Below, one piece after another: positions 1-64,000 of a stretch of DNA of 64,000 nucleotides. Positions within the stretch are counted from its first letter, which is position 1, and every line of letters starts with the position of its first letter. Origin of the DNA: an uncultured Alphaproteobacteria bacterium (GTDB lineage: Bacteria; Pseudomonadota; Alphaproteobacteria; Rs-D84). Position numbers and translations under genes: made by a program. The notes below the pieces were generated by a model, which saw only the letters and a list, made by a program, of their open reading frames with translations, had not been told where the DNA came from and did no database searches. The DNA lies in assembly GCA_944392595.1 (NCBI GenBank), contig CALXXD010000004.1:1-64000 (forward strand). Direction: 5' to 3'.

Positions 1-103
1 GTAACGATTTGACCGCGCTTATGCTTGTCAAATCTACTCATTGTCGAACCGGGGCATACTGCGTATGCGATGTCGATTTCCGTAATACCCATACAAAAAT
101 AAA

Positions 104-131
104 TAAACGCCACTGCGGGCGTTTCTTTATT
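104..131 (-). terminator. Rho-independent terminator after tRNA-Pro(GGG)
   Basis: On the minus strand the stem AAACGCC/GGCGTTT with a short loop is followed by a T-rich tail, just downstream of the tRNA-Pro gene. The first ~100 bases of the window show no gene I can support. Confidence 0.7.
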
Positions 132-133
132 TT

Positions 134-210
134 TGGTCGGGGCGACAGGAATCGAACCTGCGACCCCTTGCACCCCATGCAAGTACTCTACCAGGCTGAG
201 CTACGCCCCG
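134..210 (-). tRNA. tRNA-Pro (anticodon GGG)
   Basis: This is a 77-nt cloverleaf on the minus strand. The acceptor stem CGGGGCG pairs with CGCCCCG, followed by discriminator A and an encoded CCA. The anticodon stem CTTGC/GCAAG closes the loop ATGGGGT, giving anticodon GGG. The T arm contains GGTTCGAATCC. A second proline tRNA with anticodon TGG lies at 61465-61541. Confidence 0.95.
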
Positions 211-328
211 ACGTACGCATATTTATACAATTACATCGGATTAAAAGCAAGTACATTTTATGCTTGCACGAATCGGAAAAATGTTACTAGTATTCGCATA
301 TCAATTAACATAACCAGGGAGTTTATCC

Positions 329-709
329 GTGATAGTAGGCATTGGGATTGATTTGGTTGAATGTGGGCGATTTTTGGATTGGTCCGCGTTCAAAAAACAA
401 CGCATATTCACAAAAAAAGAATTGGAATACGCCGACGCCGACAACGCAAATGCAGAAAAACATTTGGCAAATTTTTGGGCCGCACGCGAAGCATGCCTGA
501 AAGCATTGGGAACGGGATTCGGTGATGACATCGGATTTTCGGACGTATCCGTTGTGCATGATGAACTGGGGCGTCCAGAATTATTATTGGCCGGCGGTGC
601 CAAGGCTGCGTTAAAGGAAAAATCAGGTGGCGCGGACACGATCGTCCATTTATCAATTACCGACCAAGACGATTATTCCGCAGCAATCGTAATAATCGAA
701 AAATTATAA
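329..709 (+). CDS. acpS: Holo-[acyl-carrier-protein] synthase (AcpS)
   Basis: Transfers the 4'-phosphopantetheine arm of CoA to the serine of acyl carrier protein, activating it for fatty acid and lipid A synthesis in the cytoplasm. At 126 aa it has the usual size of AcpS-type transferases. The N-terminal GIGIDLVEC carries the conserved metal-binding Asp, and WAAREACLKALG carries the second metal-binding Glu and the conserved KA(L/F)G. The start is a GTG preceded by AGGGAG at good spacing. The gene stands alone between a tRNA and a terminator. The family assignment is secure. Confidence 0.95.
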   Translation: MIVGIGIDLVECGRFLDWSAFKKQRIFTKKELEYADADNANAEKHLANFWAAREACLKALGTGFGDDIGFSDVSVVHDELGRPELLLAGGAKAALKEKSGGADTIVHLSITDQDDYSAAIVIIEKL

Positions 710-710
710 A

Positions 711-740
711 AAACATCCGCCAAACGGCGGATATTTTTTT
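711..740. terminator. Bidirectional terminator between acpS and the PEP-repeat protein gene
   Basis: The stem ATCCGCC/GGCGGAT with loop AAAC is flanked by A-rich sequence on the left and T-rich sequence on the right. It can serve acpS on the plus strand and the convergent gene on the minus strand. Confidence 0.8.
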
Positions 741-750
741 GTATCCATAT

Positions 751-3177
751 TTATATTATCGGCGGGAAACAATCGCCACCCGTTTCGGGACAGCAATTAA
801 ACCCGGCGGCACCCATATCGGTATAAATCTCGCCAGAACAACATCCATACATATCCGGGGCCGTACCATCCGGGCACGTTGGTGATTCTGTTTCATCATC
901 GGACCAAACCACAGACGTCACGGATTGCTGTACAAATTCATCATCCGCGGCAACGGGCGGCGCATACGAATCATTTTGCACAACATTCGCAGACGGCGCG
1001 ACATTATAACTATACCCCACATCATCATACGCATAATCATCAACCATCACATCCTGGGCGGGTTGCGGCGCGGGTTGCGACACAGGCTGTGGCGCGGGCT
1101 GCTGCGGGGCGGGGGCTGATGTTTCCGTCACCTGGACAGATTCAACCACCGTCGGCCCAGACGTATCAACGGCCTGGGATTCCAATAAACTTTGACGCAA
1201 TGTTTCGGTATCGTATTCTTCATCGGCCACAAACATATTCTCGTTCTGAGATACATTATACGCGGGCTTGCGCGCCAAAATATCTTCGGCGGCCTCGACA
1301 ACAACTGGTTCAGGCTCGGGCTCAGCCACCACAGGTGCGGGCTCAGGTTCCACAACTGGTTCAGGCTCCACAATCGGTTCGGGTTCAACCACAGGCTCTG
1401 GTTCAGGTTCTGGTTCCACAATCGGTTCCGGTTCTGGTGCGGGTTCCACCACCGCAACAGGTTCGGGTTCAACTTCTTCTGCAACTGGGATGAACGGGGT
1501 ATCCGCCGCATCTGTGGGCACCGCATCAATCGTTTCGATTTCTGCCGACAAATCAGGCGTTTTTTCACTTGTATTTTTCTGATAAAACCACAGCGTGAAT
1601 ACAGACAACCCAATCAACAATATCAGCAATAAATAATAAATAAACGTCGGCTTGTGCGGTGCAGGATTCGTCGGCGCACCACCCGTAATCGGCGATACAG
1701 GTCGCGCACCTTCACCCGCCAATGGCGATGCAGGACGCACCAATTTTTCGGGGGTTGCCACCGGTGCAGGTTCGGATACCGCCGGCGACACGGCGGGCTG
1801 GGGCTCTGGCTGGGGCGCGGCCGGAATTTCCGGCTGCGTTTTTTGCGGCGCAACGGGCGTCGATTCTGGTTGCGGTGTGGATGCCGCCGGCGCCGTTACA
1901 GAATTACCCCCCATAAATTCAGCATCCAATTGCGGTTCAGAATCCGCCCCAAATGATGATTGCGATGGCACATCAACCGGTCGCATAGAATCCAACACAG
2001 ACGTCCCCGATTGCGGCACATCCGCATCATTATCATCATCATCCACAGACGGCGGCGTAAAAGACAACGGCTTTTCATCAATCACACTGTCGTACGTTTC
2101 AGCATTTTCCCGCACTTGTTCAGATTCCGGCACAGGACTGGAAACGCCAAATTGGATTGGTTTGAACGCGGTATCTTCGTCCAAAATTTGCGGATCTTCA
2201 TCCAACAAAGGTTTTACTTCATCATTTTCATCGGCCATATTTTCCGCCTTTGGTTCATCAATATTTTCATTTTCTGTAAATTCGACATCTTCGTCATATT
2301 CCGGTGCATCATCCATCGGCAAACGTGCAACGTCATCATCATTGCGCGCATCCGTGGCAATGGAATAATGAACTTCGTCATTATCGTCGGAATCATTAAC
2401 ATTTTCGTCAAAAGACACACTGTAACTGACATCAGGCTGCACCGCGACTGGACGCACGTCGTTTTGTTCAACCCGCGATTTTTCAGGCATCCGTACATCA
2501 TCGCGTGCCAAAACTTCACGTGCCGCTTCGGCATCTGTATCGGCAACAATCAATCGACGCTGGGCATTGGCCAAACGTTTTTTTGCCCGCCGCAGTTTTT
2601 CATTTGTGGCATCAATTGCCGCGTCTGTACGTAAAATTTTCGATGCAGATTTTTTTGTTGGTTCGCGTCCAATTTGGCGACGCTGCTGGGATAACTTTGC
2701 ACGCAACCCGCGTAATTTAGTTTGCAATTCATCAATTGCGTCACGCGATTTTTGTATTGTTTCGCGCGCCCGCATTGCGCTTTGTTCCGCCAGGGCCAAA
2801 CGCTCGGCCGCGGCACGCCGGACAGAATCTTCGCGAAAATCAGACAACGCCGCCAGCGCATCTGACAAATCATCGCCACCCTCATACGCGCGAATTAAAT
2901 CGTCGTATTCGGCCAATCCGCTGTATTCGATGTCCAGTTTTTGATATTTATTATTTTTCTTTGGCCGCACAGTTTCCAAATCGACGCCATAATCATTTGC
3001 CAAAATATCGTCCCATTTACGATCACCAACGGGATTTATAACCAACAACGTGTTCGGTTTGCGGTCATCAACAGTGTTGTCCAAAACGAACACCAGTTTA
3101 TCATCCGCATCATAATACGCACGCAAAACATTGCCGCCGATATTGTAATCTTTGAACATCAAAACAGTTTTATCCAT
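751..3177 (-). CDS. Large membrane protein with coiled coil, Pro-Glu repeats and Cys-rich tail
   Basis: I do not recognise this 808-aa protein. Residues about 1-110 look globular. Residues 110-215 are Ala/Arg/Leu-rich and probably coiled coil. Residues 230-500 are acidic and then Pro-rich. A single hydrophobic segment lies near 509-532 ([20 protein letters not shown]). Residues ~566-636 are a run of [11 protein letters not shown]-type repeats, and the last ~45 residues carry six cysteines in a compact CCSGE...CCPETGGDC pattern. No signal peptide is visible, so the long N-terminal part is probably cytoplasmic and the Pro-Glu stalk with its Cys tail periplasmic or outside, a layout reminiscent of TonB- or FrzS-like spacers. 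It starts 30 nt after gcrA with GAGAGGG before ATG, so the two are probably co-transcribed. Function unknown. Confidence 0.8.
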
Positions 3178-3207
3178 TTTTCCCTCTCGCTTTCAGGCAT
3201 GCGCACG

Positions 3208-3762
3208 TCATGCTGTTTTTTTCTTGGGCGGCGTAAATTGATATGCCTGCTTGCAATGTTCATAGCAATACGGTTTGCCAACAAAAACAGTCGCGCCACA
3301 GAAATGGAAATTTTCAGAATCAGGGTCACCAATCGGCCACCGGCACTGATTCGGTTTTAAATTCGCCAATTCCAACGAATGTTGAATAATCCGCTGATGC
3401 ATTGCCAAATTTTTGCTGGACATTTTCGATGCCGCACCACCAGTCGTGGTCTTAACAGAATTCTTTGCTTTGGATACAACCACCCCAGATTTTTTTGTTC
3501 CGCGCGATGTGGTCGCCTTTTTCGGCGCAGCCGTCGTTTTTTTTGCGGTCGCCTTGGCCGCAGCCGGCTTTTTTTCGGCCGTTTTTTTCGCTGTTGCACC
3601 CGCAACACCGCCGGCCTTCATATTCCAACCCAAACGATTTAACTTACCAACAACAGCGTTTTTACTGATACCCAAACGCTTGCCAATTTCAGACGTAGAT
3701 AAACCCTTGCCCACCAGGGCCTTTAACTTTTTCAGCGTTGCGCTGTCCCAACCTTTACTCAT
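3208..3762 (-). CDS. gcrA: GcrA family cell-cycle regulator
   Basis: GcrA is a sigma70-associated transcription co-activator of alphaproteobacteria that works with CcrM adenine methylation to time S-phase and division genes. The 184-aa protein has the N-terminal helix-turn-helix (GWDSATLKKLKALVGKGLS, then GISKNAVVGKLNRLGW), a Lys/Ala-rich linker from about residue 55 to 115, and the conserved C-terminal CRWPIGDP...FHFCGA...PYCYEHC domain. The linker is longer and more repetitive than I would expect. The family is close to diagnostic for Alphaproteobacteria. A weak AAGGA ribosome site precedes the ATG. Confidence 0.93.
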   Translation of the reverse strand: MSKGWDSATLKKLKALVGKGLSTSEIGKRLGISKNAVVGKLNRLGWNMKAGGVAGATAKKTAEKKPAAAKATAKKTTAAPKKATTSRGTKKSGVVVSKAKNSVKTTTGGAASKMSSKNLAMHQRIIQHSLELANLKPNQCRWPIGDPDSENFHFCGATVFVGKPYCYEHCKQAYQFTPPKKKTA

Positions 3763-3835
3763 ATTAAAAAGTCCTTGTTATATATAACGATATAATTGTA
3801 ACATAAAATCGAATCGAAAGGCAAGGGGGAAAAAT

Positions 3836-4294
3836 ATGATTTCCAACATCTTTTTTGTGGCGTTATTGGTTGTGGCCGCGCTGTGCGCAGGCGCAATTTG
3901 CAGGGCGGATTTCAGACGCCGCATTATCCCAGACGTTTATTTATTCCCACTGATGTTAATCGGTATTGTCATAACAAACTTTTTCCCGTACCCAATCACC
4001 CCTGGCGATGGTGCAATTGCGGCAATTTTTGGTTATGCAATCACGGCGATAATTGGATACTTGTTCGGAAAATTCAAACCGCAATCAGAAACCCCAATCG
4101 GAATGGGCGACATAAAATTAATTGCAACCGTGGGTCTGTGGCTGGGGACGACCGGTTTGGCGACATCTTTGATTGTGGCGTGTATCAGCGGATTAATATG
4201 GGGCGCACGCAAAAAACAGAAATACATTCCATTTGCACCATTTTTGATATTTGGTGGAATTTTGTCTTTAATTACAATGATGTTTTTGATATAA
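3836..4294 (+). CDS. Prepilin peptidase, A24 family (CpaA-like)
   Basis: This is an inner-membrane aspartic peptidase that cleaves class III/type IV prepilin leaders. The 152-aa protein is almost entirely hydrophobic with about five to six membrane segments. It contains both catalytic Asp contexts: CRADFRRRIIPD after the first helix, and GMGDIKLIA, the hallmark GxGD motif. It lacks the N-terminal methyltransferase domain of PilD and so resembles CpaA/TadV. A strong AGGGGG lies before the ATG. Three genes for secreted proteins follow on the same strand. They may be processed or exported surface proteins, but none shows an obvious prepilin leader. Confidence 0.88.
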   Translation: MISNIFFVALLVVAALCAGAICRADFRRRIIPDVYLFPLMLIGIVITNFFPYPITPGDGAIAAIFGYAITAIIGYLFGKFKPQSETPIGMGDIKLIATVGLWLGTTGLATSLIVACISGLIWGARKKQKYIPFAPFLIFGGILSLITMMFLI

Positions 4295-4326
4295 TAAACC
4301 AAGCAGGGAATAATGGACCGAGAAAA

Positions 4327-5208
4327 ATGAATAAACCAACATTATTTTTCATACTGGGGGCATTTTTGGGGACGCCCGCCATGGCAACCACGTTTTCATC
4401 ATCTAATGTGCCATTTTCACAATATGGTCAAATTCAAAACGTACAAAGTTATTCATCAAATCCGTTTTGGAATCCCAACAGCCCATATAATCAAACGATG
4501 CCTGTGCCAATTTATGCGACCGGCACGGATGTAAGTACATCTGATTGTACTGCGGTTGTTGGCGCACTGGTATCGTCTTTTTGTGCAACGCGCAATAATT
4601 GCGTTGGCATGGATGTAAATGATGCCCGACCGACATTAATCGTCCAGTTGGCCAGTTTGCCAAATCATAACTATGTCACGCCATGCGCGGGGTATATAGA
4701 CACAGAATTTGATAAATACAAATCACAAAATGCGGTTGCGGCACCGACTGGGAAAACTGTGGCATTCCCGACGGCGACCACCCCAAACACAAACACGAAC
4801 AGTCAAAAATATCAATTTCAAAATCCTGCGAACCCCCAATTGCCGACATGGAATGGCGAACCGTGGGCCCAAGAAATTTTGAACCGCGAAAATGAATTAA
4901 AAAATTTGCAGTCTGGGAACAACCCGGGATTGGTACGTGCGGATTTTCCAAAAACGGCCGACGATTTAACATTTACCCAACGCATGCAAAATGACGCGGC
5001 CGGTTATGCCCCGTACAAGGATAAATCCGCATACGAACCATTAAATATTGAAAGCGAAGAAAAATACCGTGCACGTTACGATTCTTATTGCAATAACGCA
5101 ACAGCGCAACTGGCAACGCTAAATGCGGATATAGCAACATTGCAAAACTGCAAAAATGCCGGCACACCATTTAATGAATGTATAAAAAACCTAAAAGGGA
5201 TTTATTAA
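4327..5208 (+). CDS. Secreted protein of unknown function (293 aa)
   Basis: The start at 4327 gives a clear signal peptide (MNKPTLFFILGAFLGTPAMA, cleavage after AMA). The mature part is Asn/Pro/Thr-rich with few hydrophobic stretches. Six to eight cysteines are spread through it, including paired CAxxNNC and CKNAGTPFNEC patterns near the C terminus, suggesting disulfides in the periplasm or outside. The gene begins 32 nt after the prepilin peptidase and ends 4 nt before the next gene, so the three-to-four gene cluster looks like one operon. I do not recognise a family. Confidence 0.75.
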   Translation: MNKPTLFFILGAFLGTPAMATTFSSSNVPFSQYGQIQNVQSYSSNPFWNPNSPYNQTMPVPIYATGTDVSTSDCTAVVGALVSSFCATRNNCVGMDVNDARPTLIVQLASLPNHNYVTPCAGYIDTEFDKYKSQNAVAAPTGKTVAFPTATTPNTNTNSQKYQFQNPANPQLPTWNGEPWAQEILNRENELKNLQSGNNPGLVRADFPKTADDLTFTQRMQNDAAGYAPYKDKSAYEPLNIESEEKYRARYDSYCNNATAQLATLNADIATLQNCKNAGTPFNECIKNLKGIY

Positions 5209-5212
5209 GCAC

Positions 5213-6325
5213 ATGCGTAAAACAGTTATATTTTTTTTCATACTGTCATTGATGTTTGTTAATTCTGGTGCAAACGCATTAATGTGGAATGACCCTGGCG
5301 TAATCCCAGTACAGAGTATTTCTGATCACCGTTGGCGTGACGCGAATACAGGACGTTTAATAAATGTTACTGGCATGCCAAATGCGGTTCCCGTACCTGC
5401 ACCAACACCATCGGCACCGACACCAGGTCCTGCCCCAACTCCGTCTGGACCAACAACGTCGGCACCGACACCAGGTCCCGCCCCAGCTCCGTCTGGACCA
5501 ACAACGTCGGCACCGTCAACTACCGCGCCTAAGCCCCGAACAAACTGGTCCAGTATGTCACGCGGCGCAAAAGTGGGGGCCGCATTGGGCATTGCAGGGG
5601 GCGCGGCCGGTGTATATGCATCAACCGCCGGCCAGGGCGAACACAGCGGTTGGAATGTGGCCGGTGGTGCGGCCAGTGGCGCAATCGCGGGTGCATCGGT
5701 TGGCAGTATATTCCCAGTAATCGGCACTGGCATCGGGGCGGCCGCTGGTGCAATTATTGGCGGTTTAATATCTGGTTCACAAGTATTTTCAGAAACAGAT
5801 TGTTTATACGATCCTGTGACTGGCGCTTTCACATGTTGTAATACGGTATTTAATAAAGGCGAACGCCAGGCAAATATTGGTGATTATATGTTCTGTGGCG
5901 TGGAACAAAACGGCACTAATGTTATCGCCGCACCGGGTGTCCGTCAATGTTTACAGGGAAAAAAGAAAGACGAATCCACTTGGTCAGACACCGCCGCGGG
6001 GTGGTGGAACGGATTATGGAAAGACGATTTTTGGCAACCTGAATGTGTCGCACGATATTGTACAGAATCTGGCGAACCCGCCAAGGGCATAGATGCATAT
6101 ATTGAATACATACCTGATACCACCAATTATTGTTGGAATTGGGGTTGTATATCTGGTTATACACGCAGTGGTAACACCTGTGTCGTCGCATCAACAAATC
6201 AACCGGTAAACCCGTACACAACGCCTGAAAATCCAACTACAAATCAATATGATGAACTGATTAATCGTTTACAAAACCTGCGTCAAAACCTTGTTAACAG
6301 GTGTGGTTATATGTTGGGCAACTAA
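5213..6325 (+). CDS. Secreted Pro/Gly-rich protein with glycine-zipper-like core
   Basis: 370 aa with an N-terminal signal sequence ending in ANA. Residues ~60-105 hold tandem copies of a PTPGPAP(T/A)PSGPTTSA unit. Residues ~118-190 are a Gly/Ala-rich segment (AALGIAGGAAGVYAS, GAIAGASVGSIFPVIGTGIGAAAGAIIGGLI) of glycine-zipper type, which in other proteins inserts into or associates with membranes. The C-terminal half is cysteine-rich (about 12 Cys). Four bases separate it from the upstream gene and five from the downstream gene. Unknown function; an envelope or surface-assembly role is only inferred. Confidence 0.72.
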   Translation: MRKTVIFFFILSLMFVNSGANALMWNDPGVIPVQSISDHRWRDANTGRLINVTGMPNAVPVPAPTPSAPTPGPAPTPSGPTTSAPTPGPAPAPSGPTTSAPSTTAPKPRTNWSSMSRGAKVGAALGIAGGAAGVYASTAGQGEHSGWNVAGGAASGAIAGASVGSIFPVIGTGIGAAAGAIIGGLISGSQVFSETDCLYDPVTGAFTCCNTVFNKGERQANIGDYMFCGVEQNGTNVIAAPGVRQCLQGKKKDESTWSDTAAGWWNGLWKDDFWQPECVARYCTESGEPAKGIDAYIEYIPDTTNYCWNWGCISGYTRSGNTCVVASTNQPVNPYTTPENPTTNQYDELINRLQNLRQNLVNRCGYMLGN

Positions 6326-6330
6326 AAAAC

Positions 6331-8076
6331 ATGCATAAAATTGCTGTATCTTTATTATTCACACTGTGCACCACGCGTGTGGCGTTTTGTGCGGATTTAG
6401 TGCCCCCACCAAATGATTTGCCAAACACACCTGATTTTATCCCAACATCTGAACTATTGAAAACCAGTCCAGATGACACAAAATGTGCAACGGCCATATT
6501 TGCAAACGCGCTGTATGAAACCCAATCATCTGTTTCTGAAACAGATGATGAAACAACAATTCGCCAATGGATATACCAAACTTTTCAGAATCCTGATGTA
6601 TTGCGCGCTGTATTGGCATGCCCCGAATTTGAAAATTTGGCGGATGATGAAACAATCAAATTTTTACCAATTACATATACTTTCCCAGGTGACCGCACAA
6701 TAACAGTAAATTATGAAACACAACCAAAAATTCTGAAACAGCGTATAACCCTGGGGGATAAACGCGATTTACCGTCCACCGATCCAAATCCACGTGTTGG
6801 CGACCCAAACGACAATGCCATTTGGACGAACACCGATCCTGCATGGTATGCCATTATGGTTGTGGAATCTGGCACATTGGACGCATTTGTTGGCCCCGAT
6901 AAAAACAACACTATATCAATGCAATATATAAATGATAACATTGATACATTGTTTCCACGTGGCAATATGTGCACCGGCAAATCAGCACTGACCAATGATA
7001 ACACCATGATAAACCGCGCAATGCGCGAAACAGTAAATCTGGAAGATGATACAAATGATTACTATGTGGCGGGCGATGCCAATTTACAATGGATTTCATA
7101 TCTGGAAATTGGATTGGATGTTATTATAACGGTTGCGACAATGGGTGGGGGAACCGCTGTTCTGGGCGCAACCAAGGCCGCGCGTGCATCACGTGCACTG
7201 CACGGACTAACATCAACAATGCGTGCGCTGCGCCAAACAGATTCTGTGCGCGATTACATTCGTCTGACCCAACAATACGCACGTGCCACATCAGAATTAA
7301 GGGCAATTGATCGCGCAACTGATGCGGCCGGATATGCGCGTAAAGCGGCCGAGGTTGAAAATTACGCCAATGCAATACGTACATTGGAAACAACCGACGA
7401 TAATGTTCGCCGATATCGCCAGGCCAGCCAAACATTTTCTTCACTAAATCAATACCGCCGCGCATTACGCAGTCTGCGTCCGGCCCAACGTGGCAACATT
7501 ATTGCCCGCGCATGGCGTGCAATACGTGCGGCCAACAGTGGTGGCAAACAAATTCGCGCCGCTGCAAAAATCGCCCGCAGCAGCACATTATCAGGCCGTG
7601 TACGTGATTGGTTGTTTCAATCAACACTGGCAAACGTGGGTGCATTGGCACGTCTGGAAAGAACAGGGGGATTTATATACGGCGCATTAAATTTCATTGG
7701 CGGAATGTACGATTGGACAGAAACCAGCACCGGTGATTTTACCAGTGGTATTGAATTCAAACCATTGGGATTGTTGTCCGCCGATGATTTACAGGGCCAA
7801 GAAAACGTCGTGAATCACGGGATGTGGCTGATGTGGGCGGGCGACGCATACAGTGCCGCTGACGATGACGCTGCGTTTTTACAGGCGATGGATTTTGCAA
7901 ATAAATTCCATTTTAACCTGGATACCATGCAAAATGATAAAAACAGACACGTATGCAATGTTGATATTTTCGTGGTGCGCCCGATAATTCGCAATCCTGG
8001 GACCGACAACGCAGAATTATATTATCTGGTGATGAATGACGAGCCTTGGACCACGCGCGACACAGATAACGAATAA
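6331..8076 (+). CDS. Large exported protein of unknown function (581 aa)
   Basis: I place the start at the ATG at 6331, giving a signal peptide (hydrophobic segment SLLFTLCTTRVAFCA). An in-frame GTG at 6301 would overlap the previous gene. The first ~250 residues are Asp/Thr/Asn-rich. Around residue 255-285 a hydrophobic Gly-rich stretch (GLDVIITVATMGGGTAVLG) is followed by a long Arg/Ala-rich, probably helical region (residues ~285-440) with many RxxR patterns. The C-terminal 150 residues are again acidic. It is the last gene of the cluster that begins with the prepilin peptidase. No family recognised. Confidence 0.72.
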   Translation: MHKIAVSLLFTLCTTRVAFCADLVPPPNDLPNTPDFIPTSELLKTSPDDTKCATAIFANALYETQSSVSETDDETTIRQWIYQTFQNPDVLRAVLACPEFENLADDETIKFLPITYTFPGDRTITVNYETQPKILKQRITLGDKRDLPSTDPNPRVGDPNDNAIWTNTDPAWYAIMVVESGTLDAFVGPDKNNTISMQYINDNIDTLFPRGNMCTGKSALTNDNTMINRAMRETVNLEDDTNDYYVAGDANLQWISYLEIGLDVIITVATMGGGTAVLGATKAARASRALHGLTSTMRALRQTDSVRDYIRLTQQYARATSELRAIDRATDAAGYARKAAEVENYANAIRTLETTDDNVRRYRQASQTFSSLNQYRRALRSLRPAQRGNIIARAWRAIRAANSGGKQIRAAAKIARSSTLSGRVRDWLFQSTLANVGALARLERTGGFIYGALNFIGGMYDWTETSTGDFTSGIEFKPLGLLSADDLQGQENVVNHGMWLMWAGDAYSAADDDAAFLQAMDFANKFHFNLDTMQNDKNRHVCNVDIFVVRPIIRNPGTDNAELYYLVMNDEPWTTRDTDNE

Positions 8077-8083
8077 ATACCCG

Positions 8084-8112
8084 TTGTAATTTTTACGCGC
8101 ACTGATTATAAT
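8084..8112 (+). promoter_or_regulatory. Sigma70-type promoter for the 106-aa secreted protein
   Basis: TTGTAA at 8084-8089, a 17-nt spacer, then a perfect TATAAT at 8107-8112. It lies 24 nt before the ATG at 8136, which has AAGGGG as ribosome site. Confidence 0.6.
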
Positions 8113-8135
8113 ATGAATGAACCAAGGGGTGCGTC

Positions 8136-8456
8136 ATGATAAAAAAAATAATTGTTACATTGTGCTTGATTTTTGTATCTGCGACCGCCGCGAACGCGTA
8201 TCAGTTATTATCGTCCAAGGAATTGGGACGCAATGATGCAAAAAATCAGACTGTTGTTGTAAAATGCACAACCGACACAGGCAAAGTTTCATCCCAAACA
8301 TGCACTTTGCGCCGTTACGCGAAATGCACCGGCAACGGCAGTAATAAAAAATGTAACGGGTGGCAACCATGGCAAGATTTACGCAACCCGGGCAAAAAAT
8401 ACTCGGATTGGCGCAGTGCCGCATCGGCATGTTGCCGCGCCAAAGGTTTAAGATAA
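8136..8456 (+). CDS. Small secreted cysteine-rich protein
   Basis: 106 aa with a signal peptide (MIKKIIVTLCLIFVSATAANA). The mature ~85 residues are basic and carry seven cysteines, including adjacent CC near the C terminus, suggesting a small disulfide-stabilised exported protein. It has its own promoter and terminator, so it is a single-gene unit. No family recognised. Confidence 0.7.
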   Translation: MIKKIIVTLCLIFVSATAANAYQLLSSKELGRNDAKNQTVVVKCTTDTGKVSSQTCTLRRYAKCTGNGSNKKCNGWQPWQDLRNPGKKYSDWRSAASACCRAKGLR

Positions 8457-8463
8457 AATAAAC

Positions 8464-8492
8464 ATAAAAAAATCCGCCAAACGGCGGATTTC
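8464..8492. terminator. Bidirectional terminator between the small secreted protein and tRNA-Val
   Basis: The stem ATCCGCC/GGCGGAT with loop AAAC has an A-run before it and T-rich sequence after it. It can stop both the plus-strand gene and the minus-strand tRNA transcript. Confidence 0.75.
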
Positions 8493-8500
8493 TTATACTT

Positions 8501-8577
8501 TGGTGGATGAGACTGGACTCGAACCAGCGACCCCCACGATGTGAACGTGATGCTCTAACCAACTGAGCTACTCATCC
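8501..8577 (-). tRNA. tRNA-Val (anticodon CAC)
   Basis: 77 nt with encoded CCA. The acceptor stem is GGATGAG/CTCATCC. The anticodon loop TTCACAT gives CAC, reading GUG. The T arm CTGGTTCGAGTCCAG is perfect. Confidence 0.95.
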
Positions 8578-8597
8578 GAAACCAAGATTGATTTCCT

Positions 8598-8684
8598 TGG
8601 TGGGGATAGTGGGACTTGAACCCACACGGTCGCAATGACCAAAGGATTTTAAGTCCTCAGCGTCTACCATTCCGCCATATCCCC
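8598..8684 (-). tRNA. tRNA-Leu (anticodon TAA)
   Basis: 87 nt with the long variable arm of a class II tRNA and encoded CCA. The acceptor stem is GGGGATA/TATCCCC. The anticodon loop CTTAAAA gives TAA, reading UUA. Confidence 0.95.
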
Positions 8685-8736
8685 AGAACTTGAAAATCTG
8701 TGCAATATACTACCGCGTACGGGATATACTTGTCAA

Positions 8737-8763
8737 TAAAAAACCGCCGAACGGCGGTAAAAA
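8737..8763 (-). terminator. Terminator after the Leu(CAG)-Ala(CGC) tRNA pair
   Basis: On the minus strand ACCGCCG TTCG... pairs as ACCGCC/GGCGGT followed by TTTTTTATT. It splits the tRNA cluster into two transcripts of two tRNAs each. Confidence 0.7.
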
Positions 8764-8766
8764 TCT

Positions 8767-8842
8767 TGGTGGAGCTGATGGGACTCAAACCCACGACCTC
8801 TACGATGCGAACGTAGCGCTCTATCAACTGAGCTACAACCCC
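8767..8842 (-). tRNA. tRNA-Ala (anticodon CGC)
   Basis: 76 nt with encoded CCA. The acceptor GGGGTTG pairs with CAGCTCC through two G-U wobbles. The anticodon stem CTACG/CGTAG closes loop TTCGCAT, giving CGC, which reads GCG. Confidence 0.93.
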
Positions 8843-8849
8843 AAAACCG

Positions 8850-8936
8850 TGGTGCGGATAAGAGGACTTGAACCTCCAAGGCATTGCTGCCACCAGTACC
8901 TGAAACTGGCGCGTCTACCAATTCCGCCATATCCGC
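8850..8936 (-). tRNA. tRNA-Leu (anticodon CAG)
   Basis: 87-nt class II tRNA with encoded CCA. The acceptor stem is GCGGATA/TATCCGC. The anticodon loop TTCAGGT gives CAG, reading CUG. It is the first of the minus-strand tRNA cluster. Confidence 0.95.
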
Positions 8937-9032
8937 GGGTGCCTGCATATATTATATTAACTTTCGACATTTTGCAACAAGAAAAATGATTTTTTTATCG
9001 GCAACATATTGCACATTATGATATAAAAATGC

Positions 9033-9062
9033 TTGCCCTGAAAATTGCAAATTTGCTACTAT
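9033..9062 (+). promoter_or_regulatory. Predicted promoter for the 921-aa secreted protein
   Basis: TTGCCC at 9033-9038, an 18-nt spacer, then TACTAT at 9057-9062. The expected start site is only a few bases before the ATG at 9073, so the mRNA would have almost no 5' leader. Confidence 0.4.
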
Positions 9063-9072
9063 TTATCTCAGG

Positions 9073-11838
9073 ATGAAAAGGATTCTGTATTTTATCGGCA
9101 TATTCGCCGCGTGCATTGGCGTCGCCAGCGCGGCTGTGCGTGATGAAAACGCCACGAATCGTGCGACTGCGGCAACAAATCAGAATATAAATCCGCGCAC
9201 GACGACAACTGCGGCGCGCACGGGCACAACGCGCAATACGGTTGTACGAACCGCATCGCCCGCTGGGTCATCACGCGCGGCAACCACAACAACAATTTCG
9301 CGCGGCACAACTGCACGCACATCACCAAAATCATCATCGGCGTCAAAACGCGACAACACAACCGTATCCCGCGCGGCAACGGTAACAACAACACCACGCG
9401 CGACAACGGCGCGCGCCGGCACAACACGCGCGGCAACAACCGCACGTGCCACAACTTTGGACTCGGTATCCGACAGTGTATCCAGCACGCGCATCGGTGC
9501 CGCGTACGAGCAATGCAAAAGTGCATATTTCAATTGCATGGACCAGTTTTGTCAGTTAAAAAACGACGATTACCGCCGTTGTTCTTGCAGTAATCGCGTG
9601 TTTGATTTAACCGAAATTCGCGAAACTATGCAGGACGCCAGCAGTCAATTAACCGTATTCAATGAAAATCTGGACGTGGTGGGCATGACCGCAGCCCAGG
9701 CAACCGCCATGAAAACCGCGTCCGAGGGCGAAAACGCATTAACCGCGGATCAATCTGCATCAAAGCAATTATTACAGGCGATAATGAATTCCATACGTGG
9801 CGATGACGCAACGGTTGGCGGCAAATATTCCGATTTGAACAGCATAACAATTTCATTCGACACCGCAAATGCGTTCGGCACCGCCGACTCGGGCCAGGTT
9901 ATCGCATCATACAACGGGCAAAACCTGTACGATGCCGTTTATCCACAATGCCGCGAAGCGGTGCGCGCAGACTGTGACGATGCGCAATTACAGCGCGCCA
10001 TCACTGCGTATTTAATGGCAATCGAACAAGATTGTAACACGGTCGAAAGCGCGCTGGATAACCAGCGCAGCGAAATGAAGGCCGCCGTTCGCGAAAGCAG
10101 TGCTATGTTGGATTTGGCACGCGTGGAAAATCGGCAAAAGCATAATTCTGCGGATATGGCAACGTGCCTGGCCAATGTCGAAACGGCGATATTAAGCGAA
10201 GAAGTCTGTGGGTCCGGTTATCACAAATGTCTGGACAACGGCGAATTCATAGATGTATCGACCGGCGCACCAATTGCAGGCGTTGTCAATTTTTACGAAT
10301 TGGGTAACTTGTTAAAATTCGCCGAAGGCGTCGATGCAGCCGATCAAAAATTATCCAAAATCGTCGCAAACAAACAATTCGTGACTAATTTTGAAAAACG
10401 GGTTAAAAAATTTGCAGAACCTGCATTGGATGAATGTACGGAAATCGCCGACGACGTATGGGCGGAATACCTGGACCAGGCCATGTTGGATATTTATTAC
10501 GCGCAACAATCCAAAGTTGCCACGATAAAGCAGGGCTGTTTTGATTTTGTATCGACATGCTATATGGATACAAACACACAATTAACCGCGGCTATGAAGG
10601 AATTGGCCAGTGACGATACAATATTATTACAACCGGACAAAGTAACACTTACCACGGAAATGTGTCGTGATTATATCGATTCGTGCAATATGATGTTTTA
10701 CGACCAAACCGACGGACAAAATATCATCACAGATTATATCAATCATCGCCAAGATACAGACACACTGACCGCATGCCGCGCGGTGGTAAAACAATGCTTT
10801 GACGAATATGGCGGCACAGGATATGAAAATTTCTACTATCCATACAGTGGTCTGTTCAAGACGGGTATGGCATTGGATTGGTTCACGTTATACGAATATA
10901 CGGGCGATACAAATAACCCCATCCAGAACACAGAAAAGCCGGTTTCAAAATGCGCCCAGCAATTGCAATCCGTTGCATCATGCAACACGCCCGAAATGAT
11001 GCAGGCCGCATTTGGTGGATTCGACCGCATCACTGCCTCCAAAGGGCTGTACGAAGGTACGACAGAAAACGTATTTTACTATGATGCGGATGGCGAATAC
11101 AAAGTTAATGGCGAAGACGGAAAATATCCCAAATATGGTCTTTTACAAAACGCCAACTTAACAATAAAAGAAATAACAGTTGGCTCATGTGAAGGTATGG
11201 TATGCAAGCCTGATACAGTAACAGAAACAGAGATAAATAATATCAGAATATTATCCCATCATGAACCGCGTCCGACCGGCGTTGCAACCGAAATATATAA
11301 TCAAATTGTGGATAGTTTAACCACCCAGTGCATGAATGTCCAAGGCAGATTTTTGGAATTACAATTTATCAAAAACGATTTGTACCAAGAATCAAACGTG
11401 TGTATGTCCAATTTCGCAAATTCCACTGAATACGGTGGCAAACAAAGCGTATCACCAAATTTGATAGATTTGTATTTCATAGGCGATAATGGAAATGGGA
11501 ACGGCGAAGATATGTGTCCGCGCGATTATGCGTTAAATGTGGATACGCCTTCATGGGGCGCATGCCTGTGTTGGGAAAATGGCGGCCGTCGCAGTAAAAA
11601 TGGCCAAAGCCCCAAATGTTTGGCCGCACTGCCGTATAAAGACGGAAAAGACAAACAATGTCCAGAAACACCATATTCCATAACGGGCAAACCAACCGAA
11701 GACGACTGGTGCCTGGCAACCCCAACGTCAAAGAACCAGGTTTGTCCCGTTTCGTACGTCGAAAACGGCGAATCTGGACTGTGTGTCTCACCCGATGGCG
11801 AGGTGAAATTGGATAATTTGCCCGATGGATTGATGTAA
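9073..11838 (+). CDS. Large secreted Thr/Arg/Ala-rich protein with CMDxxC motif (paralog of the gene at 61624)
   Basis: 921 aa with a signal peptide ending in ASA (residue ~20). Residues ~25-150 are a low-complexity Thr/Ala/Arg/Ser domain (repeated RAATT, TTARA). Then comes YFNCMDQFCQLKNDDYRRCSCS, a compact six-cysteine-type module. The rest of the protein, rich in Asp, Glu and Cys, holds about 25 further cysteines in short CxxxC and CxxxxxC pairs up to the C terminus. The gene at 61624-62676 encodes a shorter protein with the same order: signal peptide, Thr/Arg domain, then the YxxCMDxxC...YxRCxCS module. The disulfide-type composition suggests a surface or periplasmic protein. Unknown function. 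Confidence 0.8.
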   Translation: MKRILYFIGIFAACIGVASAAVRDENATNRATAATNQNINPRTTTTAARTGTTRNTVVRTASPAGSSRAATTTTISRGTTARTSPKSSSASKRDNTTVSRAATVTTTPRATTARAGTTRAATTARATTLDSVSDSVSSTRIGAAYEQCKSAYFNCMDQFCQLKNDDYRRCSCSNRVFDLTEIRETMQDASSQLTVFNENLDVVGMTAAQATAMKTASEGENALTADQSASKQLLQAIMNSIRGDDATVGGKYSDLNSITISFDTANAFGTADSGQVIASYNGQNLYDAVYPQCREAVRADCDDAQLQRAITAYLMAIEQDCNTVESALDNQRSEMKAAVRESSAMLDLARVENRQKHNSADMATCLANVETAILSEEVCGSGYHKCLDNGEFIDVSTGAPIAGVVNFYELGNLLKFAEGVDAADQKLSKIVANKQFVTNFEKRVKKFAEPALDECTEIADDVWAEYLDQAMLDIYYAQQSKVATIKQGCFDFVSTCYMDTNTQLTAAMKELASDDTILLQPDKVTLTTEMCRDYIDSCNMMFYDQTDGQNIITDYINHRQDTDTLTACRAVVKQCFDEYGGTGYENFYYPYSGLFKTGMALDWFTLYEYTGDTNNPIQNTEKPVSKCAQQLQSVASCNTPEMMQAAFGGFDRITASKGLYEGTTENVFYYDADGEYKVNGEDGKYPKYGLLQNANLTIKEITVGSCEGMVCKPDTVTETEINNIRILSHHEPRPTGVATEIYNQIVDSLTTQCMNVQGRFLELQFIKNDLYQESNVCMSNFANSTEYGGKQSVSPNLIDLYFIGDNGNGNGEDMCPRDYALNVDTPSWGACLCWENGGRRSKNGQSPKCLAALPYKDGKDKQCPETPYSITGKPTEDDWCLATPTSKNQVCPVSYVENGESGLCVSPDGEVKLDNLPDGLM

Positions 11839-11844
11839 CTGATA

Positions 11845-11873
11845 AAATAAAAACGCCATTGGATGGGCGTTTT
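11845..11873. terminator. Bidirectional terminator between the 921-aa protein and lpxB
   Basis: AAAACGCC ATTGGAT GGGCGTTTTTATTTT has A- and T-rich arms. It lies between two convergent genes and touches the lpxB stop region. Confidence 0.75.
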
Positions 11874-13018
11874 TATTTTACTGATTTTCGTAATGCGTCG
11901 GCAATTAACGCGGCGGGCGCCCCATCGGGGCGTCGCCACAAATCATCGGCCGTCTTTAAATCATCAACCATTTTTTTACGAACCGATGGTATGGTTAATT
12001 GCTGTACAGCATTCAAAATATTTTCAGTCGTACATGCCGGGCCCAAAAATTCCGGATATACACCACGATTTAATAAAATATTAACCAAAGACACCCATTT
12101 AACACGAATAACACTGCGTACCAACCAAGTCGTTATCGGATTCATTTTATAAATTATAATTGCCGGAATATGCAACATCGCCAATTCAGCCGAAACAGTA
12201 CCACTGGCCGCAATCGCAATATAAGTCTTTTCATAAACATCATATCGTGCGGTCGCCGGCACCAATTCAGGTTTCACATCCCAATTTGCAATTTGATCGC
12301 GAATGTATTTATCCGTTGTTTCAACGGTTGGAATAATGAATTTGTATCCGCTGTAACCATCTGCCATCAATTGATGCGCCACATCGCGGAATGTGGGTAA
12401 CAAACGTTTAACCTCGGACATGCGACTGCCGGGGATAAGTGCGATAATTTTTTCATTTGCAGCCGCGCCACCCGATTTTTTACGTCCCAACAATCCGTCA
12501 GATATCGGATGGCCAACTGCAACCGTATCCAACCCATATTTTGTAAAATAAGGTATTTCAAAATCAAAAAACGCATACAGTTTATCAAACGTACGCGCGT
12601 ATTTTTTTGCACGCCCCGCACGCCAGGCCCAAACCTGGGGCGCGACCACATGATGAAACTTTAATCCGTTATTAATTAATTCGCGCCCACCGGGCATTTT
12701 GCGCAATTTTTTAATCACGCTTTTTGCGAACCCGGGCGAATCGATGGTCAAAACCACATCGGGGCGCATTTCGATAATTTCATTAACCGTCTGATTAATA
12801 CGGCGCATCAAAGTACGCGCATGGGCGGCAACCTCGATTACACCCATAACGGACAAATCCGCCATCGGGAACAGAGAATTCAACCCCGCGGCCGTCATAT
12901 TTTCACCACCAATACCAACAAATGTGACATCGTTCATTTCGCGCATTATACGCGCGCCCAAAACATCCCCAGAAACTTCGCCGGCGATTATAAAAATTTT
13001 GATTTTTTTATTCTGCAT
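11873..13018 (-). CDS. lpxB: Lipid-A-disaccharide synthase
   Basis: LpxB condenses UDP-2,3-diacylglucosamine with lipid X to form the lipid A disaccharide at the inner face of the cytoplasmic membrane. The 381-aa protein shows AGEVSGDVLGARIM at the N terminus, the conserved APQVWAWRAGRAKK, VGHPISD and LPGSR-like IPGSRMSEV motifs, and ASGTVSAELAM near the C terminus, all typical of the family (GT19). I chose the ATG at 13018, which overlaps the end of lpxA by 11 nt; an in-frame TTG at 13033 is possible. The lpxA-lpxB overlap indicates translational coupling. Confidence 0.94.
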   Translation of the reverse strand: MQNKKIKIFIIAGEVSGDVLGARIMREMNDVTFVGIGGENMTAAGLNSLFPMADLSVMGVIEVAAHARTLMRRINQTVNEIIEMRPDVVLTIDSPGFAKSVIKKLRKMPGGRELINNGLKFHHVVAPQVWAWRAGRAKKYARTFDKLYAFFDFEIPYFTKYGLDTVAVGHPISDGLLGRKKSGGAAANEKIIALIPGSRMSEVKRLLPTFRDVAHQLMADGYSGYKFIIPTVETTDKYIRDQIANWDVKPELVPATARYDVYEKTYIAIAASGTVSAELAMLHIPAIIIYKMNPITTWLVRSVIRVKWVSLVNILLNRGVYPEFLGPACTTENILNAVQQLTIPSVRKKMVDDLKTADDLWRRPDGAPAALIADALRKSVK

Positions 13019-13802
13019 TTCCAGACGTACCAATCCCGCGTTTTGACCGATTTTCTATAAAATCAATTGCGTCCATGGCGTATTTATTATTTTTAACTTC
13101 TTTGCGGACACGCGCCAAACGTTCGCCAACCGTGCCTTCTTTTTCACGGAACACGGCCGAATAGACGCTGTGAATTGCGTGCATATCTTCGTTGGTAAAT
13201 CCATGCCGCATTAATCCAACGCGATTAATGGTGCGATATACTGCACGCGCGCCATCATAAATCGCATACGGCAACACGTCATTACCAACGCCCGACATAC
13301 CGCCAATAAACGCATTACGGCCAATGCGTGCAAATTGCAGCACCATAACACCGCCGGATAAAATTGCATAATCTTCAACCTCTACATGTCCGGCGACCTG
13401 AACCAAATTAGACATCACAACGCTGTTGCCGATTTTACAATCGTGCCCCACGTGCGCATTAACCATAATCTGGCAATCGTCACCAATAACCGTCCCATCC
13501 GACGCAGGTGTCCCAGAATGAATGGTGACATATTCGCGAATTCTGCAACGTTTTCCGATGCGCAACCCCGTCATAGCGGATTCATCTTGCCATTTTAAAT
13601 CTTGGCTCATCACGCCCAAAACGGCGAACGGATAAACAATAGAATCATCGCCAATGGATGTTTTTCCATCAATAATAACATTGGACACCAATTCCACACG
13701 GTCACCCAAAACGACATTTGGGCCAACTATACAGAACGGACCAATTTTGCAATCTGCGCCCAAAACTGCGCCTTCATGAACTATTGCGGTTGGATGTATC
13801 AT
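13008..13802 (-). CDS. lpxA: Acyl-ACP--UDP-N-acetylglucosamine O-acyltransferase
   Basis: LpxA catalyses the first step of lipid A synthesis, transferring a 3-hydroxyacyl chain from ACP to UDP-GlcNAc. The 264 aa match the usual length. The N-terminal two thirds are a left-handed parallel beta helix of hexapeptide repeats (e.g. GADCKIGPFCIVGPNVVLGD). The conserved catalytic histidine context HVGHDCKIGNSVVMSN is present, and the C-terminal helical domain contains VGLMRHGFTNEDM. It lies directly upstream of lpxB. Together with lpxB this shows a lipid A-bearing outer membrane. Confidence 0.95.
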   Translation of the reverse strand: MIHPTAIVHEGAVLGADCKIGPFCIVGPNVVLGDRVELVSNVIIDGKTSIGDDSIVYPFAVLGVMSQDLKWQDESAMTGLRIGKRCRIREYVTIHSGTPASDGTVIGDDCQIMVNAHVGHDCKIGNSVVMSNLVQVAGHVEVEDYAILSGGVMVLQFARIGRNAFIGGMSGVGNDVLPYAIYDGARAVYRTINRVGLMRHGFTNEDMHAIHSVYSAVFREKEGTVGERLARVRKEVKNNKYAMDAIDFIENRSKRGIGTSGNAE

Positions 13803-13886
13803 AATTTCTGGCCTATATTTTTTATTACTTTCGCCGTAAATAGTACATTATCCGCATTAAAATTTGTATTCAATAAATATAACGAA

Positions 13887-14897
13887 TTATAACAACACAG
13901 ACAATTCACGCCATGCGGCTTTATCATGTGGCAAAGTCATCAGATATAAAATTCCCACACCCGTCACAGCGGGCATAACCGTAATGACGCCAAAAATGCA
14001 CATTGTAATTGCGAACATACGTTCCCCCGCGCGCATTGACATTTTATCCGCATGCCAAATCGACATCGCAAACATAACAAAGAACATAACCATCATCGCC
14101 AAAAACACCAACACTGATTCAGTCAGCACAAACAACGCCATACACAGCACCGACATAAACCGCATCAGCCATTTTAATTTAACATACGCACTGTGGCGAA
14201 TTGCGCCACGCGCACGAACATTGCGCAACGCAACGGTCGCCCCGGCACCCGCCGCCATTAAAATCAAGAACAACAAATGAACCGGCGTCAATGCACCCAA
14301 TTGCCCGAACCTGAAAAATTCAGGCTGCATTAATATGGCAACTGTTACAACAGTCATAATCAACACACTGCCTGCGATGGGTCTCATTTCATTACGCGCG
14401 ACGCGCCCAACCAGCAACCCGAACAAAAACGCGCCAATTTGCAGCAACGGCCCCCACCAAATATGAATATCAGACAATCCAACCGCCGCCATAACAATCA
14501 ACCAAGACGCCACAATTCCCCATTTCTGACCGCGTGACGCGCCACGAAACCGTGGCAAATTCAAAATTTTTCTGTATGACGCAATAAACACAGACGACAC
14601 AAATACAACGGCCGCCGTCAAAAACGGCAACACAGTCGCATCATCGCGCAAAACCGCATAATTCCCGCCGAACAACACAACCCACGCCAGCGTCAATATA
14701 ACGACAACCAAAGACGCACGTGGCGCAATATTGCCCGAATTCCAACCAAAACGCTGTAAAATTGCACCGCCACAAAAATACACAACTGCAAACAGTGGCA
14801 ACGCCAACATTGCCCACCACAAAAACGCAGGCGCAACCAACGCCGCATTATTAAACGCACTGACGGCACTTTGCACAATCATACTGGATTCAAACAT
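13887..14897 (-). CDS. Polytopic membrane protein, unknown
   Basis: 336 aa from the ATG at 14897 (MFESSMIVQ), with about nine or ten hydrophobic segments separated by short basic loops (e.g. ASYRKILNLPRFRGASRGQ). The C-terminal half keeps the same pattern with Met-rich helices. I do not recognise a transporter or polymerase family. It is divergent from the methyltransferase at 14936, and the 38 bp between the starts must hold both promoters. A longer form starting at 14942 would overlap the divergent gene and is less likely. Confidence 0.7.
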   Translation of the reverse strand: MFESSMIVQSAVSAFNNAALVAPAFLWWAMLALPLFAVVYFCGGAILQRFGWNSGNIAPRASLVVVILTLAWVVLFGGNYAVLRDDATVLPFLTAAVVFVSSVFIASYRKILNLPRFRGASRGQKWGIVASWLIVMAAVGLSDIHIWWGPLLQIGAFLFGLLVGRVARNEMRPIAGSVLIMTVVTVAILMQPEFFRFGQLGALTPVHLLFLILMAAGAGATVALRNVRARGAIRHSAYVKLKWLMRFMSVLCMALFVLTESVLVFLAMMVMFFVMFAMSIWHADKMSMRAGERMFAITMCIFGVITVMPAVTGVGILYLMTLPHDKAAWRELSVLL

Positions 14898-14935
14898 AAA
14901 CTTGCCTTTTTTATTTGTTGAATTATTATACAGAC

Positions 14936-15610
14936 ATGGCACAAAAACAAGAAATTTTTACCCTGATGGGCGGCCGCGTTCGCATTTTACGCGGCATATA
15001 CAATCCCACATCGGACGCGGTATGGTTGGCGGCATATTTGCCGCGCAATGTGAAAACTGTGCTGGACGTTGGCATCGGTACGGGCGGGGCGGGGCTGTGT
15101 GCAATTGCGCATAATGAAAACATTCAACTGACGGGTATCGATATATCGGAAGAAATGCTGGCCGAATGCGCAAAAAATGCAGACATAAACAACCGCAACA
15201 TTGAATTAATTAATACAGACATAACCACTTGGCGCACCGCACGCACATTTGATGCAGTAATAACAAATCCGCCTTATTTTCGCGGAACGCCCGCCAAACA
15301 CAACGCGCATCATAACGCAGATTTAACCATTTGGACCCGCAAATGCATCGCGCGCGTCCGCCCAAACGGATATTTTTGCATAATTGTATCCGCCGACAGA
15401 ATTGATGAAATTATATCTGAAACACGCCGTCATTGTGGCGGCATAACAATAATGCCTTTGTTCGGCGCGCACCGCACAGCCGAACGCGTATTATTGCGCG
15501 CCCGCGTCGGTTCGCGGGGTGGGACGACGCTGGACAGGGGGCTGCCCATGAATTACGAGCCTGTGTTACGTGATGGCTTGACTATTGATGAATGTTTGGA
15601 TACCCTTTGA
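14936..15610 (+). CDS. SAM-dependent methyltransferase, TrmN6/YfiC-like
   Basis: 224 aa. The SAM-binding motif VLDVGIGTGGAGLC is followed by GIDISEEML and the substrate-binding NPPY, the signature of N6-adenine or N5-glutamine methyltransferases. The short N terminus (LMGGRVRILRGIYNP...DAVWLAAYLP) resembles the tRNA1(Val) adenine-37 N6-methyltransferase family. The start is the ATG at 14936. The stop overlaps the start of the next gene (TGATG), so it is coupled to the M23 peptidase. The exact substrate is not proven by sequence alone. Confidence 0.82.
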   Translation: MAQKQEIFTLMGGRVRILRGIYNPTSDAVWLAAYLPRNVKTVLDVGIGTGGAGLCAIAHNENIQLTGIDISEEMLAECAKNADINNRNIELINTDITTWRTARTFDAVITNPPYFRGTPAKHNAHHNADLTIWTRKCIARVRPNGYFCIIVSADRIDEIISETRRHCGGITIMPLFGAHRTAERVLLRARVGSRGGTTLDRGLPMNYEPVLRDGLTIDECLDTL

Positions 15611-16896
15611 TGGACATGATAAATTTTATAACACGATATTTTACATCACTGTGGGCATTTATAACGTCGCCTTTTCGCGCGATGTGGCGCGTTATATGCC
15701 GCATATTTCCACCGCGTGAATTTACAGTAATGGATACCCCACGTGGCAACGTTTATACTTTCCGCCAAAGCAGTTTTTGGCGTTTTACCAAATTCTGTGG
15801 AAAATTCGGATTAATTATATGGGCGGCATGGGCAACGTATGTGTTCGTATATCACCGCCCGATGCTGCAACATCGCACCCAGGAACTGGAACAGGCAAAA
15901 TCCCTGCACGCGCGCCAGATGGCAGATTTACAGGTGTATTTGGAAAAATACAACGAATTGACGCGCGATTTGAATGTAATTGATGACAAAATACTGAACG
16001 CGACTGAATTAAGCGACAAAGAAAAAGAAAATCTGATGAATTCGCGACTGAAAACATGGGGCGAATTGGATTTTCTGCGCACCCGCCTGACCGAGGTTTT
16101 TACCAACGAAGATTATACCGCCGAATATACAAATCTGTCTGAATTATCGGCCGAATTTGAATTAACACGCGCCGAAAACGAAATGCTGAAAAAGCGCAAC
16201 GCGCAACTGATTGAATCGATGCAGCAAATCGCAACCGCAGACATACAAATAACTGATGCAGTATCAAAATTGGCAAATGAAAATATCGATACCCTGCGCG
16301 AAACCGTTAAAAATATCAGCAGCACAATCGCATCCCTGGGATTAACGCAAAATAAATTGGTGCAAAGCGCGAACAAGTTTTCAAATCCGTTTGTTGGTGC
16401 TGCATTCACCCCGATTGAATTTGATAAAGAACTGGATCCAAAATATCAAAAATTGGCCGATGATTTGGAATTATGGAATGGTTTGGCAAAATTAAACAAT
16501 ATGTTGCCATTGGGTGCGCCTGTGGAAAAGGTTCGCATAACGTCCAATTACGGCACACGCACAGACCCATTCACCGGCGAACAGAAAAAACATCGTGGGA
16601 TTGATTTTGCCGGGAAAATAGGCACTGAATTAATGGCACCCGCACCAGGGCGCGTAATATCTGCGGGCGAACGCGTGGGATATGGCACAACAGTGGAAAT
16701 CGATCACGGTTTGGGATTCACGACATTGTACGCACATCTGTCCCAGATAAACGTTGCGCGTGGTGATTGGGTGCGTCCGGGCACTGTCATCGGACTGGCG
16801 GGATCGACCGGTCGTTCGACTGGTCCGCATCTGCACTATGAAATTCGGTACAAAGGTGTGCCGTTTGATCCGACTAAATTCGTAAAGGAAAAATAA
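15610..16896 (+). CDS. M23 family metallopeptidase with membrane anchor and coiled coil
   Basis: A 428-aa peptidoglycan endopeptidase-type protein. One transmembrane segment lies near residues 60-78 (FGLIIWAAWATYVFVY), followed by a coiled coil from ~85 to 240. The C-terminal LytM/M23 domain has the zinc motifs HRGIDFAG (HxxxD) and HLHYEI (HxH), plus HGLGFTTLYAHLS. The start ATG overlaps the upstream stop. The next gene encodes a bactofilin. M23 peptidase - bactofilin pairs are known to shape cells (e.g. Csd1/CcmA in Helicobacter and similar pairs in alphaproteobacteria), so a role in local cell-wall remodelling under bactofilin control is the best inference. Confidence 0.9.
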   Translation: MDMINFITRYFTSLWAFITSPFRAMWRVICRIFPPREFTVMDTPRGNVYTFRQSSFWRFTKFCGKFGLIIWAAWATYVFVYHRPMLQHRTQELEQAKSLHARQMADLQVYLEKYNELTRDLNVIDDKILNATELSDKEKENLMNSRLKTWGELDFLRTRLTEVFTNEDYTAEYTNLSELSAEFELTRAENEMLKKRNAQLIESMQQIATADIQITDAVSKLANENIDTLRETVKNISSTIASLGLTQNKLVQSANKFSNPFVGAAFTPIEFDKELDPKYQKLADDLELWNGLAKLNNMLPLGAPVEKVRITSNYGTRTDPFTGEQKKHRGIDFAGKIGTELMAPAPGRVISAGERVGYGTTVEIDHGLGFTTLYAHLSQINVARGDWVRPGTVIGLAGSTGRSTGPHLHYEIRYKGVPFDPTKFVKEK

Positions 16897-16897
16897 A

Positions 16898-17251
16898 ATG
16901 TTGGCATTTACAAACGCAAAGGAAAAACAATCGCCGACAATCATCGGCGCAGGATGCAAATTAACAGGCGACATAAAAACAGACCACACGGTGCAAATTC
17001 ACGGCAACGTCGTCGGTAATGTTACGGCCGAAACCATCATCATCGGTCGTGGCGGGCGCGTAACTGGAAAAATTGTTGCAACGAATTTATTTCTGCACGG
17101 GGCGCTGGACGGCCCCGCCACGGTCAATACCGCCAACATTTTCAGCAACGCACAAATGACGGGCGTTCTGTCTTATTTCACATTAAACATAACGGGCAAC
17201 ACAGGCCTGGAATGCAAATTGGCCAAGCGCAAGGATAAAAAAAATGAATAA
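16898..17251 (+). CDS. Bactofilin (polymer-forming cytoskeletal protein)
   Basis: 117 aa, all in the bactofilin beta-helix domain: TIIGAGCKLTGDIKTDHTVQIHGNVVGNVTAETIIIGRGGRVTGKI in repeating short strands, ending in a basic Lys-rich tail. Bactofilins self-assemble into filaments that scaffold cell-wall enzymes. It starts one base after the M23 peptidase stop and overlaps rpiB by 8 nt, so it is in a four-gene operon. Confidence 0.92.
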   Translation: MLAFTNAKEKQSPTIIGAGCKLTGDIKTDHTVQIHGNVVGNVTAETIIIGRGGRVTGKIVATNLFLHGALDGPATVNTANIFSNAQMTGVLSYFTLNITGNTGLECKLAKRKDKKNE

Positions 17252-17690
17252 AACTATTTCCAAAGTATATATTGCCGCCGATCACCGCGGCGTCAGTGTA
17301 AAATTGTATTTGATTGAAATGCTGTCTGCGATTGGGTACAGCGTTGTAAATCTGGGGACAGACGATATGAATACGCCCGTCGATTTTCCTGATATCGCAA
17401 AAACTTTGGCGGACGCAATGGCGAACGACGAAAAATCCCGCGGCATTTTAATATGTGGTACGGGCGCAGGCATGCAAATTGCGGCAAACCGTTACCGCCA
17501 CATCCGTGCATCACGCTGCGAACGCCCAGACCAGGCCCGCGACGATCGTTTTCACGACGATATAAATGTTTTGGCGTTGGCGGCCGATGATGTTGATATA
17601 GAGGTTACATTTATGGTCGCACGCGCATTTTTGGAAAGTCCATTTGATGAATCTGAACGTCGCGTGCGTCGATTGAAAAAAATCTCGTAA
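17244..17690 (+). CDS. rpiB: Ribose-5-phosphate isomerase B
   Basis: Interconverts ribose 5-phosphate and ribulose 5-phosphate in the non-oxidative pentose phosphate pathway. 148 aa. AADHRG at residues ~10-15 binds phosphate. ILICGTGAGMQIAANR carries the catalytic Cys and the anion-hole loop, and RASRCERPDQARDDR follows. These match the RpiB/LacA family. It overlaps the bactofilin gene, which looks like positional rather than functional coupling. A transketolase lies at 33549-35333. No RpiA is visible in the window. Confidence 0.92.
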   Translation: MNKTISKVYIAADHRGVSVKLYLIEMLSAIGYSVVNLGTDDMNTPVDFPDIAKTLADAMANDEKSRGILICGTGAGMQIAANRYRHIRASRCERPDQARDDRFHDDINVLALAADDVDIEVTFMVARAFLESPFDESERRVRRLKKIS

Positions 17691-17698
17691 CAAATAAA

Positions 17699-17722
17699 GA
17701 ATCGCCCATTCGGGCGATTTCT
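17699..17722. terminator. Bidirectional terminator between rpiB and leuS
   Basis: AATCGCCC ATTC GGGCGATT stem-loop followed by TCTTTTATT. It lies between convergent genes. Confidence 0.8.
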
Positions 17723-17726
17723 TTTA

Positions 17727-20123
17727 TTATTTCTTTACAACGAAATTTACCATTTTATTTGGCACAACAATTGTTTTGATGATTTCGCAATCACCCAAAC
17801 GCCGTGCGGCAACATCACGCGCAGCCGCAACGATATCGGATTCTGGCGCATCAACACCAATCTGAAAATCACCCGCGCGTTTGCCATTAACAGCCGCAAC
17901 AATTGTCATAGTTGTTTTAACCAACTTTGCCGCATCATACGTCGGCCACGGTTGGAATACCAACATATCTTTGTTGCCCAAACGTTCCCAAATTTCTTCG
18001 GTCAAATGTGGCGCAAACGGATTTAACATCTGAATCAAAACCATATACGCGGGGCGGGGCATTTTACCACTGAATTGGTTGATAAATTCCATCATCGCAG
18101 AAATCGCCGTATTAAAACGCATATTTTCCAAACGTTCCGTTACGTCTGCAATTAACTGATTAACCAAACGTTCTTGTTCGGTCGTCATCGCATCATCAGT
18201 TAAATTATCCGCCATATTTTCCACGCGTTTCAGGAATCTTTGCACACCGGCCAACGCACCATCCGACCAGTTCACATTCGTATCCCACGGCCCCAACGAT
18301 AACACAGTCGTACGCGCAGCATCTGCACCCACACGTGCCACCATTTCATCAACCTGGAAACCATTGCCAGCAGACTTGGACATCTTTTTCCCATCCGACC
18401 CCATCAGCAATCCGTTGGTTGTACGTTTTTTATACGGCTCGACCGTATTCACGAACCCCAGGTCATATAAAGCCTTGTGCCAGAAACGCGAATAAATCAA
18501 ATGACGGGTGTTGTGTTCATTACCACCATTATAGTGATTTACCGGCATCCAGCGTTCCAATTGTTCGCGCGAACAAAATTCTTTATCATTACGCGGATCC
18601 AAATACCGCATATAATACCACGACGAACCCGCCCATTGCGGCATGGTATCTGTTTCGCGCCGCGCCGGCGCGCCACATTTTGGACACGTGGTATTTACCC
18701 AATCAGTCGCGCGGGCCAGGGGACTTTCGCCATCCTCGGTCGGACGATAATCTTCCATGTACGGCTGCATCAGTGGCAGTTCAGATTCAGGCACCGGCAC
18801 CCAACCGCATTTTTCACAATACACCAATGGGATTGGCTCGCCCCAATACATCTGACGCGAAAAACCCCAATCGGTCATTTTGAACCGTGTCTTTGGACGG
18901 GCAAATCCATGTTCCACACCATACTTAATCGCGGTCGCGATGGCATCGGATTTATTCAATCCATCCAAGAACCCAGAATTTATATGCGCACCGTCACCGG
19001 TCCAAACTTTATCCGCATCGCCACCGTCAATCACAGGAATAATTTTCAAACCGAATTTTTTCGCAAAATCCCAGTCGCGTTCATCATGCGCCGGCACAGC
19101 CATAATCGTACCATGCGCATAATTCACCAAAACATAGTCCGCCACAAACAGTGGAATTTCATCCCCAGTATACGGATTACGCGCCATTATGCCATCCAAA
19201 CGCACACCTGTTTTTTCCTTTGTTGCGTCCGTACGATCAAATTCGGATTTTTCGGCCGATTGTTTTATATACGCACGTACCGCGTCCGCATTTTTAATAC
19301 GCCCGTCCGCCAACCATTTGGCAACCAATTTATGTTCAGGCGCAATCGCACAGAATGTCGCACCGAATATAGTATCAACGCGCGTGGTATAAACGGTCAT
19401 TACATCGTCACCAACCATAAAATCAACATCTGCGCCTGTGGATTTACCAATCCAGTTTATCTGATCGCGCTTTACACGTTCCGGATAATCAACCAATTTC
19501 AAATCATCCAACAAACGTTCGGCATATTTAGTAATCGCCAGATTCCACTGCATTTTTTCACGAATTTCAACCTGCCCATGACAACGATTGCATTTACCAT
19601 CTTCCAATTCTTCGTTGGTCAGGGTGGTGCGGCAATTCGGACACCAGTTCATCGGCAACATAGACTTATACGCCAACCCCGCATTGAAAAACTGGATAAA
19701 CATCCATTGGGTCCATTTAATGTATTCCGGATCAGACGTCGCAATTTGCGATTTCAAATCAATGGACCAACCCATCTCTACCATATTGGCAGTAAATTTT
19801 TCAACCAAATCCGCGACAACCTCGGACGGATGCTTGCCAATTTTTGTGGCATAGTTTTCCGCCGAAATCCCCAATGAATCAAACCCCAACGGGAACAGAA
19901 CATCATAACCCTGCATACGGCGAAAACGCGCCATAACGTCACAGCCCGTATAATTTAACATATGCCCACCATGCAGCCCCGTTCCCGACGGAAACGGAAA
20001 TTCCGCCAGCATATAGAACGGCCGTTTTGAACCATCGTTTTTTGGGGTAAAGACACCGGCATCCGCCCAACGGCGTTGCCATTTTTCTTCACGTTCATGA
20101 ATTTTTTTAATATCGTCTGCCAT
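17727..20123 (-). CDS. leuS: Leucyl-tRNA synthetase
   Basis: Class I synthetase that charges tRNA-Leu. 798 aa, shorter than the usual ~860 of bacterial LeuRS. The HIGH-type motif appears as LHGGHML in the N-terminal Rossmann fold, preceded by FPFPSG. The CP1 editing domain is present (VYTTRVDTIFGATF with the conserved Thr-rich loop; HDERDWDFAKKF). Two zinc-type CxxC pairs are seen (CPNC/CNRC and CEKC/CPKC). KMSKS occurs as GKKMSKSAGNG. Two tRNA-Leu genes lie at 8598 and 8850. Confidence 0.97.
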   Translation of the reverse strand: MADDIKKIHEREEKWQRRWADAGVFTPKNDGSKRPFYMLAEFPFPSGTGLHGGHMLNYTGCDVMARFRRMQGYDVLFPLGFDSLGISAENYATKIGKHPSEVVADLVEKFTANMVEMGWSIDLKSQIATSDPEYIKWTQWMFIQFFNAGLAYKSMLPMNWCPNCRTTLTNEELEDGKCNRCHGQVEIREKMQWNLAITKYAERLLDDLKLVDYPERVKRDQINWIGKSTGADVDFMVGDDVMTVYTTRVDTIFGATFCAIAPEHKLVAKWLADGRIKNADAVRAYIKQSAEKSEFDRTDATKEKTGVRLDGIMARNPYTGDEIPLFVADYVLVNYAHGTIMAVPAHDERDWDFAKKFGLKIIPVIDGGDADKVWTGDGAHINSGFLDGLNKSDAIATAIKYGVEHGFARPKTRFKMTDWGFSRQMYWGEPIPLVYCEKCGWVPVPESELPLMQPYMEDYRPTEDGESPLARATDWVNTTCPKCGAPARRETDTMPQWAGSSWYYMRYLDPRNDKEFCSREQLERWMPVNHYNGGNEHNTRHLIYSRFWHKALYDLGFVNTVEPYKKRTTNGLLMGSDGKKMSKSAGNGFQVDEMVARVGADAARTTVLSLGPWDTNVNWSDGALAGVQRFLKRVENMADNLTDDAMTTEQERLVNQLIADVTERLENMRFNTAISAMMEFINQFSGKMPRPAYMVLIQMLNPFAPHLTEEIWERLGNKDMLVFQPWPTYDAAKLVKTTMTIVAAVNGKRAGDFQIGVDAPESDIVAAARDVAARRLGDCEIIKTIVVPNKMVNFVVKK

Positions 20124-20189
20124 TTTTTATAACCTGTTGTTAAATTCTGGAAAAATTTTATACATAAAATATACTGAATTCAAGGTGTT

Positions 20190-20906
20190 TTATCGCGCCA
20201 TGCGGCGCAAAAGTGCCAAATATTCCACGTTGCCACTGCCGCCGCGGATGGGTGATTTAATGATATCACATTGTTTATAGCCACTTTTTTCAAATTTTTG
20301 CACAACCATATCTATCGCATTTTGCCGATCAGTTGCACTTTTTATAACACCATGCGCGCGGGCGGCAATACTGCGCGGAACCTCAAACTGGGGCTTAATC
20401 AGGGCGATAATCTGCGGCGCATTCCATGCAACCAACGCGTCACAGATATTGGTTAATGAAATAAAAGACACATCAACCACAATCAAATCGACTGCACCCA
20501 ACGGGGACAACGACCGAATATCAGTTTGTTCCAAAGCGGTTACACGCGCATCATTTTTTAACGAATCCATCAACTGATTTGTTCCAACATCAACCGCAAT
20601 TACATGCGATGCGCCACGCGACAACAGTGTTTCTGTAAATCCGCCGGTACTGGCACCCACATCCAAACAGACATACCCCGCGGGATTTATCCCAAACGCA
20701 TCCAATGCGGCCACCAATTTCAAACTGCCGCGCCCAGTGGAATAGGGCAACGCCCCACCAATAATCACATCTGTCTCAGAAACATCCATGCTTGGTTTTT
20801 GCGCACGCGCACCATTTACAGTAACCAATCCAGACTTAATTGCCGTCGCCGCACGTGCACGCGTCGAATATAAATTCCGTGAAACCAGTGCCAAATCCAA
20901 TCTCAT
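20190..20906 (-). CDS. tlyA: TlyA family rRNA 2'-O-methyltransferase (hemolysin TlyA-like)
   Basis: 238 aa from the ATG at 20906 (MRLDLALVS). The N-terminal S4 RNA-binding domain is clear (STRARAATAIKSGLVTVNG). The FtsJ-like methyltransferase core carries LDVGASTGGFTETLL and DVSFISL. The family methylates cytidines of 16S/23S rRNA; the hemolysin name is historical. Upstream in-frame codons to 20957 are possible but lack a ribosome site. This gene is the last one before the dif region. Confidence 0.9.
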   Translation of the reverse strand: MRLDLALVSRNLYSTRARAATAIKSGLVTVNGARAQKPSMDVSETDVIIGGALPYSTGRGSLKLVAALDAFGINPAGYVCLDVGASTGGFTETLLSRGASHVIAVDVGTNQLMDSLKNDARVTALEQTDIRSLSPLGAVDLIVVDVSFISLTNICDALVAWNAPQIIALIKPQFEVPRSIAARAHGVIKSATDRQNAIDMVVQKFEKSGYKQCDIIKSPIRGGSGNVEYLALLRRMAR

Positions 20907-20957
20907 ACCACGAATTTTACAGCACATCGCACATAAAATCAAATTATTATCAAACAA

Positions 20958-21774
20958 CGACCACTAAAATATTGAAAATTTACTTTAACACCAATAAGTA
21001 GTTATTTATTTTTTATACATTATTTTAATTTATCAAATTTTATACTTTCCGGCAATTTTCACCATATTTATAATCAAAAACGCCGCCACAATCGCCCAAA
21101 ACAACAACACAACACACAAAATCCAGAATAATCAAAATGTTATTTTTATATTTTATACATAAAATCAACAACAAAGCAGGGCAAAAACCACAAAAAATCG
21201 CCCGCAAACCCGCAGAAATCCGCCACTTTTAGCATTTTTCACAAACAAAATAGGGCGCAAATCCCAATTTTTCACCCCGCAAAACACCCATATTTCACCA
21301 CCAAAACACGCTAAAATATCAAATATATATAAATTTAATATAATTCGTAATTACAAATTATTATATATAATAAGATAATATATAATATTAATATTTTTTA
21401 CAAATTTATAACACAAAAATCCATCCGCATAAAAACCCCATCAAACACAAGCACAATTATACAACAAATTTGATAGAAAATCATACCAATACAAAAATCA
21501 CCGCGATCAAAAAAATCCATTCGCGTCACAGCCAGATAAATTTTATTTAACATATATTTATACGTTCATCTGCGTCACAGCGAACAAAAAATGAACACAG
21601 ACACCGACACAATACACAACAAATCGCAACAAGAAATTTCCATACACCATCACCAGATAAAATTAACCACACAAACAAATCCAAATAAATAAAATCTCAT
21701 CACACGCCCGCCACACACAGATTTATAATTTTTGACGCGCCACAAACACACACATAACCGCAAAAAACGAAATT
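20958..21774. other. AT-rich intergenic region next to dif
   Basis: About 800 bp without a credible gene on either strand, very A-rich on the plus strand, with runs such as the ATATATAATAAG area near 21360-21390. GCGTCACAGC occurs twice (near 21520-21580). It belongs to the tlyA side of the replication-terminus region. I see nothing else that I can name. Confidence 0.6.
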
Positions 21775-21886
21775 CCTTATACCACACATAGTTTTACAAA
21801 CCACAACGAACAAAATTACAAAATAACACTCCTTATATTATGTATAGTTTTATGAGCCCTAGCGAATAAAACTATACATAATATAC
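21775..21886. repeat. Degenerate tandem duplication (period 56 bp) abutting dif
   Basis: Copy 1 (21775-21830) and copy 2 (21831-21886) both begin CCTTATA and share TAGTTTTA and CGAA(T/C)AAAA blocks in the same register, but differ at many positions. Copy 2 contains the XerD-side arm of dif. This could be the scar of an older insertion at dif. Confidence 0.45.
21836..21883. repeat. 18-bp perfect inverted repeat containing two XerD-type arms
   Basis: 21836-21853 is the exact reverse complement of 21866-21883, with a 12-nt loop. Each arm contains TTATGTATAGT, the XerD half-site of the adjacent dif, so the half-site is present twice in opposite orientation. Confidence 0.8.
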
Positions 21887-21898
21887 ATTATGCGCCAT
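21871..21898 (-). other. dif: Chromosome-dimer resolution site dif (XerCD site), prophage attachment junction
   Basis: On the minus strand the XerC-side arm is ATGGCGCATAA, the 6-bp centre TGTATA and the XerD-side arm TTATGTATAGT. Its core is identical over 20 bases to Escherichia coli dif as I remember it, including the whole central hexamer. It lies between a single-copy host gene (tlyA) and the prophage VP4 gene. The XerC-side arm faces the prophage, so this junction combines phage-side XerC flank with host centre and XerD arm and looks functional. Confidence 0.88.
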
Positions 21899-21910
21899 CC
21901 GGCGCTTTTT
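21892..21910 (+). terminator. Plus-strand terminator-like hairpin beside dif
   Basis: GCGCC ATCC GGCGC followed by TTTTTATA. It reads on the plus strand, against the prophage genes, and its left arm overlaps the XerC half-site of dif. It may insulate the prophage from transcription entering from the host side. Confidence 0.5.
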
Positions 21911-21913
21911 ATA

Positions 21914-21933
21914 AAACCTGTCGGCACAGGTCA
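21914..21933 (-). terminator. Terminator of the prophage gene cluster
   Basis: On the minus strand ACCTGT GCCG ACAGGT is followed by TTTATAAAAA, at the VP4 stop codon. Confidence 0.6.
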
Positions 21934-22698
21934 CTTTTTGGTTGAATAAAAATCCAACCTCTTACGAATTATCTTATCATTTATCTCAAAATTATCCAAA
22001 TGTTTTTTTAAAACATCTCTATCCTCAACAAAATGCTTAACAGGAATCCAATATTTTTCTTTATAATAACGCGGCAAACCTGATCTATAACCTTTACGCC
22101 AGATAAAACCATTATCTCGTAAAAATCGAACCATTTCAGGACTTAAATCTGAACCTATACCAGGACGACGAGACATTAAAACAAATTCATTCTGATAATC
22201 AGGATCTTCTTTCAATTTATCATCCAACGCCTTACCACGAAGCTTTTTTGTCATATATTTAGCAACATAAAAACAACTATCAGGCGTAACAGTACCAAGC
22301 TTTACATAACCTTTATCCCAATATTTCTGAATCAAATCAACCTCAGACGGGTCAACACCATATATAATCGCGTGATAATGTGGACGACCAAAACGATCAC
22401 CATACTCACCACACGCAAAATACCGAACAGAACGCTCCTTACGCAACCTCTTCCAAAATTTCTGTAAATCAGATTTTACAAGAACCGGAGAACCATAATC
22501 CTCACAAACATAACCAAGATGTTCTTCATCATAAGTCAAAGTAGCAAAACAAGCCTTATCGTGATGCTTTAACTCTTCCATCATACGTATTGACCATAAT
22601 TTACCATAATTAAGCCTACACGCTATACATTGTCCACAAGGTACACGGACAACCTCACCTACTCTATTACGCATAAGTAACGGACATAAGCATTTCAT
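21931..22698 (-). CDS. Microviridae replication initiation protein VP4 (HUH Rep)
   Basis: Rolling-circle initiator that nicks the origin of the double-stranded form. 255 aa from the ATG at 22698, which has AAGG eight bases upstream; ATGs at 22713 and 22752 are alternatives. The N-terminal VPCGQCIACRLNY cysteine motif and the RPHYHAIIYG HUH metal site are typical of gokushovirus VP4, as is the nucleophile helix YVAKYMTKKL. It is the last gene of the cluster and ends at a terminator beside dif. Confidence 0.93.
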   Translation of the reverse strand: MKCLCPLLMRNRVGEVVRVPCGQCIACRLNYGKLWSIRMMEELKHHDKACFATLTYDEEHLGYVCEDYGSPVLVKSDLQKFWKRLRKERSVRYFACGEYGDRFGRPHYHAIIYGVDPSEVDLIQKYWDKGYVKLGTVTPDSCFYVAKYMTKKLRGKALDDKLKEDPDYQNEFVLMSRRPGIGSDLSPEMVRFLRDNGFIWRKGYRSGLPRYYKEKYWIPVKHFVEDRDVLKKHLDNFEINDKIIRKRLDFYSTKK

Positions 22699-22742
22699 TT
22701 GACAAACCTTCATTAACCTGTTATAATACAGGTACCAACAAC

Positions 22743-22766
22743 GCCGGAACACACCGGCTTTTTTTA
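22743..22766 (+). terminator. GC-rich hairpin with T-run between VP4 and the Arg-rich genes
   Basis: GCCGG AACACA CCGGC followed by seven T on the plus strand. It lies upstream of VP4 and reads against the phage genes. Single-stranded phage genomes also use such hairpins structurally, so its role is open. Confidence 0.5.
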
Positions 22767-22862
22767 ATGCAGCATTGTGCCGTTCTTGTTAAACCAAACA
22801 GAACGACGAGAACGCTTAGCGTGACGATAAAACGAACGCAATCTTTTACGCAATTTTGACAT
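22764..22862 (-). CDS. Small Arg/Lys-rich protein (32 aa), candidate DNA-packaging protein
   Basis: Minus-strand ORF of 33 codons with AGGAG six bases before the ATG. The product begins MSKLRKRLRSFYRHAKRSRR and is about 40% Arg/Lys, then ends with a less basic VWFNKNGTMLH tail. Tiny basic proteins in microviruses (protein J of phiX174, the VP8-type proteins of gokushoviruses) bind the ssDNA genome during packaging. The position between VP2 and VP4 fits. Function inferred from composition and context. Confidence 0.7.
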   Translation of the reverse strand: MSKLRKRLRSFYRHAKRSRRSVWFNKNGTMLH

Positions 22863-22876
22863 TTAATACTCCTTTA

Positions 22877-22960
22877 TTAACGACGACCATAACGACGACC
22901 ATAACGACGGCCACGATATCCACGACGACGAAAACGACGTACTATTGACCGTAATTTCAT
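22877..22960 (-). CDS. Arginine-rich microprotein (27 aa)
   Basis: 28 codons on the minus strand with a near-perfect ribosome site (AAAGGAGGTG, eight bases before ATG). The product contains 14 Arg, with a GRRYGRRYGRR tail made of a repeated 4-residue unit. It is a second candidate ssDNA-condensing protein beside the 32-aa one. The strong ribosome site suggests high expression, as expected of a structural protein. The same bases carry a plus-strand promoter on the other strand. Confidence 0.7.
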   Translation of the reverse strand: MKLRSIVRRFRRRGYRGRRYGRRYGRR

Positions 22961-22988
22961 TGACTTCACCTCCTTTATGTGTTATACT
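22960..22988 (+). promoter_or_regulatory. Consensus sigma70 promoter opposing the phage genes
   Basis: TTGACT at 22960-22965, a 17-nt spacer and TATACT at 22983-22988 on the plus strand. It is stronger than any promoter I can see for the coding strand. The predicted start (about 22995) coincides with the ATG of a 23-codon ORF. Confidence 0.6.
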
Positions 22989-22994
22989 GTGTAT

Positions 22995-23066
22995 ATGAAA
23001 ACAATATTTAAAATAATAATATTCCTATTTATAATTTGTTTTATAGCAGGATTATTATCCGCTTAA
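22995..23066 (+). CDS. Possible leaderless 23-aa hydrophobic peptide, antisense to the phage genes
   Basis: ATG at the predicted transcription start of the plus-strand promoter. The product is MKTIFKIIIFLFIICF then IAGLLSA: two lysines and one long hydrophobic stretch, so a single-span membrane peptide. Its stop overlaps the VP2 stop by four bases, as if the two coding regions had been fitted together. It could be a lysis or toxin-like peptide, or merely a by-product of an antisense transcript. Coding status is uncertain. Confidence 0.4.
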   Translation: MKTIFKIIIFLFIICFIAGLLSA

Positions 23067-23644
23067 CGATTGCTCCAAAATCTCAAACTTTCAGATATTT
23101 CAGGAAGTTTGTCATAAACACGAGAATATCTAGACTTAAAAAAATCACCAACTTTAGAACCTATACTTTGCAAACCTGCAGCAGCAGTTTTAGTAGTATC
23201 AACACCAGGTGCAACACCAGGATGATCTCTATACCAATCAATGGTCATCTGAGTCAGTTGATTCTGTTTATCAACGCCATTCTTCTGCTCATTTATCAAT
23301 TCCTGCTGAGCCTTAGTCATACTGATATCAGTCTGCTGACGCTTTAAAGACAAAGCAGTACCTAATACATTCAAATCAGGATTCTGACTATTCGGAGCAG
23401 TTGTTTGAACAGCTGCACCAGAACTTGCAGCACCACCAGCTGCTAATAATGGATTCATACCGGCAGCTTTAAGATCTTTAACACGACGCTGAACCGCAGT
23501 ATCTTCACGATCGAATATTTGCTGCTGCAACTGCTTCTGATATTCCAAATTCTGTTTTTGAAAATTTATATTACGTTCATTATTGATAATACCACCAATA
23601 GTACTTATACCAGCACCAACAACAGAACTTATTCCTAAATCCAT
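23063..23644 (-). CDS. Microviridae DNA pilot protein VP2
   Basis: Minor virion protein that carries the genome across the host envelope. 193 aa. The N-terminal Gly/Ile-rich hydrophobic helix (GISSVVGAGISTIGGIINN) is followed by a Gln-rich coiled coil (NFQKQNLEYQKQLQQQIFD) and the conserved VKDLKAAGMNPLLAAGGAASSG, the family signature of gokushovirus VP2. AGGAG six bases before the ATG. Somewhat short for the family. Confidence 0.9.
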   Translation of the reverse strand: MDLGISSVVGAGISTIGGIINNERNINFQKQNLEYQKQLQQQIFDREDTAVQRRVKDLKAAGMNPLLAAGGAASSGAAVQTTAPNSQNPDLNVLGTALSLKRQQTDISMTKAQQELINEQKNGVDKQNQLTQMTIDWYRDHPGVAPGVDTTKTAAAGLQSIGSKVGDFFKSRYSRVYDKLPEISESLRFWSNR

Positions 23645-23662
23645 ATCAAACTCCTATAATAG

Positions 23663-23674
23663 GTCACCGGTGAC
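23663..23674. repeat. 12-bp perfect palindrome GTCACCGGTGAC
   Basis: Self-complementary sequence in the VP3-VP2 gap, 19 bases upstream of the VP2 start. It may be part of a regulatory or replication element of the phage. Confidence 0.5.
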
Positions 23675-23749
23675 AGGGCAATTTTTTCGTTTCAACATTT
23701 TAAGGATATGTACTAATAATTGCATCGTTTACTGCCACCGATGGTGTCA

Positions 23750-23787
23750 GTCCGCACAGTTACATCAAGTAGATCAACTGTGCGGAC
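23750..23787. repeat. 12-bp perfect stem with 14-nt loop between VP3-like and VP2 genes
   Basis: GTCCGCACAGTT (23750-23761) pairs perfectly with AACTGTGCGGAC (23776-23787). On the plus strand it is followed by CTGTTTTT. In the 149-bp gap between two phage genes it may be a replication origin element or a terminator. Confidence 0.65.
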
Positions 23788-23793
23788 CTGTTT

Positions 23794-24294
23794 TTAATCA
23801 TCGTTTGCTGCCTTGCTCGGCGGCGTGACGGACTCAATGGGAGCCCTCCGGTCGCCATCGTAGCCATCGCTTGCTTTTTGGAGAGCTGCTCCGGCTCCTT
23901 TGGCGCCGGTTTCCCCAGCACCGTCCTTACGCGCCGCCATCGACGCGGCAATACGGGACTCTACTCCATCAACCAGGTCCGCAGCGTCTTCGATCGTAAA
24001 GCCGGGAGCGGACGTTATATCATCGACGGCAGAATCTGCTTTGGCCGACAAATCGGCCAAAGTCGCCTCAGCGATTGCTGCATTAGTAGCTTCCGGAGTA
24101 CGACCGGGACGAACATTAATTTCGTGCTCTGGTATATCAAAATGCTGTTGTTTTGACATATCCAAAACCAAAGTACCATTACGCAAACCATCCATTATCT
24201 TACGCAAGGGCATAACCTGCTCCGGCTGCGTAATTGATTTACCTTTAACGGTTTCAGCCGGTATAACCGGACCAAAATTATATGCTGTTCTCAT
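23794..24294 (-). CDS. VP3-like internal scaffolding candidate
   Basis: 166 aa, directly downstream of VP1 with AAGGAG six bases before the ATG. It starts MRTAYNFGPVIPAETVKGKS. The middle is acidic and Ala-rich (about residues 70-130), predicted helical, and the C terminus is Gly/Ala/Lys-rich and flexible, as in scaffolding proteins. The coding sequence from about 23800 to 24100 is much more GC-rich than the other phage genes. I assign it as VP3 by position and composition; sequence identity to known VP3 proteins is not obvious to me. Confidence 0.6.
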   Translation of the reverse strand: MRTAYNFGPVIPAETVKGKSITQPEQVMPLRKIMDGLRNGTLVLDMSKQQHFDIPEHEINVRPGRTPEATNAAIAEATLADLSAKADSAVDDITSAPGFTIEDAADLVDGVESRIAASMAARKDGAGETGAKGAGAALQKASDGYDGDRRAPIESVTPPSKAANDD

Positions 24295-24304
24295 TTTTCA
24301 CTCC

Positions 24305-25861
24305 TTAAAAATGCCACGGGGTCGGGGATTTCGGTAATTCACGATAACACTTCAACCGGTGCAATATCTGAACAAAAGCATCAGACTCGGTTGTAACTTC
24401 CTTAATACGATCCGTATTCGGGGTACACTCGACAAAATTTTTGTTAAATACCGGTTTTGAATTAAATAATCGATTCAGATGCCAGAAAGATAAATCAGTA
24501 CGGAATTTACCGTGTACAGTATTCGACTTAAAACGCAATTCGTCATAAATAGTATTATACGAAAAGGTTTCGTCAGGATTATCAACCGGCGTCCAAGTAC
24601 CATTTTCCGGAGTTGTTAAATTACCACTAGAATCCAAATAAGCACCAGTATACAACGTTTTAATAGGTATATCACGCATACCTAAACGCGTAAACAACGG
24701 CCAAGGATAATCCAAAGCACTTTGACGCTGATATTCGGCAGGTATACCCTGCTGATATCCAGACTTAGGAACAAACGTCAAAATACCAATCAACCAACCG
24801 TGTTCTGTAAACGAACGCTTAAACAACCGACGACGATTTGCACCTATACCGTGACCAGCCATATTAGCCTGCGGAGACTGTTCTGTTGACTGTGAAGTCT
24901 GTAAAACTTCAGAAACAACAACAGGTACCTTCATCGAACCCAAATATTCAGCACGTTCAACACGACTATCAGGAGTAACAACTCCAAAATGAGCCAAAAC
25001 AAGCTCTGGATAACGAACACCGCCAAGAGCATTCAATTCCATCCATGATTGAACTTGTAAATAATTACGCCAATCATTCATGGGTATGCCAGAAACAGAA
25101 GATAAATCAGCAAAAAGATTTGGTTGTAATGAACCTGTTAAATTTATTGCTGCAAGCTCATCGCTACCATTAATATTCATAGTATAATTTAATTTGTCTT
25201 CTAAGGCAGCATGACTAGCTTCAATTACAAGAACATTGTTTTTATTTGGGTCTTCACCTTCGGCATTTGTATTAAGATCAATATATAAAGGTGCGGATGT
25301 TCCCAATGGCATAACAACCTGAGGACCACGCTGCGTAAATGGCAAAGACGAAGTATAGTAGTCAAGCTCCCAAGTAGTACGCTTCATAGTATTATCATCC
25401 AAATCAACCTCATCAGGAACTTGATTCTGTGGACGATACCAATCATTATAAACCTTATTATATGCTCGCAAAGGCAACATCGAAAACATACCTGCATCAT
25501 AAACACCAGGATTGACATTTAACCAATCCCATACTGAACCAACTTCAACTGTATAATCATCAGGATTCATTGGTACAGTAACCTCTGATTGACCATTAGG
25601 ACCAGCAGATATCATTTCATCAAAATCGTCCATAATAGTCCAATCACGTACAAAAAACACACGTATATAAGCAGTCATTTCATGCATAACAGGACGTATC
25701 ATTGGAGCCATTCTGATTAACATTTCATCAGACAATTCAAAAGTATCACCTGGTATAATTTCCTCATGTAAAACAGGATACATCAAACCCATTGATATAT
25801 CACCTTTCACATCGTGAGTCCGGTCGTAATACGACCGAGCCGGCATTTTAATCTTAGGCAT
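24305..25861 (-). CDS. Microviridae major capsid protein VP1
   Basis: 518 aa. Recognisable by the N-terminal FELSDEMLIRMAPMIRPVMHEM block with PGDTF, the LPLRAYNKVYNDWYRPQNQ motif, the DYYTSSLPFTQRGPQVVMPLG block and the conserved ELNALGGVRYPELVLAHFGV and GHGIG region. These are the hallmarks of the gokushovirus F-type jelly-roll capsid protein. AAGGAG precedes the ATG, and the start overlaps the upstream VP5-like gene by 8 nt. No truncation or frameshift visible. Confidence 0.97.
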   Translation of the reverse strand: MPKIKMPARSYYDRTHDVKGDISMGLMYPVLHEEIIPGDTFELSDEMLIRMAPMIRPVMHEMTAYIRVFFVRDWTIMDDFDEMISAGPNGQSEVTVPMNPDDYTVEVGSVWDWLNVNPGVYDAGMFSMLPLRAYNKVYNDWYRPQNQVPDEVDLDDNTMKRTTWELDYYTSSLPFTQRGPQVVMPLGTSAPLYIDLNTNAEGEDPNKNNVLVIEASHAALEDKLNYTMNINGSDELAAINLTGSLQPNLFADLSSVSGIPMNDWRNYLQVQSWMELNALGGVRYPELVLAHFGVVTPDSRVERAEYLGSMKVPVVVSEVLQTSQSTEQSPQANMAGHGIGANRRRLFKRSFTEHGWLIGILTFVPKSGYQQGIPAEYQRQSALDYPWPLFTRLGMRDIPIKTLYTGAYLDSSGNLTTPENGTWTPVDNPDETFSYNTIYDELRFKSNTVHGKFRTDLSFWHLNRLFNSKPVFNKNFVECTPNTDRIKEVTTESDAFVQILHRLKCYRELPKSPTPWHF

Positions 25862-26192
25862 TACGTGCTCCTTTCCAATTTCTTATCATTTCTTCCAAAC
25901 GATAATTTTGATTCTCTTTCCACTGGTCAACATAGTCCTTACCGTCAAAAACAATTTCACGAGTAACACCATCAACCAGAACAAAATCCTTAACCATACA
26001 CAAAGGCAAACGATCCAAACTGTTACAAAAAGAACGAACAGCTGACTTTACATTTCCGGAACTAAAAAAGGACACCATATCACCAGATACAGAATCCATA
26101 CCAAAATAAGGATGAATTAAAACTTTCTTTGCCAATTCTTCCAAATCAACAATACCGGTATTGTCTTGCAATTCTTGAATTTCTCCTTCCAT
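25854..26192 (-). CDS. VP5-like small phage protein (112 aa)
   Basis: Starts at the ATG at 26192 (MEGEIQEL), chosen because AGGAG lies six bases upstream; an in-frame ATG at 26231 has no ribosome site. The C-terminal half, with NVKSAVRSFCNSLDRL then KDFVLVDGVTREIVFDGKD, resembles the gokushovirus VP5 pattern (an A-R-F helix, then a D-x-x-L strand and a short acidic turn). In known gokushoviruses VP5 is a non-structural protein that controls the switch to ssDNA synthesis. Assignment moderate. Confidence 0.6.
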   Translation of the reverse strand: MEGEIQELQDNTGIVDLEELAKKVLIHPYFGMDSVSGDMVSFFSSGNVKSAVRSFCNSLDRLPLCMVKDFVLVDGVTREIVFDGKDYVDQWKENQNYRLEEMIRNWKGARNA

Positions 26193-26233
26193 TTCTTTCT
26201 CCTTTTTTAAAATGTAATCAATAAGATTCATGA

Positions 26234-26320
26234 TCAAAATATCCCGAAAAAACCACCAACAGTACCTATCAACGAAGACAGACACGTAATAATTAAAGTC
26301 CACCACTGTTTAGAATTCAT
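26234..26320 (-). CDS. 28-aa membrane peptide at the head of the phage operon
   Basis: 29 codons on the minus strand with TAGGAG seven bases before the ATG. The product MNSKQWWTLIITCLSSLIG is followed by TVGGFFGIF, one hydrophobic span with two Trp at the interface. First gene after the attachment hairpin. Small single-span peptides of ssDNA phages can inhibit murein synthesis (protein E, Sgl proteins), so lysis is a possible but unproven role. Confidence 0.55.
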   Translation of the reverse strand: MNSKQWWTLIITCLSSLIGTVGGFFGIF

Positions 26321-26344
26321 TTTTTTACTCCTATAGGAACCAGA

Positions 26345-26408
26345 TAAGCGCATAATGCGGATTATGTTCAGCTACGCTCAACATAATCACCGACACATTA
26401 TGCGCCTT
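26345..26408. other. Inverted pair of dif-like sites: folded attP-type hairpin, right prophage junction
   Basis: On the plus strand at 26345-26372 there is TAAGCGCATAA, centre TGCGGA, arm TTATGTTCAGC. On the minus strand at 26376-26408 there is AAGGCGCATAA, an 11-nt centre TGTGTCGGTGA, and arm TTATGTTGAGC. The two halves pair into a stem of 10 bp plus 8 bp with unequal central strands and a small apical hairpin. The left dif shares GGCGCATAATGT with the minus-strand copy, which is consistent with XerC-mediated exchange at that point. Confidence 0.8.
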
Positions 26409-26740
26409 TTATATATCCTTACATCCACCTGTGCCCCGCGGCGAAAAATGGGCTTTTTTGGGACATCATCGCAACGCCGCCAACAACAAAATAAAAACGA
26501 AATAAAAAAATGAATATAAATATAACTGTCACACTGGCGCACACAATAATAAATAAAACGTCAAAAGAAAAACATCCGCGCGCCCAAACCGCCGCCACGA
26601 ATTTTTAATAATTTACACAATATACGATACGCCACATACATTGCGACAATTATCTTTATCGTCACAACATCAATACACACGCGCAAAAACAACCGCCCCA
26701 CCCCGCGGAAATCCGGTCTTTTGCGACATTAAACCAATAA
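26409..26740. other. Intergenic region on the mscL side of dif
   Basis: About 330 bp of A-rich host sequence with no credible gene. CCCGCGGAAATCCGG near 26700 loosely matches CCCGCAGAAATCCGC near 21210 on the other side of the prophage. Otherwise nothing seen. Confidence 0.5.
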
Positions 26741-26766
26741 AAAACGGCGGAAATCCGCCATTTTTT
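26741..26766. terminator. Terminator after mscL
   Basis: On the minus strand GGCGG ATTT CCGCC with flanking A and T runs (AAAAAATGGCGG on one side, TTTT on the other), 20 bases after the mscL stop. Confidence 0.75.
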
Positions 26767-26785
26767 CACACCCAAACACGCAATT

Positions 26786-27349
26786 TTACCGCGATTTTCG
26801 GGCGATTTTAGTAATTTTTGTAATCTTATTCTTGGCGGCACGGGTTACCGTTTGGATTCCACGTTCCAAATCGCTGGGTTGGGCGGGCACAATCTGCCCC
26901 GCCTGCAATTTAGAACAACAATTCGGACATTTGGTCGCCTGGATATTGATTGTCGATTTGCAATACGGGCAAGTCCGCGTAGTAACCGCCTTTTTTGCGC
27001 GCACTTTATTCATAATACGCACCATTAAAAACACCGCGAACATAGTGATTATAAAACTGACCACAGTATTCAAAAACACACCGATATTCATGGTCGCTGC
27101 GCCCGCGGCTTGGGCCTCGGCCACGGTGTTATAGTGCGCGCCCGGTTCCCCACCAGATAAAACGATAAAAAATTGAGAAAAATCAATATCACCAACCAGC
27201 ATCCCAATTGGTGGCATAATCACATCTTTGACCAACGAATTAACCATAGTTGTCATAACGCTGCCGACGATGATACCGACGGCCATATCGATTGCGCTGC
27301 CACGTTCCAAAAACGTCCGGAATTCGGACAAGAATTTACTTTTCGCCAT
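26786..27349 (-). CDS. mscL: Large-conductance mechanosensitive channel with C-terminal zinc ribbon
   Basis: Inner-membrane tension-gated channel that vents solutes on osmotic downshock. 187 aa versus about 135 for typical MscL. Residues 1-115 are standard MscL: FLERGSAIDMAVGIIVGS with the pore helix, KDVIMPPIGML, then the second helix around VVSFIITMFAVFLMVRIMN. Residues 127-144 add CPYC...CPNC, a rubredoxin-like zinc ribbon, followed by a basic tail. The addition is in the cytoplasmic part, where MscL has its helical bundle. It starts two bases after the aroK stop, so the two genes form an operon. Confidence 0.93.
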   Translation of the reverse strand: MAKSKFLSEFRTFLERGSAIDMAVGIIVGSVMTTMVNSLVKDVIMPPIGMLVGDIDFSQFFIVLSGGEPGAHYNTVAEAQAAGAATMNIGVFLNTVVSFIITMFAVFLMVRIMNKVRAKKAVTTRTCPYCKSTINIQATKCPNCCSKLQAGQIVPAQPSDLERGIQTVTRAAKNKITKITKIARKSR

Positions 27350-27351
27350 CT

Positions 27352-27909
27352 TTATTGTTCCCCCCCATTATTATTCAAATAATCTTTTAACGCGGTCACA
27401 ACTTTGTCCAAAGTTTTTCGCAGACTTTCATCGCGTGTTTCAACAGTAATATCCGCAGCCGCATAAATATCATATCGATCATCGATTAATTGGGCCAAAA
27501 TTTTCCGACTGTCGGTATGCAGTAACTGGGGGCGCGTATGCCGAAACCCGGTTCGCTTTACCAACAAATCCAAATCCGCCCGCAACCATATCGACAACGC
27601 GCGTTTTAACACCATTTCGCGCACAGCGGGCGTGATAAAAGCGCCCTCGCCCGTGGAAATAACCTTTAACGCGGGTGGCGTATCAAACAATCGTTCAATT
27701 ACGCGTTGTTCTGCGCGGCGGAATTCAGCCTCGCCATACATGGCGAAAATATCAACGACACTGCACCCAGCGGCGGCCTCGATTTCTTTATCAGAATCAA
27801 CGAATGGGATTCCCAACCGGCGCGCCAACGCCCGCCCTACACTGGTTTTTCCCGCCCCCATCAGGCCGACCATAACAATTGGTTTATCCAGTTTTATATT
27901 TTCTTTCAT
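27352..27909 (-). CDS. aroK: Shikimate kinase
   Basis: Phosphorylates shikimate at the 3-OH in the chorismate pathway. 185 aa from the ATG at 27909. The P-loop GLMGAGKTSVG, the shikimate-binding DSDKEIE, GEAEFRRAE and the lid region RTGFRHTRPQLL follow in the expected order. First gene of the aroK-mscL operon. Confidence 0.93.
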   Translation of the reverse strand: MKENIKLDKPIVMVGLMGAGKTSVGRALARRLGIPFVDSDKEIEAAAGCSVVDIFAMYGEAEFRRAEQRVIERLFDTPPALKVISTGEGAFITPAVREMVLKRALSIWLRADLDLLVKRTGFRHTRPQLLHTDSRKILAQLIDDRYDIYAAADITVETRDESLRKTLDKVVTALKDYLNNNGGEQ

Positions 27910-27974
27910 ACTGCGAATTTTACTAAAAAAATCACCAATTAACAACATGAATATCGTGTTTTTTTATTTTTCAA

Positions 27975-27997
27975 AATTCAAAAATCTGTGGTATAAT
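27975..27997 (+). promoter_or_regulatory. Promoter of the outer-membrane protein gene at 28030
   Basis: TATAAT at 27992-27997 in the context TGTGGTATAATG, with a weak TTCAAA about 16 bases upstream. The leader contains AAGGGATAAGAGAG before the ATG. Confidence 0.55.
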
Positions 27998-28029
27998 GAA
28001 CACATCATATATAAGAAGGGATAAGAGAG

Positions 28030-29163
28030 ATGAAAAAAACATCATTATTGGCATTGGCTGCGTTTATGATGTCCTGTAACGGAGCACTTGCGGCCGTGGG
28101 GCAACACATTTATGCAAACGGGATTGCGGCGCATAACATTACTGCGATCCAGCATTCTATTATGACAACCGCCATGCAAACATTCGAGGGTACTGCATCG
28201 GCTGCATTGGGTGGGCGTGCCCATTTCGTAAAACACGATGAAAATGCAAAATATGATTATGGCACCATGCCATTATACGGTATGCCACGCATGTACGGCG
28301 AATATGGCGACGATGGCTCTGTTTTTAACGAAGACAAAAAAAATCAAACTGGGCGCAATGGTGGCGATATAACTGAAATAGAATTCAAAGACGCACGCCC
28401 CGCCATCAACAGCGCGTGGATAAATTGGCAACACACGGGCGACGATGTGCATTTCAGCGGAATTGATTCACTGAACACAGACACAGATTTAATTATGTTC
28501 GGTCTTGCCGGGGGCGAGGCCCAGCGCGGTATCGGCATATCCGAATGGGGGATTTTCGGCGGATATGTTGGTGGCACCCAAGAAAACGAATATATGAATA
28601 TCGACCAGGGCGGTGGATACGTTGGTTTATATACAGGATACAATATTCAAAACTTTAATTTATCATTGGCGGCCAACGCCGGTGCTTTATTCAACAGCAC
28701 TGAACACGAATACGGCATTGATGATTTTGCAAATTCTTGGGCGGGCGCGGCATTAAATGCGACATATAACATTGCGCTGGACGATACATTCACGATCCAG
28801 CCCGGCGTTTATGCGGGTTACACATGGATTGGTTCTGCGGATTATGTATCATTATCGGGCGATGAAATTTCGAACGGCAATTTCAATATGTTCGAAGTTG
28901 CCCCCGAAATTCGCGCAATCAAACACATTGGTCGCGGATGGTTTGGATACCTGCACTTCAAATACGCATTTATAATGGGCAACCCAGGCGACGTATTTGT
29001 TGGCGGCACATTGTACGACGAATTGGATATGCGCAATTATGCAGAATATGGAATTGGCATTGAAAAATCCATCGACAGATTTAACGTATCATTAAACATA
29101 AATCGTCGCGACGGCGGCCGTGATGGTTGGAATGGTGGATTTAATTTGAAATACATATTCTGA
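28030..29163 (+). CDS. Outer-membrane beta-barrel protein, autotransporter-domain-like
   Basis: 377 aa. A signal peptide (cleavage near GALAA) is followed by ~100 residues and then a C-terminal barrel of alternating amphipathic strands (GIGISEWGIFGGYVGG, GGYVGLYTGYNIQNFNLSLAANAG, FTIQPGVYAGYTWIG). It ends in Phe (NLKYIF), the usual outer-membrane insertion signal. The barrel resembles the autotransporter/AIDA-type domain, but there is no long passenger. Own promoter and terminator. Confidence 0.82.
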   Translation: MKKTSLLALAAFMMSCNGALAAVGQHIYANGIAAHNITAIQHSIMTTAMQTFEGTASAALGGRAHFVKHDENAKYDYGTMPLYGMPRMYGEYGDDGSVFNEDKKNQTGRNGGDITEIEFKDARPAINSAWINWQHTGDDVHFSGIDSLNTDTDLIMFGLAGGEAQRGIGISEWGIFGGYVGGTQENEYMNIDQGGGYVGLYTGYNIQNFNLSLAANAGALFNSTEHEYGIDDFANSWAGAALNATYNIALDDTFTIQPGVYAGYTWIGSADYVSLSGDEISNGNFNMFEVAPEIRAIKHIGRGWFGYLHFKYAFIMGNPGDVFVGGTLYDELDMRNYAEYGIGIEKSIDRFNVSLNINRRDGGRDGWNGGFNLKYIF

Positions 29164-29171
29164 TAATCGTA

Positions 29172-29201
29172 TAAAAAATCCGCGGAATCCGCGGATTTTT
29201 T
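29172..29201. terminator. Bidirectional terminator between the outer-membrane protein and prfA
   Basis: AAAAAATCCGCGG AA TCCGCGGATTTTTTT, an eight-base-pair GC-rich stem with A and T tails. Confidence 0.85.
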
Positions 29202-29203
29202 TA

Positions 29204-30268
29204 TTATTCCATATTTGCCAAACGTTCCAATTGGTCGGCTGCGATTAAAGCGTCTATCATTTCATCCAACGCGACACCGCCCGCCAAAATATCGTCCAAT
29301 TTGTATAACGTCAGTTTTATTCTGTGGTCGGTCACACGTTGTTCAGGGAAATTATACGTACGAATTTTTTCACTGCGATCGCCCGACCCAACCATAGATT
29401 TGCGTGCGGAATTACTGGCATTTTCTTGCTCGGCACGTTGTTTTTCATACAATTTAGCCCGCAAAACATCCATTGCCGCAGCCTTGTTTTGAAATTGACT
29501 GCGTTCATTTTGACATGTCACAACAATGCCAGTTGGAAAATGGGTAATACGCACGGCACTGTCGGTTTTATTAACGTGTTGGCCACCTGCACCAGACGCG
29601 CGAAACACGTCGATACGAATATCTTTGTCTTCAATGACGACGTCAATATCTTTGGCCTGGGGCATAACAGCGACAGACGCGGCACTGGTATGAATACGAC
29701 CGGCGGCCTCGGTTTCAGGCACACGTTGAACGCGATGAATTCCCGATTCGAATTTCAGACGCGCATACACCCCAACACCATCGATTTTGAAAATAATTTC
29801 TTTATACCCACGCAACGACGTTGCATTTTCTTCTATGACCTCGGTCTTCCATCCGTGACGCATGGCATACGATTTATACTGATTATACAAATCGCCCGCA
29901 AACAACGCAGATTCTTCACCACCAACACCGGCGCGAATTTCCATAATCACACTGCTGTCATCGGCCGAATCGCGCGGCAACAATGCGATTTGTAACTTTT
30001 TTTCGACATCGGGCAATTTATGATTCAAATCATTTAATTGTTCGGCCGCGATGGCTTTCAACTCGTCATCGTGCAGCATTTCATTTGCGTCATCTATGCC
30101 GCGTTTTATTGCGAAATATTCATCCACCAGCGGCAAAATTTCCGATAATTCAGAATATTCCTTGGATAATTTTGTTAATTCATCGCCTGCAACCGCGCCA
30201 GAGTTTAATTTATCCCCTATTTCAGCCGCGCGCCGTTGAATGTCTTTTAATTTATCGTCAATAACCAT
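29204..30268 (-). CDS. prfA: Peptide chain release factor 1
   Basis: Terminates translation at UAA and UAG. 354 aa, usual length ~360. The catalytic GGQ is in GAGGQHVNKTDSAVRITH. The codon-recognition region reads VQRVPETEAAGRIHTSAASVAV, where the RF1-type PxT anticodon motif appears as PET. Together with hisS, which lies 12 nt upstream on the same strand, it forms an operon. Confidence 0.96.
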   Translation of the reverse strand: MVIDDKLKDIQRRAAEIGDKLNSGAVAGDELTKLSKEYSELSEILPLVDEYFAIKRGIDDANEMLHDDELKAIAAEQLNDLNHKLPDVEKKLQIALLPRDSADDSSVIMEIRAGVGGEESALFAGDLYNQYKSYAMRHGWKTEVIEENATSLRGYKEIIFKIDGVGVYARLKFESGIHRVQRVPETEAAGRIHTSAASVAVMPQAKDIDVVIEDKDIRIDVFRASGAGGQHVNKTDSAVRITHFPTGIVVTCQNERSQFQNKAAAMDVLRAKLYEKQRAEQENASNSARKSMVGSGDRSEKIRTYNFPEQRVTDHRIKLTLYKLDDILAGGVALDEMIDALIAADQLERLANME

Positions 30269-30279
30269 TTTGCAACAAC

Positions 30280-31566
30280 TTATTTTAATAATTTGATCGT
30301 ATCATCCAAATTCAAAGTTTGCTGTTCGCCGGTCTGCATATTTTTAACCGCCAACATATTTGATTCGCGTTCAGTTTCACCGATTATGATACTGAAATCA
30401 GCGTTTATTTTATCTGCAAACTCGATTTGATTTTTGAATTTTTTATTTGCATCCAAATACGGCACAGCCACGATTTCTGCGGCACGCAGCGCGGCCAATA
30501 CGCGCATAGAATACGCGACCTGGGGCGCGCCCATACACAAAACCGCCGCACGAACGGGGCGCATAAACGGTGTCAAATCGATTCGATTATCATCCAACAA
30601 TGCGACCATCAACCGCGAAAAACCGACCGCCGCACCAACGCCGATGATTTTTGTTTTCGAAAATTTAGATGCCAAATCTTCATACCGGCCACCGCCACCA
30701 ATCGCGGCCAGTTCTGGGAAATTGTCCAGGAAAAATTCAAACACTATCCCGGTATAGTATGCATGCCCGCGCATAATTCCCAAATCTATCTTGGCATTTT
30801 TTATTCCCATGGAATCCAACAATTCCATAAAAGAATCCAGTTCTGCAATCGACGCATCAACCGCATCAGACAGCCCATTTAATGATTTATAACCATCTGA
30901 AAACACGCGATTTATTGTTGCGGCCGCGTCATTCCCAACCGTTTCGACCAAGCCTTCATAAAAATCTGATATTTTTTCACGTTTATCGATTAAAACAAAC
31001 GCCGCCCTGCTTTGCTCGTCCGTCAGATTCAAATACGCAAACATCGCATTCCAAAATCGCCGATTTCCAACACGTACATTAACCGGCCCGATAAACTCGG
31101 CCACAGATTCATACGCACGCGCCAACGTTGCCACGATTTCAGCATCGTAATTTTCAGACAACGCATCTATGCCCAAAATATCCAAATCCATCTGATAAAA
31201 TTCGCGATAACGCCCACGCTGGGGTCGTTCGCCGCGATAATTACGCGCAAATTGGTACGCGCGAAATGGGAAATTCAATTCATTTATGTGTCCTGCGACA
31301 TAGCGCGACAACCCAACCGTTCCATCGTACCGCAGTCCCATTTTTGTATCACCCTTTTGAAACAGAAACATCTGGGTTTCAATTTCATCCCAGTTGTCTT
31401 TGTCGGTCAAAACCTCGGCCCGTTCAATAGCCGGCAAATCCAGATGCACAAACCCGGCCGTCTTTAACACACGTTGCATACGCGCGGCACATTCGTCAAA
31501 ACAACGCTGTTGCGCCGGCAATAATTCGACAAATCCAGACAAAGTTTTTGTTGGTTTTAATTCCAT
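30280..31566 (-). CDS. hisS: Histidyl-tRNA synthetase
   Basis: Class II synthetase that charges tRNA-His. 428 aa. Motif 2 region FRAYQFARNYRGERPQRGRYREFYQMDLDILG, histidine-specific GGGRYEDLASKF, motif 3 GVGAAVGFSRLM, and a C-terminal anticodon-binding domain (AAVLCMGAPQVAYSMRVLAALR). The adenylate-binding LRYDGTVGLSRYVA is also present. The regulatory paralog HisZ is an alternative but the catalytic motifs look complete. Confidence 0.94.
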   Translation of the reverse strand: MELKPTKTLSGFVELLPAQQRCFDECAARMQRVLKTAGFVHLDLPAIERAEVLTDKDNWDEIETQMFLFQKGDTKMGLRYDGTVGLSRYVAGHINELNFPFRAYQFARNYRGERPQRGRYREFYQMDLDILGIDALSENYDAEIVATLARAYESVAEFIGPVNVRVGNRRFWNAMFAYLNLTDEQSRAAFVLIDKREKISDFYEGLVETVGNDAAATINRVFSDGYKSLNGLSDAVDASIAELDSFMELLDSMGIKNAKIDLGIMRGHAYYTGIVFEFFLDNFPELAAIGGGGRYEDLASKFSKTKIIGVGAAVGFSRLMVALLDDNRIDLTPFMRPVRAAVLCMGAPQVAYSMRVLAALRAAEIVAVPYLDANKKFKNQIEFADKINADFSIIIGETERESNMLAVKNMQTGEQQTLNLDDTIKLLK

Positions 31567-31616
31567 TTTTTAATCCTGTGGTTAATGCCATACACTTTGG
31601 CAATTTGATTGAACTG

Positions 31617-31622
31617 ATTATA
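31617..31622 (-). promoter_or_regulatory. Extended -10 promoter element upstream of hisS
   Basis: On the minus strand TGATATAAT gives a TGnTATAAT extended -10 about 50 bases before the hisS start. The -35 region is poor. Confidence 0.4.
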
Positions 31623-31751
31623 TCACAAATATATTAAAAACGCTATAAGCACACCGCCCGACGGGCGTGATGCAACGCAACAAAAACGAATGTTTTATAA
31701 ATCATACGCGAATAATACCCAAAATCCGTCACTTTGCAAGTTTTTTATAAA

Positions 31752-31779
31752 ATAAATCCCGCGCAGAACGCGGGATACA
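31752..31779 (-). terminator. Terminator of the outer-membrane protein gene at 31807
   Basis: On the minus strand ATCCCGCG TTCT GCGCGGGAT followed by TTATTTTAT. Confidence 0.75.
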
Positions 31780-31806
31780 ATAACCGAACCAATAATGACA
31801 ATGATG

Positions 31807-32547
31807 TTAAAAAGACATCTTTACACCGGCAATGATTTCATGTTTGTATAAATCAACATCTGAATCAAACACACGTGTCATACCGCCCTGGCCTTCGTTG
31901 TGGTTGTCATAAAACATACCGTTTGTGTATTCTACACTGCCCAAATCGGTATATTTATACGCGATATTAAACGCAACATTGTCTGTGACTGGAACTTCGA
32001 TACCAACGCCAACATTCCAAGACATATTTTCAGTTGTCGCCGGTGTTTCCCAGAAATAACGCCCACTGCGGAAATTATTTTCCGATTCGATTGTGGTATA
32101 ACCGATACCGGCCGTTACATACGGGATGAATTTATACACTTCGTATCCGTATTTAACATTCAATCCCAATGTGCTTTCATTGTATGTAAAGTTTCTGACA
32201 TCGGTATCATTTGGTTTATCGCCATCTTCAGCCGCATCAAACCCAACCGCGTTAAAGAAATTATCAACGTGGCCATATTCAGCCTCGACTGACAATATAC
32301 CAGCCTTGTCCATATCAAATTCATAACCGACCGCAATTTTTGGTGAAAATTTATGTCCCGTGTCAGACCAACTTTCGTGTTTATTTCCGTCAAATTCAGC
32401 CCACGCACCGTTTTGTGACGATTTTTCCACACGATTTTCAGACACAGATGTAATGCTGTATGCAACCTGTGGATTTATATAGAACCCGTCCGCCATTGCA
32501 CCGGTTGCGATTAAAGCAAACACAGAACCACATAATATTTTTTTCAT
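31807..32547 (-). CDS. Outer-membrane protein, opacity/porin-type eight-stranded barrel
   Basis: 246 aa from the ATG at 32547, chosen for the GGAAGAAG ribosome site and a clean signal peptide (MKKILCGSVFALIATGAMA). The mature part alternates strands and turns typical of small barrels (FSPKIAVGYEFDM, LSVEAEYGHVDNFF, LGLNVKYGYEVYKFIPYVTAGIGYTTI) and ends in a strand closing with Phe (HEIIAGVKMSF). Family resemblance is to OmpA-barrel or opacity-like surface antigens. It follows a possible regulated leader RNA (32575-32800). Confidence 0.85.
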   Translation of the reverse strand: MKKILCGSVFALIATGAMADGFYINPQVAYSITSVSENRVEKSSQNGAWAEFDGNKHESWSDTGHKFSPKIAVGYEFDMDKAGILSVEAEYGHVDNFFNAVGFDAAEDGDKPNDTDVRNFTYNESTLGLNVKYGYEVYKFIPYVTAGIGYTTIESENNFRSGRYFWETPATTENMSWNVGVGIEVPVTDNVAFNIAYKYTDLGSVEYTNGMFYDNHNEGQGGMTRVFDSDVDLYKHEIIAGVKMSF

Positions 32548-32574
32548 TGCTTCTTCCTTTTTTGTTTTAACGTT

Positions 32575-32800
32575 AAACAAAAACCACCAAAACTGTGGTG
32601 GTCGGGAAGTTAGCAAATCATATCCATAAATGACCTGTCGGTTTTCGATTGCGATGCAACCTGTTGTATCGCCGACACAACCCGACCTATTTGGCCAGGT
32701 AACCCGACAACAGTTCTATATTGTCGGTGGATATTCGGCACTGTCGTACCGCATGGATATGGGATTGCTAAATCCCTGAACCAATGTCCCCACTGATTCA
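32575..32800 (-). ncRNA. Candidate structured leader RNA or sRNA upstream of the outer-membrane protein gene
   Basis: A consensus promoter at 32807-32835 and a terminator (ACCACC ACAGTTTT GGTGGT TTTTG at 32575-32602) bound about 225 nt with no convincing ORF. Within it CCGACAA/TTGTCGG, GCGAT/ATCGC and ACCT/AGGT helices can form, and GTCGGGTT occurs twice. The outer-membrane gene starts 28 nt past the terminator, so readthrough would make this a leader with an attenuator. Confidence 0.5.
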
Positions 32801-32806
32801 ATTCAC

Positions 32807-32835
32807 AGTATAACTGATTGATATAAACAAGTCAA
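32807..32835 (-). promoter_or_regulatory. Consensus promoter for the candidate leader RNA
   Basis: On the minus strand TTGACT (32830-32835), a 17-nt spacer and TATACT (32807-32812). It overlaps the last codons of the metallopeptidase gene. Confidence 0.65.
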
Positions 32836-33539
32836 AAATATTTATGTAATTCTGCGCCGTGTTGTTTCAGCCATCTTTTCGCGCGTTCCACCCCAAATCC
32901 GTACAACTGCGATACAGTTTGCCAAAATTCAGCCGAATGATCCATATACACAACATGCGCCAATTCGTGCATAACCACATATCGCATAACATCGCGCGGC
33001 GCAAATGCCAACCGCCATGAAAAAGACATTGTACCACTGGTGGAACGACTGCCCCAACGGGACGACGTGTCGCGAATCGTAATTCTTTGCGGCCACAGTT
33101 CGCGCGGCGCGGTACGTACCATTTGTTTAACGGCCACCAAAAATTCAGACCGAATAAAATCACGCACACGCCGCTCAAACATATCCGCCCCGCCCCCAAC
33201 AACCAACGTTGCCGTTGCATCATCATGCACAATAAATTCATTCGCACGCCGCGATGGATCATGTTTTAACAAAACGCGCCGCCCCAAAAATTCAATTTCA
33301 TCCCCCGGCCGCACAGTAATTTTCTGTGGCGCATTATCAAAAATCCGTTCGCACCAATGACGCTTTTGTTCCAAAAATCGCAGCGCAGTTGATGTCGGTG
33401 TCATCCACGGTTTTGAAATATGAATTTCACGCGACGGGCGCGTTTTCGGCCGCAGCGTAATATTGCGCAGTCCGCGTCGCGTTACGATAACGACGGGGAT
33501 ATGTTCGCCCGATGATAAAACAAATTCGTATTCAGACAT
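32832..33539 (-). CDS. YgjP-like (DUF45/M48-type) zinc metallopeptidase
   Basis: 235 aa. The catalytic zinc motif HELAHVVYMDHSAEFW with the third-ligand context is in the C-terminal third, preceded by the family block DTSSRWGSRSTSGTMSFSWRL. These are typical of the YgjP/SprT-like metal-dependent hydrolase family. No signal peptide, so cytoplasmic. It starts 9 nt after the transketolase stop and is probably co-transcribed with it. Confidence 0.88.
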   Translation of the reverse strand: MSEYEFVLSSGEHIPVVIVTRRGLRNITLRPKTRPSREIHISKPWMTPTSTALRFLEQKRHWCERIFDNAPQKITVRPGDEIEFLGRRVLLKHDPSRRANEFIVHDDATATLVVGGGADMFERRVRDFIRSEFLVAVKQMVRTAPRELWPQRITIRDTSSRWGSRSTSGTMSFSWRLAFAPRDVMRYVVMHELAHVVYMDHSAEFWQTVSQLYGFGVERAKRWLKQHGAELHKYF

Positions 33540-33548
33540 AATATGATT

Positions 33549-35333
33549 TTATTTTACTTTTTTCAAAATATCGCGCGTAATTGCGTCTGAGTCAAATCCA
33601 AAATGCGCATACACATCGTGCCCATCACCCGACACACCAAACGAATCGATACCAACAACCGCATCTGCAAATTCGAACCAAGGCGCGGATGCCGCGGCCT
33701 CGATTGCGACAACAAACCCGGCCAATATTTTATCTTTATACTTTTTGTCTTGGCGTCTGAAATCCGCAACAGACGGCATACTGACCACCTGGACCGCATC
33801 ACCCAATTTTTTTGCAACATCCACGGCCAAGGGTACCTCGGTCCCGGTTGCGATAATCGTCACACGCACGCGATGCGCGGTTGCAGAATGAACTATATAC
33901 GCCCCGCGGGATAAATCCGCATTCGATGGCGTTTCAATTTGATTAAATTTTTGGCGCGATAACACAATTGCGCTGGGGTGATGAACATCTGCAATGGCGG
34001 ATTCCCATGCGTGTGCAACCTCGGCCCCGTTGCATGGGCGATATACATTCAAATTCGGAATTAACCGCAGTGAAGGCAATTGCTCAATCGGCTGATGCGT
34101 TGGGCCATCCGCACCAACGGCAATACTGTCGTGCGTAAATACATAAATCGCAGGTAACCCGGACATCGCCGCCAACCGCACAGCCGGACGCATATAATCA
34201 CTGAACACCAAAAAAGTCGAACCATACACGCGCACACCACCCGCCAACATACCGTTCATTATCGCGCCCATGGCATGTTCGCGCACACCAAAGTTTATAT
34301 AATTTCCGCGAAAATCAGGCGCCACAATATCCACAGACGATTTTGTTTTTACATTTGTACTGTGTCCTAAATCCGCACTGGCACCGATTAAATCAGCCCC
34401 CGCCGCACGCAAAGATTCCAAATACACGCCCGATAATTCACGCGTGGATGCCACATCCCCCAAATCAGGCACAGGGATTTTATTCGTTTTTATTTTTGAA
34501 AACTTTGGCGAATATTTTTCATGCTTTTCATCCGCGATTGTTGCCCACAAATCATCGCCATCGTATGATATATTACGCCCAACCAACCGCATCATTTCTG
34601 CATCAGACAAATCCAACCCGTGCGCCGCAGACATCCCGGCCAAACTGGAATCACGGCCAATAATTGTTTTTGCATCAACAAACGTCGGCGCGCCCCGTCC
34701 CGTAACACCACGCAAAGCGCGATTCAAATCTGCAAAATTATTTCCATCAACATACTTAACATTCCACCCGGCCGCCGCCATCCGCCCAGGCATATCAACA
34801 TCAACCAACGCCGCGCCATCAATGGTTACGCCGTTATCATCCCAAATCAAAACCAGATTATCCAAATCATACCGTCCCGCGAATGCGATTGCCTCGGCTG
34901 CGACGCCTTCGCTTAAATCACCATCCCCGCACAGACAATACACAACGCCATCAGAACCACGGATTTTTTCAGCCAATGCCAACCCGACCGCGTTCCCAAC
35001 ACCCTGCCCCAACGGACCTGTTGTGGCAAAAACACCATCAATTCCGCATTCTGGATGTCCCGGCAAACCGCCAATTTTTCGAAAACTTTCCAAATCGCCG
35101 ACATCATATCCCGCCAAACTTAGCACAGAATACAACAACGCACTGCCATGCCCGGCGGACAAAACGAACCTGTCGCGGCCACGACGCAGAAAATTCGCAT
35201 AAATCGTGGTGACAATATCCGCCGCCCCCAGCACGATTCCGACATGTCCAGACCCCGCATGACGCACGGCATCCAACGCATGCGCACGCACGGATTTAGA
35301 CATTTCTTGTAATTGTTTGGCATCAAATCTCAT
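33549..35333 (-). CDS. tkt: Transketolase
   Basis: Thiamine diphosphate enzyme that transfers two-carbon units between sugar phosphates in the pentose phosphate pathway. 594 aa, about 60-70 residues shorter than typical transketolase. Present are AVRHAGSGHVGIVLGAADI, the TPP motif GDGDLSEGVAAEAIAFAGRYDLDNLVLIWDDN (only partly quoted motif positions ~150-180), REHAMGAIMNGML and THDSIAVGADGPTHQPIEQ. The C-terminal regulatory domain is short. Acts with RpiB. Confidence 0.93.
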   Translation of the reverse strand: MRFDAKQLQEMSKSVRAHALDAVRHAGSGHVGIVLGAADIVTTIYANFLRRGRDRFVLSAGHGSALLYSVLSLAGYDVGDLESFRKIGGLPGHPECGIDGVFATTGPLGQGVGNAVGLALAEKIRGSDGVVYCLCGDGDLSEGVAAEAIAFAGRYDLDNLVLIWDDNGVTIDGAALVDVDMPGRMAAAGWNVKYVDGNNFADLNRALRGVTGRGAPTFVDAKTIIGRDSSLAGMSAAHGLDLSDAEMMRLVGRNISYDGDDLWATIADEKHEKYSPKFSKIKTNKIPVPDLGDVASTRELSGVYLESLRAAGADLIGASADLGHSTNVKTKSSVDIVAPDFRGNYINFGVREHAMGAIMNGMLAGGVRVYGSTFLVFSDYMRPAVRLAAMSGLPAIYVFTHDSIAVGADGPTHQPIEQLPSLRLIPNLNVYRPCNGAEVAHAWESAIADVHHPSAIVLSRQKFNQIETPSNADLSRGAYIVHSATAHRVRVTIIATGTEVPLAVDVAKKLGDAVQVVSMPSVADFRRQDKKYKDKILAGFVVAIEAAASAPWFEFADAVVGIDSFGVSGDGHDVYAHFGFDSDAITRDILKKVK

Positions 35334-35369
35334 TTTATGATATTATATCACAAAACAAGGTTATAAGAA

Positions 35370-35413
35370 ATGTTAAAAATTTGGACAGACGGCAGTTGTT
35401 TGGGTAACCCCGG
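35370..35413 (+). repeat. 44-bp direct repeat, copy 1 (5' end of rnhA)
   Basis: Identical to 38803-38846. The two copies bound a 3.4-kb segment with surface-protein genes. Confidence 0.9.
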
Positions 35414-35798
35414 CCCCGGCGGATGGGCGTTTATTGCGACCGACGGCAAGAACGTTGCGGAAAGAAGTGGCGGTGAAAAAGACACTACGAACAACCGCAT
35501 GGAATTGACGGCAGTAATAAGGGCATTGACGGCTGCAAAGAAACACGATGAATTAGAGCTTCACACAGACAGCCAATATGTAAAGAACGGCATGGAAAAA
35601 TGGGTTCAGCAGTGGAAGAACAACAACTGGAAGAACGCGGAAAGGAAGCCTGTAAAGAATAAAGAGCTTTGGCAGCAGCTAGACCAGCTTGCGCAGACGA
35701 AGCGCATAAAATGGGTATGGGTAAAGGGTCACGCAGGTCATGACATGAACGAAAGGTGCGACACGCTTGCCCGAACCGCCGCAGAAGAAATAAAATAA
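35370..35798 (+). CDS. rnhA: Ribonuclease HI (chimeric copy)
   Basis: Degrades the RNA strand of RNA-DNA hybrids. 142 aa with all active-site acidic residues in place: WTDGSCLGNPG (Asp), NRMELTAV (Glu), LHTDSQYV (Asp), and a final Asp in ERCDTLA. The first 44 bp are repeated exactly at 38803-38846, where a broken second copy lies. The codon style changes inside the gene: the 3' part uses AAG, AGG, CTT and GAG more freely than neighbouring host genes, and differs from the host-like 3' end left at 38855-38899. This suggests a 3' end brought in with the downstream cassette. Confidence 0.94.
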   Translation: MLKIWTDGSCLGNPGPGGWAFIATDGKNVAERSGGEKDTTNNRMELTAVIRALTAAKKHDELELHTDSQYVKNGMEKWVQQWKNNNWKNAERKPVKNKELWQQLDQLAQTKRIKWVWVKGHAGHDMNERCDTLARTAAEEIK

Positions 35799-35825
35799 AA
35801 ATCCGCAGGAATGCGGATTTTTTTG
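35798..35825. terminator. Terminator after rnhA
   Basis: AAATCCGCA GGAA TGCGGATTTTTTTG, a stem-loop with T-run. Confidence 0.8.
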
Positions 35826-35866
35826 TGCGGATGCACTTTTCGGACGGGGTCTGTTTTCAAATCAGA

Positions 35867-38164
35867 TTATTTCCATGCAGTTGGTATAGAACTGTAATCT
35901 TCTAACCCCGTCGCACCATAATACATATCACCAACATGACCTCTGGTTGCGCCGGTAAAGAAGTCATATAAATATGTTCCATCGGGCATTCTGGCAGAAG
36001 GACCAGTTAACCCAGAACAATTATAAAATGTGTTTCTAAACATATAACCTTTTGGACTGTTTGTTAAATTACCAAATAAACCAAGTGGTATTTCACCAGT
36101 TAAGCCCGAACAACGATAAAATGTGCCGGAAAACATCATTTGTGCCGGTGCGCCGGATATATTTCCAAATAAGTTTTCTGGAATAGAACCGGTCAGCCCC
36201 GAACAACCAGAAAATGTGTATTTAAACATATCACTTGCGGGTGCGCCGGATATCCCCGCAAATAAGTTTTCTGGAATATTGCCCGAAAGGTTAGAACAAC
36301 CATAAAATGTGCTGTCAAACATAGAACTTGCAGGTGCGCCGGATATCCCCGCAAATAAGTTTTCTGGAATATTGCCCGAAAGGTTAGAACAACCTTCAAA
36401 TGTGCTTTGAAACATACAAGTTGCAGGTTTTCCGGATATCCCCGCAAATAAGTTTTCTGGAATAGAACCAGTCAAACCCGAACAACCAGAAAATGTGCTG
36501 GAAAACATAGAAGTTGCAGGTGCGCCGGATATACCCGCAAATAAGGTTTCTGGAATGGTGCCTGTCAGCCCCCTACAACCATAAAATGTTCTGAAAAACA
36601 TAGCACTTGCAGGTAGCCCGGATATATTTCCAAATAAGTTTTCTGGAATAGAACCAGTCAAACCCGAACAACCAGAAAATGTGCTGGAAAACATAGAAGT
36701 TGCAGGTGCGCCGGATATACCCGCAAATAAGTTTTCTGGAATAGAACCCGTAAGCCCCGAACAACCAGAAAATGTGTTGTAAAACATAGAACTTGCAGGT
36801 GTGCCGGATATATTTCCAAATAAGTTTTCTGGAATGGTGCCTGTCAGCCCCGAACAACCATTAAATGTGTCTTGAAACATATAATCTGCCGGTGCGCCGG
36901 ATATCCCCGCAAATAAAGGTCCGCCGATACCAGTTAAGCCCGAACAACCTTCAAATGTGCTTCTAAACATAGAACTTGCAGGTGTGCCGGATATATTTCC
37001 AAATAAGTTTTCTGGAATGGTGCCTGTCAGCCCCGAACAACCATTAAATGTGTCTTGAAACATATAACCTGCCGGTGTGCCGGATATACCCGCAAATAAG
37101 TTTTCTGGAATAGAACCAGTCAAACCCGAACAACCAGAAAATGTGCTGGAAAACATAGAAGTTGCAGGTGCGCCGGATATCCCCGCAAATAAAGGTCCGC
37201 CGATACCAGTTAAGCCCGAACAACCATAAAATGTTCTGTAAAACATAGAAGTTGCAGGTGCGCCGGATATACCCGCAAATAAGTTTTCTGGAATAGAACC
37301 CGTAAGCCCCGAACAACCAGAAAATGTGTTGTAAAACATAGAACTTGCAGGTGTGCCGGATATATTTCCAAATAAGTTTTCTGGAATGGTGCCTGTCAGC
37401 CCCGAACAACCATTAAATGTGTCTTGAAACATATAATCTGCCGGTGCGCCGGATATCCCCGCAAATAAGTCTGCAGGGATTTCACCGGTTAAATTACTGT
37501 TGTTATAAAAAGTCCGACAAAATCTTGGCTGTGTGCCGTCGGCAAGCGTTCCGAATATCGCCCCAAGACTGCCCGATATACCGGCTGTATTTATATTACT
37601 GTTGAAACTTATTGCGGCTGTTGATGTGCTGGTATTATATGCAGTTGCTTTGCCACCAATACCAATAGTATATTCACCTGCACTGTCATAAGTATGCCTG
37701 TATATCGTGCTTGTAGTATTTGTTTTGTTTATATTATCAACAGTTCCGTCACCCCAATTTATAGAAAAACTGCCCGCTGCGCTTATATAAAACTCAAAAC
37801 TACTTGTATTCCCCGCAGTTGTAACATAAAACATCGGCTTGTATGTTATTAACCTGTTTACCGCGTCACCTGCTGCAATTATATCTACGGCTTGTTTCGT
37901 CGCGTATACTGGGTCTGTCCCGTATGATGTCAAAGGCTCTTCATTTAATAAATTATTCGCCCTGTCCACCACCGTCAGTAAATATTCCATATTAGCAACC
38001 AGTTTTGCGTTTTCTGGATAATAAGGGACTTCTATCCCCCATCGCTGATTTACTAACTTATGAATGTATTCAACGTTCGCAACTTGCGCAGATTGCGCCG
38101 GATTTATGCTTGCACCACAAAATAGAAAAAATATACCCAGTATTAAGCTTTTTAATATTCTCAT
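35867..38164 (-). CDS. Secreted repeat protein with PKD-like domain and 16 tandem 31-aa repeats
   Basis: 765 aa from the ATG at 38164 (AGGAAAGAG ribosome site). A signal peptide ends near AQSA. Residues ~105-180 include FSINWGDGTVDNI and YRHTYDSAGEYTIGI, a PKD-like beta sandwich signature. From ~210 to ~705 there are 16 copies of a 31-aa unit of the form G-x-IPENLF-[AG][GN]ISG-x-PAxxMFxxTFxGCSGLT, two of them one residue short (IGGPLF). Each repeat has one Cys and the MF...TF...C...L spacing of BspA/DUF285-type leucine-rich repeats. The end (~45 aa) is unique. Likely surface adhesin or immune-facing protein. The DNA repeats of ~93 bp can recombine. Confidence 0.85.
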   Translation of the reverse strand: MRILKSLILGIFFLFCGASINPAQSAQVANVEYIHKLVNQRWGIEVPYYPENAKLVANMEYLLTVVDRANNLLNEEPLTSYGTDPVYATKQAVDIIAAGDAVNRLITYKPMFYVTTAGNTSSFEFYISAAGSFSINWGDGTVDNINKTNTTSTIYRHTYDSAGEYTIGIGGKATAYNTSTSTAAISFNSNINTAGISGSLGAIFGTLADGTQPRFCRTFYNNSNLTGEIPADLFAGISGAPADYMFQDTFNGCSGLTGTIPENLFGNISGTPASSMFYNTFSGCSGLTGSIPENLFAGISGAPATSMFYRTFYGCSGLTGIGGPLFAGISGAPATSMFSSTFSGCSGLTGSIPENLFAGISGTPAGYMFQDTFNGCSGLTGTIPENLFGNISGTPASSMFRSTFEGCSGLTGIGGPLFAGISGAPADYMFQDTFNGCSGLTGTIPENLFGNISGTPASSMFYNTFSGCSGLTGSIPENLFAGISGAPATSMFSSTFSGCSGLTGSIPENLFGNISGLPASAMFFRTFYGCRGLTGTIPETLFAGISGAPATSMFSSTFSGCSGLTGSIPENLFAGISGKPATCMFQSTFEGCSNLSGNIPENLFAGISGAPASSMFDSTFYGCSNLSGNIPENLFAGISGAPASDMFKYTFSGCSGLTGSIPENLFGNISGAPAQMMFSGTFYRCSGLTGEIPLGLFGNLTNSPKGYMFRNTFYNCSGLTGPSARMPDGTYLYDFFTGATRGHVGDMYYGATGLEDYSSIPTAWK

Positions 38165-38290
38165 TTCTCTTTCCTGCAATAAATAACAATACTTATTACT
38201 TAACTGTAATATATTTCAACTTTTCCTTGCAAGAAAAAACTTCAAAATATGAAAAACGAATCGCCGACTAGATTTATTTAAACGACTTTA

Positions 38291-38677
38291 TTACGACGCT
38301 GGTAAAGTCGGCGTATTAACAGATAATGTCCCAGCAACAGTATAAGTCCCACTTAACGTCTGATTCGTTCCAGCCGTTATATCAACCTTGTTTGCCAATG
38401 CGTTCTTTACAGCCAATGCACTGGGATACTTCGTGTTATCCTCCAATTCCCCGTCAAAGTTATCTACTTTATTAGCAATATCTTCTTTACCAGTGACAGC
38501 GTCTGCGATTTTCCCAGCCAAATCAGCCGTATTAACTTTAGCCGCCAAACCATCATCCACATATGCCTTGGACGCAATATATACCTTGGACGCAGTATCT
38601 GCAATGGCAGATTTTAACGGTGTCAAAAAGCAAAAAATACTAAATGACACTATCAAAAAATGTAACTTTTTTAACAT
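38291..38677 (-). CDS. Small secreted protein with YVDxxLAxKV helical repeats
   Basis: 128 aa. The signal peptide ends in AIA (residue ~26). The mature part begins SKVYIASKAYVDDGLAAKV and contains two further LA-x-K(V/I) segments, then a beta-rich tail (GTNQTLSGTYTVAGTLSVN). Such patterns resemble tail-fibre or trimeric-adhesin stalk sequence. It lies upstream of the repeat protein in the same cassette. Unknown function. Confidence 0.65.
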   Translation of the reverse strand: MLKKLHFLIVSFSIFCFLTPLKSAIADTASKVYIASKAYVDDGLAAKVNTADLAGKIADAVTGKEDIANKVDNFDGELEDNTKYPSALAVKNALANKVDITAGTNQTLSGTYTVAGTLSVNTPTLPAS

Positions 38678-38693
38678 TTCTCTCTCTAACCAT

Positions 38694-38728
38694 TTTTAAT
38701 ACAATGGTAATTTTAATACAATGGTAAT
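38694..38728. repeat. 17-18-bp tandem duplication upstream of the 128-aa protein gene
   Basis: TTTTAATACAATGGTAA occurs twice in a row. It lies in the promoter region of the minus-strand gene and could alter spacing of regulatory elements. Confidence 0.6.
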
Positions 38729-38802
38729 TGTATCATATTTTAGATTTATATACAAGCCATAAAAACATCAAAATATTATCCCTTAAAACCAAGGCTAAAA
38801 AA

Positions 38803-38900
38803 ATGTTAAAAATTTGGACAGACGGCAGTTGTTTGGGTAACCCCGGTCAAAAAACGCTGTGACGAATTGGCACGCACCGCTGCCGAAAAGATGAAATAAA
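38803..38900 (+). pseudogene. rnhA: Remnant of a second rnhA (internal deletion)
   Basis: It begins with the same 44 bp as the intact gene (encoding MLKIWTDGSCLGNPG), then jumps to a fragment encoding RCDELARTAAEKMK and a stop, which matches the RNase HI C terminus. The junction is out of frame. The C-terminal fragment differs from that of the intact copy (DT versus DE, EEIK versus EKMK) and uses codons typical of the host genes, so it is probably the original chromosomal 3' end. Confidence 0.85.
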
Positions 38901-38925
38901 AAATCGCCGAAAAAAAATCGCCGAT

Positions 38926-39147
38926 TTATTTTTTACGATTTGAACGCAACTTGTCTGTATAAACCATGCCCATACCAATCAGCATCCAATATACAACAAT
39001 ACTACATTGCCCCCAGCTGTTATCAAACAAATAACCGCCGTCTATTAAATACGATGTTACATCCATTCCAACGCTCAAAAGCGCAATTAACACACCCCAC
39101 AATATCCAAAATAAAACTTTCTTTTGCTTATTATTTAATTTTTTCAT
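38926..39147 (-). CDS. Small membrane protein, unknown
   Basis: 73 aa with two hydrophobic segments (VLFWILWGVLIALLSVGMDV and IVVYWMLIGMGMVYT) and basic ends. The start overlaps the rlmE stop by 4 nt (ATGA), so it is coupled to it. No family recognised. Confidence 0.6.
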   Translation of the reverse strand: MKKLNNKQKKVLFWILWGVLIALLSVGMDVTSYLIDGGYLFDNSWGQCSIVVYWMLIGMGMVYTDKLRSNRKK

Positions 39148-39812
39148 CCGTTTCCTCCTTTGAATCCCAACGCAACGATGAACATTTCAACACTGTCCTT
39201 GCGCGATGCAGGCGGTTTAATATGATGCACCGATTCGAATTTTTCGCGAATTTGTTTTAATAATTCATTTGTTGTGCCACCTGTAAAAGACTTTGCGACA
39301 AACACACCCCCGGGCTTTAACGCACGACACGCAAAATCAAAAGCATATTCCAATAGCACCATTTGCCGAATATGATCGGTTTTTTTATGTCCAACTGTAT
39401 TTGGCGCCATATCAGACAGCACAACATCCACAGTCCCATGCGTTGCACCATCGGTCGGCAAATTTAATTTTTGCACCAACCAATCCAGCGCAGCATCCGA
39501 CGTAAAATCACCCTGGTAAAATTCAACCCCCGGGATTGGTGTTATTTCCAACAAATCCATGGCGAACACACGCGACCGCGGAAACGCACGCATAACATAT
39601 TGCGACCAAGACCCCGGCGCAGCCCCCAAATCCACCACAACCTGGCCATTTTTCAGGAATTTATATTTTTCATTTATTTCAATCAACTTATATGCGGCAC
39701 GTGCGCGATAACCATCACGATGTGCGCGCGCAACGTACGGGTCAGCCGCCTGGCGTTGAATCCATGCAGCCGATGATTTTTTCGATGCGATTTTCTTGTT
39801 CAGAATTTTCAT
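39144..39812 (-). CDS. rlmE: 23S rRNA 2'-O-methyltransferase RlmE (FtsJ)
   Basis: Methylates U2552 of the ribosomal A loop. 222 aa. ARHRDGYRARAAYKLIEINE-type N terminus, SAM motif VVDLGAAPGSWSQYV, DMAPNTVG and KSFTGGTTNELL give the K-D-K-E catalytic tetrad. Part of a minus-strand operon behind uvrA. Confidence 0.94.
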   Translation of the reverse strand: MKILNKKIASKKSSAAWIQRQAADPYVARAHRDGYRARAAYKLIEINEKYKFLKNGQVVVDLGAAPGSWSQYVMRAFPRSRVFAMDLLEITPIPGVEFYQGDFTSDAALDWLVQKLNLPTDGATHGTVDVVLSDMAPNTVGHKKTDHIRQMVLLEYAFDFACRALKPGGVFVAKSFTGGTTNELLKQIREKFESVHHIKPPASRKDSVEMFIVALGFKGGNG

Positions 39813-39824
39813 CGCCCCGCCCCA

Positions 39825-40094
39825 TTAACGTTGATTGCGATTGACACTGATTTGATTGCGCGTTTTTCTGTATAACTTAATAGCCGACGCCAAAGCCGCC
39901 CGCCCACGACGTTCTGCGTCAAACGCATCACGCGTTCTGAAAAACACTTTACGTGTTCCATGATACAGATACTCTATATCAACAACATACCCCAACAAGA
40001 ACCGCTGTCCCCCTTCGATTAAAGGCTTTCTGAAACGCGGATACGGCACTTTAACAGAAACCGGCGTCCAATCAAATAATTTTAACCAATTCAT
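39825..40094 (-). CDS. Unknown basic protein (89 aa)
   Basis: 89 aa rich in Arg, Lys and aromatic residues, no membrane segment or signal peptide. Begins one base after the stop of the SRP M-domain gene and ends 12 nt before rlmE, so it is inside the operon. Composition suggests RNA or ribosome association, but I recognise no family. Confidence 0.6.
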   Translation of the reverse strand: MNWLKLFDWTPVSVKVPYPRFRKPLIEGGQRFLLGYVVDIEYLYHGTRKVFFRTRDAFDAERRGRAALASAIKLYRKTRNQISVNRNQR

Positions 40095-40640
40095 TTACTG
40101 TCCATTTTTATTCGGAACACCCCCAGGCTGCTGCTGACGCATTTTTTCCATCACAGCCTCCATCCCGCCCATACGTTGCACCATGGCCATTTGCTGGCGC
40201 ATTTTTGCATGCTGTTTGATAATATGTTCGACATCACGCACAGTACAACCAGCCGTTTCAGCAATCCGCGTCTTTGCATTTGCAAAAATCTTATCAGGTT
40301 CCGCACGTTCAGCGGGTGTCATCGCTTCCAATATTTTTATTTGTGCATCAACACTGCCGTCTTTGATTTTTTCTTTCATCGCAGCCACAGCACCCGACAT
40401 CCCAGGCACCATTTTTAACAATCCGCTGAAATTGCTCATCTTTTTAATTTGTTTCAATTGCATCAGCATATCATTCAAATCGAATTGCCCGTTCATCATA
40501 CGCTGGGCAGATTCTTTCATACCACTGGGCATTTTTTCTTCCAGTTTTTTTAATTCTTTTTCATCGATTTGTGCATTCGCATTATCAGCGGCAACCGTAT
40601 CAACAACTTTTTTATCTTTTTTCTTGCCAAATCCAAACAT
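40095..40640 (-). CDS. Stand-alone SRP54/Ffh M-domain-like protein
   Basis: 181 aa. After an N-terminal Lys-rich stretch, FDLNDMLMQLKQIKKMSNFSGLLKMVPGM matches the start of the Ffh methionine-rich M domain (only motif positions ~53-81 quoted in part), followed by ILEAMTPAERAEPDKIF and RIAETAGCTVRDVEHIIKQ, which aligns with the Ffh RNA-binding helix-turn-helix. The Ffh motif SRRxRIA is changed to NAKTRIA. The NG GTPase domain is absent and no ffh gene is in the window. C-terminal helices are Met/Gln-rich. It may be a split Ffh, or a paralog that lost SRP RNA binding. Confidence 0.8.
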   Translation of the reverse strand: MFGFGKKKDKKVVDTVAADNANAQIDEKELKKLEEKMPSGMKESAQRMMNGQFDLNDMLMQLKQIKKMSNFSGLLKMVPGMSGAVAAMKEKIKDGSVDAQIKILEAMTPAERAEPDKIFANAKTRIAETAGCTVRDVEHIIKQHAKMRQQMAMVQRMGGMEAVMEKMRQQQPGGVPNKNGQ

Positions 40641-40672
40641 AATATTTCTCCTTGGGTTTTATAAGATATACT

Positions 40673-43531
40673 TTATTTTTTCCGTGGCGCATTGTCCAGA
40701 TACTTTTTCAAATATTTTCCAGTCAGTGATTCAGGATTTTCCGCCACCTGCTCTGGCGTACCGGTGGCAATAACGCGCCCGCCATTTGCACCACCACCGG
40801 GACCCAAATCAATAATCCAATCAGCGGTTTTAATTACTTCCAAATTATGCTCGATAACAATCACAGTATTGCCCGCATCGACCAATTCATGCAACACAGA
40901 CAACAACAACTTAATATCTGCGAAATGCAGCCCCGTGGTTGGTTCATCCAAAATATAGATTGTTTGTCCCGTACTGCGTGCCGCCAATTCTTTGGATAAT
41001 TTAATACGTTGGGCTTCGCCGCCCGATAAATCCAGCGAACTTTGTCCCAATTTGATATAATCCAACCCGACACGCTTTAATAATTCCAACTTGCGTGCAA
41101 TTTGCGGAACATTGCTGAAAAATCTGTATGCTTCTTCGACCGTCATATTTAACACATCGGCAATCGATTTACCTTTGTATTTAACGGCCAAAGTTTCATC
41201 ATTGTACCGCGCGCCATGGCATTTGTCACATTCGACATATACATCAGCCAAGAAATTCATTTCGATTTTTATCTGGCCGTCACCTTGGCACGCTTCACAT
41301 CGCCCACCTTTGACATTGAACGAAAAACGCCCCGGTCCATATCCGCGCGCCTTGGCTTCGGGCAAACCTGCAAAAAAATCGCGAATATTTGAAAATACCC
41401 CTGTATAAGTGGCCGGATTGCTGCGTGGTGTGCGTCCAATTGGCGATTGGTCTATATCAACAACTTTATCGACATATTCCATACCACGAATAATATCGTG
41501 CGCCCCCGTTTCCAATTTAGAATTATACAACGCGCGCATCAGTGCGGGATACAACGTATCCAACAATAACGTCGATTTACCCGACCCCGACACACCCGTC
41601 AGCGCGACAAATTTTCCCAACGGGAAATCCACATTTATATTTTTCAGATTATTTTCGCGCGCACCATTAATTGAAATCACGTGCCCATTTCCATCGCGAC
41701 GCTTTTTGGGAACTTCTATTTTCCGCTTGCCAGATAAATATTGCCCCGTCAAAGAATCTTTATTTTTAATAACCGCATCCGGCGTACCTGCTGCGACAAC
41801 ACGCCCGCCATTTATACCCGCGCCCGGTCCAATATCCACCAAGAAATCAGCCGCCCGCATGGCATCTTCGTCATGTTCGACCACAACGACAGTGTTGTCT
41901 TTGTCGCGCAGCATTTTCAGCGTATCCAACAATTTATCATTATCGCTTTGATGCAACCCGATGGACGGTTCATCCAAAACATATAACACACCGGACAGAC
42001 CACTGCCGATTTGCGACGCCAAACGAATACGCTGCGCTTCGCCCCCAGACAAAGTCCCCGACATACGTGACAAAGTCAAATATCCCAATCCAACATTTTG
42101 TAAAAATTGCAGACGACTGGTAATTTCACGCAAAATGACACGCGCAATATCATTTTCTTTTTGAGTTAAATGATTTGGCAAATCAGAAAACCATTTCAGC
42201 GATTGATCCACCGCCATATCGCACGCATCCATAATATCCAACCCATAAATTTTCACACACAACGCCTGGATATTTAATCGTTTGCCGTGACACATCGGGC
42301 ATGGCGTCTCGGATTGGTACTTTGCCAATTCGCTGCGCACAGCCTCGGAATCCGATTCGCGCCAACGGCGTTCGATATTTGGGATAACGCCTTCGTAAGG
42401 CTTTTCATAAACAAATCCATTCCAGTTTATTTTAATGGGTTCATCACCACTGCCGTACAGTATAATATCTTTCTGTTGCTGGGTTAATGTATGCCAAGGC
42501 TTTGACAGCGGGATTTTATATTTTTTATGTAACGCATCCAACAAATGGTCAAATTGGCTTAACATCCCCCCGCGCGACCAAGGCGCAATCGCCCCATCCA
42601 GAATAGATTTCGATGGGTCTGGTATCACCAAATCAGGCGACATATTTAATTGCACACCCAACCCATCGCACGCCGGACACGCCCCCATTGGCGCATTAAA
42701 AGAAAATAATCGCGGCTCAATTTTTGGAACAGTAAAACCACTGACGGGACACGCATAATTTTGCGAATATAAAACATCTTCGTTCGTATCCAAACGTCGC
42801 ACCAACACAGACCCCGGCACCAAACGTAACGAACCTTCAAAAGACGCATACATACGCGACCGAAATTCATCAACATCCACATCCGCCGCACCCGCGGCCG
42901 GCATCTGCAACCTATCCACAATTACAAATATTGTGTGCTTTTTATTTTTATCCAACGGCGGTACAGCCGATAAATCGTGTAATTCACCATCGATTATCGC
43001 ACGCTGATAACCCTGCTTTACCAAAAAAGCGATTTCCTTTTTATATTCGCCTTTGCGTTCGCGCACCAGTGGCGCCATGATAAAGATTTTTACCCCGGCC
43101 GGTATTTTCATGGTCCAATCGACCATCTCAGGTATAGTTTGCGATTTAATCGGCAACCCAGTTACCGGCGAATGCGGCACACCAATACGCGCCCACAACA
43201 AACGCAGATAATCATAAATTTCGGTAACCGTCCCAACGGTCGAACGCGGATTTTTCGATGTAGTTTTTTGTTCAATGGAAATCGCGGGTGACAGACCCTC
43301 GATTAAATCAACATCAGGCTTTTTCTGCATATCCAAAAACTGACGCGCGTACGCAGACAGCGATTCGACATATCTGCGCTGGCCTTCGGCATAAATGGTA
43401 TTAAACGCCAGCGACGATTTGCCCGAACCGGACACGCCTGTAAAGACCACCAATTTATTTTTTGGTATGTCCAAATCAATATCTTTAAGATTATTTTCGC
43501 GGGCCCCGCGAATTTTTATAAATCCACCCAT
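40673..43531 (-). CDS. uvrA: Excinuclease ABC subunit A
   Basis: Damage-recognition ATPase of nucleotide excision repair. 952 aa, normal length. Two ABC modules with Walker A ([15 protein letters not shown] and [15 protein letters not shown]), ABC signatures (LSGGEAQRI twice) and zinc modules (CPVSG...[12 protein letters not shown]...CDKCHG). No truncation. First of the uvrA - M-domain - unknown - rlmE gene row. Confidence 0.98.
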
Positions 43532-43580
43532 AGCACGAATAAATATAGAAAAAATATATAAAATTACAATATCAAAAGCA

Positions 43581-43613
43581 AAAAAAAGTTACCCGAATTG
43601 ACACCCGGGTAAC
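43581..43613 (-). terminator. Terminator after the RodZ-like gene
   Basis: On the minus strand GTTACCCG ... CGGGTAAC followed by eight T residues. Confidence 0.8.
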
Positions 43614-43631
43614 AATTTCACAATCAACGAT

Positions 43632-44477
43632 TTACTTTATCAAATCATCTGGATTTAACGAAATATCAGACACGCGCGCGTGATCTGCGCCCTGCTTTGG
43701 TGCCAATTCGCCATTAACCCAAACATCAACACCACCCGCATTACCGAACACAGCCTTATATCCATCGCCCGCCGGCACATAATAAATATCACCCGGCACC
43801 AAAACGCGACTGAATACAGTATTCCCACGTGAATCTTCAACCTTTACCCAAGATTCACCCGTCGCCTGTAAAATCACATTGGCCGAATCCGCATTATCGG
43901 TACCAAAACGTTCGCGCACATCGGCATTAAATGGCAATTCCGCAGTCCCCGCACCATCAACCGCCACGGCCGCCACAGGTGACTGGGTTGGTGTTGCATC
44001 TTCACCCGACAAAGCCCAAATTGTTACCCCACCAATAACAACCAACAGCGCAACCAATCCGCAAACAACCCAAATCCAACGCCGACGAACAAACGCCACA
44101 GTTGCGCCCCACGCACGACGCAACGCACTTTCTTTATCACCCGCGCCATCCGCCACAGATTTATTGTCTTCATCCGCCATATCATCAACAATCAAACCCA
44201 ATTCGCGTTTGACTTTATTCACAATTTCGTCCGGATCCAACCCCAATTCCATTGCATAATTCCGCGCGAATCCCAAAATATACACGGTTTCAGGAATAAC
44301 CTTGTAATCGCCATCTTCCAACGCCTGTAAAAATTCTTCACGGATACATAACTGCTTTGATATTGTGGGGATTTCACGTTTGCGGCGCCCGGTCGTACGC
44401 GCATTACGCAAAATTTCACCCGCGGTCATTTCAGTATTATTTTCATTATGAATTTCTGTTTTTTCGTTTTCGTTCAT
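43632..44477 (-). CDS. RodZ-like helix-turn-helix membrane protein
   Basis: 281 aa from the ATG at 44477 with GGGAG upstream. An N-terminal HTH_25 domain (AGEILRNARTTGRRKREIPTIS, then LCIREEFLQALEDGDY and the VYILGFARNYA helix) is followed by a linker, one transmembrane segment near residue 155-178 (VVCGLVALLVVIGGVTIWAL), and a C-terminal DUF4115 domain (VILQATGESWVKVEDSRGN, VPGDIYYVPAG). RodZ links MreB filaments to the cell wall and keeps rod shape. No mreB is visible here. It follows dusB by 38 nt. Confidence 0.87.
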   Translation of the reverse strand: MNENEKTEIHNENNTEMTAGEILRNARTTGRRKREIPTISKQLCIREEFLQALEDGDYKVIPETVYILGFARNYAMELGLDPDEIVNKVKRELGLIVDDMADEDNKSVADGAGDKESALRRAWGATVAFVRRRWIWVVCGLVALLVVIGGVTIWALSGEDATPTQSPVAAVAVDGAGTAELPFNADVRERFGTDNADSANVILQATGESWVKVEDSRGNTVFSRVLVPGDIYYVPAGDGYKAVFGNAGGVDVWVNGELAPKQGADHARVSDISLNPDDLIK

Positions 44478-44515
44478 ATTTGTAATCTCCCGAATATTTT
44501 TTTCAATCATAGAAT

Positions 44516-45439
44516 CTATATATTCAATTCGCAACCCCAAAATTCACAAATTTCGCGGCGCATGTCATCGGCATTTGAAATCTGATTTACACGAATTCTG
44601 AAATCCGCCGAATTCGGAATTCCAACAGAATACCAGGCCGCATGTTTGCGAAACATCTGGGTCGCGTTTTTTTCGCCGTAATATTCCAACATATATTCAA
44701 AATGTCGCAACGCCACCGCGCCGATATTCCCGGGCGCCACGCATTCGCCAGCCAATTCGCCCAAAATCCATGGCCGCCCCAGCATTCCGCGCCCGATCAT
44801 TACCCCCGAATACCCCAAACCACGCACGCGTGCAACATCAGCATCTGTTTTAATATCGCCATTACCAATAATCGGAATCGGCACATTTTCCAACCGCGGC
44901 AAATCAGACACACCATTATATAGTTGCGCCCGCGTACGCCCATGTAACGCGGCAAATTGTACCCCACAATCTGCGGCAATATGTATCAAATCAGCCCAAT
45001 CACGATGGGCATCATCCCACCCCAATCGCGTTTTAATCGACACAGGAATCCCAACCGCCGAAACAACCGCGCGCATAATTTTTTCAGCCAACCTATGATC
45101 ACGCATTAAATTTGCACCCGCCCCACTGCGCGTTGCAACCTTTGGCACGGGACACCCCATATTTATGTCAATCCAACTTGCACCCGCATCCTGTAAAATT
45201 CGTGCCGCATCCGCCATCAGTTCGGCATTCGCACCAAAAATCTGGGCGCCAATGGGTGCCTCGTCATCATATCGGTCAAAATTACGCAGGCAATTTTTAT
45301 GCGCCCCCACCAACGAATGGCACGAAATCATTTCAGTATATAGCGGCGCATTCGGAGAAAACATCCGCACAATACGGCGAAACGGCCTGTCTGTTACACC
45401 GGCCAATGGGGCGCCAAAAATTTGATTATTTACCAACAT
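44516..45439 (-). CDS. dusB: tRNA-dihydrouridine synthase (DusB/NifR3 family)
   Basis: FMN-dependent reductase of uridines in the tRNA D-loop. 307 aa. GAPLAGVTDRPFRRI, the catalytic cysteine in DINMGCPVPKV, KTRLGW, HGRTRAQLYNG and the C-terminal FMN-phosphate region GVMIGRGMLGRPWI are in order. The gene is divergent from the FtsB-like gene, and only 19 bp separate the start codons. Confidence 0.94.
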   Translation of the reverse strand: MLVNNQIFGAPLAGVTDRPFRRIVRMFSPNAPLYTEMISCHSLVGAHKNCLRNFDRYDDEAPIGAQIFGANAELMADAARILQDAGASWIDINMGCPVPKVATRSGAGANLMRDHRLAEKIMRAVVSAVGIPVSIKTRLGWDDAHRDWADLIHIAADCGVQFAALHGRTRAQLYNGVSDLPRLENVPIPIIGNGDIKTDADVARVRGLGYSGVMIGRGMLGRPWILGELAGECVAPGNIGAVALRHFEYMLEYYGEKNATQMFRKHAAWYSVGIPNSADFRIRVNQISNADDMRREICEFWGCELNI

Positions 45440-45451
45440 TTATGATATAAT
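45422..45451 (+). promoter_or_regulatory. Extended -10 promoter of the FtsB-like gene
   Basis: TTGATT at 45422-45427, 18-nt spacer, TATAAT at 45446-45451 with TG at -14/-15. The predicted start falls at the ATG at 45459, giving a leaderless mRNA. It overlaps the dusB 5' end. Confidence 0.5.
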
Positions 45452-45458
45452 GCCACCG

Positions 45459-45785
45459 ATGAAGGAAAAAATCAAAAATTTCTTTGGCTTTTTGGGGCGC
45501 GCTTGGTCGGATGGAATATACGGCAAATTCGGCATCGCGTTGCTGATACTTGCGATATATATGTTCATCCGTATGTTTTGGGGCGACGTCAATGTCCAAC
45601 AATTTATCATAAACATCTGGCGTCTGGATGGCGAACAAGAACAATTGGCAACCGAACAAGCCGAGTTACGCGCAATACGCCGTCATATCGAATTATTACA
45701 GGGGTACAGTTCTGATTACGTCGAAGAATTGGGATTAAAATATTTGAACATTGGCGACCCTGATTTCAAGATTTTGAAAATATAA
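45459..45785 (+). CDS. FtsB/DivIC-type septum formation initiator
   Basis: 108 aa from the ATG at 45459. One membrane segment (IALLILAIYMFIRMFWG, residues ~25-42) is followed by a coiled coil (RLDGEQEQLATEQAELRAIRRHIELL) and a short C-terminal tail with LGLKYLNIGDPD, the typical layout of FtsB/DivIC proteins that hold the divisome FtsL/FtsQ complex. The upstream in-frame ATG at 45450 lies inside the predicted -10 box and is unlikely. Confidence 0.78.
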   Translation: MKEKIKNFFGFLGRAWSDGIYGKFGIALLILAIYMFIRMFWGDVNVQQFIINIWRLDGEQEQLATEQAELRAIRRHIELLQGYSSDYVEELGLKYLNIGDPDFKILKI

Positions 45786-45811
45786 AAATCCGCCAAACGG
45801 CGGATTTTTAA
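45786..45811. terminator. Bidirectional terminator between the FtsB-like gene and tspO
   Basis: AAATCCGCC AAAC GGCGGATTTTT stem-loop between convergent genes. Confidence 0.85.
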
Positions 45812-46278
45812 TTCAAAAACACAACTGCACCATTCAAATACAACGCAAACACCAACCATAACAAATACGGCCACACCATGTAATACGCAGGCCGACTGAT
45901 TGGCCGAAATGCGGTCATCATCCATACTGTCACGCCAATCAACGCAATCAGCACAACCAACGCCGCCGCCATTAAATTCACACCAAAGAATAAATAAGAC
46001 CACAACGCATTTAACACAACGTGCGCCCCAAACGCCCAATAAGACATCGATTTGCTGTACCGCGTTCTATCAACAATAATTAAATATAACGCGATACCCA
46101 AAATCAGATACAAAATCGGCCATACAACCGCAAACACCCACCCCGCCGGCATCACCGCGGGTTTTACCAACGCGTTATACCACACGTCAGACGCCCCATC
46201 CGGGGAAAACATCACACCTATAATCCCCGGCAAGAAAGAGATTACAATGGCCAAAACAAACAACCAAAATTTTTTCAT
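45808..46278 (-). CDS. tspO: TspO/MBR family tryptophan-rich sensory protein
   Basis: Five-helix outer or inner membrane protein that binds porphyrins and related ligands. 156 aa. Conserved GWVFAVVWPILYLILGIALY, WSYLFFGVNL and the Pro/Tyr/Trp-rich last helices (PAYYMVWPYLLWLVFALYLN) are typical. Common in alphaproteobacteria. Own ribosome site AGGGAG before the ATG. Confidence 0.92.
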   Translation of the reverse strand: MKKFWLFVLAIVISFLPGIIGVMFSPDGASDVWYNALVKPAVMPAGWVFAVVWPILYLILGIALYLIIVDRTRYSKSMSYWAFGAHVVLNALWSYLFFGVNLMAAALVVLIALIGVTVWMMTAFRPISRPAYYMVWPYLLWLVFALYLNGAVVFLN

Positions 46279-46319
46279 TAAAAACTCCCTTTGTTTTTAT
46301 ATATGGCCATTATAACACG

Positions 46320-46546
46320 CGCACCCCCACAACGCCCCAGGTATGATTTCCCAATAAAAAAACGCCCACGGCGTATAACATTATTCATTCGCCCTGCAGG
46401 ATTGCTGCGCCACCCGGCAAAATTTACCGGGTCAAACCGGCATAATGCGGTCCGCCCTTTTGCGGCGGTTCAAACTGCTTTTTCGCAGGTTCAAATCCTG
46501 GGGCTTGCTCAAAAATCAAACCGCCGTTTCCCGGCGGTTAAATTTC
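46320..46546. other. Intergenic region with tRNA-like fragments
   Basis: No gene seen. CGCCCTGCAGGATT near 46390 repeats the 3' end of tRNA-Arg (46553-46566) exactly. CAGGTTCAAATCCTG near 46486 looks like a tRNA T-arm on the plus strand. A terminator hairpin (AACCGCCG TTTC CCGGCGGTT near 46519-46540) belongs to tRNA-Arg. This may be a decayed tRNA or attachment remnant. Confidence 0.45.
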
Positions 46547-46623
46547 TGGCGCGCCCTGCAGGATTCGAACCTGCGACCTGCGGATTAGAAATCCGATGCT
46601 CTATCCAGCTGGGCTAAGGGCGC
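46547..46623 (-). tRNA. tRNA-Arg (anticodon TCT)
   Basis: 77 nt with encoded CCA. The acceptor stem is GCGCCCT/AGGGCGC with discriminator G. The anticodon loop TTTCTAA gives TCT, reading AGA. The T arm GCAGGTTCGAATCCTGC is perfect. Confidence 0.95.
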
Positions 46624-46671
46624 GTTGCGCATATCTTACAACATATTCCAGGAAATTTCAAGCCAACATAA

Positions 46672-46695
46672 AAAATCGCCCAAACGGGCGATTTT
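46672..46695. terminator. Terminator after the DUF308-like gene
   Basis: AAATCGCCC AAAC GGGCGATTTTTTT stem-loop. Confidence 0.8.
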
Positions 46696-46696
46696 T

Positions 46697-47335
46697 TTAA
46701 TCATTTACCAATCTTTTCAATTTTAATATTTCAATGTACATATACACATCCGCCGCGGCATACAGTAATAATGTTATGGCCAAATAATACACCATAACAA
46801 CTGCGCCCGCCATAGGATAGAACAGTAAAAATACCGCCAGCGCAATCAGTATAATTGACATAATCAAATCAAACCAATAATTGCCAAACCGCGCGCGTAT
46901 CATGTTTATCGAGAATATCAGCGACAAAATCGCACGCAACGCAAACAAGATTACAAATATATAAACCAACGCCGCGACCGATCCAACCGGATATATACAG
47001 AACAATACACCCAACACAACCGTCAGCAATCCGAACACCACATCGAACCATCCGCCACCCATGTCACGCGAAACAACGAAACCTGCGATTGTGCGATACA
47101 ATCCGAACAACACCAAAGCCACACCAATCACCAACGTCAGCGCAGTTAAAATCGCAACCGGTTTAATCACCATCAGTATTGCCGCCACGCCAAACAACAA
47201 CGCTTCGCATATCAGCAAAGGCGCACTTTTGTTATACAAACGTTTAACCGACGACGCGATTGGATTATAATTCGCCGCGCGCGACGTGCGACGTGATTTT
47301 ACAGATTTTGTTTTTTCAGACTTTGATTTTGGCAT
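46697..47335 (-). CDS. HdeD/DUF308-like membrane protein
   Basis: 212 aa from the ATG at 47335 (GGGAG ribosome site). A basic N terminus of ~40 residues is followed by six hydrophobic helices arranged as three similar pairs with GLLTVVLGVLFCIYPVGS-type turns, the pattern of DUF308 repeats in HdeD acid-resistance membrane proteins. Function in acid or envelope stress is inferred only from the family. Confidence 0.78.
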   Translation of the reverse strand: MPKSKSEKTKSVKSRRTSRAANYNPIASSVKRLYNKSAPLLICEALLFGVAAILMVIKPVAILTALTLVIGVALVLFGLYRTIAGFVVSRDMGGGWFDVVFGLLTVVLGVLFCIYPVGSVAALVYIFVILFALRAILSLIFSINMIRARFGNYWFDLIMSIILIALAVFLLFYPMAGAVVMVYYLAITLLLYAAADVYMYIEILKLKRLVND

Positions 47336-47414
47336 TATAAAACTCCCTTCCTTGGACACAAAGAATTATAATACCATTCGCCAAAAAATTCAACCATACA
47401 TTTATGGGAAACTT

Positions 47415-48215
47415 TTACCGCGACTTTTGATTATCACGCGCAACAGCCTTCAAAATTCTTTCCATCGTATCAGATGGCAGACTGGATGTAATCGCAATCG
47501 TGTATTTATCTTTGCCGGTTTTCAAGTCTTTTCCAGGCATCAGACGCTTATATTCTTCTGCTGAAATATCGGTTACATACGGAACAATTTTTCGCCCCAA
47601 TGTCCATAAATACGAATCCAGTTCTTTATATTCCACAACTCTGCAAAATCTGTTTATATATTTGCAGTATTCCATATAGTTATAATTTTTGCGTGTTTTT
47701 GATACAAGATTCGTGCCTTTATTTCTGTACCAAAAATCCAACAGCCCGGCAACCAAACTGTCATAAATTGGGAATTTATCATCATGAAACCGATACCGCG
47801 ATATAATGGAAAAATATTTAGACGTAAATGAAAACGCCACACTGCGCAACACGGGCACCCCATGCTCATCATGTTTTTCGCGTGCATCAACTTGGTCTTT
47901 TATCACGCTTTGAACAACATTTTTGTCACCACTGTCCATCGCGCCCAAAATATCGCCATGGCGGTTATACAAAATTTTCGACAAAGCATAACAATCGTCC
48001 CCACCCATACGAGTACTGTAAAACGAGTTAATCAACGTGACCATGTGATAAACGTCTTCAAATTTTGAATTTTTGTTAATTAAAGAATTCGCGACATCAC
48101 CCAACACCCGTTCATCACAGGCATACCGCCCACTCAACGGATTTTCTTTATTAAAGCGCCGAATGGTATCAGCGTTAATGATTAAATTTTCTTTTTTATC
48201 GTCCCAGTATTTCAT
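47415..48215 (-). CDS. Unknown protein (266 aa), possibly HhH/OGG-like
   Basis: Soluble, Tyr/Arg/Lys-rich, no signal peptide. The middle contains SVAFSFTSKYFSIISRYRF then DDKFPIYDSLVAGLLDF, a layout (F-x-SK-Y ... P-I-Y-D-S) that recalls HhH-type OGG-like proteins found in accessory and defence regions. The match is by eye and weak. The gene is alone, at the left edge of the AT-richer accessory region. No catalytic Lys-Asp pair can be assigned with confidence. Confidence 0.6.
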   Translation of the reverse strand: MKYWDDKKENLIINADTIRRFNKENPLSGRYACDERVLGDVANSLINKNSKFEDVYHMVTLINSFYSTRMGGDDCYALSKILYNRHGDILGAMDSGDKNVVQSVIKDQVDAREKHDEHGVPVLRSVAFSFTSKYFSIISRYRFHDDKFPIYDSLVAGLLDFWYRNKGTNLVSKTRKNYNYMEYCKYINRFCRVVEYKELDSYLWTLGRKIVPYVTDISAEEYKRLMPGKDLKTGKDKYTIAITSSLPSDTMERILKAVARDNQKSR

Positions 48216-48309
48216 AACACCACCATATTTTTATACTAAAAACAGTCTAGACAAAATAACAAAATTGTCAAGTATTATAACACCCCGCCCCACAAAAATC
48301 CGAAATCGA

Positions 48310-49515
48310 CTATAAATTTTTTATCTTAAATACTTTGTTCAGTGGTATAAGAATAAACACCACCAATACTAAAAATATTATTGTTGTTGCCGCCACACCA
48401 AAATTACTTAACAACGGCTTTGCCGCCATCAACACCACACCAGATATTCCCATATTAAACATTGAACTTACACTTAATACTGTGCCGCGCTCGTTTGATT
48501 GAATTCTGTGATGTATATAATCATTAAAGACCAACACACACATCGTCTGAACGGCGGGGATAATCGCAACCATTCCGCATATTGCATACACCAGCGGCAT
48601 CATAAACCCATTTGAATTTATCATCAAAAGCACCGCAGAAAACCCCAGCACCAACGCCCCAACACAACCCAACAATAACCTTTTGGCACCCAAAGCATTC
48701 AGAATTTTATGTGCAAATTTGGAAAACAATACCCTGCTTCCTTGATTGACGGCAAAGAACACCCCAAACAATGCAACAGGTACCAAAGCCAACTCCATCG
48801 CCGGCTGCAACAACCATAATAATACTATCGTAAATGTTGAATATATCGCAGGAAACAACATCAACCACTTTATTTCTGGATGTTTCACAGACATCTTTAC
48901 TATACCAAGACAATCTTTCAGTGGGCTTGCCTCTGGTACAACTTTACGCCTGACTTCTTTGATTTCCGGCAAAAACAGCATCAACAAAAATCCAAAGAAT
49001 ACTACAAACGCCTCTACACCCAACAATACATTCTCGCCCCGTGCCAACAATACCCCGCCTATGACCATGGAAATAAACGCCCCCACTTGCGCAAATGACT
49101 TTATTGAACCATTTTCTTTCACATATTGATTTTCCTTACCGTCTCGCTTTAACAGGTCATACACATAGGCTTCACCCGTACCAGAAAGTAGTGCGTCGGC
49201 CATTCCCATAAGTGACTCACAAACCACAACAGCCCAAAATCCCTGGGCCCATATCAATAAAAGCATTCCCAAAAATTGTAAAAGCGCGGCCAAAACCATA
49301 ATTTTCTTTCTAGAAAAAACGTCGGCCAAATAACCACTGGGTATTTCAAACAAAAACGCCGCTATTCTGAAAATTCCCTGAATTAAAAAGAAATCCGCCA
49401 ACGAAACACCCTTGCCCAAATACACCAACGTGATGACAGGAATTAACGGCATAAAATAGAGGCAAAATCTAGATAATTTTAATATCAGCAACGCGCCAGC
49501 ATTAGACATTTTCAT
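48310..49515 (-). CDS. MFS transporter
   Basis: 401 aa with about twelve hydrophobic helices. The loop between helices 2 and 3 has the MFS signature (GYLADVFSRKKIMVLAA, i.e. GxxxDxxxRKK). Proton-coupled efflux or uptake is likely, substrate unknown. The stop is followed by an AT-rich spacer. The sequence around 52650-52690 (near TTTTTTATCTCAAATACTTT, GGTATAAGAATAA) repeats the 3' end of this gene. Confidence 0.88.
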   Translation of the reverse strand: MKMSNAGALLILKLSRFCLYFMPLIPVITLVYLGKGVSLADFFLIQGIFRIAAFLFEIPSGYLADVFSRKKIMVLAALLQFLGMLLLIWAQGFWAVVVCESLMGMADALLSGTGEAYVYDLLKRDGKENQYVKENGSIKSFAQVGAFISMVIGGVLLARGENVLLGVEAFVVFFGFLLMLFLPEIKEVRRKVVPEASPLKDCLGIVKMSVKHPEIKWLMLFPAIYSTFTIVLLWLLQPAMELALVPVALFGVFFAVNQGSRVLFSKFAHKILNALGAKRLLLGCVGALVLGFSAVLLMINSNGFMMPLVYAICGMVAIIPAVQTMCVLVFNDYIHHRIQSNERGTVLSVSSMFNMGISGVVLMAAKPLLSNFGVAATTIIFLVLVVFILIPLNKVFKIKNL

Positions 49516-49555
49516 CTCGTTATTTTATTTAATACAACCTTGTCAAAGAATATTT

Positions 49556-50131
49556 TTACACAATACTTGACCTGTTTTTTTCCAATTTTATTGCATTATC
49601 TTCATTAACAATTGCAAAAACCGCTGTATCACAGAAATGATTTACCGATTTCATAAATACATCTTTCTTCATTATGCCCTCACAAACAAAACCCACTTTT
49701 TCTGCCAACTTCATACTTGGAATATTTTCTGTTGCACATTCTATTTTTATACGAACGAACCCAGCTCTAATAAGTTCTGTTACCAAAAGTTTGACCGCTT
49801 CTGTCATATAACCATGTTCGGCATATTCTGGATTTATCTCGTACCCTAACTGGCACGCCATTCGCCATGTACTGACATCCCAACAATTTACAGTACCGAT
49901 GATTCTGTCACCAAGAAAAATAGTATAATAAAAATCTTTGCGGTTTTTATCACTGTTTAATTCGGTAAAATAATCAAAAATTTCTTTTTCACTTTTCCAA
50001 CAACTATTCTGCCATTTCATAAAGAAATCTTGATTATCTTTGACATATTGCCACACAGCACTGGCATGCGACGATAAAGAACGGCGCAATTGCACCCGTT
50101 CACCCTTTATATAATCTGGTAAGATATTCAT
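49556..50131 (-). CDS. GNAT N-acetyltransferase (RimJ/RimL type)
   Basis: 191 aa. LRRSLSSHASAVWQYV at the start, then FLGDRIIGTVNCWDV, YEINPEYAEHGYMTEAVKLLVTE (the acetyl-CoA binding V-x-x-x-x-RG-like segment) and AEKVGFVCEGIMKKDVF near the end. It resembles the RimJ/RimL group that acetylates ribosomal proteins or small molecules. A 62-bp repeat lies directly upstream. Confidence 0.86.
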   Translation of the reverse strand: MNILPDYIKGERVQLRRSLSSHASAVWQYVKDNQDFFMKWQNSCWKSEKEIFDYFTELNSDKNRKDFYYTIFLGDRIIGTVNCWDVSTWRMACQLGYEINPEYAEHGYMTEAVKLLVTELIRAGFVRIKIECATENIPSMKLAEKVGFVCEGIMKKDVFMKSVNHFCDTAVFAIVNEDNAIKLEKNRSSIV

Positions 50132-50155
50132 TTAGCAGCACTCTTTGCCAAAAGA

Positions 50156-50217
50156 ATAACAAAAAAACATGTTAAAATCTATTTATTTTCACCACACAAA
50201 ATCGACTAAAACACATA
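50156..50217. repeat. 62-bp exact direct repeat, copy 1
   Basis: Identical to 60281-60342, in the same orientation, 10.1 kb apart. It lies just upstream of the minus-strand GNAT gene. The following bases (CAATAAGGAACAGGG) are also similar to those after copy 2. Confidence 0.92.
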
Positions 50218-50489
50218 ACACCACACAATAAGGAACAGGGAAAAACAGGGATTTTTTGCAAAAAACGGACATTTTGATCAAAACTCACACAACCTGCACT
50301 AGAATCTACCCGTGGCTTTCTAAGCGCTTACGCCCTACCTGCCCCAAATTTCCCTACAAAAATAACAGGGGATTTTTTATAACATATCAGGGAACTCCCA
50401 GCGAATAACAGGGAAAACTTAAAATTTATATTACAACACCAAAATATTATGCTAGGATTACACTTAAATAAGAATCAAGGTACATAAAA
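50218..50489. other. Intergenic region with recurring ACAGGGA motifs
   Basis: No gene seen. ACAGGGA or CAGGGA occurs about five times, and the same word recurs in the gene-free region around 54000-54080. The ATG at 50490 has AAGG ten bases upstream. Confidence 0.5.
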
Positions 50490-51119
50490 ATGAAACTGCT
50501 TTTTATGCGCCACGGCGAAAGTAAATCACAAGCCAAATTGGTGCAAAACTCTGATCCAGACATTTTAAATAATTTGACGAGTGACGGTGCACAACAAGTA
50601 AAAGATGCATCAAAAATTTTCAACGGGAAACTAAATGCTGTATATTCTTCCCCATACATCCGCACCAAGGAAACTGCACAAATCTTTCTTGATACAATCA
50701 AACAAACATTATCTATCATTACAGACGAAAGATTACGCGAAATAGATTACGGCTTTCATGGCGGTGACACAAAAAAACACCCAGAAATGATAGAAGTTGC
50801 TACTAAACAAATTGCCGGGGATTATGAAATCAGATTTGGGCGCACAGGTGAAAACAAAAGGGAAATAGTCACACGTTTCTTCAATTTTATGATAGATATA
50901 TTTAACAAGCATGATACAGACGATACAATACTTGCAATAACTCACGGCCGCGCAATTTCAATAATTGAATACGAGTTCTGTAAAATCAATAATATTACAT
51001 GCGAGCTTAGCGGAACAAAGAACGCACAAATTAAAGAAATTATACTAACCGACGACAGAATAAACAAAGCCGAACAACACTTACAATCTATAAACAAAGT
51101 AAAAAACACAATTATATAG
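50490..51119 (+). CDS. Histidine phosphatase family protein (phosphoglycerate mutase-like)
   Basis: 209 aa. The catalytic RHG motif is in LLFMRHGESKSQ, with YSSPYIRTKETAQIF, LREIDYGFHGG and the second histidine in ILAITHGRAISII. Substrate unknown; members act on sugar phosphates, nucleotides or cobalamin precursors. AT-rich codon use differs from the left half of the window. Confidence 0.88.
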   Translation: MKLLFMRHGESKSQAKLVQNSDPDILNNLTSDGAQQVKDASKIFNGKLNAVYSSPYIRTKETAQIFLDTIKQTLSIITDERLREIDYGFHGGDTKKHPEMIEVATKQIAGDYEIRFGRTGENKREIVTRFFNFMIDIFNKHDTDDTILAITHGRAISIIEYEFCKINNITCELSGTKNAQIKEIILTDDRINKAEQHLQSINKVKNTII

Positions 51120-51204
51120 CCGTATAAAAAACTATAATACGTTGTACCACCATTTTATTTGCGCTGTTTTTTACACGCGCACCAACCATGACACAACGAA
51201 TTTA

Positions 51205-51232
51205 TTGAATTTTTTGTTACAAGTGATACAAT
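51205..51232 (+). promoter_or_regulatory. Promoter giving a nearly leaderless start for the gene at 51240
   Basis: TTGAAT at 51205-51210, 16-nt spacer, TACAAT at 51227-51232. The start site is expected within two bases of the ATG at 51240. Confidence 0.45.
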
Positions 51233-51239
51233 AAAAATG

Positions 51240-51785
51240 ATGAATAAAAACTTACATAAAACTCTTTATCATGGTTCTGGCATAAAAATAACTGATGGGG
51301 TTATCCATGCGAAACCGGCACATATAAACCATATGCAAACAGAAGTTACTGCTGTATTTGCAACTTCTGATTTCATACATGCTAAAAGTTACGCGATTAT
51401 GCGATTGGTTGGTAATGGTTGGCTAACGCCGTATGAAAGAAATGGTGTATACGTCCAGGAATTAAATCCAAATATTCCCCCCAAGGCGTATGTTTATGAA
51501 CTGGATTCCATCGGTTTTAAACAGGATACAGATGGTAATTATTATTGTTTAACAGACAAACGGATAAACAAGGTTATCGAGATTGATGTTATGCAGGAAA
51601 TCACAAACGGCAATATCAAAATATATGTTTTGAAAGATAAATTTAATACACCAAATATATCCGGGGTCGAATGGCACGAATTTGTTAAAGACAAAAACAA
51701 CTTTGAATTGTATAAACCGGATTCCAACGGGGTTAATTTATCCGTTTTGACCAAAATGTTGAAAAGTAAGTCGAATATCGTATAA
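51240..51785 (+). CDS. Unknown protein, possibly ADP-ribosyltransferase-fold
   Basis: 181 aa from the second of two adjacent ATGs. The N-terminal KTLYHGSG and later TAVFATSDFIHAKSYAIMRL are the kind of [LY]-HGS ... ATxxxxxAxxYA pattern seen in PARP/Tpt1-type folds, but a catalytic Glu cannot be assigned with confidence. The rest is beta-rich. The next gene begins 25 nt downstream on the same strand, so the two may act together. Confidence 0.6.
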   Translation: MNKNLHKTLYHGSGIKITDGVIHAKPAHINHMQTEVTAVFATSDFIHAKSYAIMRLVGNGWLTPYERNGVYVQELNPNIPPKAYVYELDSIGFKQDTDGNYYCLTDKRINKVIEIDVMQEITNGNIKIYVLKDKFNTPNISGVEWHEFVKDKNNFELYKPDSNGVNLSVLTKMLKSKSNIV

Positions 51786-51810
51786 GTAATGAATTTTTTG
51801 GGTAATATTA

Positions 51811-52611
51811 ATGAAATATGTACCAGATTTAACTTTGTTGGATTCTTGGTCAGATGTAAAATCGCATTTGCGTTCGCCGGCGTTGGCGGTGTTTGAATTT
51901 GATAATAAAAAATTAATTTATTGCGGAACGAAACACGGCGCAGACAAGTCCTTTAAATTAATAGATAAATGTTTTTCTGATTTTGATATTGATTGTGTGG
52001 TCACGGAATACAGTCGTAAAGCAACATTAATGCCAAATGCCGGTAAAATCACAACTAAAAATGAACTGGAATATGCGGCACTGCTTGGTATGCGCGCAGG
52101 TCTAGATGTTGTCTTTGCCGATACTGCTAAAACAGATTGGATTTCTGATTTGGTTGCATTGTCGCCGGATTATGCACATAAAATGCAGACATTTTTTATG
52201 TTGAACGATGCGCATCTTTACAAAAAAACATTTAATGAAAATTTTTCTATTAATCGCGCGATTAAAAATGTTATTCATAAGTTCTGGAATGACGATTTTC
52301 CAAAGCCGATGAATGAATCAGAATTCAAAAAATACTTTTTACAGAATTTTGACATTAAAATCACAGACGATAATATCAGTGATATGTTGGCCGAACATCC
52401 AAAGTGGAACGAACCAAACAAACAAGGCAACCTGATAAATAAATTGCATGCCGATATAAATTTATATTCGCGCGATCCATATATGATAAAATGCATTTTT
52501 AATGCGGTGAATTCTCATAATTGCGTGCTGGCAACATTTGGCGCGGGACATTTTGACGATGCACGCCGCGTTTTGGAACATTCATTTGGCACACCAAAGA
52601 TAATAGGCTAA
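51811..52611 (+). CDS. TIKI/ChaN-like superfamily protein
   Basis: 266 aa, no signal peptide. KLIYCGTKHGADKSFKLI near residue 35-52 and the C-terminal VLATFGAGHFDDARRVLE frame the protein, as the paired GxxH motifs do in the TIKI/TraB and ChaN/EreA families of metal-dependent hydrolases. Between them lie Asp/Glu-rich helices. Substrate unknown; assignment by motif spacing. Confidence 0.62.
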   Translation: MKYVPDLTLLDSWSDVKSHLRSPALAVFEFDNKKLIYCGTKHGADKSFKLIDKCFSDFDIDCVVTEYSRKATLMPNAGKITTKNELEYAALLGMRAGLDVVFADTAKTDWISDLVALSPDYAHKMQTFFMLNDAHLYKKTFNENFSINRAIKNVIHKFWNDDFPKPMNESEFKKYFLQNFDIKITDDNISDMLAEHPKWNEPNKQGNLINKLHADINLYSRDPYMIKCIFNAVNSHNCVLATFGAGHFDDARRVLEHSFGTPKIIG

Positions 52612-52816
52612 CCCACATACGCCGTACGATAATTTGAAAATCGATTATAATTTTTATAAATTTTTTATCTCAAATACTTTTTTCAATGGTATAAGAATAA
52701 GCACTACCCACGGCACATACAACAACAAACAGAAAATTTGATAAAACAACAGCGAAACCATTTTTACATTGTTTTTTGGGCGATATGTGATACTTTTCGA
52801 AAAAAGGAGCCCCAAC

Positions 52817-53164
52817 ATGCCGCAACAGACCAACCCCTCTGACTATCTGAACAAAATTGTATCTGTTGTTATGGACAGGCCATTGGGCACAAAGCACCCC
52901 AAACATGGCTTTGTGTACGAAGTAAATTACGGCTATATTCCAAACACAGTTTCTGGTGACGGCGAAGAGCTTGACGCATATGTTTTAGGCATAGACAAAC
53001 CACTAAAAGAATTCACAGGACGTTGTGTAGCAATTATTCACCGTACAAACGATAACGATGATAAACTGATAGTTGTTCCGGACGGCTTAAAGATAACAAA
53101 CCAATTCATAGAACAAAAAACTAAATTCCAAGAACAATGGTTCAAACATGAGATTATTAGATAG
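52817..53164 (+). CDS. Inorganic pyrophosphatase-like protein (short)
   Basis: 115 aa from the ATG at 52817 (AAAAGGAG ribosome site), about 60 residues shorter than bacterial family I PPase. It keeps VVMDRPLGTKHPKHGFVYEVNYGYIPNTVSGDGEELDAYVLG (motif positions ~17-58 only in part), which contains the E-x-NYGY and D-G-D/E-E-x-D-A type core. The C-terminal strands of PPase are missing, so it may hydrolyse another phosphoanhydride. Confidence 0.72.
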   Translation: MPQQTNPSDYLNKIVSVVMDRPLGTKHPKHGFVYEVNYGYIPNTVSGDGEELDAYVLGIDKPLKEFTGRCVAIIHRTNDNDDKLIVVPDGLKITNQFIEQKTKFQEQWFKHEIIR

Positions 53165-53197
53165 TCTTACATAAAAATTAAAATTACGAAACCTATC

Positions 53198-53494
53198 TTA
53201 CCGCGCTTTATATTTATCACAAAGTGTCGCTATTTTACGTGCTGCACGCATCATCTCGCTGTGGAATCGTTTTAACTCATACGTAGAAACGCAATTTTCT
53301 TCTTTTTCAGATATTTTCCACGTACCATCTTTACATAAAAACTCTTTTATTTGTTCACCACCTATGGTTGGGCAAGCCACCCTTTTTTCATCTTCATCAT
53401 AATAGACATCAAAACCGAACTTACAATGTTCTTCACACCCCGTACAAAAATCGCAAACATCCGTATTTATTTTCTTTTCCTGCGTGAATCCCAT
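53198..53494 (-). CDS. Unknown cysteine-containing protein (98 aa)
   Basis: Contains CDFCTGCEEHCKFG near the N terminus, a cluster of four cysteines that could bind zinc or an iron-sulfur centre, and two more Cys later. The C-terminal half is helical and basic. AAGG precedes the ATG. No family recognised. Confidence 0.6.
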   Translation of the reverse strand: MGFTQEKKINTDVCDFCTGCEEHCKFGFDVYYDEDEKRVACPTIGGEQIKEFLCKDGTWKISEKEENCVSTYELKRFHSEMMRAARKIATLCDKYKAR

Positions 53495-53587
53495 ATTTTT
53501 ACCTTTTTTTTCAAAAAAATATTACAAATACGTACATTTGTCAACTCAAAAACGCCCTACATCTCAAATTGACTGTCATAAAATGTC

Positions 53588-53669
53588 ATATCTGAAATTT
53601 GGGCGGATTTGGCAATTGTAAAATCACATACCGTGCATTTTTGAATATAAAACCCCGCATTTTCGGCGC
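53588..53669. repeat. Imperfect repeat A, copy 1
   Basis: Shares ATATCTGAAATTTGGG, GGATTTGGC, AAAATCACAT and GCATTTTTGAATATAAAA blocks in order with 61344-61420. Copy 2 lies between the kinase gene and tRNA-Pro(TGG). Confidence 0.8.
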
Positions 53670-53692
53670 AAGCAGCATATTTTAATCGGGGC

Positions 53693-53841
53693 GAATCCGA
53701 GTATATGAGAACAAGCGTCAGCGCCGTTCGAATAACTACGAGGATACCCACAGGCATAAGCCGAGGGAATCCGAGTATATAAGAACAAGCCCTGCGCAGT
53801 TCGCATAAATACGAGGATACACGCAGGTCGCAACGCGACCG
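53693..53841. repeat. Two tandem 74-bp imperfect repeats
   Basis: Units at 53693-53766 and 53767-53841. Both start GAATCCGAGTATAT and share AGAACAAGC and TACGAGGATAC in the same register. Confidence 0.8.
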
Positions 53842-54510
53842 AGTGAAAGATTCTCCCCCCCCCCCCAACAAACCGCCGTTTGTCATTTGAATCCGCACGC
53901 GTCGCCAAAAAAATTAAAACCGCCGCATTTGCGACGGTTTGAATTTTCTGGTCGGGATTGTTTTATCAACGGTATTCTGCATCCATTACAAATCCCTGAT
54001 ACACACGAAATTTCAGGGAATCCATCTCAAAAACCGCCATTTTCCGCCATAAAAACACACCCTTGCCTAAAATTAACAGGGAATAATTTGATAAAAACAA
54101 GGAACGACCCAACAACATCAAGGAAACACAACGAAAAAATCTTGCAAAATCAATGCACTTTGCTAGATCATCATCAACAAAGCACCATATTATTTATAAT
54201 AGCAACACTTATCGCACCATTATTTTTTAACCACACAAAACCAAATTTTACTCCAAAAAAAGCAATATTTTTACACAATTTTACAAAAATAGAGCATCGC
54301 TTTTTAGCGACGCTGTTTTATTAAAATCTAAGCGCTTTCAGCATACTATATGTAAAATTCTTATACATAGTTCTGGCGCACTTTTCACATCGAACTACCG
54401 ATTGATTGCTGCAACAAGCACTTACATAAGATTGCAAAACAAAAACATTGTTGAAAATGCGCGTTTTAGTGCTAGTATATCAGTATATAATCCAACAAAA
54501 AATAAAAAAC

Positions 54511-55668
54511 ATGCTGTTACGTAATAATTTATTTAATTTTGATAGACCACAAAATTTTGATACAATGCCTGTATCAAAGCTCATGAAGGGGCTTGTTTTC
54601 GATTTTGATGACATGTATATTCCATTTTTTACACCGATTGGTACCTCTATGCTAAATAATGTAGAAAACGTTTTTAGAACCAATTTAGAACAAGTCAATT
54701 CATATGAAATACAAATACCATTGATTATGAGCAACGCTTCTTTGCAAACAGGACAAGAAGTAGGTTCTCTGTTCGAAAGAAAAATTATGCGGCTATCTGG
54801 CAAAATGTCTGAATACCATCTTATGACGTCTCCGGAAATGGTGTTTATTAATCTTTTTGCCAAAAATGGCATCGATTCGAATTCCATGCCTATAAAATAT
54901 CATTATATATCTAATATTTTTCGTGATATGCCGGATCCTAAGCACATATTACGAACAAAACAAATACGCATAATTGGCGGGGTGGCTTTTGATAAAAACG
55001 CACAAACACGCCAATTAACCGAAAATCAACTGACAGAAGCATTACGCAAATCTTTGGTAGATTTTAAAATCCCTTTCCATACAGAACGTTTCGCTAATGG
55101 TGCATCAAGTGAATTTTTTTATCTAAACTCCAAGGAAAATGAAACTTATATGATTCCAAGTCTTGATCCAAACAATAGAACAAAATCTATCAGTCTTGGT
55201 ATGATTTACGATTATAGTGCAGAATGTCCAAACGATTTTTTACACATAGACCCTCTTACAAAGCTTGCTTCTAAAACATTTGTTACCTCATATGCTTTTG
55301 GACTTCAGAGAGTATTGTATGTTATTATGGATCATTATAGAGACAACAAAGGCTTTAATTTACCTGCTAATATTCGCCCCTACGACGTTGTTTTTATTTC
55401 AAGCAAAGAAAATATGGAACTTGTCAAAAAAATGACATCTGACTTATCCAATGCGGGCATAACGACATGCATTGACAATATATTTGGTCGGGCACATACA
55501 AAGCGTATGGACAATGCGGACTATATCGGTGCCGGCATAAAAACCGTTATACGAAATAATACTTTATCTGCTTTTGACAGATCAGGAAATTTGCACATCA
55601 AAACATCCGACCCCCAAGAAGTCATAAATACAATTATTGGAATGATAAAACAACAGAGAATAAAATGA
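54511..55668 (+). CDS. Class II aminoacyl-tRNA synthetase-like protein (ProRS/ThrRS type)
   Basis: 385 aa from the ATG at 54511. The class IIa core is recognisable: motif 1 region YEIQIPLIMSNASLQTG (~65-81), a substrate loop YHLMTSPEM (~102-110), motif 2 IFRDMPDPKHILRTKQIRI (~136-154) and motif 3 FGLQRVL (~263-269). An HGTP anticodon-binding domain follows (RPYDVVFISSKENMELVKK, DNADYIGAGIKTVI). It is much shorter than ProRS or ThrRS and lacks editing domains. The downstream gene overlaps by 4 nt. It may charge a small molecule or carrier, act as a resistant paralog, or be a tRNA-binding regulator. Amino acid specificity not assignable. Confidence 0.8.
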   Translation: MLLRNNLFNFDRPQNFDTMPVSKLMKGLVFDFDDMYIPFFTPIGTSMLNNVENVFRTNLEQVNSYEIQIPLIMSNASLQTGQEVGSLFERKIMRLSGKMSEYHLMTSPEMVFINLFAKNGIDSNSMPIKYHYISNIFRDMPDPKHILRTKQIRIIGGVAFDKNAQTRQLTENQLTEALRKSLVDFKIPFHTERFANGASSEFFYLNSKENETYMIPSLDPNNRTKSISLGMIYDYSAECPNDFLHIDPLTKLASKTFVTSYAFGLQRVLYVIMDHYRDNKGFNLPANIRPYDVVFISSKENMELVKKMTSDLSNAGITTCIDNIFGRAHTKRMDNADYIGAGIKTVIRNNTLSAFDRSGNLHIKTSDPQEVINTIIGMIKQQRIK

Positions 55669-56909
55669 ATATCCCCGAAAGACTTTCAAAATATATAGTC
55701 AGCATAGAACCATATAAAGCGGCATGGCATGATATGGAACTTGGCTTTGTAGATATACGTAAATTATTAAATCTATCTGATGATCAGCTTGAAGTTATTG
55801 AAAAACACGGGCTATTTAAAGACAACAAAAAAAGAACTTGCAGATATATAACAAACAGATCCACACCGCTTACCGTGGACGAGGTTATTGCATTGGTAAC
55901 AGGCAATTTTATAGAACACAAGAATAAACGCCACAACAGAAATACAAATTATGAGATTAATTGGAAAGTTGTCTATGAACGCAGACTGTTAGAGGATTTT
56001 TCGGTACCTGCACTACCTGTCGTACCTCTTGACAAAGTGCAGCACCTGCCCCCATATCACAAACATTTTCCAATTCACTTGATTCAACGTTTATCAGAAA
56101 TGCCAAGCGTACAGTATAACAATATCTTTGAGAGAAAACTTATTTGGAATCCATATTTAAACACCGAAAGATTTGGACATGACTGGGTAAAAAACAAAGA
56201 ATTTGTTCATAATCCAAAAAAAATAAACGTTCATAAAAGTTGCTTTGGTTACAACAAAGAAACGAAACGTACAGAACGCTTCATGGACTCTGCTTTGGGA
56301 TACGATTTTTGGAATCAGGTTTTTTGGTTAGCGCGCTTATCTCCTGAAAAATGGCGTAAAATAGAACGATATAACTTATTAATGTTTTCTGCTTATGATA
56401 TGTCTTGTTATATGAATCTAGATGACAAAACACTAGAAAAACTTGTGCGCAAGGCCATGTTCAGACACGTTCACTATGCTTTTTCTCGAAACGTTTGGAA
56501 CGTTACTTTAAGACTGGATATTCTGGACGATTTAGCCATCAGAAAATATGGGAAACTGTTTGAAGATATACAGCACTATAAAAAAGCACAAGAGTTAAAA
56601 CAACAAGCCATGCACATATCGTTAGGATGGGGCAATAATTCTGAAGAGCATGTAAAAAATGAATTGGCGCCAACCATGATACCCAAATCCACATGTATAG
56701 AAATCCTGTCAAAATATGGTATTAATTGGACGGAAACCATATCTGAACTATCATTAAAAAAACAATATTGGAAAGTTAGCGCAAAACTTCACCCAGATAA
56801 AGCAAAGCCATCAAATGCAACAGAACAAGAAGCAAAATTCAAAGAGCTGACCTTGGCTGTTAACACACTAAGAAAATACATGTCTATGAACAACACTAAA
56901 AGAAGATAA
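55665..56909 (+). CDS. Unknown protein with C-terminal J-domain-like segment
   Basis: 414 aa, basic, Trp/Tyr/His-rich. Overlaps the synthetase-like gene (ATGA), so the two are coupled. The last ~60 residues (YWKVSAKLHPDKAKPSN, then KFKELTLAVNTLRKYM) match helices II-III of a DnaJ J domain with the HPD motif near residue 376-378, suggesting recruitment of DnaK. The first ~330 residues are not recognised and show no membrane segment. Confidence 0.68.
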   Translation: MNIPERLSKYIVSIEPYKAAWHDMELGFVDIRKLLNLSDDQLEVIEKHGLFKDNKKRTCRYITNRSTPLTVDEVIALVTGNFIEHKNKRHNRNTNYEINWKVVYERRLLEDFSVPALPVVPLDKVQHLPPYHKHFPIHLIQRLSEMPSVQYNNIFERKLIWNPYLNTERFGHDWVKNKEFVHNPKKINVHKSCFGYNKETKRTERFMDSALGYDFWNQVFWLARLSPEKWRKIERYNLLMFSAYDMSCYMNLDDKTLEKLVRKAMFRHVHYAFSRNVWNVTLRLDILDDLAIRKYGKLFEDIQHYKKAQELKQQAMHISLGWGNNSEEHVKNELAPTMIPKSTCIEILSKYGINWTETISELSLKKQYWKVSAKLHPDKAKPSNATEQEAKFKELTLAVNTLRKYMSMNNTKRR

Positions 56910-56923
56910 AAGCCCCACTCATT

Positions 56924-57493
56924 TCAAACAACTGTTTCTATGTACAAATCCTGATGTGTCGTTCTTTCTGGATGCCACATTATACATTTTATAAGTCCAT
57001 CATTTGACGACACAGCTTCAATCACCCCCTCATATACCGCATCTATTTTTAGCCCCTCGCCCAATTTATCAACCGCATAACCATGATATGAATTTACTAT
57101 CAATCCCAAATTATTTATCTTTATGAAATGATTAACCCTGACATGACCATCAACCTTTTTGAGCGTGCCACCAAAATACTCGTTTACCACTTGCATTCCC
57201 CGACATATCGCCAAGACCGGTATTTTATTTTTGATAGCATAATCCAACAAGGACTTTTCAAAAACATCTCTTAAATGATTACTATCACTACTTTCTACTG
57301 AATTCAAACTATTTCCACCCGACAGAATTAACAGTCCAAAGTCAAACTCCTGGGGTCGTTGCTTATATGATATTGGCATTATTCTAATACCATATCTAGC
57401 AGCAAAATCATACCAGGCAGAATCTAATGATTCTCTAATTTCGTTACGTTGTTCATCCTTGGTTATAATTTGAGTTATTATAGCTGTTTTCAT
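56924..57493 (-). CDS. Class I glutamine amidotransferase-like (peptidase C26) protein
   Basis: 189 aa. The nucleophile elbow LAICRGMQVVNEYFGG with its Cys, HVRVNH, and the C-terminal WHPERTTHQD containing the catalytic His are those of the C26/gamma-glutamyl-GABA hydrolase group (PuuD-like). Last gene of a minus-strand row behind the S66 peptidase and the broken aminotransferase. Substrate unknown. Confidence 0.85.
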   Translation of the reverse strand: MKTAIITQIITKDEQRNEIRESLDSAWYDFAARYGIRIMPISYKQRPQEFDFGLLILSGGNSLNSVESSDSNHLRDVFEKSLLDYAIKNKIPVLAICRGMQVVNEYFGGTLKKVDGHVRVNHFIKINNLGLIVNSYHGYAVDKLGEGLKIDAVYEGVIEAVSSNDGLIKCIMWHPERTTHQDLYIETVV

Positions 57494-57530
57494 GTTATTA
57501 CCCTTAACGTCTTGTTTAATGCGTCTATTT

Positions 57531-58256
57531 CTATTGTGTTTGCATTATCTGTCGAACACCGAAATAAGTTCCTATGCTTTCTATGATAGGTGCATATGTT
57601 GGTGTAAAAACAACCCAATCTTTTTGTACATTCGTAGTTTTTTTTATAAACGACAGTATCGCATCTAATCCATGAGTTCCCCCCATTACAACGGCTACAT
57701 TGTTGTAATTTATAAATCCAGCATCCCAGCGTTTTCTTTCTTGTTCTGCAATAAAAACACGCGTATCAATATATCCTAATGAATCTGAATACCCAAACCA
57801 GTTATGTTTATTTGCAACATCTATCGCAACATTAACAATCGCAGGAGGTGAAAAATATTGCGGATCGTCCACCCCGCGACTTAAAAATAGGATATCATCA
57901 TTATATAAGCTGCCATATGTGTCATAACGAAAAAAACAATCAAATACTTCTTTTTTATTTGCTTCTGGAATGTTATTAAAATTTTGAATTGATATATTTT
58001 TTCGCCATTTTTCTGTCTCTTTAGATAAGATTTTTTTTAGACCTATACTTTCAAATTTTTTATCTGATTTGCCACTCAATACCATCTTGTCCCGACATTT
58101 TAAGCTAGGGCGTTTTATAGCAATGATGTCGTTCAACCTACTTAACGATTTATCAATCGCGCTTTTTATAAAACGATCTCCGCTATAGGAGTCGTCTAAC
58201 ACTGACCTTAATGCCTTGTATTCTTTTTTTAACAAAACAGCTTTCCGTAACAACAT
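57531..58256 (-). pseudogene. Truncated PLP-dependent aminotransferase (N-terminal part only)
   Basis: 241 aa. Residues ~120-235 match the first part of fold-type I aminotransferases (LSRGVDDPQYFSPPAIV, YSDSLGYIDTRVFIAEQE, VVMGGTHGLDAILSFI, WVVFTPTYAPI). The protein stops soon after and has no PLP-binding lysine region. No continuation is seen in the 37 bp before the next gene. The N-terminal ~115 residues are an unusual addition. It may be a broken gene, or a reused fragment. It starts one base after the S66 peptidase stop. Confidence 0.65.
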
Positions 58257-58257
58257 A

Positions 58258-59310
58258 CTACATTACTGCGTTTTCCAATATGGAAAATGTTTTATTGTCA
58301 ACATCTATCTTTGCCATTGTACCATATGGTATCAAAAACATTGGATCCGTATGACCAAAATCAAGATTTGAAACAATTGGTATGTCTAGATTATTTTCTG
58401 TTTTTACAACTTGCAAGACCGCATCCGCATACTTATCCAGCTCGTCTACCGACACGTTTGCGGGCCGCCCAATAACGATACCATTAAGACGCTCTAAAAC
58501 GCCAGTAGCCGCATAGTTTCTCATCCATCTAACGACATAATCAGCAGGAGGAGCTTCTTCACATGTTTCTATAAAAAATATTGCACCATCATACGTATCT
58601 AAGGAAGGCCACACTTTCGTTCCTTTTAACATCTCCATTACTTCCAGGCTACCACCAATTAAACGACCTGTAACAGTTCCTTGACCATTGATAAACTTGA
58701 AACCTTGCGATTCTTTTATTTGTCTTTTTACACTCTGATTTGCAGGATCTTTCCACGGCAATTCTTCATCTGTCCAACCATTCATATTAGGCTTAATTTC
58801 ACCTATTTCAAAGGTAGAAAACAAAGTCTTGTATACAGAATCTTTAAAATAATCGAACATGCCCCCATTTTCTGAAAATCCACCACACATCATGCAGGGT
58901 CCATAAAAAGGCTGAACACCTGCCGACAAAAACGCATAGTGCAAAACGGTATTGTCGGAATAACCTAATAGTATTTTTGGATTATTGCGTATTAGATCAA
59001 AATCTATATACGGCAACATTCTGATAGAATCGTCACCCCCTATCATGGGAATAATCGCTTTTACATCTTTATTAGTTAACGCCCAATGCAAATCATCAAC
59101 ACGTTTTTTGGGGTTGTAAAAATTTTCTTCCGCGCTTATTAACGTATTTGGCGCTTCAACAACTTTTAAGCCAAACTCTTCTTCCAACTGTTTCTTGCCT
59201 GCCAAATAACGTTCTGGATATACAGAAGCCCCCGCCCATGAAGGAGAGATTACAGCAACAGTATCTCCAGGTTCCAATTTTGTGGGTTTTATTAAGTCTG
59301 ATAGTATCAT
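58258..59310 (-). CDS. S66 family serine peptidase (LD-carboxypeptidase / MccF-like)
   Basis: 350 aa with GGGGG before the ATG. AVISPSWAGASVYPERYLAGKKQLEE at the start, the nucleophile region IPMIGGDDSIRMLPYID, ILLGYSDNTVLHYAF and IGGSLEVMEML with the Glu-His relay. The S66 family includes peptidoglycan LD-carboxypeptidase and the MccF immunity enzyme, which cleaves the amide of aminoacyl-nucleotide antibiotics. The length (350 versus about 300 for LdcA) and the TEEAPPADY-type insertion TCEEAPPADYVVRW are nearer MccF in my judgement. Confidence 0.82.
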   Translation of the reverse strand: MILSDLIKPTKLEPGDTVAVISPSWAGASVYPERYLAGKKQLEEEFGLKVVEAPNTLISAEENFYNPKKRVDDLHWALTNKDVKAIIPMIGGDDSIRMLPYIDFDLIRNNPKILLGYSDNTVLHYAFLSAGVQPFYGPCMMCGGFSENGGMFDYFKDSVYKTLFSTFEIGEIKPNMNGWTDEELPWKDPANQSVKRQIKESQGFKFINGQGTVTGRLIGGSLEVMEMLKGTKVWPSLDTYDGAIFFIETCEEAPPADYVVRWMRNYAATGVLERLNGIVIGRPANVSVDELDKYADAVLQVVKTENNLDIPIVSNLDFGHTDPMFLIPYGTMAKIDVDNKTFSILENAVM

Positions 59311-59516
59311 TACAACCCCCTTACATAGGATTTAATTTTGATAAAACCTTTTTATCAATGCACTCACTTTACAATAAAAAAGCAGATCACTTCAAGAAAA
59401 AACGGACTTATTCAAATAAAGTACTTATCGCCTACACACACAAATTTCATTTCCAATCTTGAAATAATCACTCAAAATCCGCCAAATATAAATCAAATGG
59501 CCGCAATATAAAGTAG

Positions 59517-60287
59517 CTACATCTGAGATTTAAGCACACTACCACAACATTTTTTATACTTCTTGCCACTACCACATGGACATTTTTCATTAACGCCTAT
59601 CTTTCTTGGTTTGTCTGAGTCCGGCCACTCCCTATCAAACAAATGATTCCAATCACTAATTTTTTGTCTAAACACACCCTGCTTTATTCTTTCAGAATTC
59701 CAATATTCCTGCTCTGTTTGCGGCCAATCTTTAAATTCTGCATAAACCATATCTGTACCCGAAACGCGTCTATGTTTAGGTGGCTCAATAGCAATTCCAA
59801 CTATTTTATCAATATGCACATTTTCTTCCGTGCATTTAGCTTTCGCAAAATGAGCATAACACTCCAACATATTTCTTCTAGCATCTATATAATCCTGAAA
59901 ATCACTAAATCTTATACTATCAACTTGCAAGAAAATATATAACAACCCCTGAGTTACACGTGACATAAAAGCCGTCATACGTATTTGATCCTGTTCGCAC
60001 CTATCTATAGCACCTAACATAGCATTAGAAAATATACGCCTAGAAAGTCGGTCCTCCATCGCCATATACCGCAATAATACATCTTTATCACTCGGTTGTG
60101 ATTGATAAACTATCTCCGTAATACCGTTCAAAACACAATACGAAATATCTCGTAATAACTCATCCCAAAAATAACTTTGTCTATCGGCAGCGATTTTAGA
60201 CAAATAATCTCGACCTTGATTCAACGCCCCCCAATCTTCTTCTAAAAACAAACAACCATCGCAATTTTTTTCATCTTCGGATAACAA
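59517..60287 (-). CDS. SEC-C motif protein
   Basis: 256 aa. The C terminus carries NEKCPCGSGKKYKKCCG, a SEC-C zinc motif known from SecA tails and many small proteins. The N-terminal ~220 residues are helical and unrecognised. The only start in reach is a TTG at 60287, inside the 62-bp repeat copy 2, so the 5' end may have been altered by the repeat. Upstream in-frame codons run into a stop. Confidence 0.7.
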   Translation of the reverse strand: MLSEDEKNCDGCLFLEEDWGALNQGRDYLSKIAADRQSYFWDELLRDISYCVLNGITEIVYQSQPSDKDVLLRYMAMEDRLSRRIFSNAMLGAIDRCEQDQIRMTAFMSRVTQGLLYIFLQVDSIRFSDFQDYIDARRNMLECYAHFAKAKCTEENVHIDKIVGIAIEPPKHRRVSGTDMVYAEFKDWPQTEQEYWNSERIKQGVFRQKISDWNHLFDREWPDSDKPRKIGVNEKCPCGSGKKYKKCCGSVLKSQM

Positions 60288-60342
60288 AAAAACATGTTAA
60301 AATCTATTTATTTTCACCACACAAAATCGACTAAAACACATA
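60281..60342. repeat. 62-bp exact direct repeat, copy 2
   Basis: Identical to 50156-50217. It overlaps the presumed start of the SEC-C gene. Confidence 0.92.
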
Positions 60343-60373
60343 CGGCGCGCAATAAAAAACAGGATTTTTATTC

Positions 60374-61252
60374 TTACTGTGGTAAAGACAAACACAATTT
60401 CAATTTTTTTATGTTGTTATCTGGCGATTTATGATTTTGTAAATCTTCTTGTATATTACACATCATGTTTATAACAGATTGAAACTGTTGCCGTATCGGT
60501 AAAAATTGGTCTCCATTATCACCGTATCCTGTTAAGATATCCTTTGCACCAGTTCCATAATAATAATGCATATCACGAGCAGGTTCCGCATAATGCGCGG
60601 CCCCGAAATCAATCAATCCAGTTATTCTTTTTGATTCACAATCAAATATCATATTTCCAAAATGTAAATCGCAATGCACAAAAACAGGTGTCGCGGGATA
60701 TTCAGATGAGATTTGTTTATATTTCTCAGCTAAATTATCAGCACTATTTATAATATCTTTTGGCAATGCTTTTCTAACATTGAAATCACAATATTTATTA
60801 AAAGCATCTAAATTATCAATATATGTTTCAACGTTCCTGTTAAGCCATACATAATCAGATGGTGCACAATCATGCAGATTGCGCATAATTCTGCCTATTT
60901 GCTGCAATATATCAGACTTAGTCTTTTCATCAAAAGAATCATGCAATTCTTGAGTATATGTTATACCGTTAAGGAAACTTTCACCAATGATATATTTACC
61001 ATCAATGCTATTGCCACTGTATAATATTTCAGGTATACGAACACACAATTTATTGGCTAAATGTTGTAAAATCTTTACTTCTTTATCTTGGTCGTTCATA
61101 TATTCGTCTTCAAGTTTTGGAATTTTAAAAACAATTTTATCATTAACTAAACACGCATAGGCATACTTGCCATCACCCAGAATCGAAAAATTATTTATAG
61201 ATAGTCCTGGGAAAGTAGTTTGAATAATATTTTTTAACTGTTTTATGTCCAT
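60374..61252 (-). CDS. Phosphotransferase enzyme family protein (APH-like kinase)
   Basis: 292 aa from the ATG at 61252. VFKIPKLE has the ATP-binding Lys, FVHCDLHFGNMIFD the HxDxxxxN catalytic loop, and GLIDFGAAHYAEPARDM the metal-binding DFG-like motif. This is the aminoglycoside/choline/homoserine kinase fold. The substrate cannot be told from sequence. It ends near the tRNA-Pro(TGG) flank. Confidence 0.85.
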   Translation of the reverse strand: MDIKQLKNIIQTTFPGLSINNFSILGDGKYAYACLVNDKIVFKIPKLEDEYMNDQDKEVKILQHLANKLCVRIPEILYSGNSIDGKYIIGESFLNGITYTQELHDSFDEKTKSDILQQIGRIMRNLHDCAPSDYVWLNRNVETYIDNLDAFNKYCDFNVRKALPKDIINSADNLAEKYKQISSEYPATPVFVHCDLHFGNMIFDCESKRITGLIDFGAAHYAEPARDMHYYYGTGAKDILTGYGDNGDQFLPIRQQFQSVINMMCNIQEDLQNHKSPDNNIKKLKLCLSLPQ

Positions 61253-61343
61253 ATCGGTTATTATATATGGTGCCAACAAAGAGTCAAACAAAACATCACC
61301 AGACAATAATCATCTGAACGGAGAATTACACAGTCATAAGATA

Positions 61344-61420
61344 ATATCTGAAATTTGGGTGGATTTGGCGTTCTTAAAATCACATGCATTTTTGAATATA
61401 AAATCCCGCGTTTTCGGCGC
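61344..61420. repeat. Imperfect repeat A, copy 2
   Basis: Related to 53588-53669. Directly precedes the terminator of tRNA-Pro(TGG). Confidence 0.8.
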
Positions 61421-61426
61421 TATACA

Positions 61427-61450
61427 CGATTAAAGCCGTGGATAACCACG
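61427..61450 (-). terminator. Terminator after tRNA-Pro(TGG)
   Basis: AAAGCCGTGG ATAA CCACGGCTTT, a perfect 10-bp stem. The hairpin near 53918-53941 has a similar shape in the same relative place. Confidence 0.75.
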
Positions 61451-61464
61451 GCTTTCCTTATTTC

Positions 61465-61541
61465 TGGTCGGGGCGAAAGGATTCGAACCTTCGACACCTT
61501 GGTCCCAAACCAAGTACTCTACCAGACTGAGCTACGCCCCG
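61465..61541 (-). tRNA. tRNA-Pro (anticodon TGG)
   Basis: 77 nt with encoded CCA. The acceptor stem is CGGGGCG/CGCCCCG. The anticodon stem CTTGG/CCAAG closes loop TTTGGGA, giving TGG. The gene marks the right edge of the accessory region. Confidence 0.95.
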
Positions 61542-61587
61542 AAACAGGGGGAATTATATCAAGATTTTTAATAATTGCAAATTTTTC

Positions 61588-61616
61588 TTGTCTGATTGAC
61601 GTAAAATTTTTACAAT
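61588..61616 (+). promoter_or_regulatory. Promoter giving a leaderless start for the gene at 61624
   Basis: TTGTCT at 61588-61593, 17-nt spacer, TACAAT at 61611-61616. The expected start site falls at the adjacent ATGs 61621/61624. Confidence 0.5.
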
Positions 61617-61623
61617 ATAAATG

Positions 61624-62676
61624 ATGTATATAAAAACTGGGATTTTTGCAGTGTTTTTTGCATTATTGCCGTTATGTTCCACAATGGCGGCAACGTCGCG
61701 CGCGTCTGATTATGTCAGTGCGAACACATACAACAATCTGTATCCATACATGAATAACACCATGCGCACCCAATTAAACCCGGGCGTCACACCATCAAAT
61801 TCGAATGCACAAATTAACGTTTTGGCACGCACCAAATTGAACGGCACGGCCGCGACACGCAACGTTGTGCCACGTCGTGCAACAACCACGACATCAGCCC
61901 GCAGCGCAACAACGGGTACATCCACGGCACGCTCTGCGACATCTGCGCGCGCGGCAACCGCAACCCGTAATGTATCTGCGCGCCGCGCAACATCGGGCAC
62001 ATCGACTGCGCGTGCGGCCACGCCAACGTCTTCATCCACGCGTCGTGTCGTCGCACGCAGTGGAACGGGCACAACCGCAATGCGCACCGGCCAAAGGACG
62101 ACCCGTGGCAATGGCACATCAAATGTATCAACCGCACGCCAAACCAGCACCGGCGCGACATACGTAACTGACTCGGAACCAGTAACATCATCGCGTTGCA
62201 TGGCCGACTATGTTGAATGCATGGACAGTTATTGCGAACGTGCAGACACAGAATACAATCGTTGCTATTGCAGTTCGAAACTGGCGCAAATTAATGCCAA
62301 GCACAAGCCCGAGATTGACCGATTAATCAAAGAAATCCTGACGGCCCAGGGCAAAAACCAATGGACCCAGGACGAAATGGATGAATATTGGGAAGATGTT
62401 GTAAATCAATACACAGGCACAAATTCATGGGCTAATTTAGAAGAGGCGCTGGATATAGATTGGGCCAGCACGGAAAGCACTGTCCGCGGCCAGCAGGCAT
62501 TCGCCATGGGGCACCAATATTGTTCCCAGCACCTGCGCGGATGCGCGTACATGCAAAACAATCTGCGCGACGCATACAGGTCTGAAATTGCGCGTGATTG
62601 CGCGGCATACGAATCATCGTTACAAATCTTGGAAAACGTTGCCGAAAGTGTTGCCCAGGCATACAAAAACAAATAA
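61624..62676 (+). CDS. Secreted Thr/Arg-rich protein with CMDxxC motif (paralog of the gene at 9073)
   Basis: 350 aa with a signal peptide ending in AMA. Residues ~75-185 are Thr/Ser/Arg/Ala-rich with repeated ARSATT and RRATSG units. Then comes YVECMDSYCERADTEYNRC, followed by YCSSKL, which lines up with CMDQFC...YRRCSCS in the larger paralog. The C-terminal ~130 residues are acidic and helical with four more Cys. Length 350 versus 921. Unknown function. Confidence 0.8.
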   Translation: MYIKTGIFAVFFALLPLCSTMAATSRASDYVSANTYNNLYPYMNNTMRTQLNPGVTPSNSNAQINVLARTKLNGTAATRNVVPRRATTTTSARSATTGTSTARSATSARAATATRNVSARRATSGTSTARAATPTSSSTRRVVARSGTGTTAMRTGQRTTRGNGTSNVSTARQTSTGATYVTDSEPVTSSRCMADYVECMDSYCERADTEYNRCYCSSKLAQINAKHKPEIDRLIKEILTAQGKNQWTQDEMDEYWEDVVNQYTGTNSWANLEEALDIDWASTESTVRGQQAFAMGHQYCSQHLRGCAYMQNNLRDAYRSEIARDCAAYESSLQILENVAESVAQAYKNK

Positions 62677-62679
62677 AAT

Positions 62680-62883
62680 TTATCTACGTTTTTCTGCCCT
62701 TTGATTGGAACACATTAAATTATGTCGATATATGTTGCGCGCCAAATCGTCGCTGATTACGTTCCAGTCGCTTGCCCGTCCATAAATCGGGACGCATGGC
62801 ACACAAGCATTATTCTGCAATTGTGTACTCCGTGCGCAGGATGCGACGAATATCGCGCACCCCAGTATTAAAAACTTTTTCAT
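62680..62883 (-). CDS. Small lipoprotein, Rz1-like outer spanin candidate
   Basis: 67 aa. Signal peptide with lipobox VASC (Cys16). The mature part is short with CVPCVP and a basic C terminus. Its 5' part overlaps the 3' end of the upstream gene by 74 nt in another frame, with no ribosome site of its own, so translation is probably coupled. Embedded or overlapping lipoprotein genes of this size are typical of Rz/Rz1 spanin pairs. Assignment by architecture. Confidence 0.6.
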   Translation of the reverse strand: MKKFLILGCAIFVASCARSTQLQNNACVPCVPIYGRASDWNVISDDLARNIYRHNLMCSNQRAEKRR

Positions 62884-63040
62884 TTACATTCACCATATTT
62901 TCAAGATTAACGGATTGTTGTTCTGCGCGAATTTCTGCAATTTGTGTGGCACATTTTTGTGATGCCACGCGCCCGCCCGCCCAATATGCTCCGGTGCATA
63001 CCCCGGCACACATTGCCGCAATAACAAAGTATTTTTTCAT
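62810..63040 (-). CDS. Small membrane protein, Rz-like inner spanin candidate
   Basis: 76 aa from the ATG at 63040 (GGGAGGG ribosome site). An N-terminal membrane segment (FVIAAMCAGVCTGAYWAGG) is followed by a helical periplasmic part (ATQIAEIRAEQQSVNLENM) and a basic end. Together with the overlapping lipoprotein gene this is the arrangement of i-spanin and o-spanin. No other phage gene is next to it except a possible 40-codon ORF upstream. Confidence 0.6.
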   Translation of the reverse strand: MKKYFVIAAMCAGVCTGAYWAGGRVASQKCATQIAEIRAEQQSVNLENMVNVNEKVFNTGVRDIRRILRTEYTIAE

Positions 63041-63097
63041 ACGCCCTCCCCCATAAAAACAAAAAACGGGATTAACACGCACCCGTAACGTTATTTG

Positions 63098-63220
63098 TTA
63101 TTTAAGATTATTCACATGACGATCATTTTTTCTAACCTCGGCGTCAATCATCTCGGTTATCGTCGCCGCACTTAAATTGGTCGATACCAATGATAACACC
63201 CCGTAATAAATCACACACAC
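63098..63220 (-). CDS. Possible 40-aa membrane peptide upstream of the spanin-like pair
   Basis: 41 codons on the minus strand starting with GTG. A hydrophobic stretch (CVIYYGVLSLVS) is followed by a charged tail (ITEMIDAEVRKNDRHVNNLK). The position before an i-spanin-like gene would suit a holin-like peptide. No ribosome site, so uncertain. Confidence 0.3.
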   Translation of the reverse strand: MCVIYYGVLSLVSTNLSAATITEMIDAEVRKNDRHVNNLK

Positions 63221-63230
63221 GCCAATCTAT

Positions 63231-63254
63231 AAAAAAATCCCGCCTTGCGGCGGG
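63231..63254 (-). terminator. Terminator of rho
   Basis: On the minus strand CCCGCC GCAA GGCGGG followed by ATTTTTTTATAG, 25 bases after the rho stop. Confidence 0.85.
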
Positions 63255-63279
63255 AGAGGCATCACAACCCGTTAAAAAT

Positions 63280-64000
63280 TTACTGATTCATCGACGCAAA
63301 GAAATCTGCATTCGTTTTCGTTACACGTAATTTATCCAATAAAAACTCCATCGCTTCCAGTGTTCCCATTGGGTTAATTATGCGGCGTAAAACATACATC
63401 TTTGACAATGTGTCTTTGCCAACCAGTAAATCTTCTTTGCGTGTGCCTGATTTAGTAATATCAATCGCAGGATACACGCGTTTATCAGACAATTTGCGAT
63501 CCAAAATAATTTCGCTGTTGCCTGTACCCTTGAACTCTTCGAAAATAACTTCGTCCATTTTGGAACCCGTATCAACCAACGCAGTCGCAATGATTGTCAA
63601 AGAACCGCCGCCTTCGATGTTACGGGCCGCGCCAAAGAAACGTTTTGGACGCTGCAACGCGTACGCATCAACACCACCGGTTAACACTTTCCCACTGGAC
63701 GGGACAACTGTATTATACGCGCGCCCCAATCGGGTGATTGAATCCAATAAAATAACAACGTCTTGCCCAGATTCAACCAATCGTTTGGCTTTTTCAATAA
63801 CCATCTCGGCCACTTGAATATGGCGCGCGGCCGGTTCATCAAATGTGGATGAAATAACCTCGCCCTTGACACTGCGTTGCATATCTGTAACTTCTTCGGG
63901 ACGTTCGTCAATCAACAGCACGATTAACTTAACATCAGGATAATTTGTCGCGATACTGTGCGCGATATTTTGCAGCATAACAGTTTTACCGGTACGCGGT
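63280..64000 (-). CDS. rho: Transcription termination factor Rho (partial, 3' part)
   Basis: The gene runs off the right edge of the window; 240 C-terminal residues are present. The reading frame continues through [10 protein letters not shown] (end of the P-loop), [18 protein letters not shown] (Walker B), [11 protein letters not shown] (Q-loop region) and [20 protein letters not shown]. These are the core of the hexameric RNA helicase that ends transcription. Length and motifs normal. Confidence 0.96.

What the first reader, a model, noticed from the sequence alone, without database searches (positions are those of the whole stretch)
26345..26408. Folded attP-type hairpin suggests single-stranded DNA integration by XerC, as in CTXphi
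The right prophage end holds two dif-like sites facing each other, one with a 6-nt centre (TGCGGA) and one with an 11-nt centre (TGTGTCGGTGA). In ssDNA the XerC and XerD arms pair into a stem with unequal central strands. This is the architecture known from the CTXphi attP, where XerC joins the folded virion strand to dif. Coding (minus) strand equals virion sense in microviruses. The first three central bases (TGT) match dif, as strand exchange beside the XerC arm requires.
Basis: partly seen in the sequence, partly recalled or inferred. Interest (0 to 1): 0.88.

Follow-up and report, generated by a model that had tools for sequence, protein, structure and literature searches.

The report
Folded Xer attachment site in microvirus
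A tiny single-stranded-DNA phage (a microvirus) carries a stretch of DNA that folds back on itself into a copy of the bacterial chromosome's dif site, and evidence from eleven related elements suggests that the host's XerC enzyme uses the folded form to insert the element into the chromosome, as the unrelated cholera phage CTXphi does.

Summary
The minus strand of 26408-26345 is two dif-like sites facing each other (centres of 11 and 6 nt, 3-nt loop). It folds as ssDNA at -19.7 kcal/mol, z -6.9, beating 200/200 shuffles. It lies at the mscL-side junction of a 4,510-bp microvirus prophage; the reconstituted host dif lies at the other end.

The same hairpin occurs in four free circular microviruses, two other prophages and four copies of an undescribed 1.5-kb element. 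The two halves covary: 100% of stem cells pair, three pairs change on both sides, and slid controls give none. The long centre begins TNT in 11/11, as dif variants do. In one relative, different host and element XerC arms place the crossover exactly at the XerC cut. The host encodes XerC- and XerD-like proteins. The arrangement matches CTXphi attP1/attP2.

Limits: no biochemistry was possible. The closest free relatives (58% capsid identity) carry an ordinary duplex dif, so the hairpin behaves as a swappable cassette. In one prophage the hairpin faces against the genes, so 'virion strand' is not universal and cruciform extrusion stays open. Krupovic and Forterre (2011) already noted inverted dif-like pairs in three Prevotella microviruses. 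New variant of a known kind.

The parts
21888..26397 (-). Microvirus (gokushovirus-like) prophage, 4,510 bp, from the first base of the long attP centre to the last base of its own XerC arm
   Evidence: junctions read from sequence; capsid, pilot and Rep families
26398..26408 (-). Host XerC arm of dif (AAGGCGCATAA), now next to the hairpin (attR)
   Evidence: the AAAAGGCGCATAA flank is conserved at prophage-free sites of relatives
26387..26397 (-). Long central region of attP1 (TGTGTCGGTGA); its first bases TGT match dif
   Evidence: CTXphi attP1 centre TGTGGCGCGGCA
26376..26386 (-). XerD arm of attP1 (TTATGTTGAGC); near-identical to CTXphi attP1's TTATGTTGAGG and unlike this host's TTATGTATAGT
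26362..26372 (-). Inverted XerD arm of attP2 (GCTGAACATAA); pairs with attP1 apart from one conserved G.G mismatch
26356..26361 (-). Short central region of attP2 (TCCGCA; TGCGGA on the other strand)
26348..26355 (-). Inverted XerC arm of attP2 (TTATGCGC)
21871..21898 (-). Reconstituted dif (attL): phage XerC arm ATGGCGCATAA, host centre TGTATA, host XerD arm TTATGTATAGT
   Evidence: single copy in the genome; same dif in 166 of 201 genomes of the order
21834..21885 (-). Host hairpin: inverted copy of the XerD arm behind dif; a host feature, not phage
   Evidence: present at most prophage-free dif sites of the genus
24305..25861 (-). Major capsid protein VP1 (518 aa)
   Evidence: phrog_514, E 5e-127
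23063..23644 (-). DNA pilot protein VP2 (193 aa)
   Evidence: phrog_11693, E 2e-15
21931..22752 (-). Rolling-circle replication initiator VP4 (273 aa)
   Evidence: phrog_942, E 4e-81
23794..24294 (-). Conserved small protein (166 aa), 49-50% identical in L017/L018
   Evidence: no family hit
25854..26306 (-). Conserved small ORF between attP and VP1, 54-56% identical in L017/L018
   Evidence: no family hit

Best explanation
The hairpin is the attachment site of a small temperate microvirus. As a single strand, its two inverted dif-like halves pair into one dif-like duplex: XerC arm, a central region with a 4-6 nt bulge on one strand, and a XerD arm with a fixed G.G mismatch. Host XerC and XerD bring the folded site together with chromosomal dif. 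XerC cuts between the XerC arm and the central region and swaps one strand, helped by the matching first bases (TGT, in general TNT). XerD-side exchange is not expected because that side does not match. Replication or repair then makes the inserted strand double-stranded. The result is the hairpin next to the host XerC arm and an intact dif at the far end. Shown here: anatomy, conservation, pairing constraint, junction position, presence of XerC- and XerD-like genes. Inferred: single-stranded substrate, use of the virion strand, XerC-only catalysis, irreversibility.
For: Folding: z -6.2 to -9.5 in nine of the hairpins against -2 to -3 for duplex-type relatives. Pair counts on 11 elements: 100% of cells paired, 3 pairs and 5 cells changed on both sides (0/500 shuffles reach the cell count or score; slid controls 0). 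Between two 86%-identical mini-elements three stem pairs change on both sides while both centres stay identical: GCGCATAA/TTATGCGC to GCGTATAA/TTATACGC and GTTGC/GCAAC to TTTAC/GTAAA. Junction: in L219 the host arm GCGCATAA sits by the hairpin and the element's own GCGTATAA, which pairs with its TTATACGC, sits at the far side, so the crossover is at the XerC cut. The long centre starts TGT (9), TTT (1) or TAT (1); dif centres in the order start mainly TGT, TAT or TTT. XerC-like and XerD-like proteins are encoded by the host. CTXphi: centres of 12 and 5-7 nt, same TGT start, same XerD arm, duplex attP1 unusable because of its long centre.
Against: No experiment. Closest free relatives carry a duplex dif instead. 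In prophage B of L020 the hairpin polarity is opposite to the genes, so there the joined strand would be the non-virion strand unless a later inversion happened. Independent lineages are few (about four), and most stem pairs never vary. The match at the XerC side is only three bases in the window itself.
Confidence: 0.74

Rival explanations
1. The hairpin is used, but extruded as a cruciform from the double-stranded replicative form, so either strand can be joined to dif, as proposed for integron attC sites (own knowledge).
For: Explains the pairing constraint equally well and also explains L020 prophage B, whose hairpin faces against its genes.
Against: Six of seven integrated elements and all four free genomes have the long centre 5' on the coding strand, as virion-strand use predicts. 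Lineages are few, so this is weak.
Confidence: 0.17
2. Ordinary duplex Xer integration of the VGJphi kind through one of the two sites; the inverted repeat is incidental or has another role.
For: Related microviruses integrate at the same dif with duplex sites (L017, L018, L023, L061-L065). E. coli gokushovirus EC6098 needs XerC and XerD, its legend shows dsDNA integration, and it excises (PMC7062461).
Against: A duplex site with a 10-13 bp centre is considered unusable (PMC4246890), yet it is the one found at the junction. The two halves covary, which a duplex site does not need.
Confidence: 0.06
3. The hairpin is a transcription terminator after rep or part of the replication origin, and only happens to resemble dif.
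For: It lies just behind rep in all free genomes.
Against: No T-run follows; it sits exactly at the dif junction in all seven integrated elements; its arms follow host dif variants; it occurs in 1.5-kb elements with no rep.
Confidence: 0.03

Closest known systems
CTXphi attP(+) of Vibrio cholerae (CTXphi-type element exploiting Xer, Inoviridae)
   Same: Two inverted dif-like sites; long centre (12 nt) starting TGT and short centre (5-7 nt); XerD arm TTATGTTGAG; homology to dif on the XerC side only; mispairing at XerD-arm positions 8-9; new dif at one end.
   Different: Icosahedral microvirus, not filamentous; loop of 3-7 nt (33 nt in one case) instead of about 90; alphaproteobacterial host.
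Bacteroidetes microvirus proviruses BMV4-6 (Krupovic and Forterre 2011, PMC3091885)
   Same: Microviridae at dif; an additional dif-like site near one terminus, described there as reminiscent of CTXphi.
   Different: Different subfamily and hosts (Prevotella); no folding or covariation test in the passages read.
E. coli gokushovirus EC6098 (Kirchberger and Ochman 2020, PMC7062461)
   Same: Gokushovirus-type phage integrating at dif, requiring XerC and XerD; spacer and XerD arm diverge.
   Different: Described as a single dif motif with dsDNA integration and frequent excision; whether it has an inverted partner was not checked.
VGJphi and TLCphi (duplex Xer elements)
   Same: Host XerC/XerD, integration at dif.
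   Different: Single duplex attP; here two inverted sites with an over-long centre.

Membership tests
CTXphi-type element exploiting Xer (folded attP) | Two dif-like sites in opposite orientation whose arms pair in one strand | tested here: met
CTXphi-type element exploiting Xer (folded attP) | Long centre (about 12 nt) in attP1, 5-7 nt in attP2 | tested here: met
   11/6 here; 9-13 and 6-7 in relatives
CTXphi-type element exploiting Xer (folded attP) | Match to dif next to the XerC arm, none on the XerD side | tested here: met
   TGT against dif TGTATA; XerD side unmatched
CTXphi-type element exploiting Xer (folded attP) | Integration product: hairpin at the XerC side, dif regenerated at the other end | tested here: met
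CTXphi-type element exploiting Xer (folded attP) | The (+) virion strand is the strand integrated | tested here: inconclusive
   orientation fits in 6 of 7 integrated elements; L020 B does not
CTXphi-type element exploiting Xer (folded attP) | Only XerC catalysis needed; prophage does not excise | not testable with these tools
   needs recombination assays
CTXphi-type element exploiting Xer (folded attP) | Filamentous phage (Inoviridae) genome, as in the known examples | tested here: not met
   microvirus capsid, pilot and Rep genes; works like CTXphi but is not of its virus family
Microviridae (gokushovirus-like) | VP1 capsid, VP2 pilot and VP4 replication genes on one strand in a 4-6 kb genome | tested here: met
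VGJphi-type | Single duplex attP with a normal-length centre | tested here: not met
   two inverted sites, 11-nt centre at the junction

The most novel reading that the evidence does not exclude
The folded Xer attachment site is a portable cassette shared by unrelated replicons of one bacterial clade: at least three microvirus lineages and a family of 1.5-kb, three-gene elements with no known genes. The latter would be satellites that travel and integrate as folded single strands.
Probability: 0.4. Interest if true: 0.8.

Novelty: new variant of a known kind. Interest (0 to 1): 0.64.

Why it matters
Folded-strand integration by Xer is established mainly for CTXphi and inferred for a few other filamentous phages. 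Comparative evidence that icosahedral microviruses use the same fold, with compensatory changes and a naturally marked crossover, would make it a general strategy of ssDNA phages. It bears on how microviruses integrate, which Kirchberger and Ochman (2020) left unresolved. The hairpins are short enough to test as oligonucleotides with purified XerC/XerD. The finding also shows that folded and duplex attachment sites are exchanged between close relatives, which suggests that a phage can switch between a stable and a reversible integration mode by swapping about 60 bases.

Tried and rejected
IMG/VR and GTDB scans with the capsid alignment gave only distant or already known loci; the broad alignment was too diverse to search with. 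The microvirus capsid profile over 385 genomes drawn from the class found one more prophage, at a contig end and not usable. The left-end inverted repeat (21834-21885) was first taken as a possible second phage hairpin; prophage-free relatives show it is a host feature. The second repeat in L024 is likewise probably the host hairpin. A later XerC inversion between attP2 and dif was considered for the L020 B orientation; it is possible, but its capsid sister L065 carries its dif on the same (non-coding) strand, so inherited orientation is as likely. A terminator or origin role was rejected for lack of a T-run and because the 1.5-kb elements lack rep. Sharing between the 1.5-kb element and microviruses beyond the hairpin: only short chance-like matches. 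EC6098 itself was not located in the collections, so its attP was not inspected.

Full report
What is there. The window is from a 977-kb alphaproteobacterial assembly, 98.7% complete. A contig matching the related genome G153 is titled 'uncultured Rickettsiales bacterium' in the public record. Between mscL/aroK and tlyA/leuS sits a microvirus prophage on the minus strand: VP1 capsid, VP2 pilot protein, VP4 Rep and two small conserved proteins. It is 4,510 bp from junction to junction. At the mscL side is the reported hairpin (26408-26345, minus); at the other side is an intact dif, GGCGCATAA-TGTATA-TTATGTATAG, the only copy in the genome and the dif of 166 of 201 genomes of the order.

attP1 = GGCGCATAA / TGTGTCGGTGA (11) / TTATGTTGAGC, loop GTA, attP2 inverted = GCTGAACATAA / TCCGCA (6) / TTATGCGC. 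As DNA at 37 C it folds at -19.7 to -19.8 kcal/mol, z about -6.9, better than 200 of 200 shuffles. The fold is a dif-like duplex with a bulge in the long-centre strand and a single G.G mismatch at position 8 of the XerD arm.

Relatives. The same architecture was found in four complete free circular microviruses (MG945252, MG945584, OM869494, PQ006644), in prophages of G153 (L022) and G176 (L020, prophage B), and in four copies of a 1.49-1.50 kb element at dif in G117, G133, G166 and G168. In the free genomes and L022 the hairpin lies directly behind rep.

Selection for pairing. On an arms-only alignment of the 11 elements 100% of stem cells are standard pairs and three pairs have changes on both sides; no shuffle reaches the covariation score or the number of two-sided cells, and sliding the partner by 1-3 columns leaves 24-46% paired and no two-sided change (with CTXphi in place of two of the mini-elements, four such pairs). 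The alignment is short, has six distinct rows, and the pair-type counts alone do not exceed shuffles, so the clearest case is the pairwise one. Between the G117 and G133 elements (86% identical overall) the XerC stem changes C-G to T-A on both sides and the inner stem changes GTTGC/GCAAC to TTTAC/GTAAA, two further two-sided changes, while both central regions are unchanged. A duplex site has no need for the two halves to match each other. The G133 host dif has the same GCGTATAA arm.

Where the crossover is. In G166 (L219) the arm beside the hairpin is the host type GCGCATAA, whereas the arm at the far end is GCGTATAA, which pairs with the element's own TTATACGC. The element's XerC arm has therefore moved to the far junction and the host's has joined the long centre: the exchange is between XerC arm and centre, the XerC cut. 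In the window the two XerC-side flanks (host ATATAAAAGG, phage CGCCGGATGG) say the same to within the shared GGCGCATAATGT. All dif-specific bases on the XerD side stay with the host, so XerD-side exchange did not occur.

Specificity. The first three bases of the long centre are TGT in nine elements, TTT in PQ006644 and TAT in L020 B; dif centres in the order are TGTATA, TATATA, TTTATA and rarely GATATA. In CTXphi, base pairing next to the XerC site alone decides the target (PMC3089051, PMC4246890). The host encodes one XerC-like and one XerD-like recombinase, each scoring best against the model of that name among the two, though below NCBI's equivalog cut-offs.

Comparison with CTXphi. Table II of PMC3089051 gives attP1 AGTGCGTATTA-TGTGGCGCGGCA-TTATGTTGAGG and attP2 AATGCGTATTA-TACGCCA-TTATGTTACGG. 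The window site has the same order, the same TGT start, similar centre lengths and the same XerD arm core TTATGTTGAG, which is not the XerD arm of its own host's dif (TTATGTATAG). The CTXphi arms also mispair at XerD-arm positions 8-9. The long-centred duplex is reported to be unusable by Xer, which is why folding is the natural reading.

What does not fit. (1) The nearest free relatives of this phage (PQ006233, PQ006487; 57-58% VP1, 56-60% Rep) have an ordinary duplex dif-like site in the same place behind rep, while its hairpin is 94% identical to that of MG945252, whose VP1 is about 31% and Rep about 24% identical. On VP1 and Rep trees the folded type needs three changes. The attP is thus exchanged as a cassette, or has arisen repeatedly. 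(2) In L020 B the polarity of the hairpin is opposite to the genes, so either the non-virion strand was joined, a cruciform in dsDNA was used, or an inversion followed. Duplex-type phages show both orientations. (3) No biochemical test was possible.

Known before. Krupovic and Forterre (2011, PMC3091885) reported a second dif-like site in BMV4-6 and called it reminiscent of CTXphi. Kirchberger and Ochman (2020, PMC7062461) showed XerC/XerD-dependent integration of an E. coli gokushovirus, drew it as dsDNA and left the mechanism open. Paper searches found no report of a folded attP tested in a microvirus, within the open-access library only.

Verdict. The fold and its use as the Xer attachment site are well supported (about 0.9). 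XerC-side strand exchange is supported by the junctions. Use of the ssDNA virion strand is likely but not proven. New variant of a known kind; interest 0.64.

Noticed in passing
L205:3850-5345, L210, L219:1172-2675, L220:1172-2667: Undescribed 1.49-1.50 kb element with three intact small ORFs (about 115, 109-117, 113 aa; no Pfam or PHROG match above noise, the two ORFs searched have no phage match) integrated at dif by the same folded attP in four species; a 64%-identical ORF3 homologue lies in L221. Candidate ssDNA satellite.
   Followed up: partly
21834-21885: Host dif of this genus is followed by an inverted copy of its XerD arm (TATATTATGTATAGTTT..AAACTATACATAATATA) with a variable loop, at most prophage-free sites inspected; function unknown.
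   Followed up: partly
L020:14697-14784: Folded attP whose polarity is opposite to the phage genes; centre TATCCAGAA matches dif variant TATATA rather than the TGTATA next to it.
   Followed up: partly
L061-L065: Larger microviruses (4.9-6.6 kb) carry a full or nearly full duplex copy of this host clade's dif on the strand opposite to their genes, so they probably infect the same clade.
   Followed up: partly
L023:3967-13400: Two tandem copies of one microvirus prophage separated by dif-like sites (G147).
   Followed up: no
L020:5394-14784: Two different microvirus prophages side by side at one dif, one with a duplex and one with a folded attP, in opposite gene orientation.
   Followed up: partly
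26786-27349: MscL channel with a C-terminal stretch resembling a zinc ribbon (CPYC..CPNC; Pfam match below cut-off).
   Followed up: no
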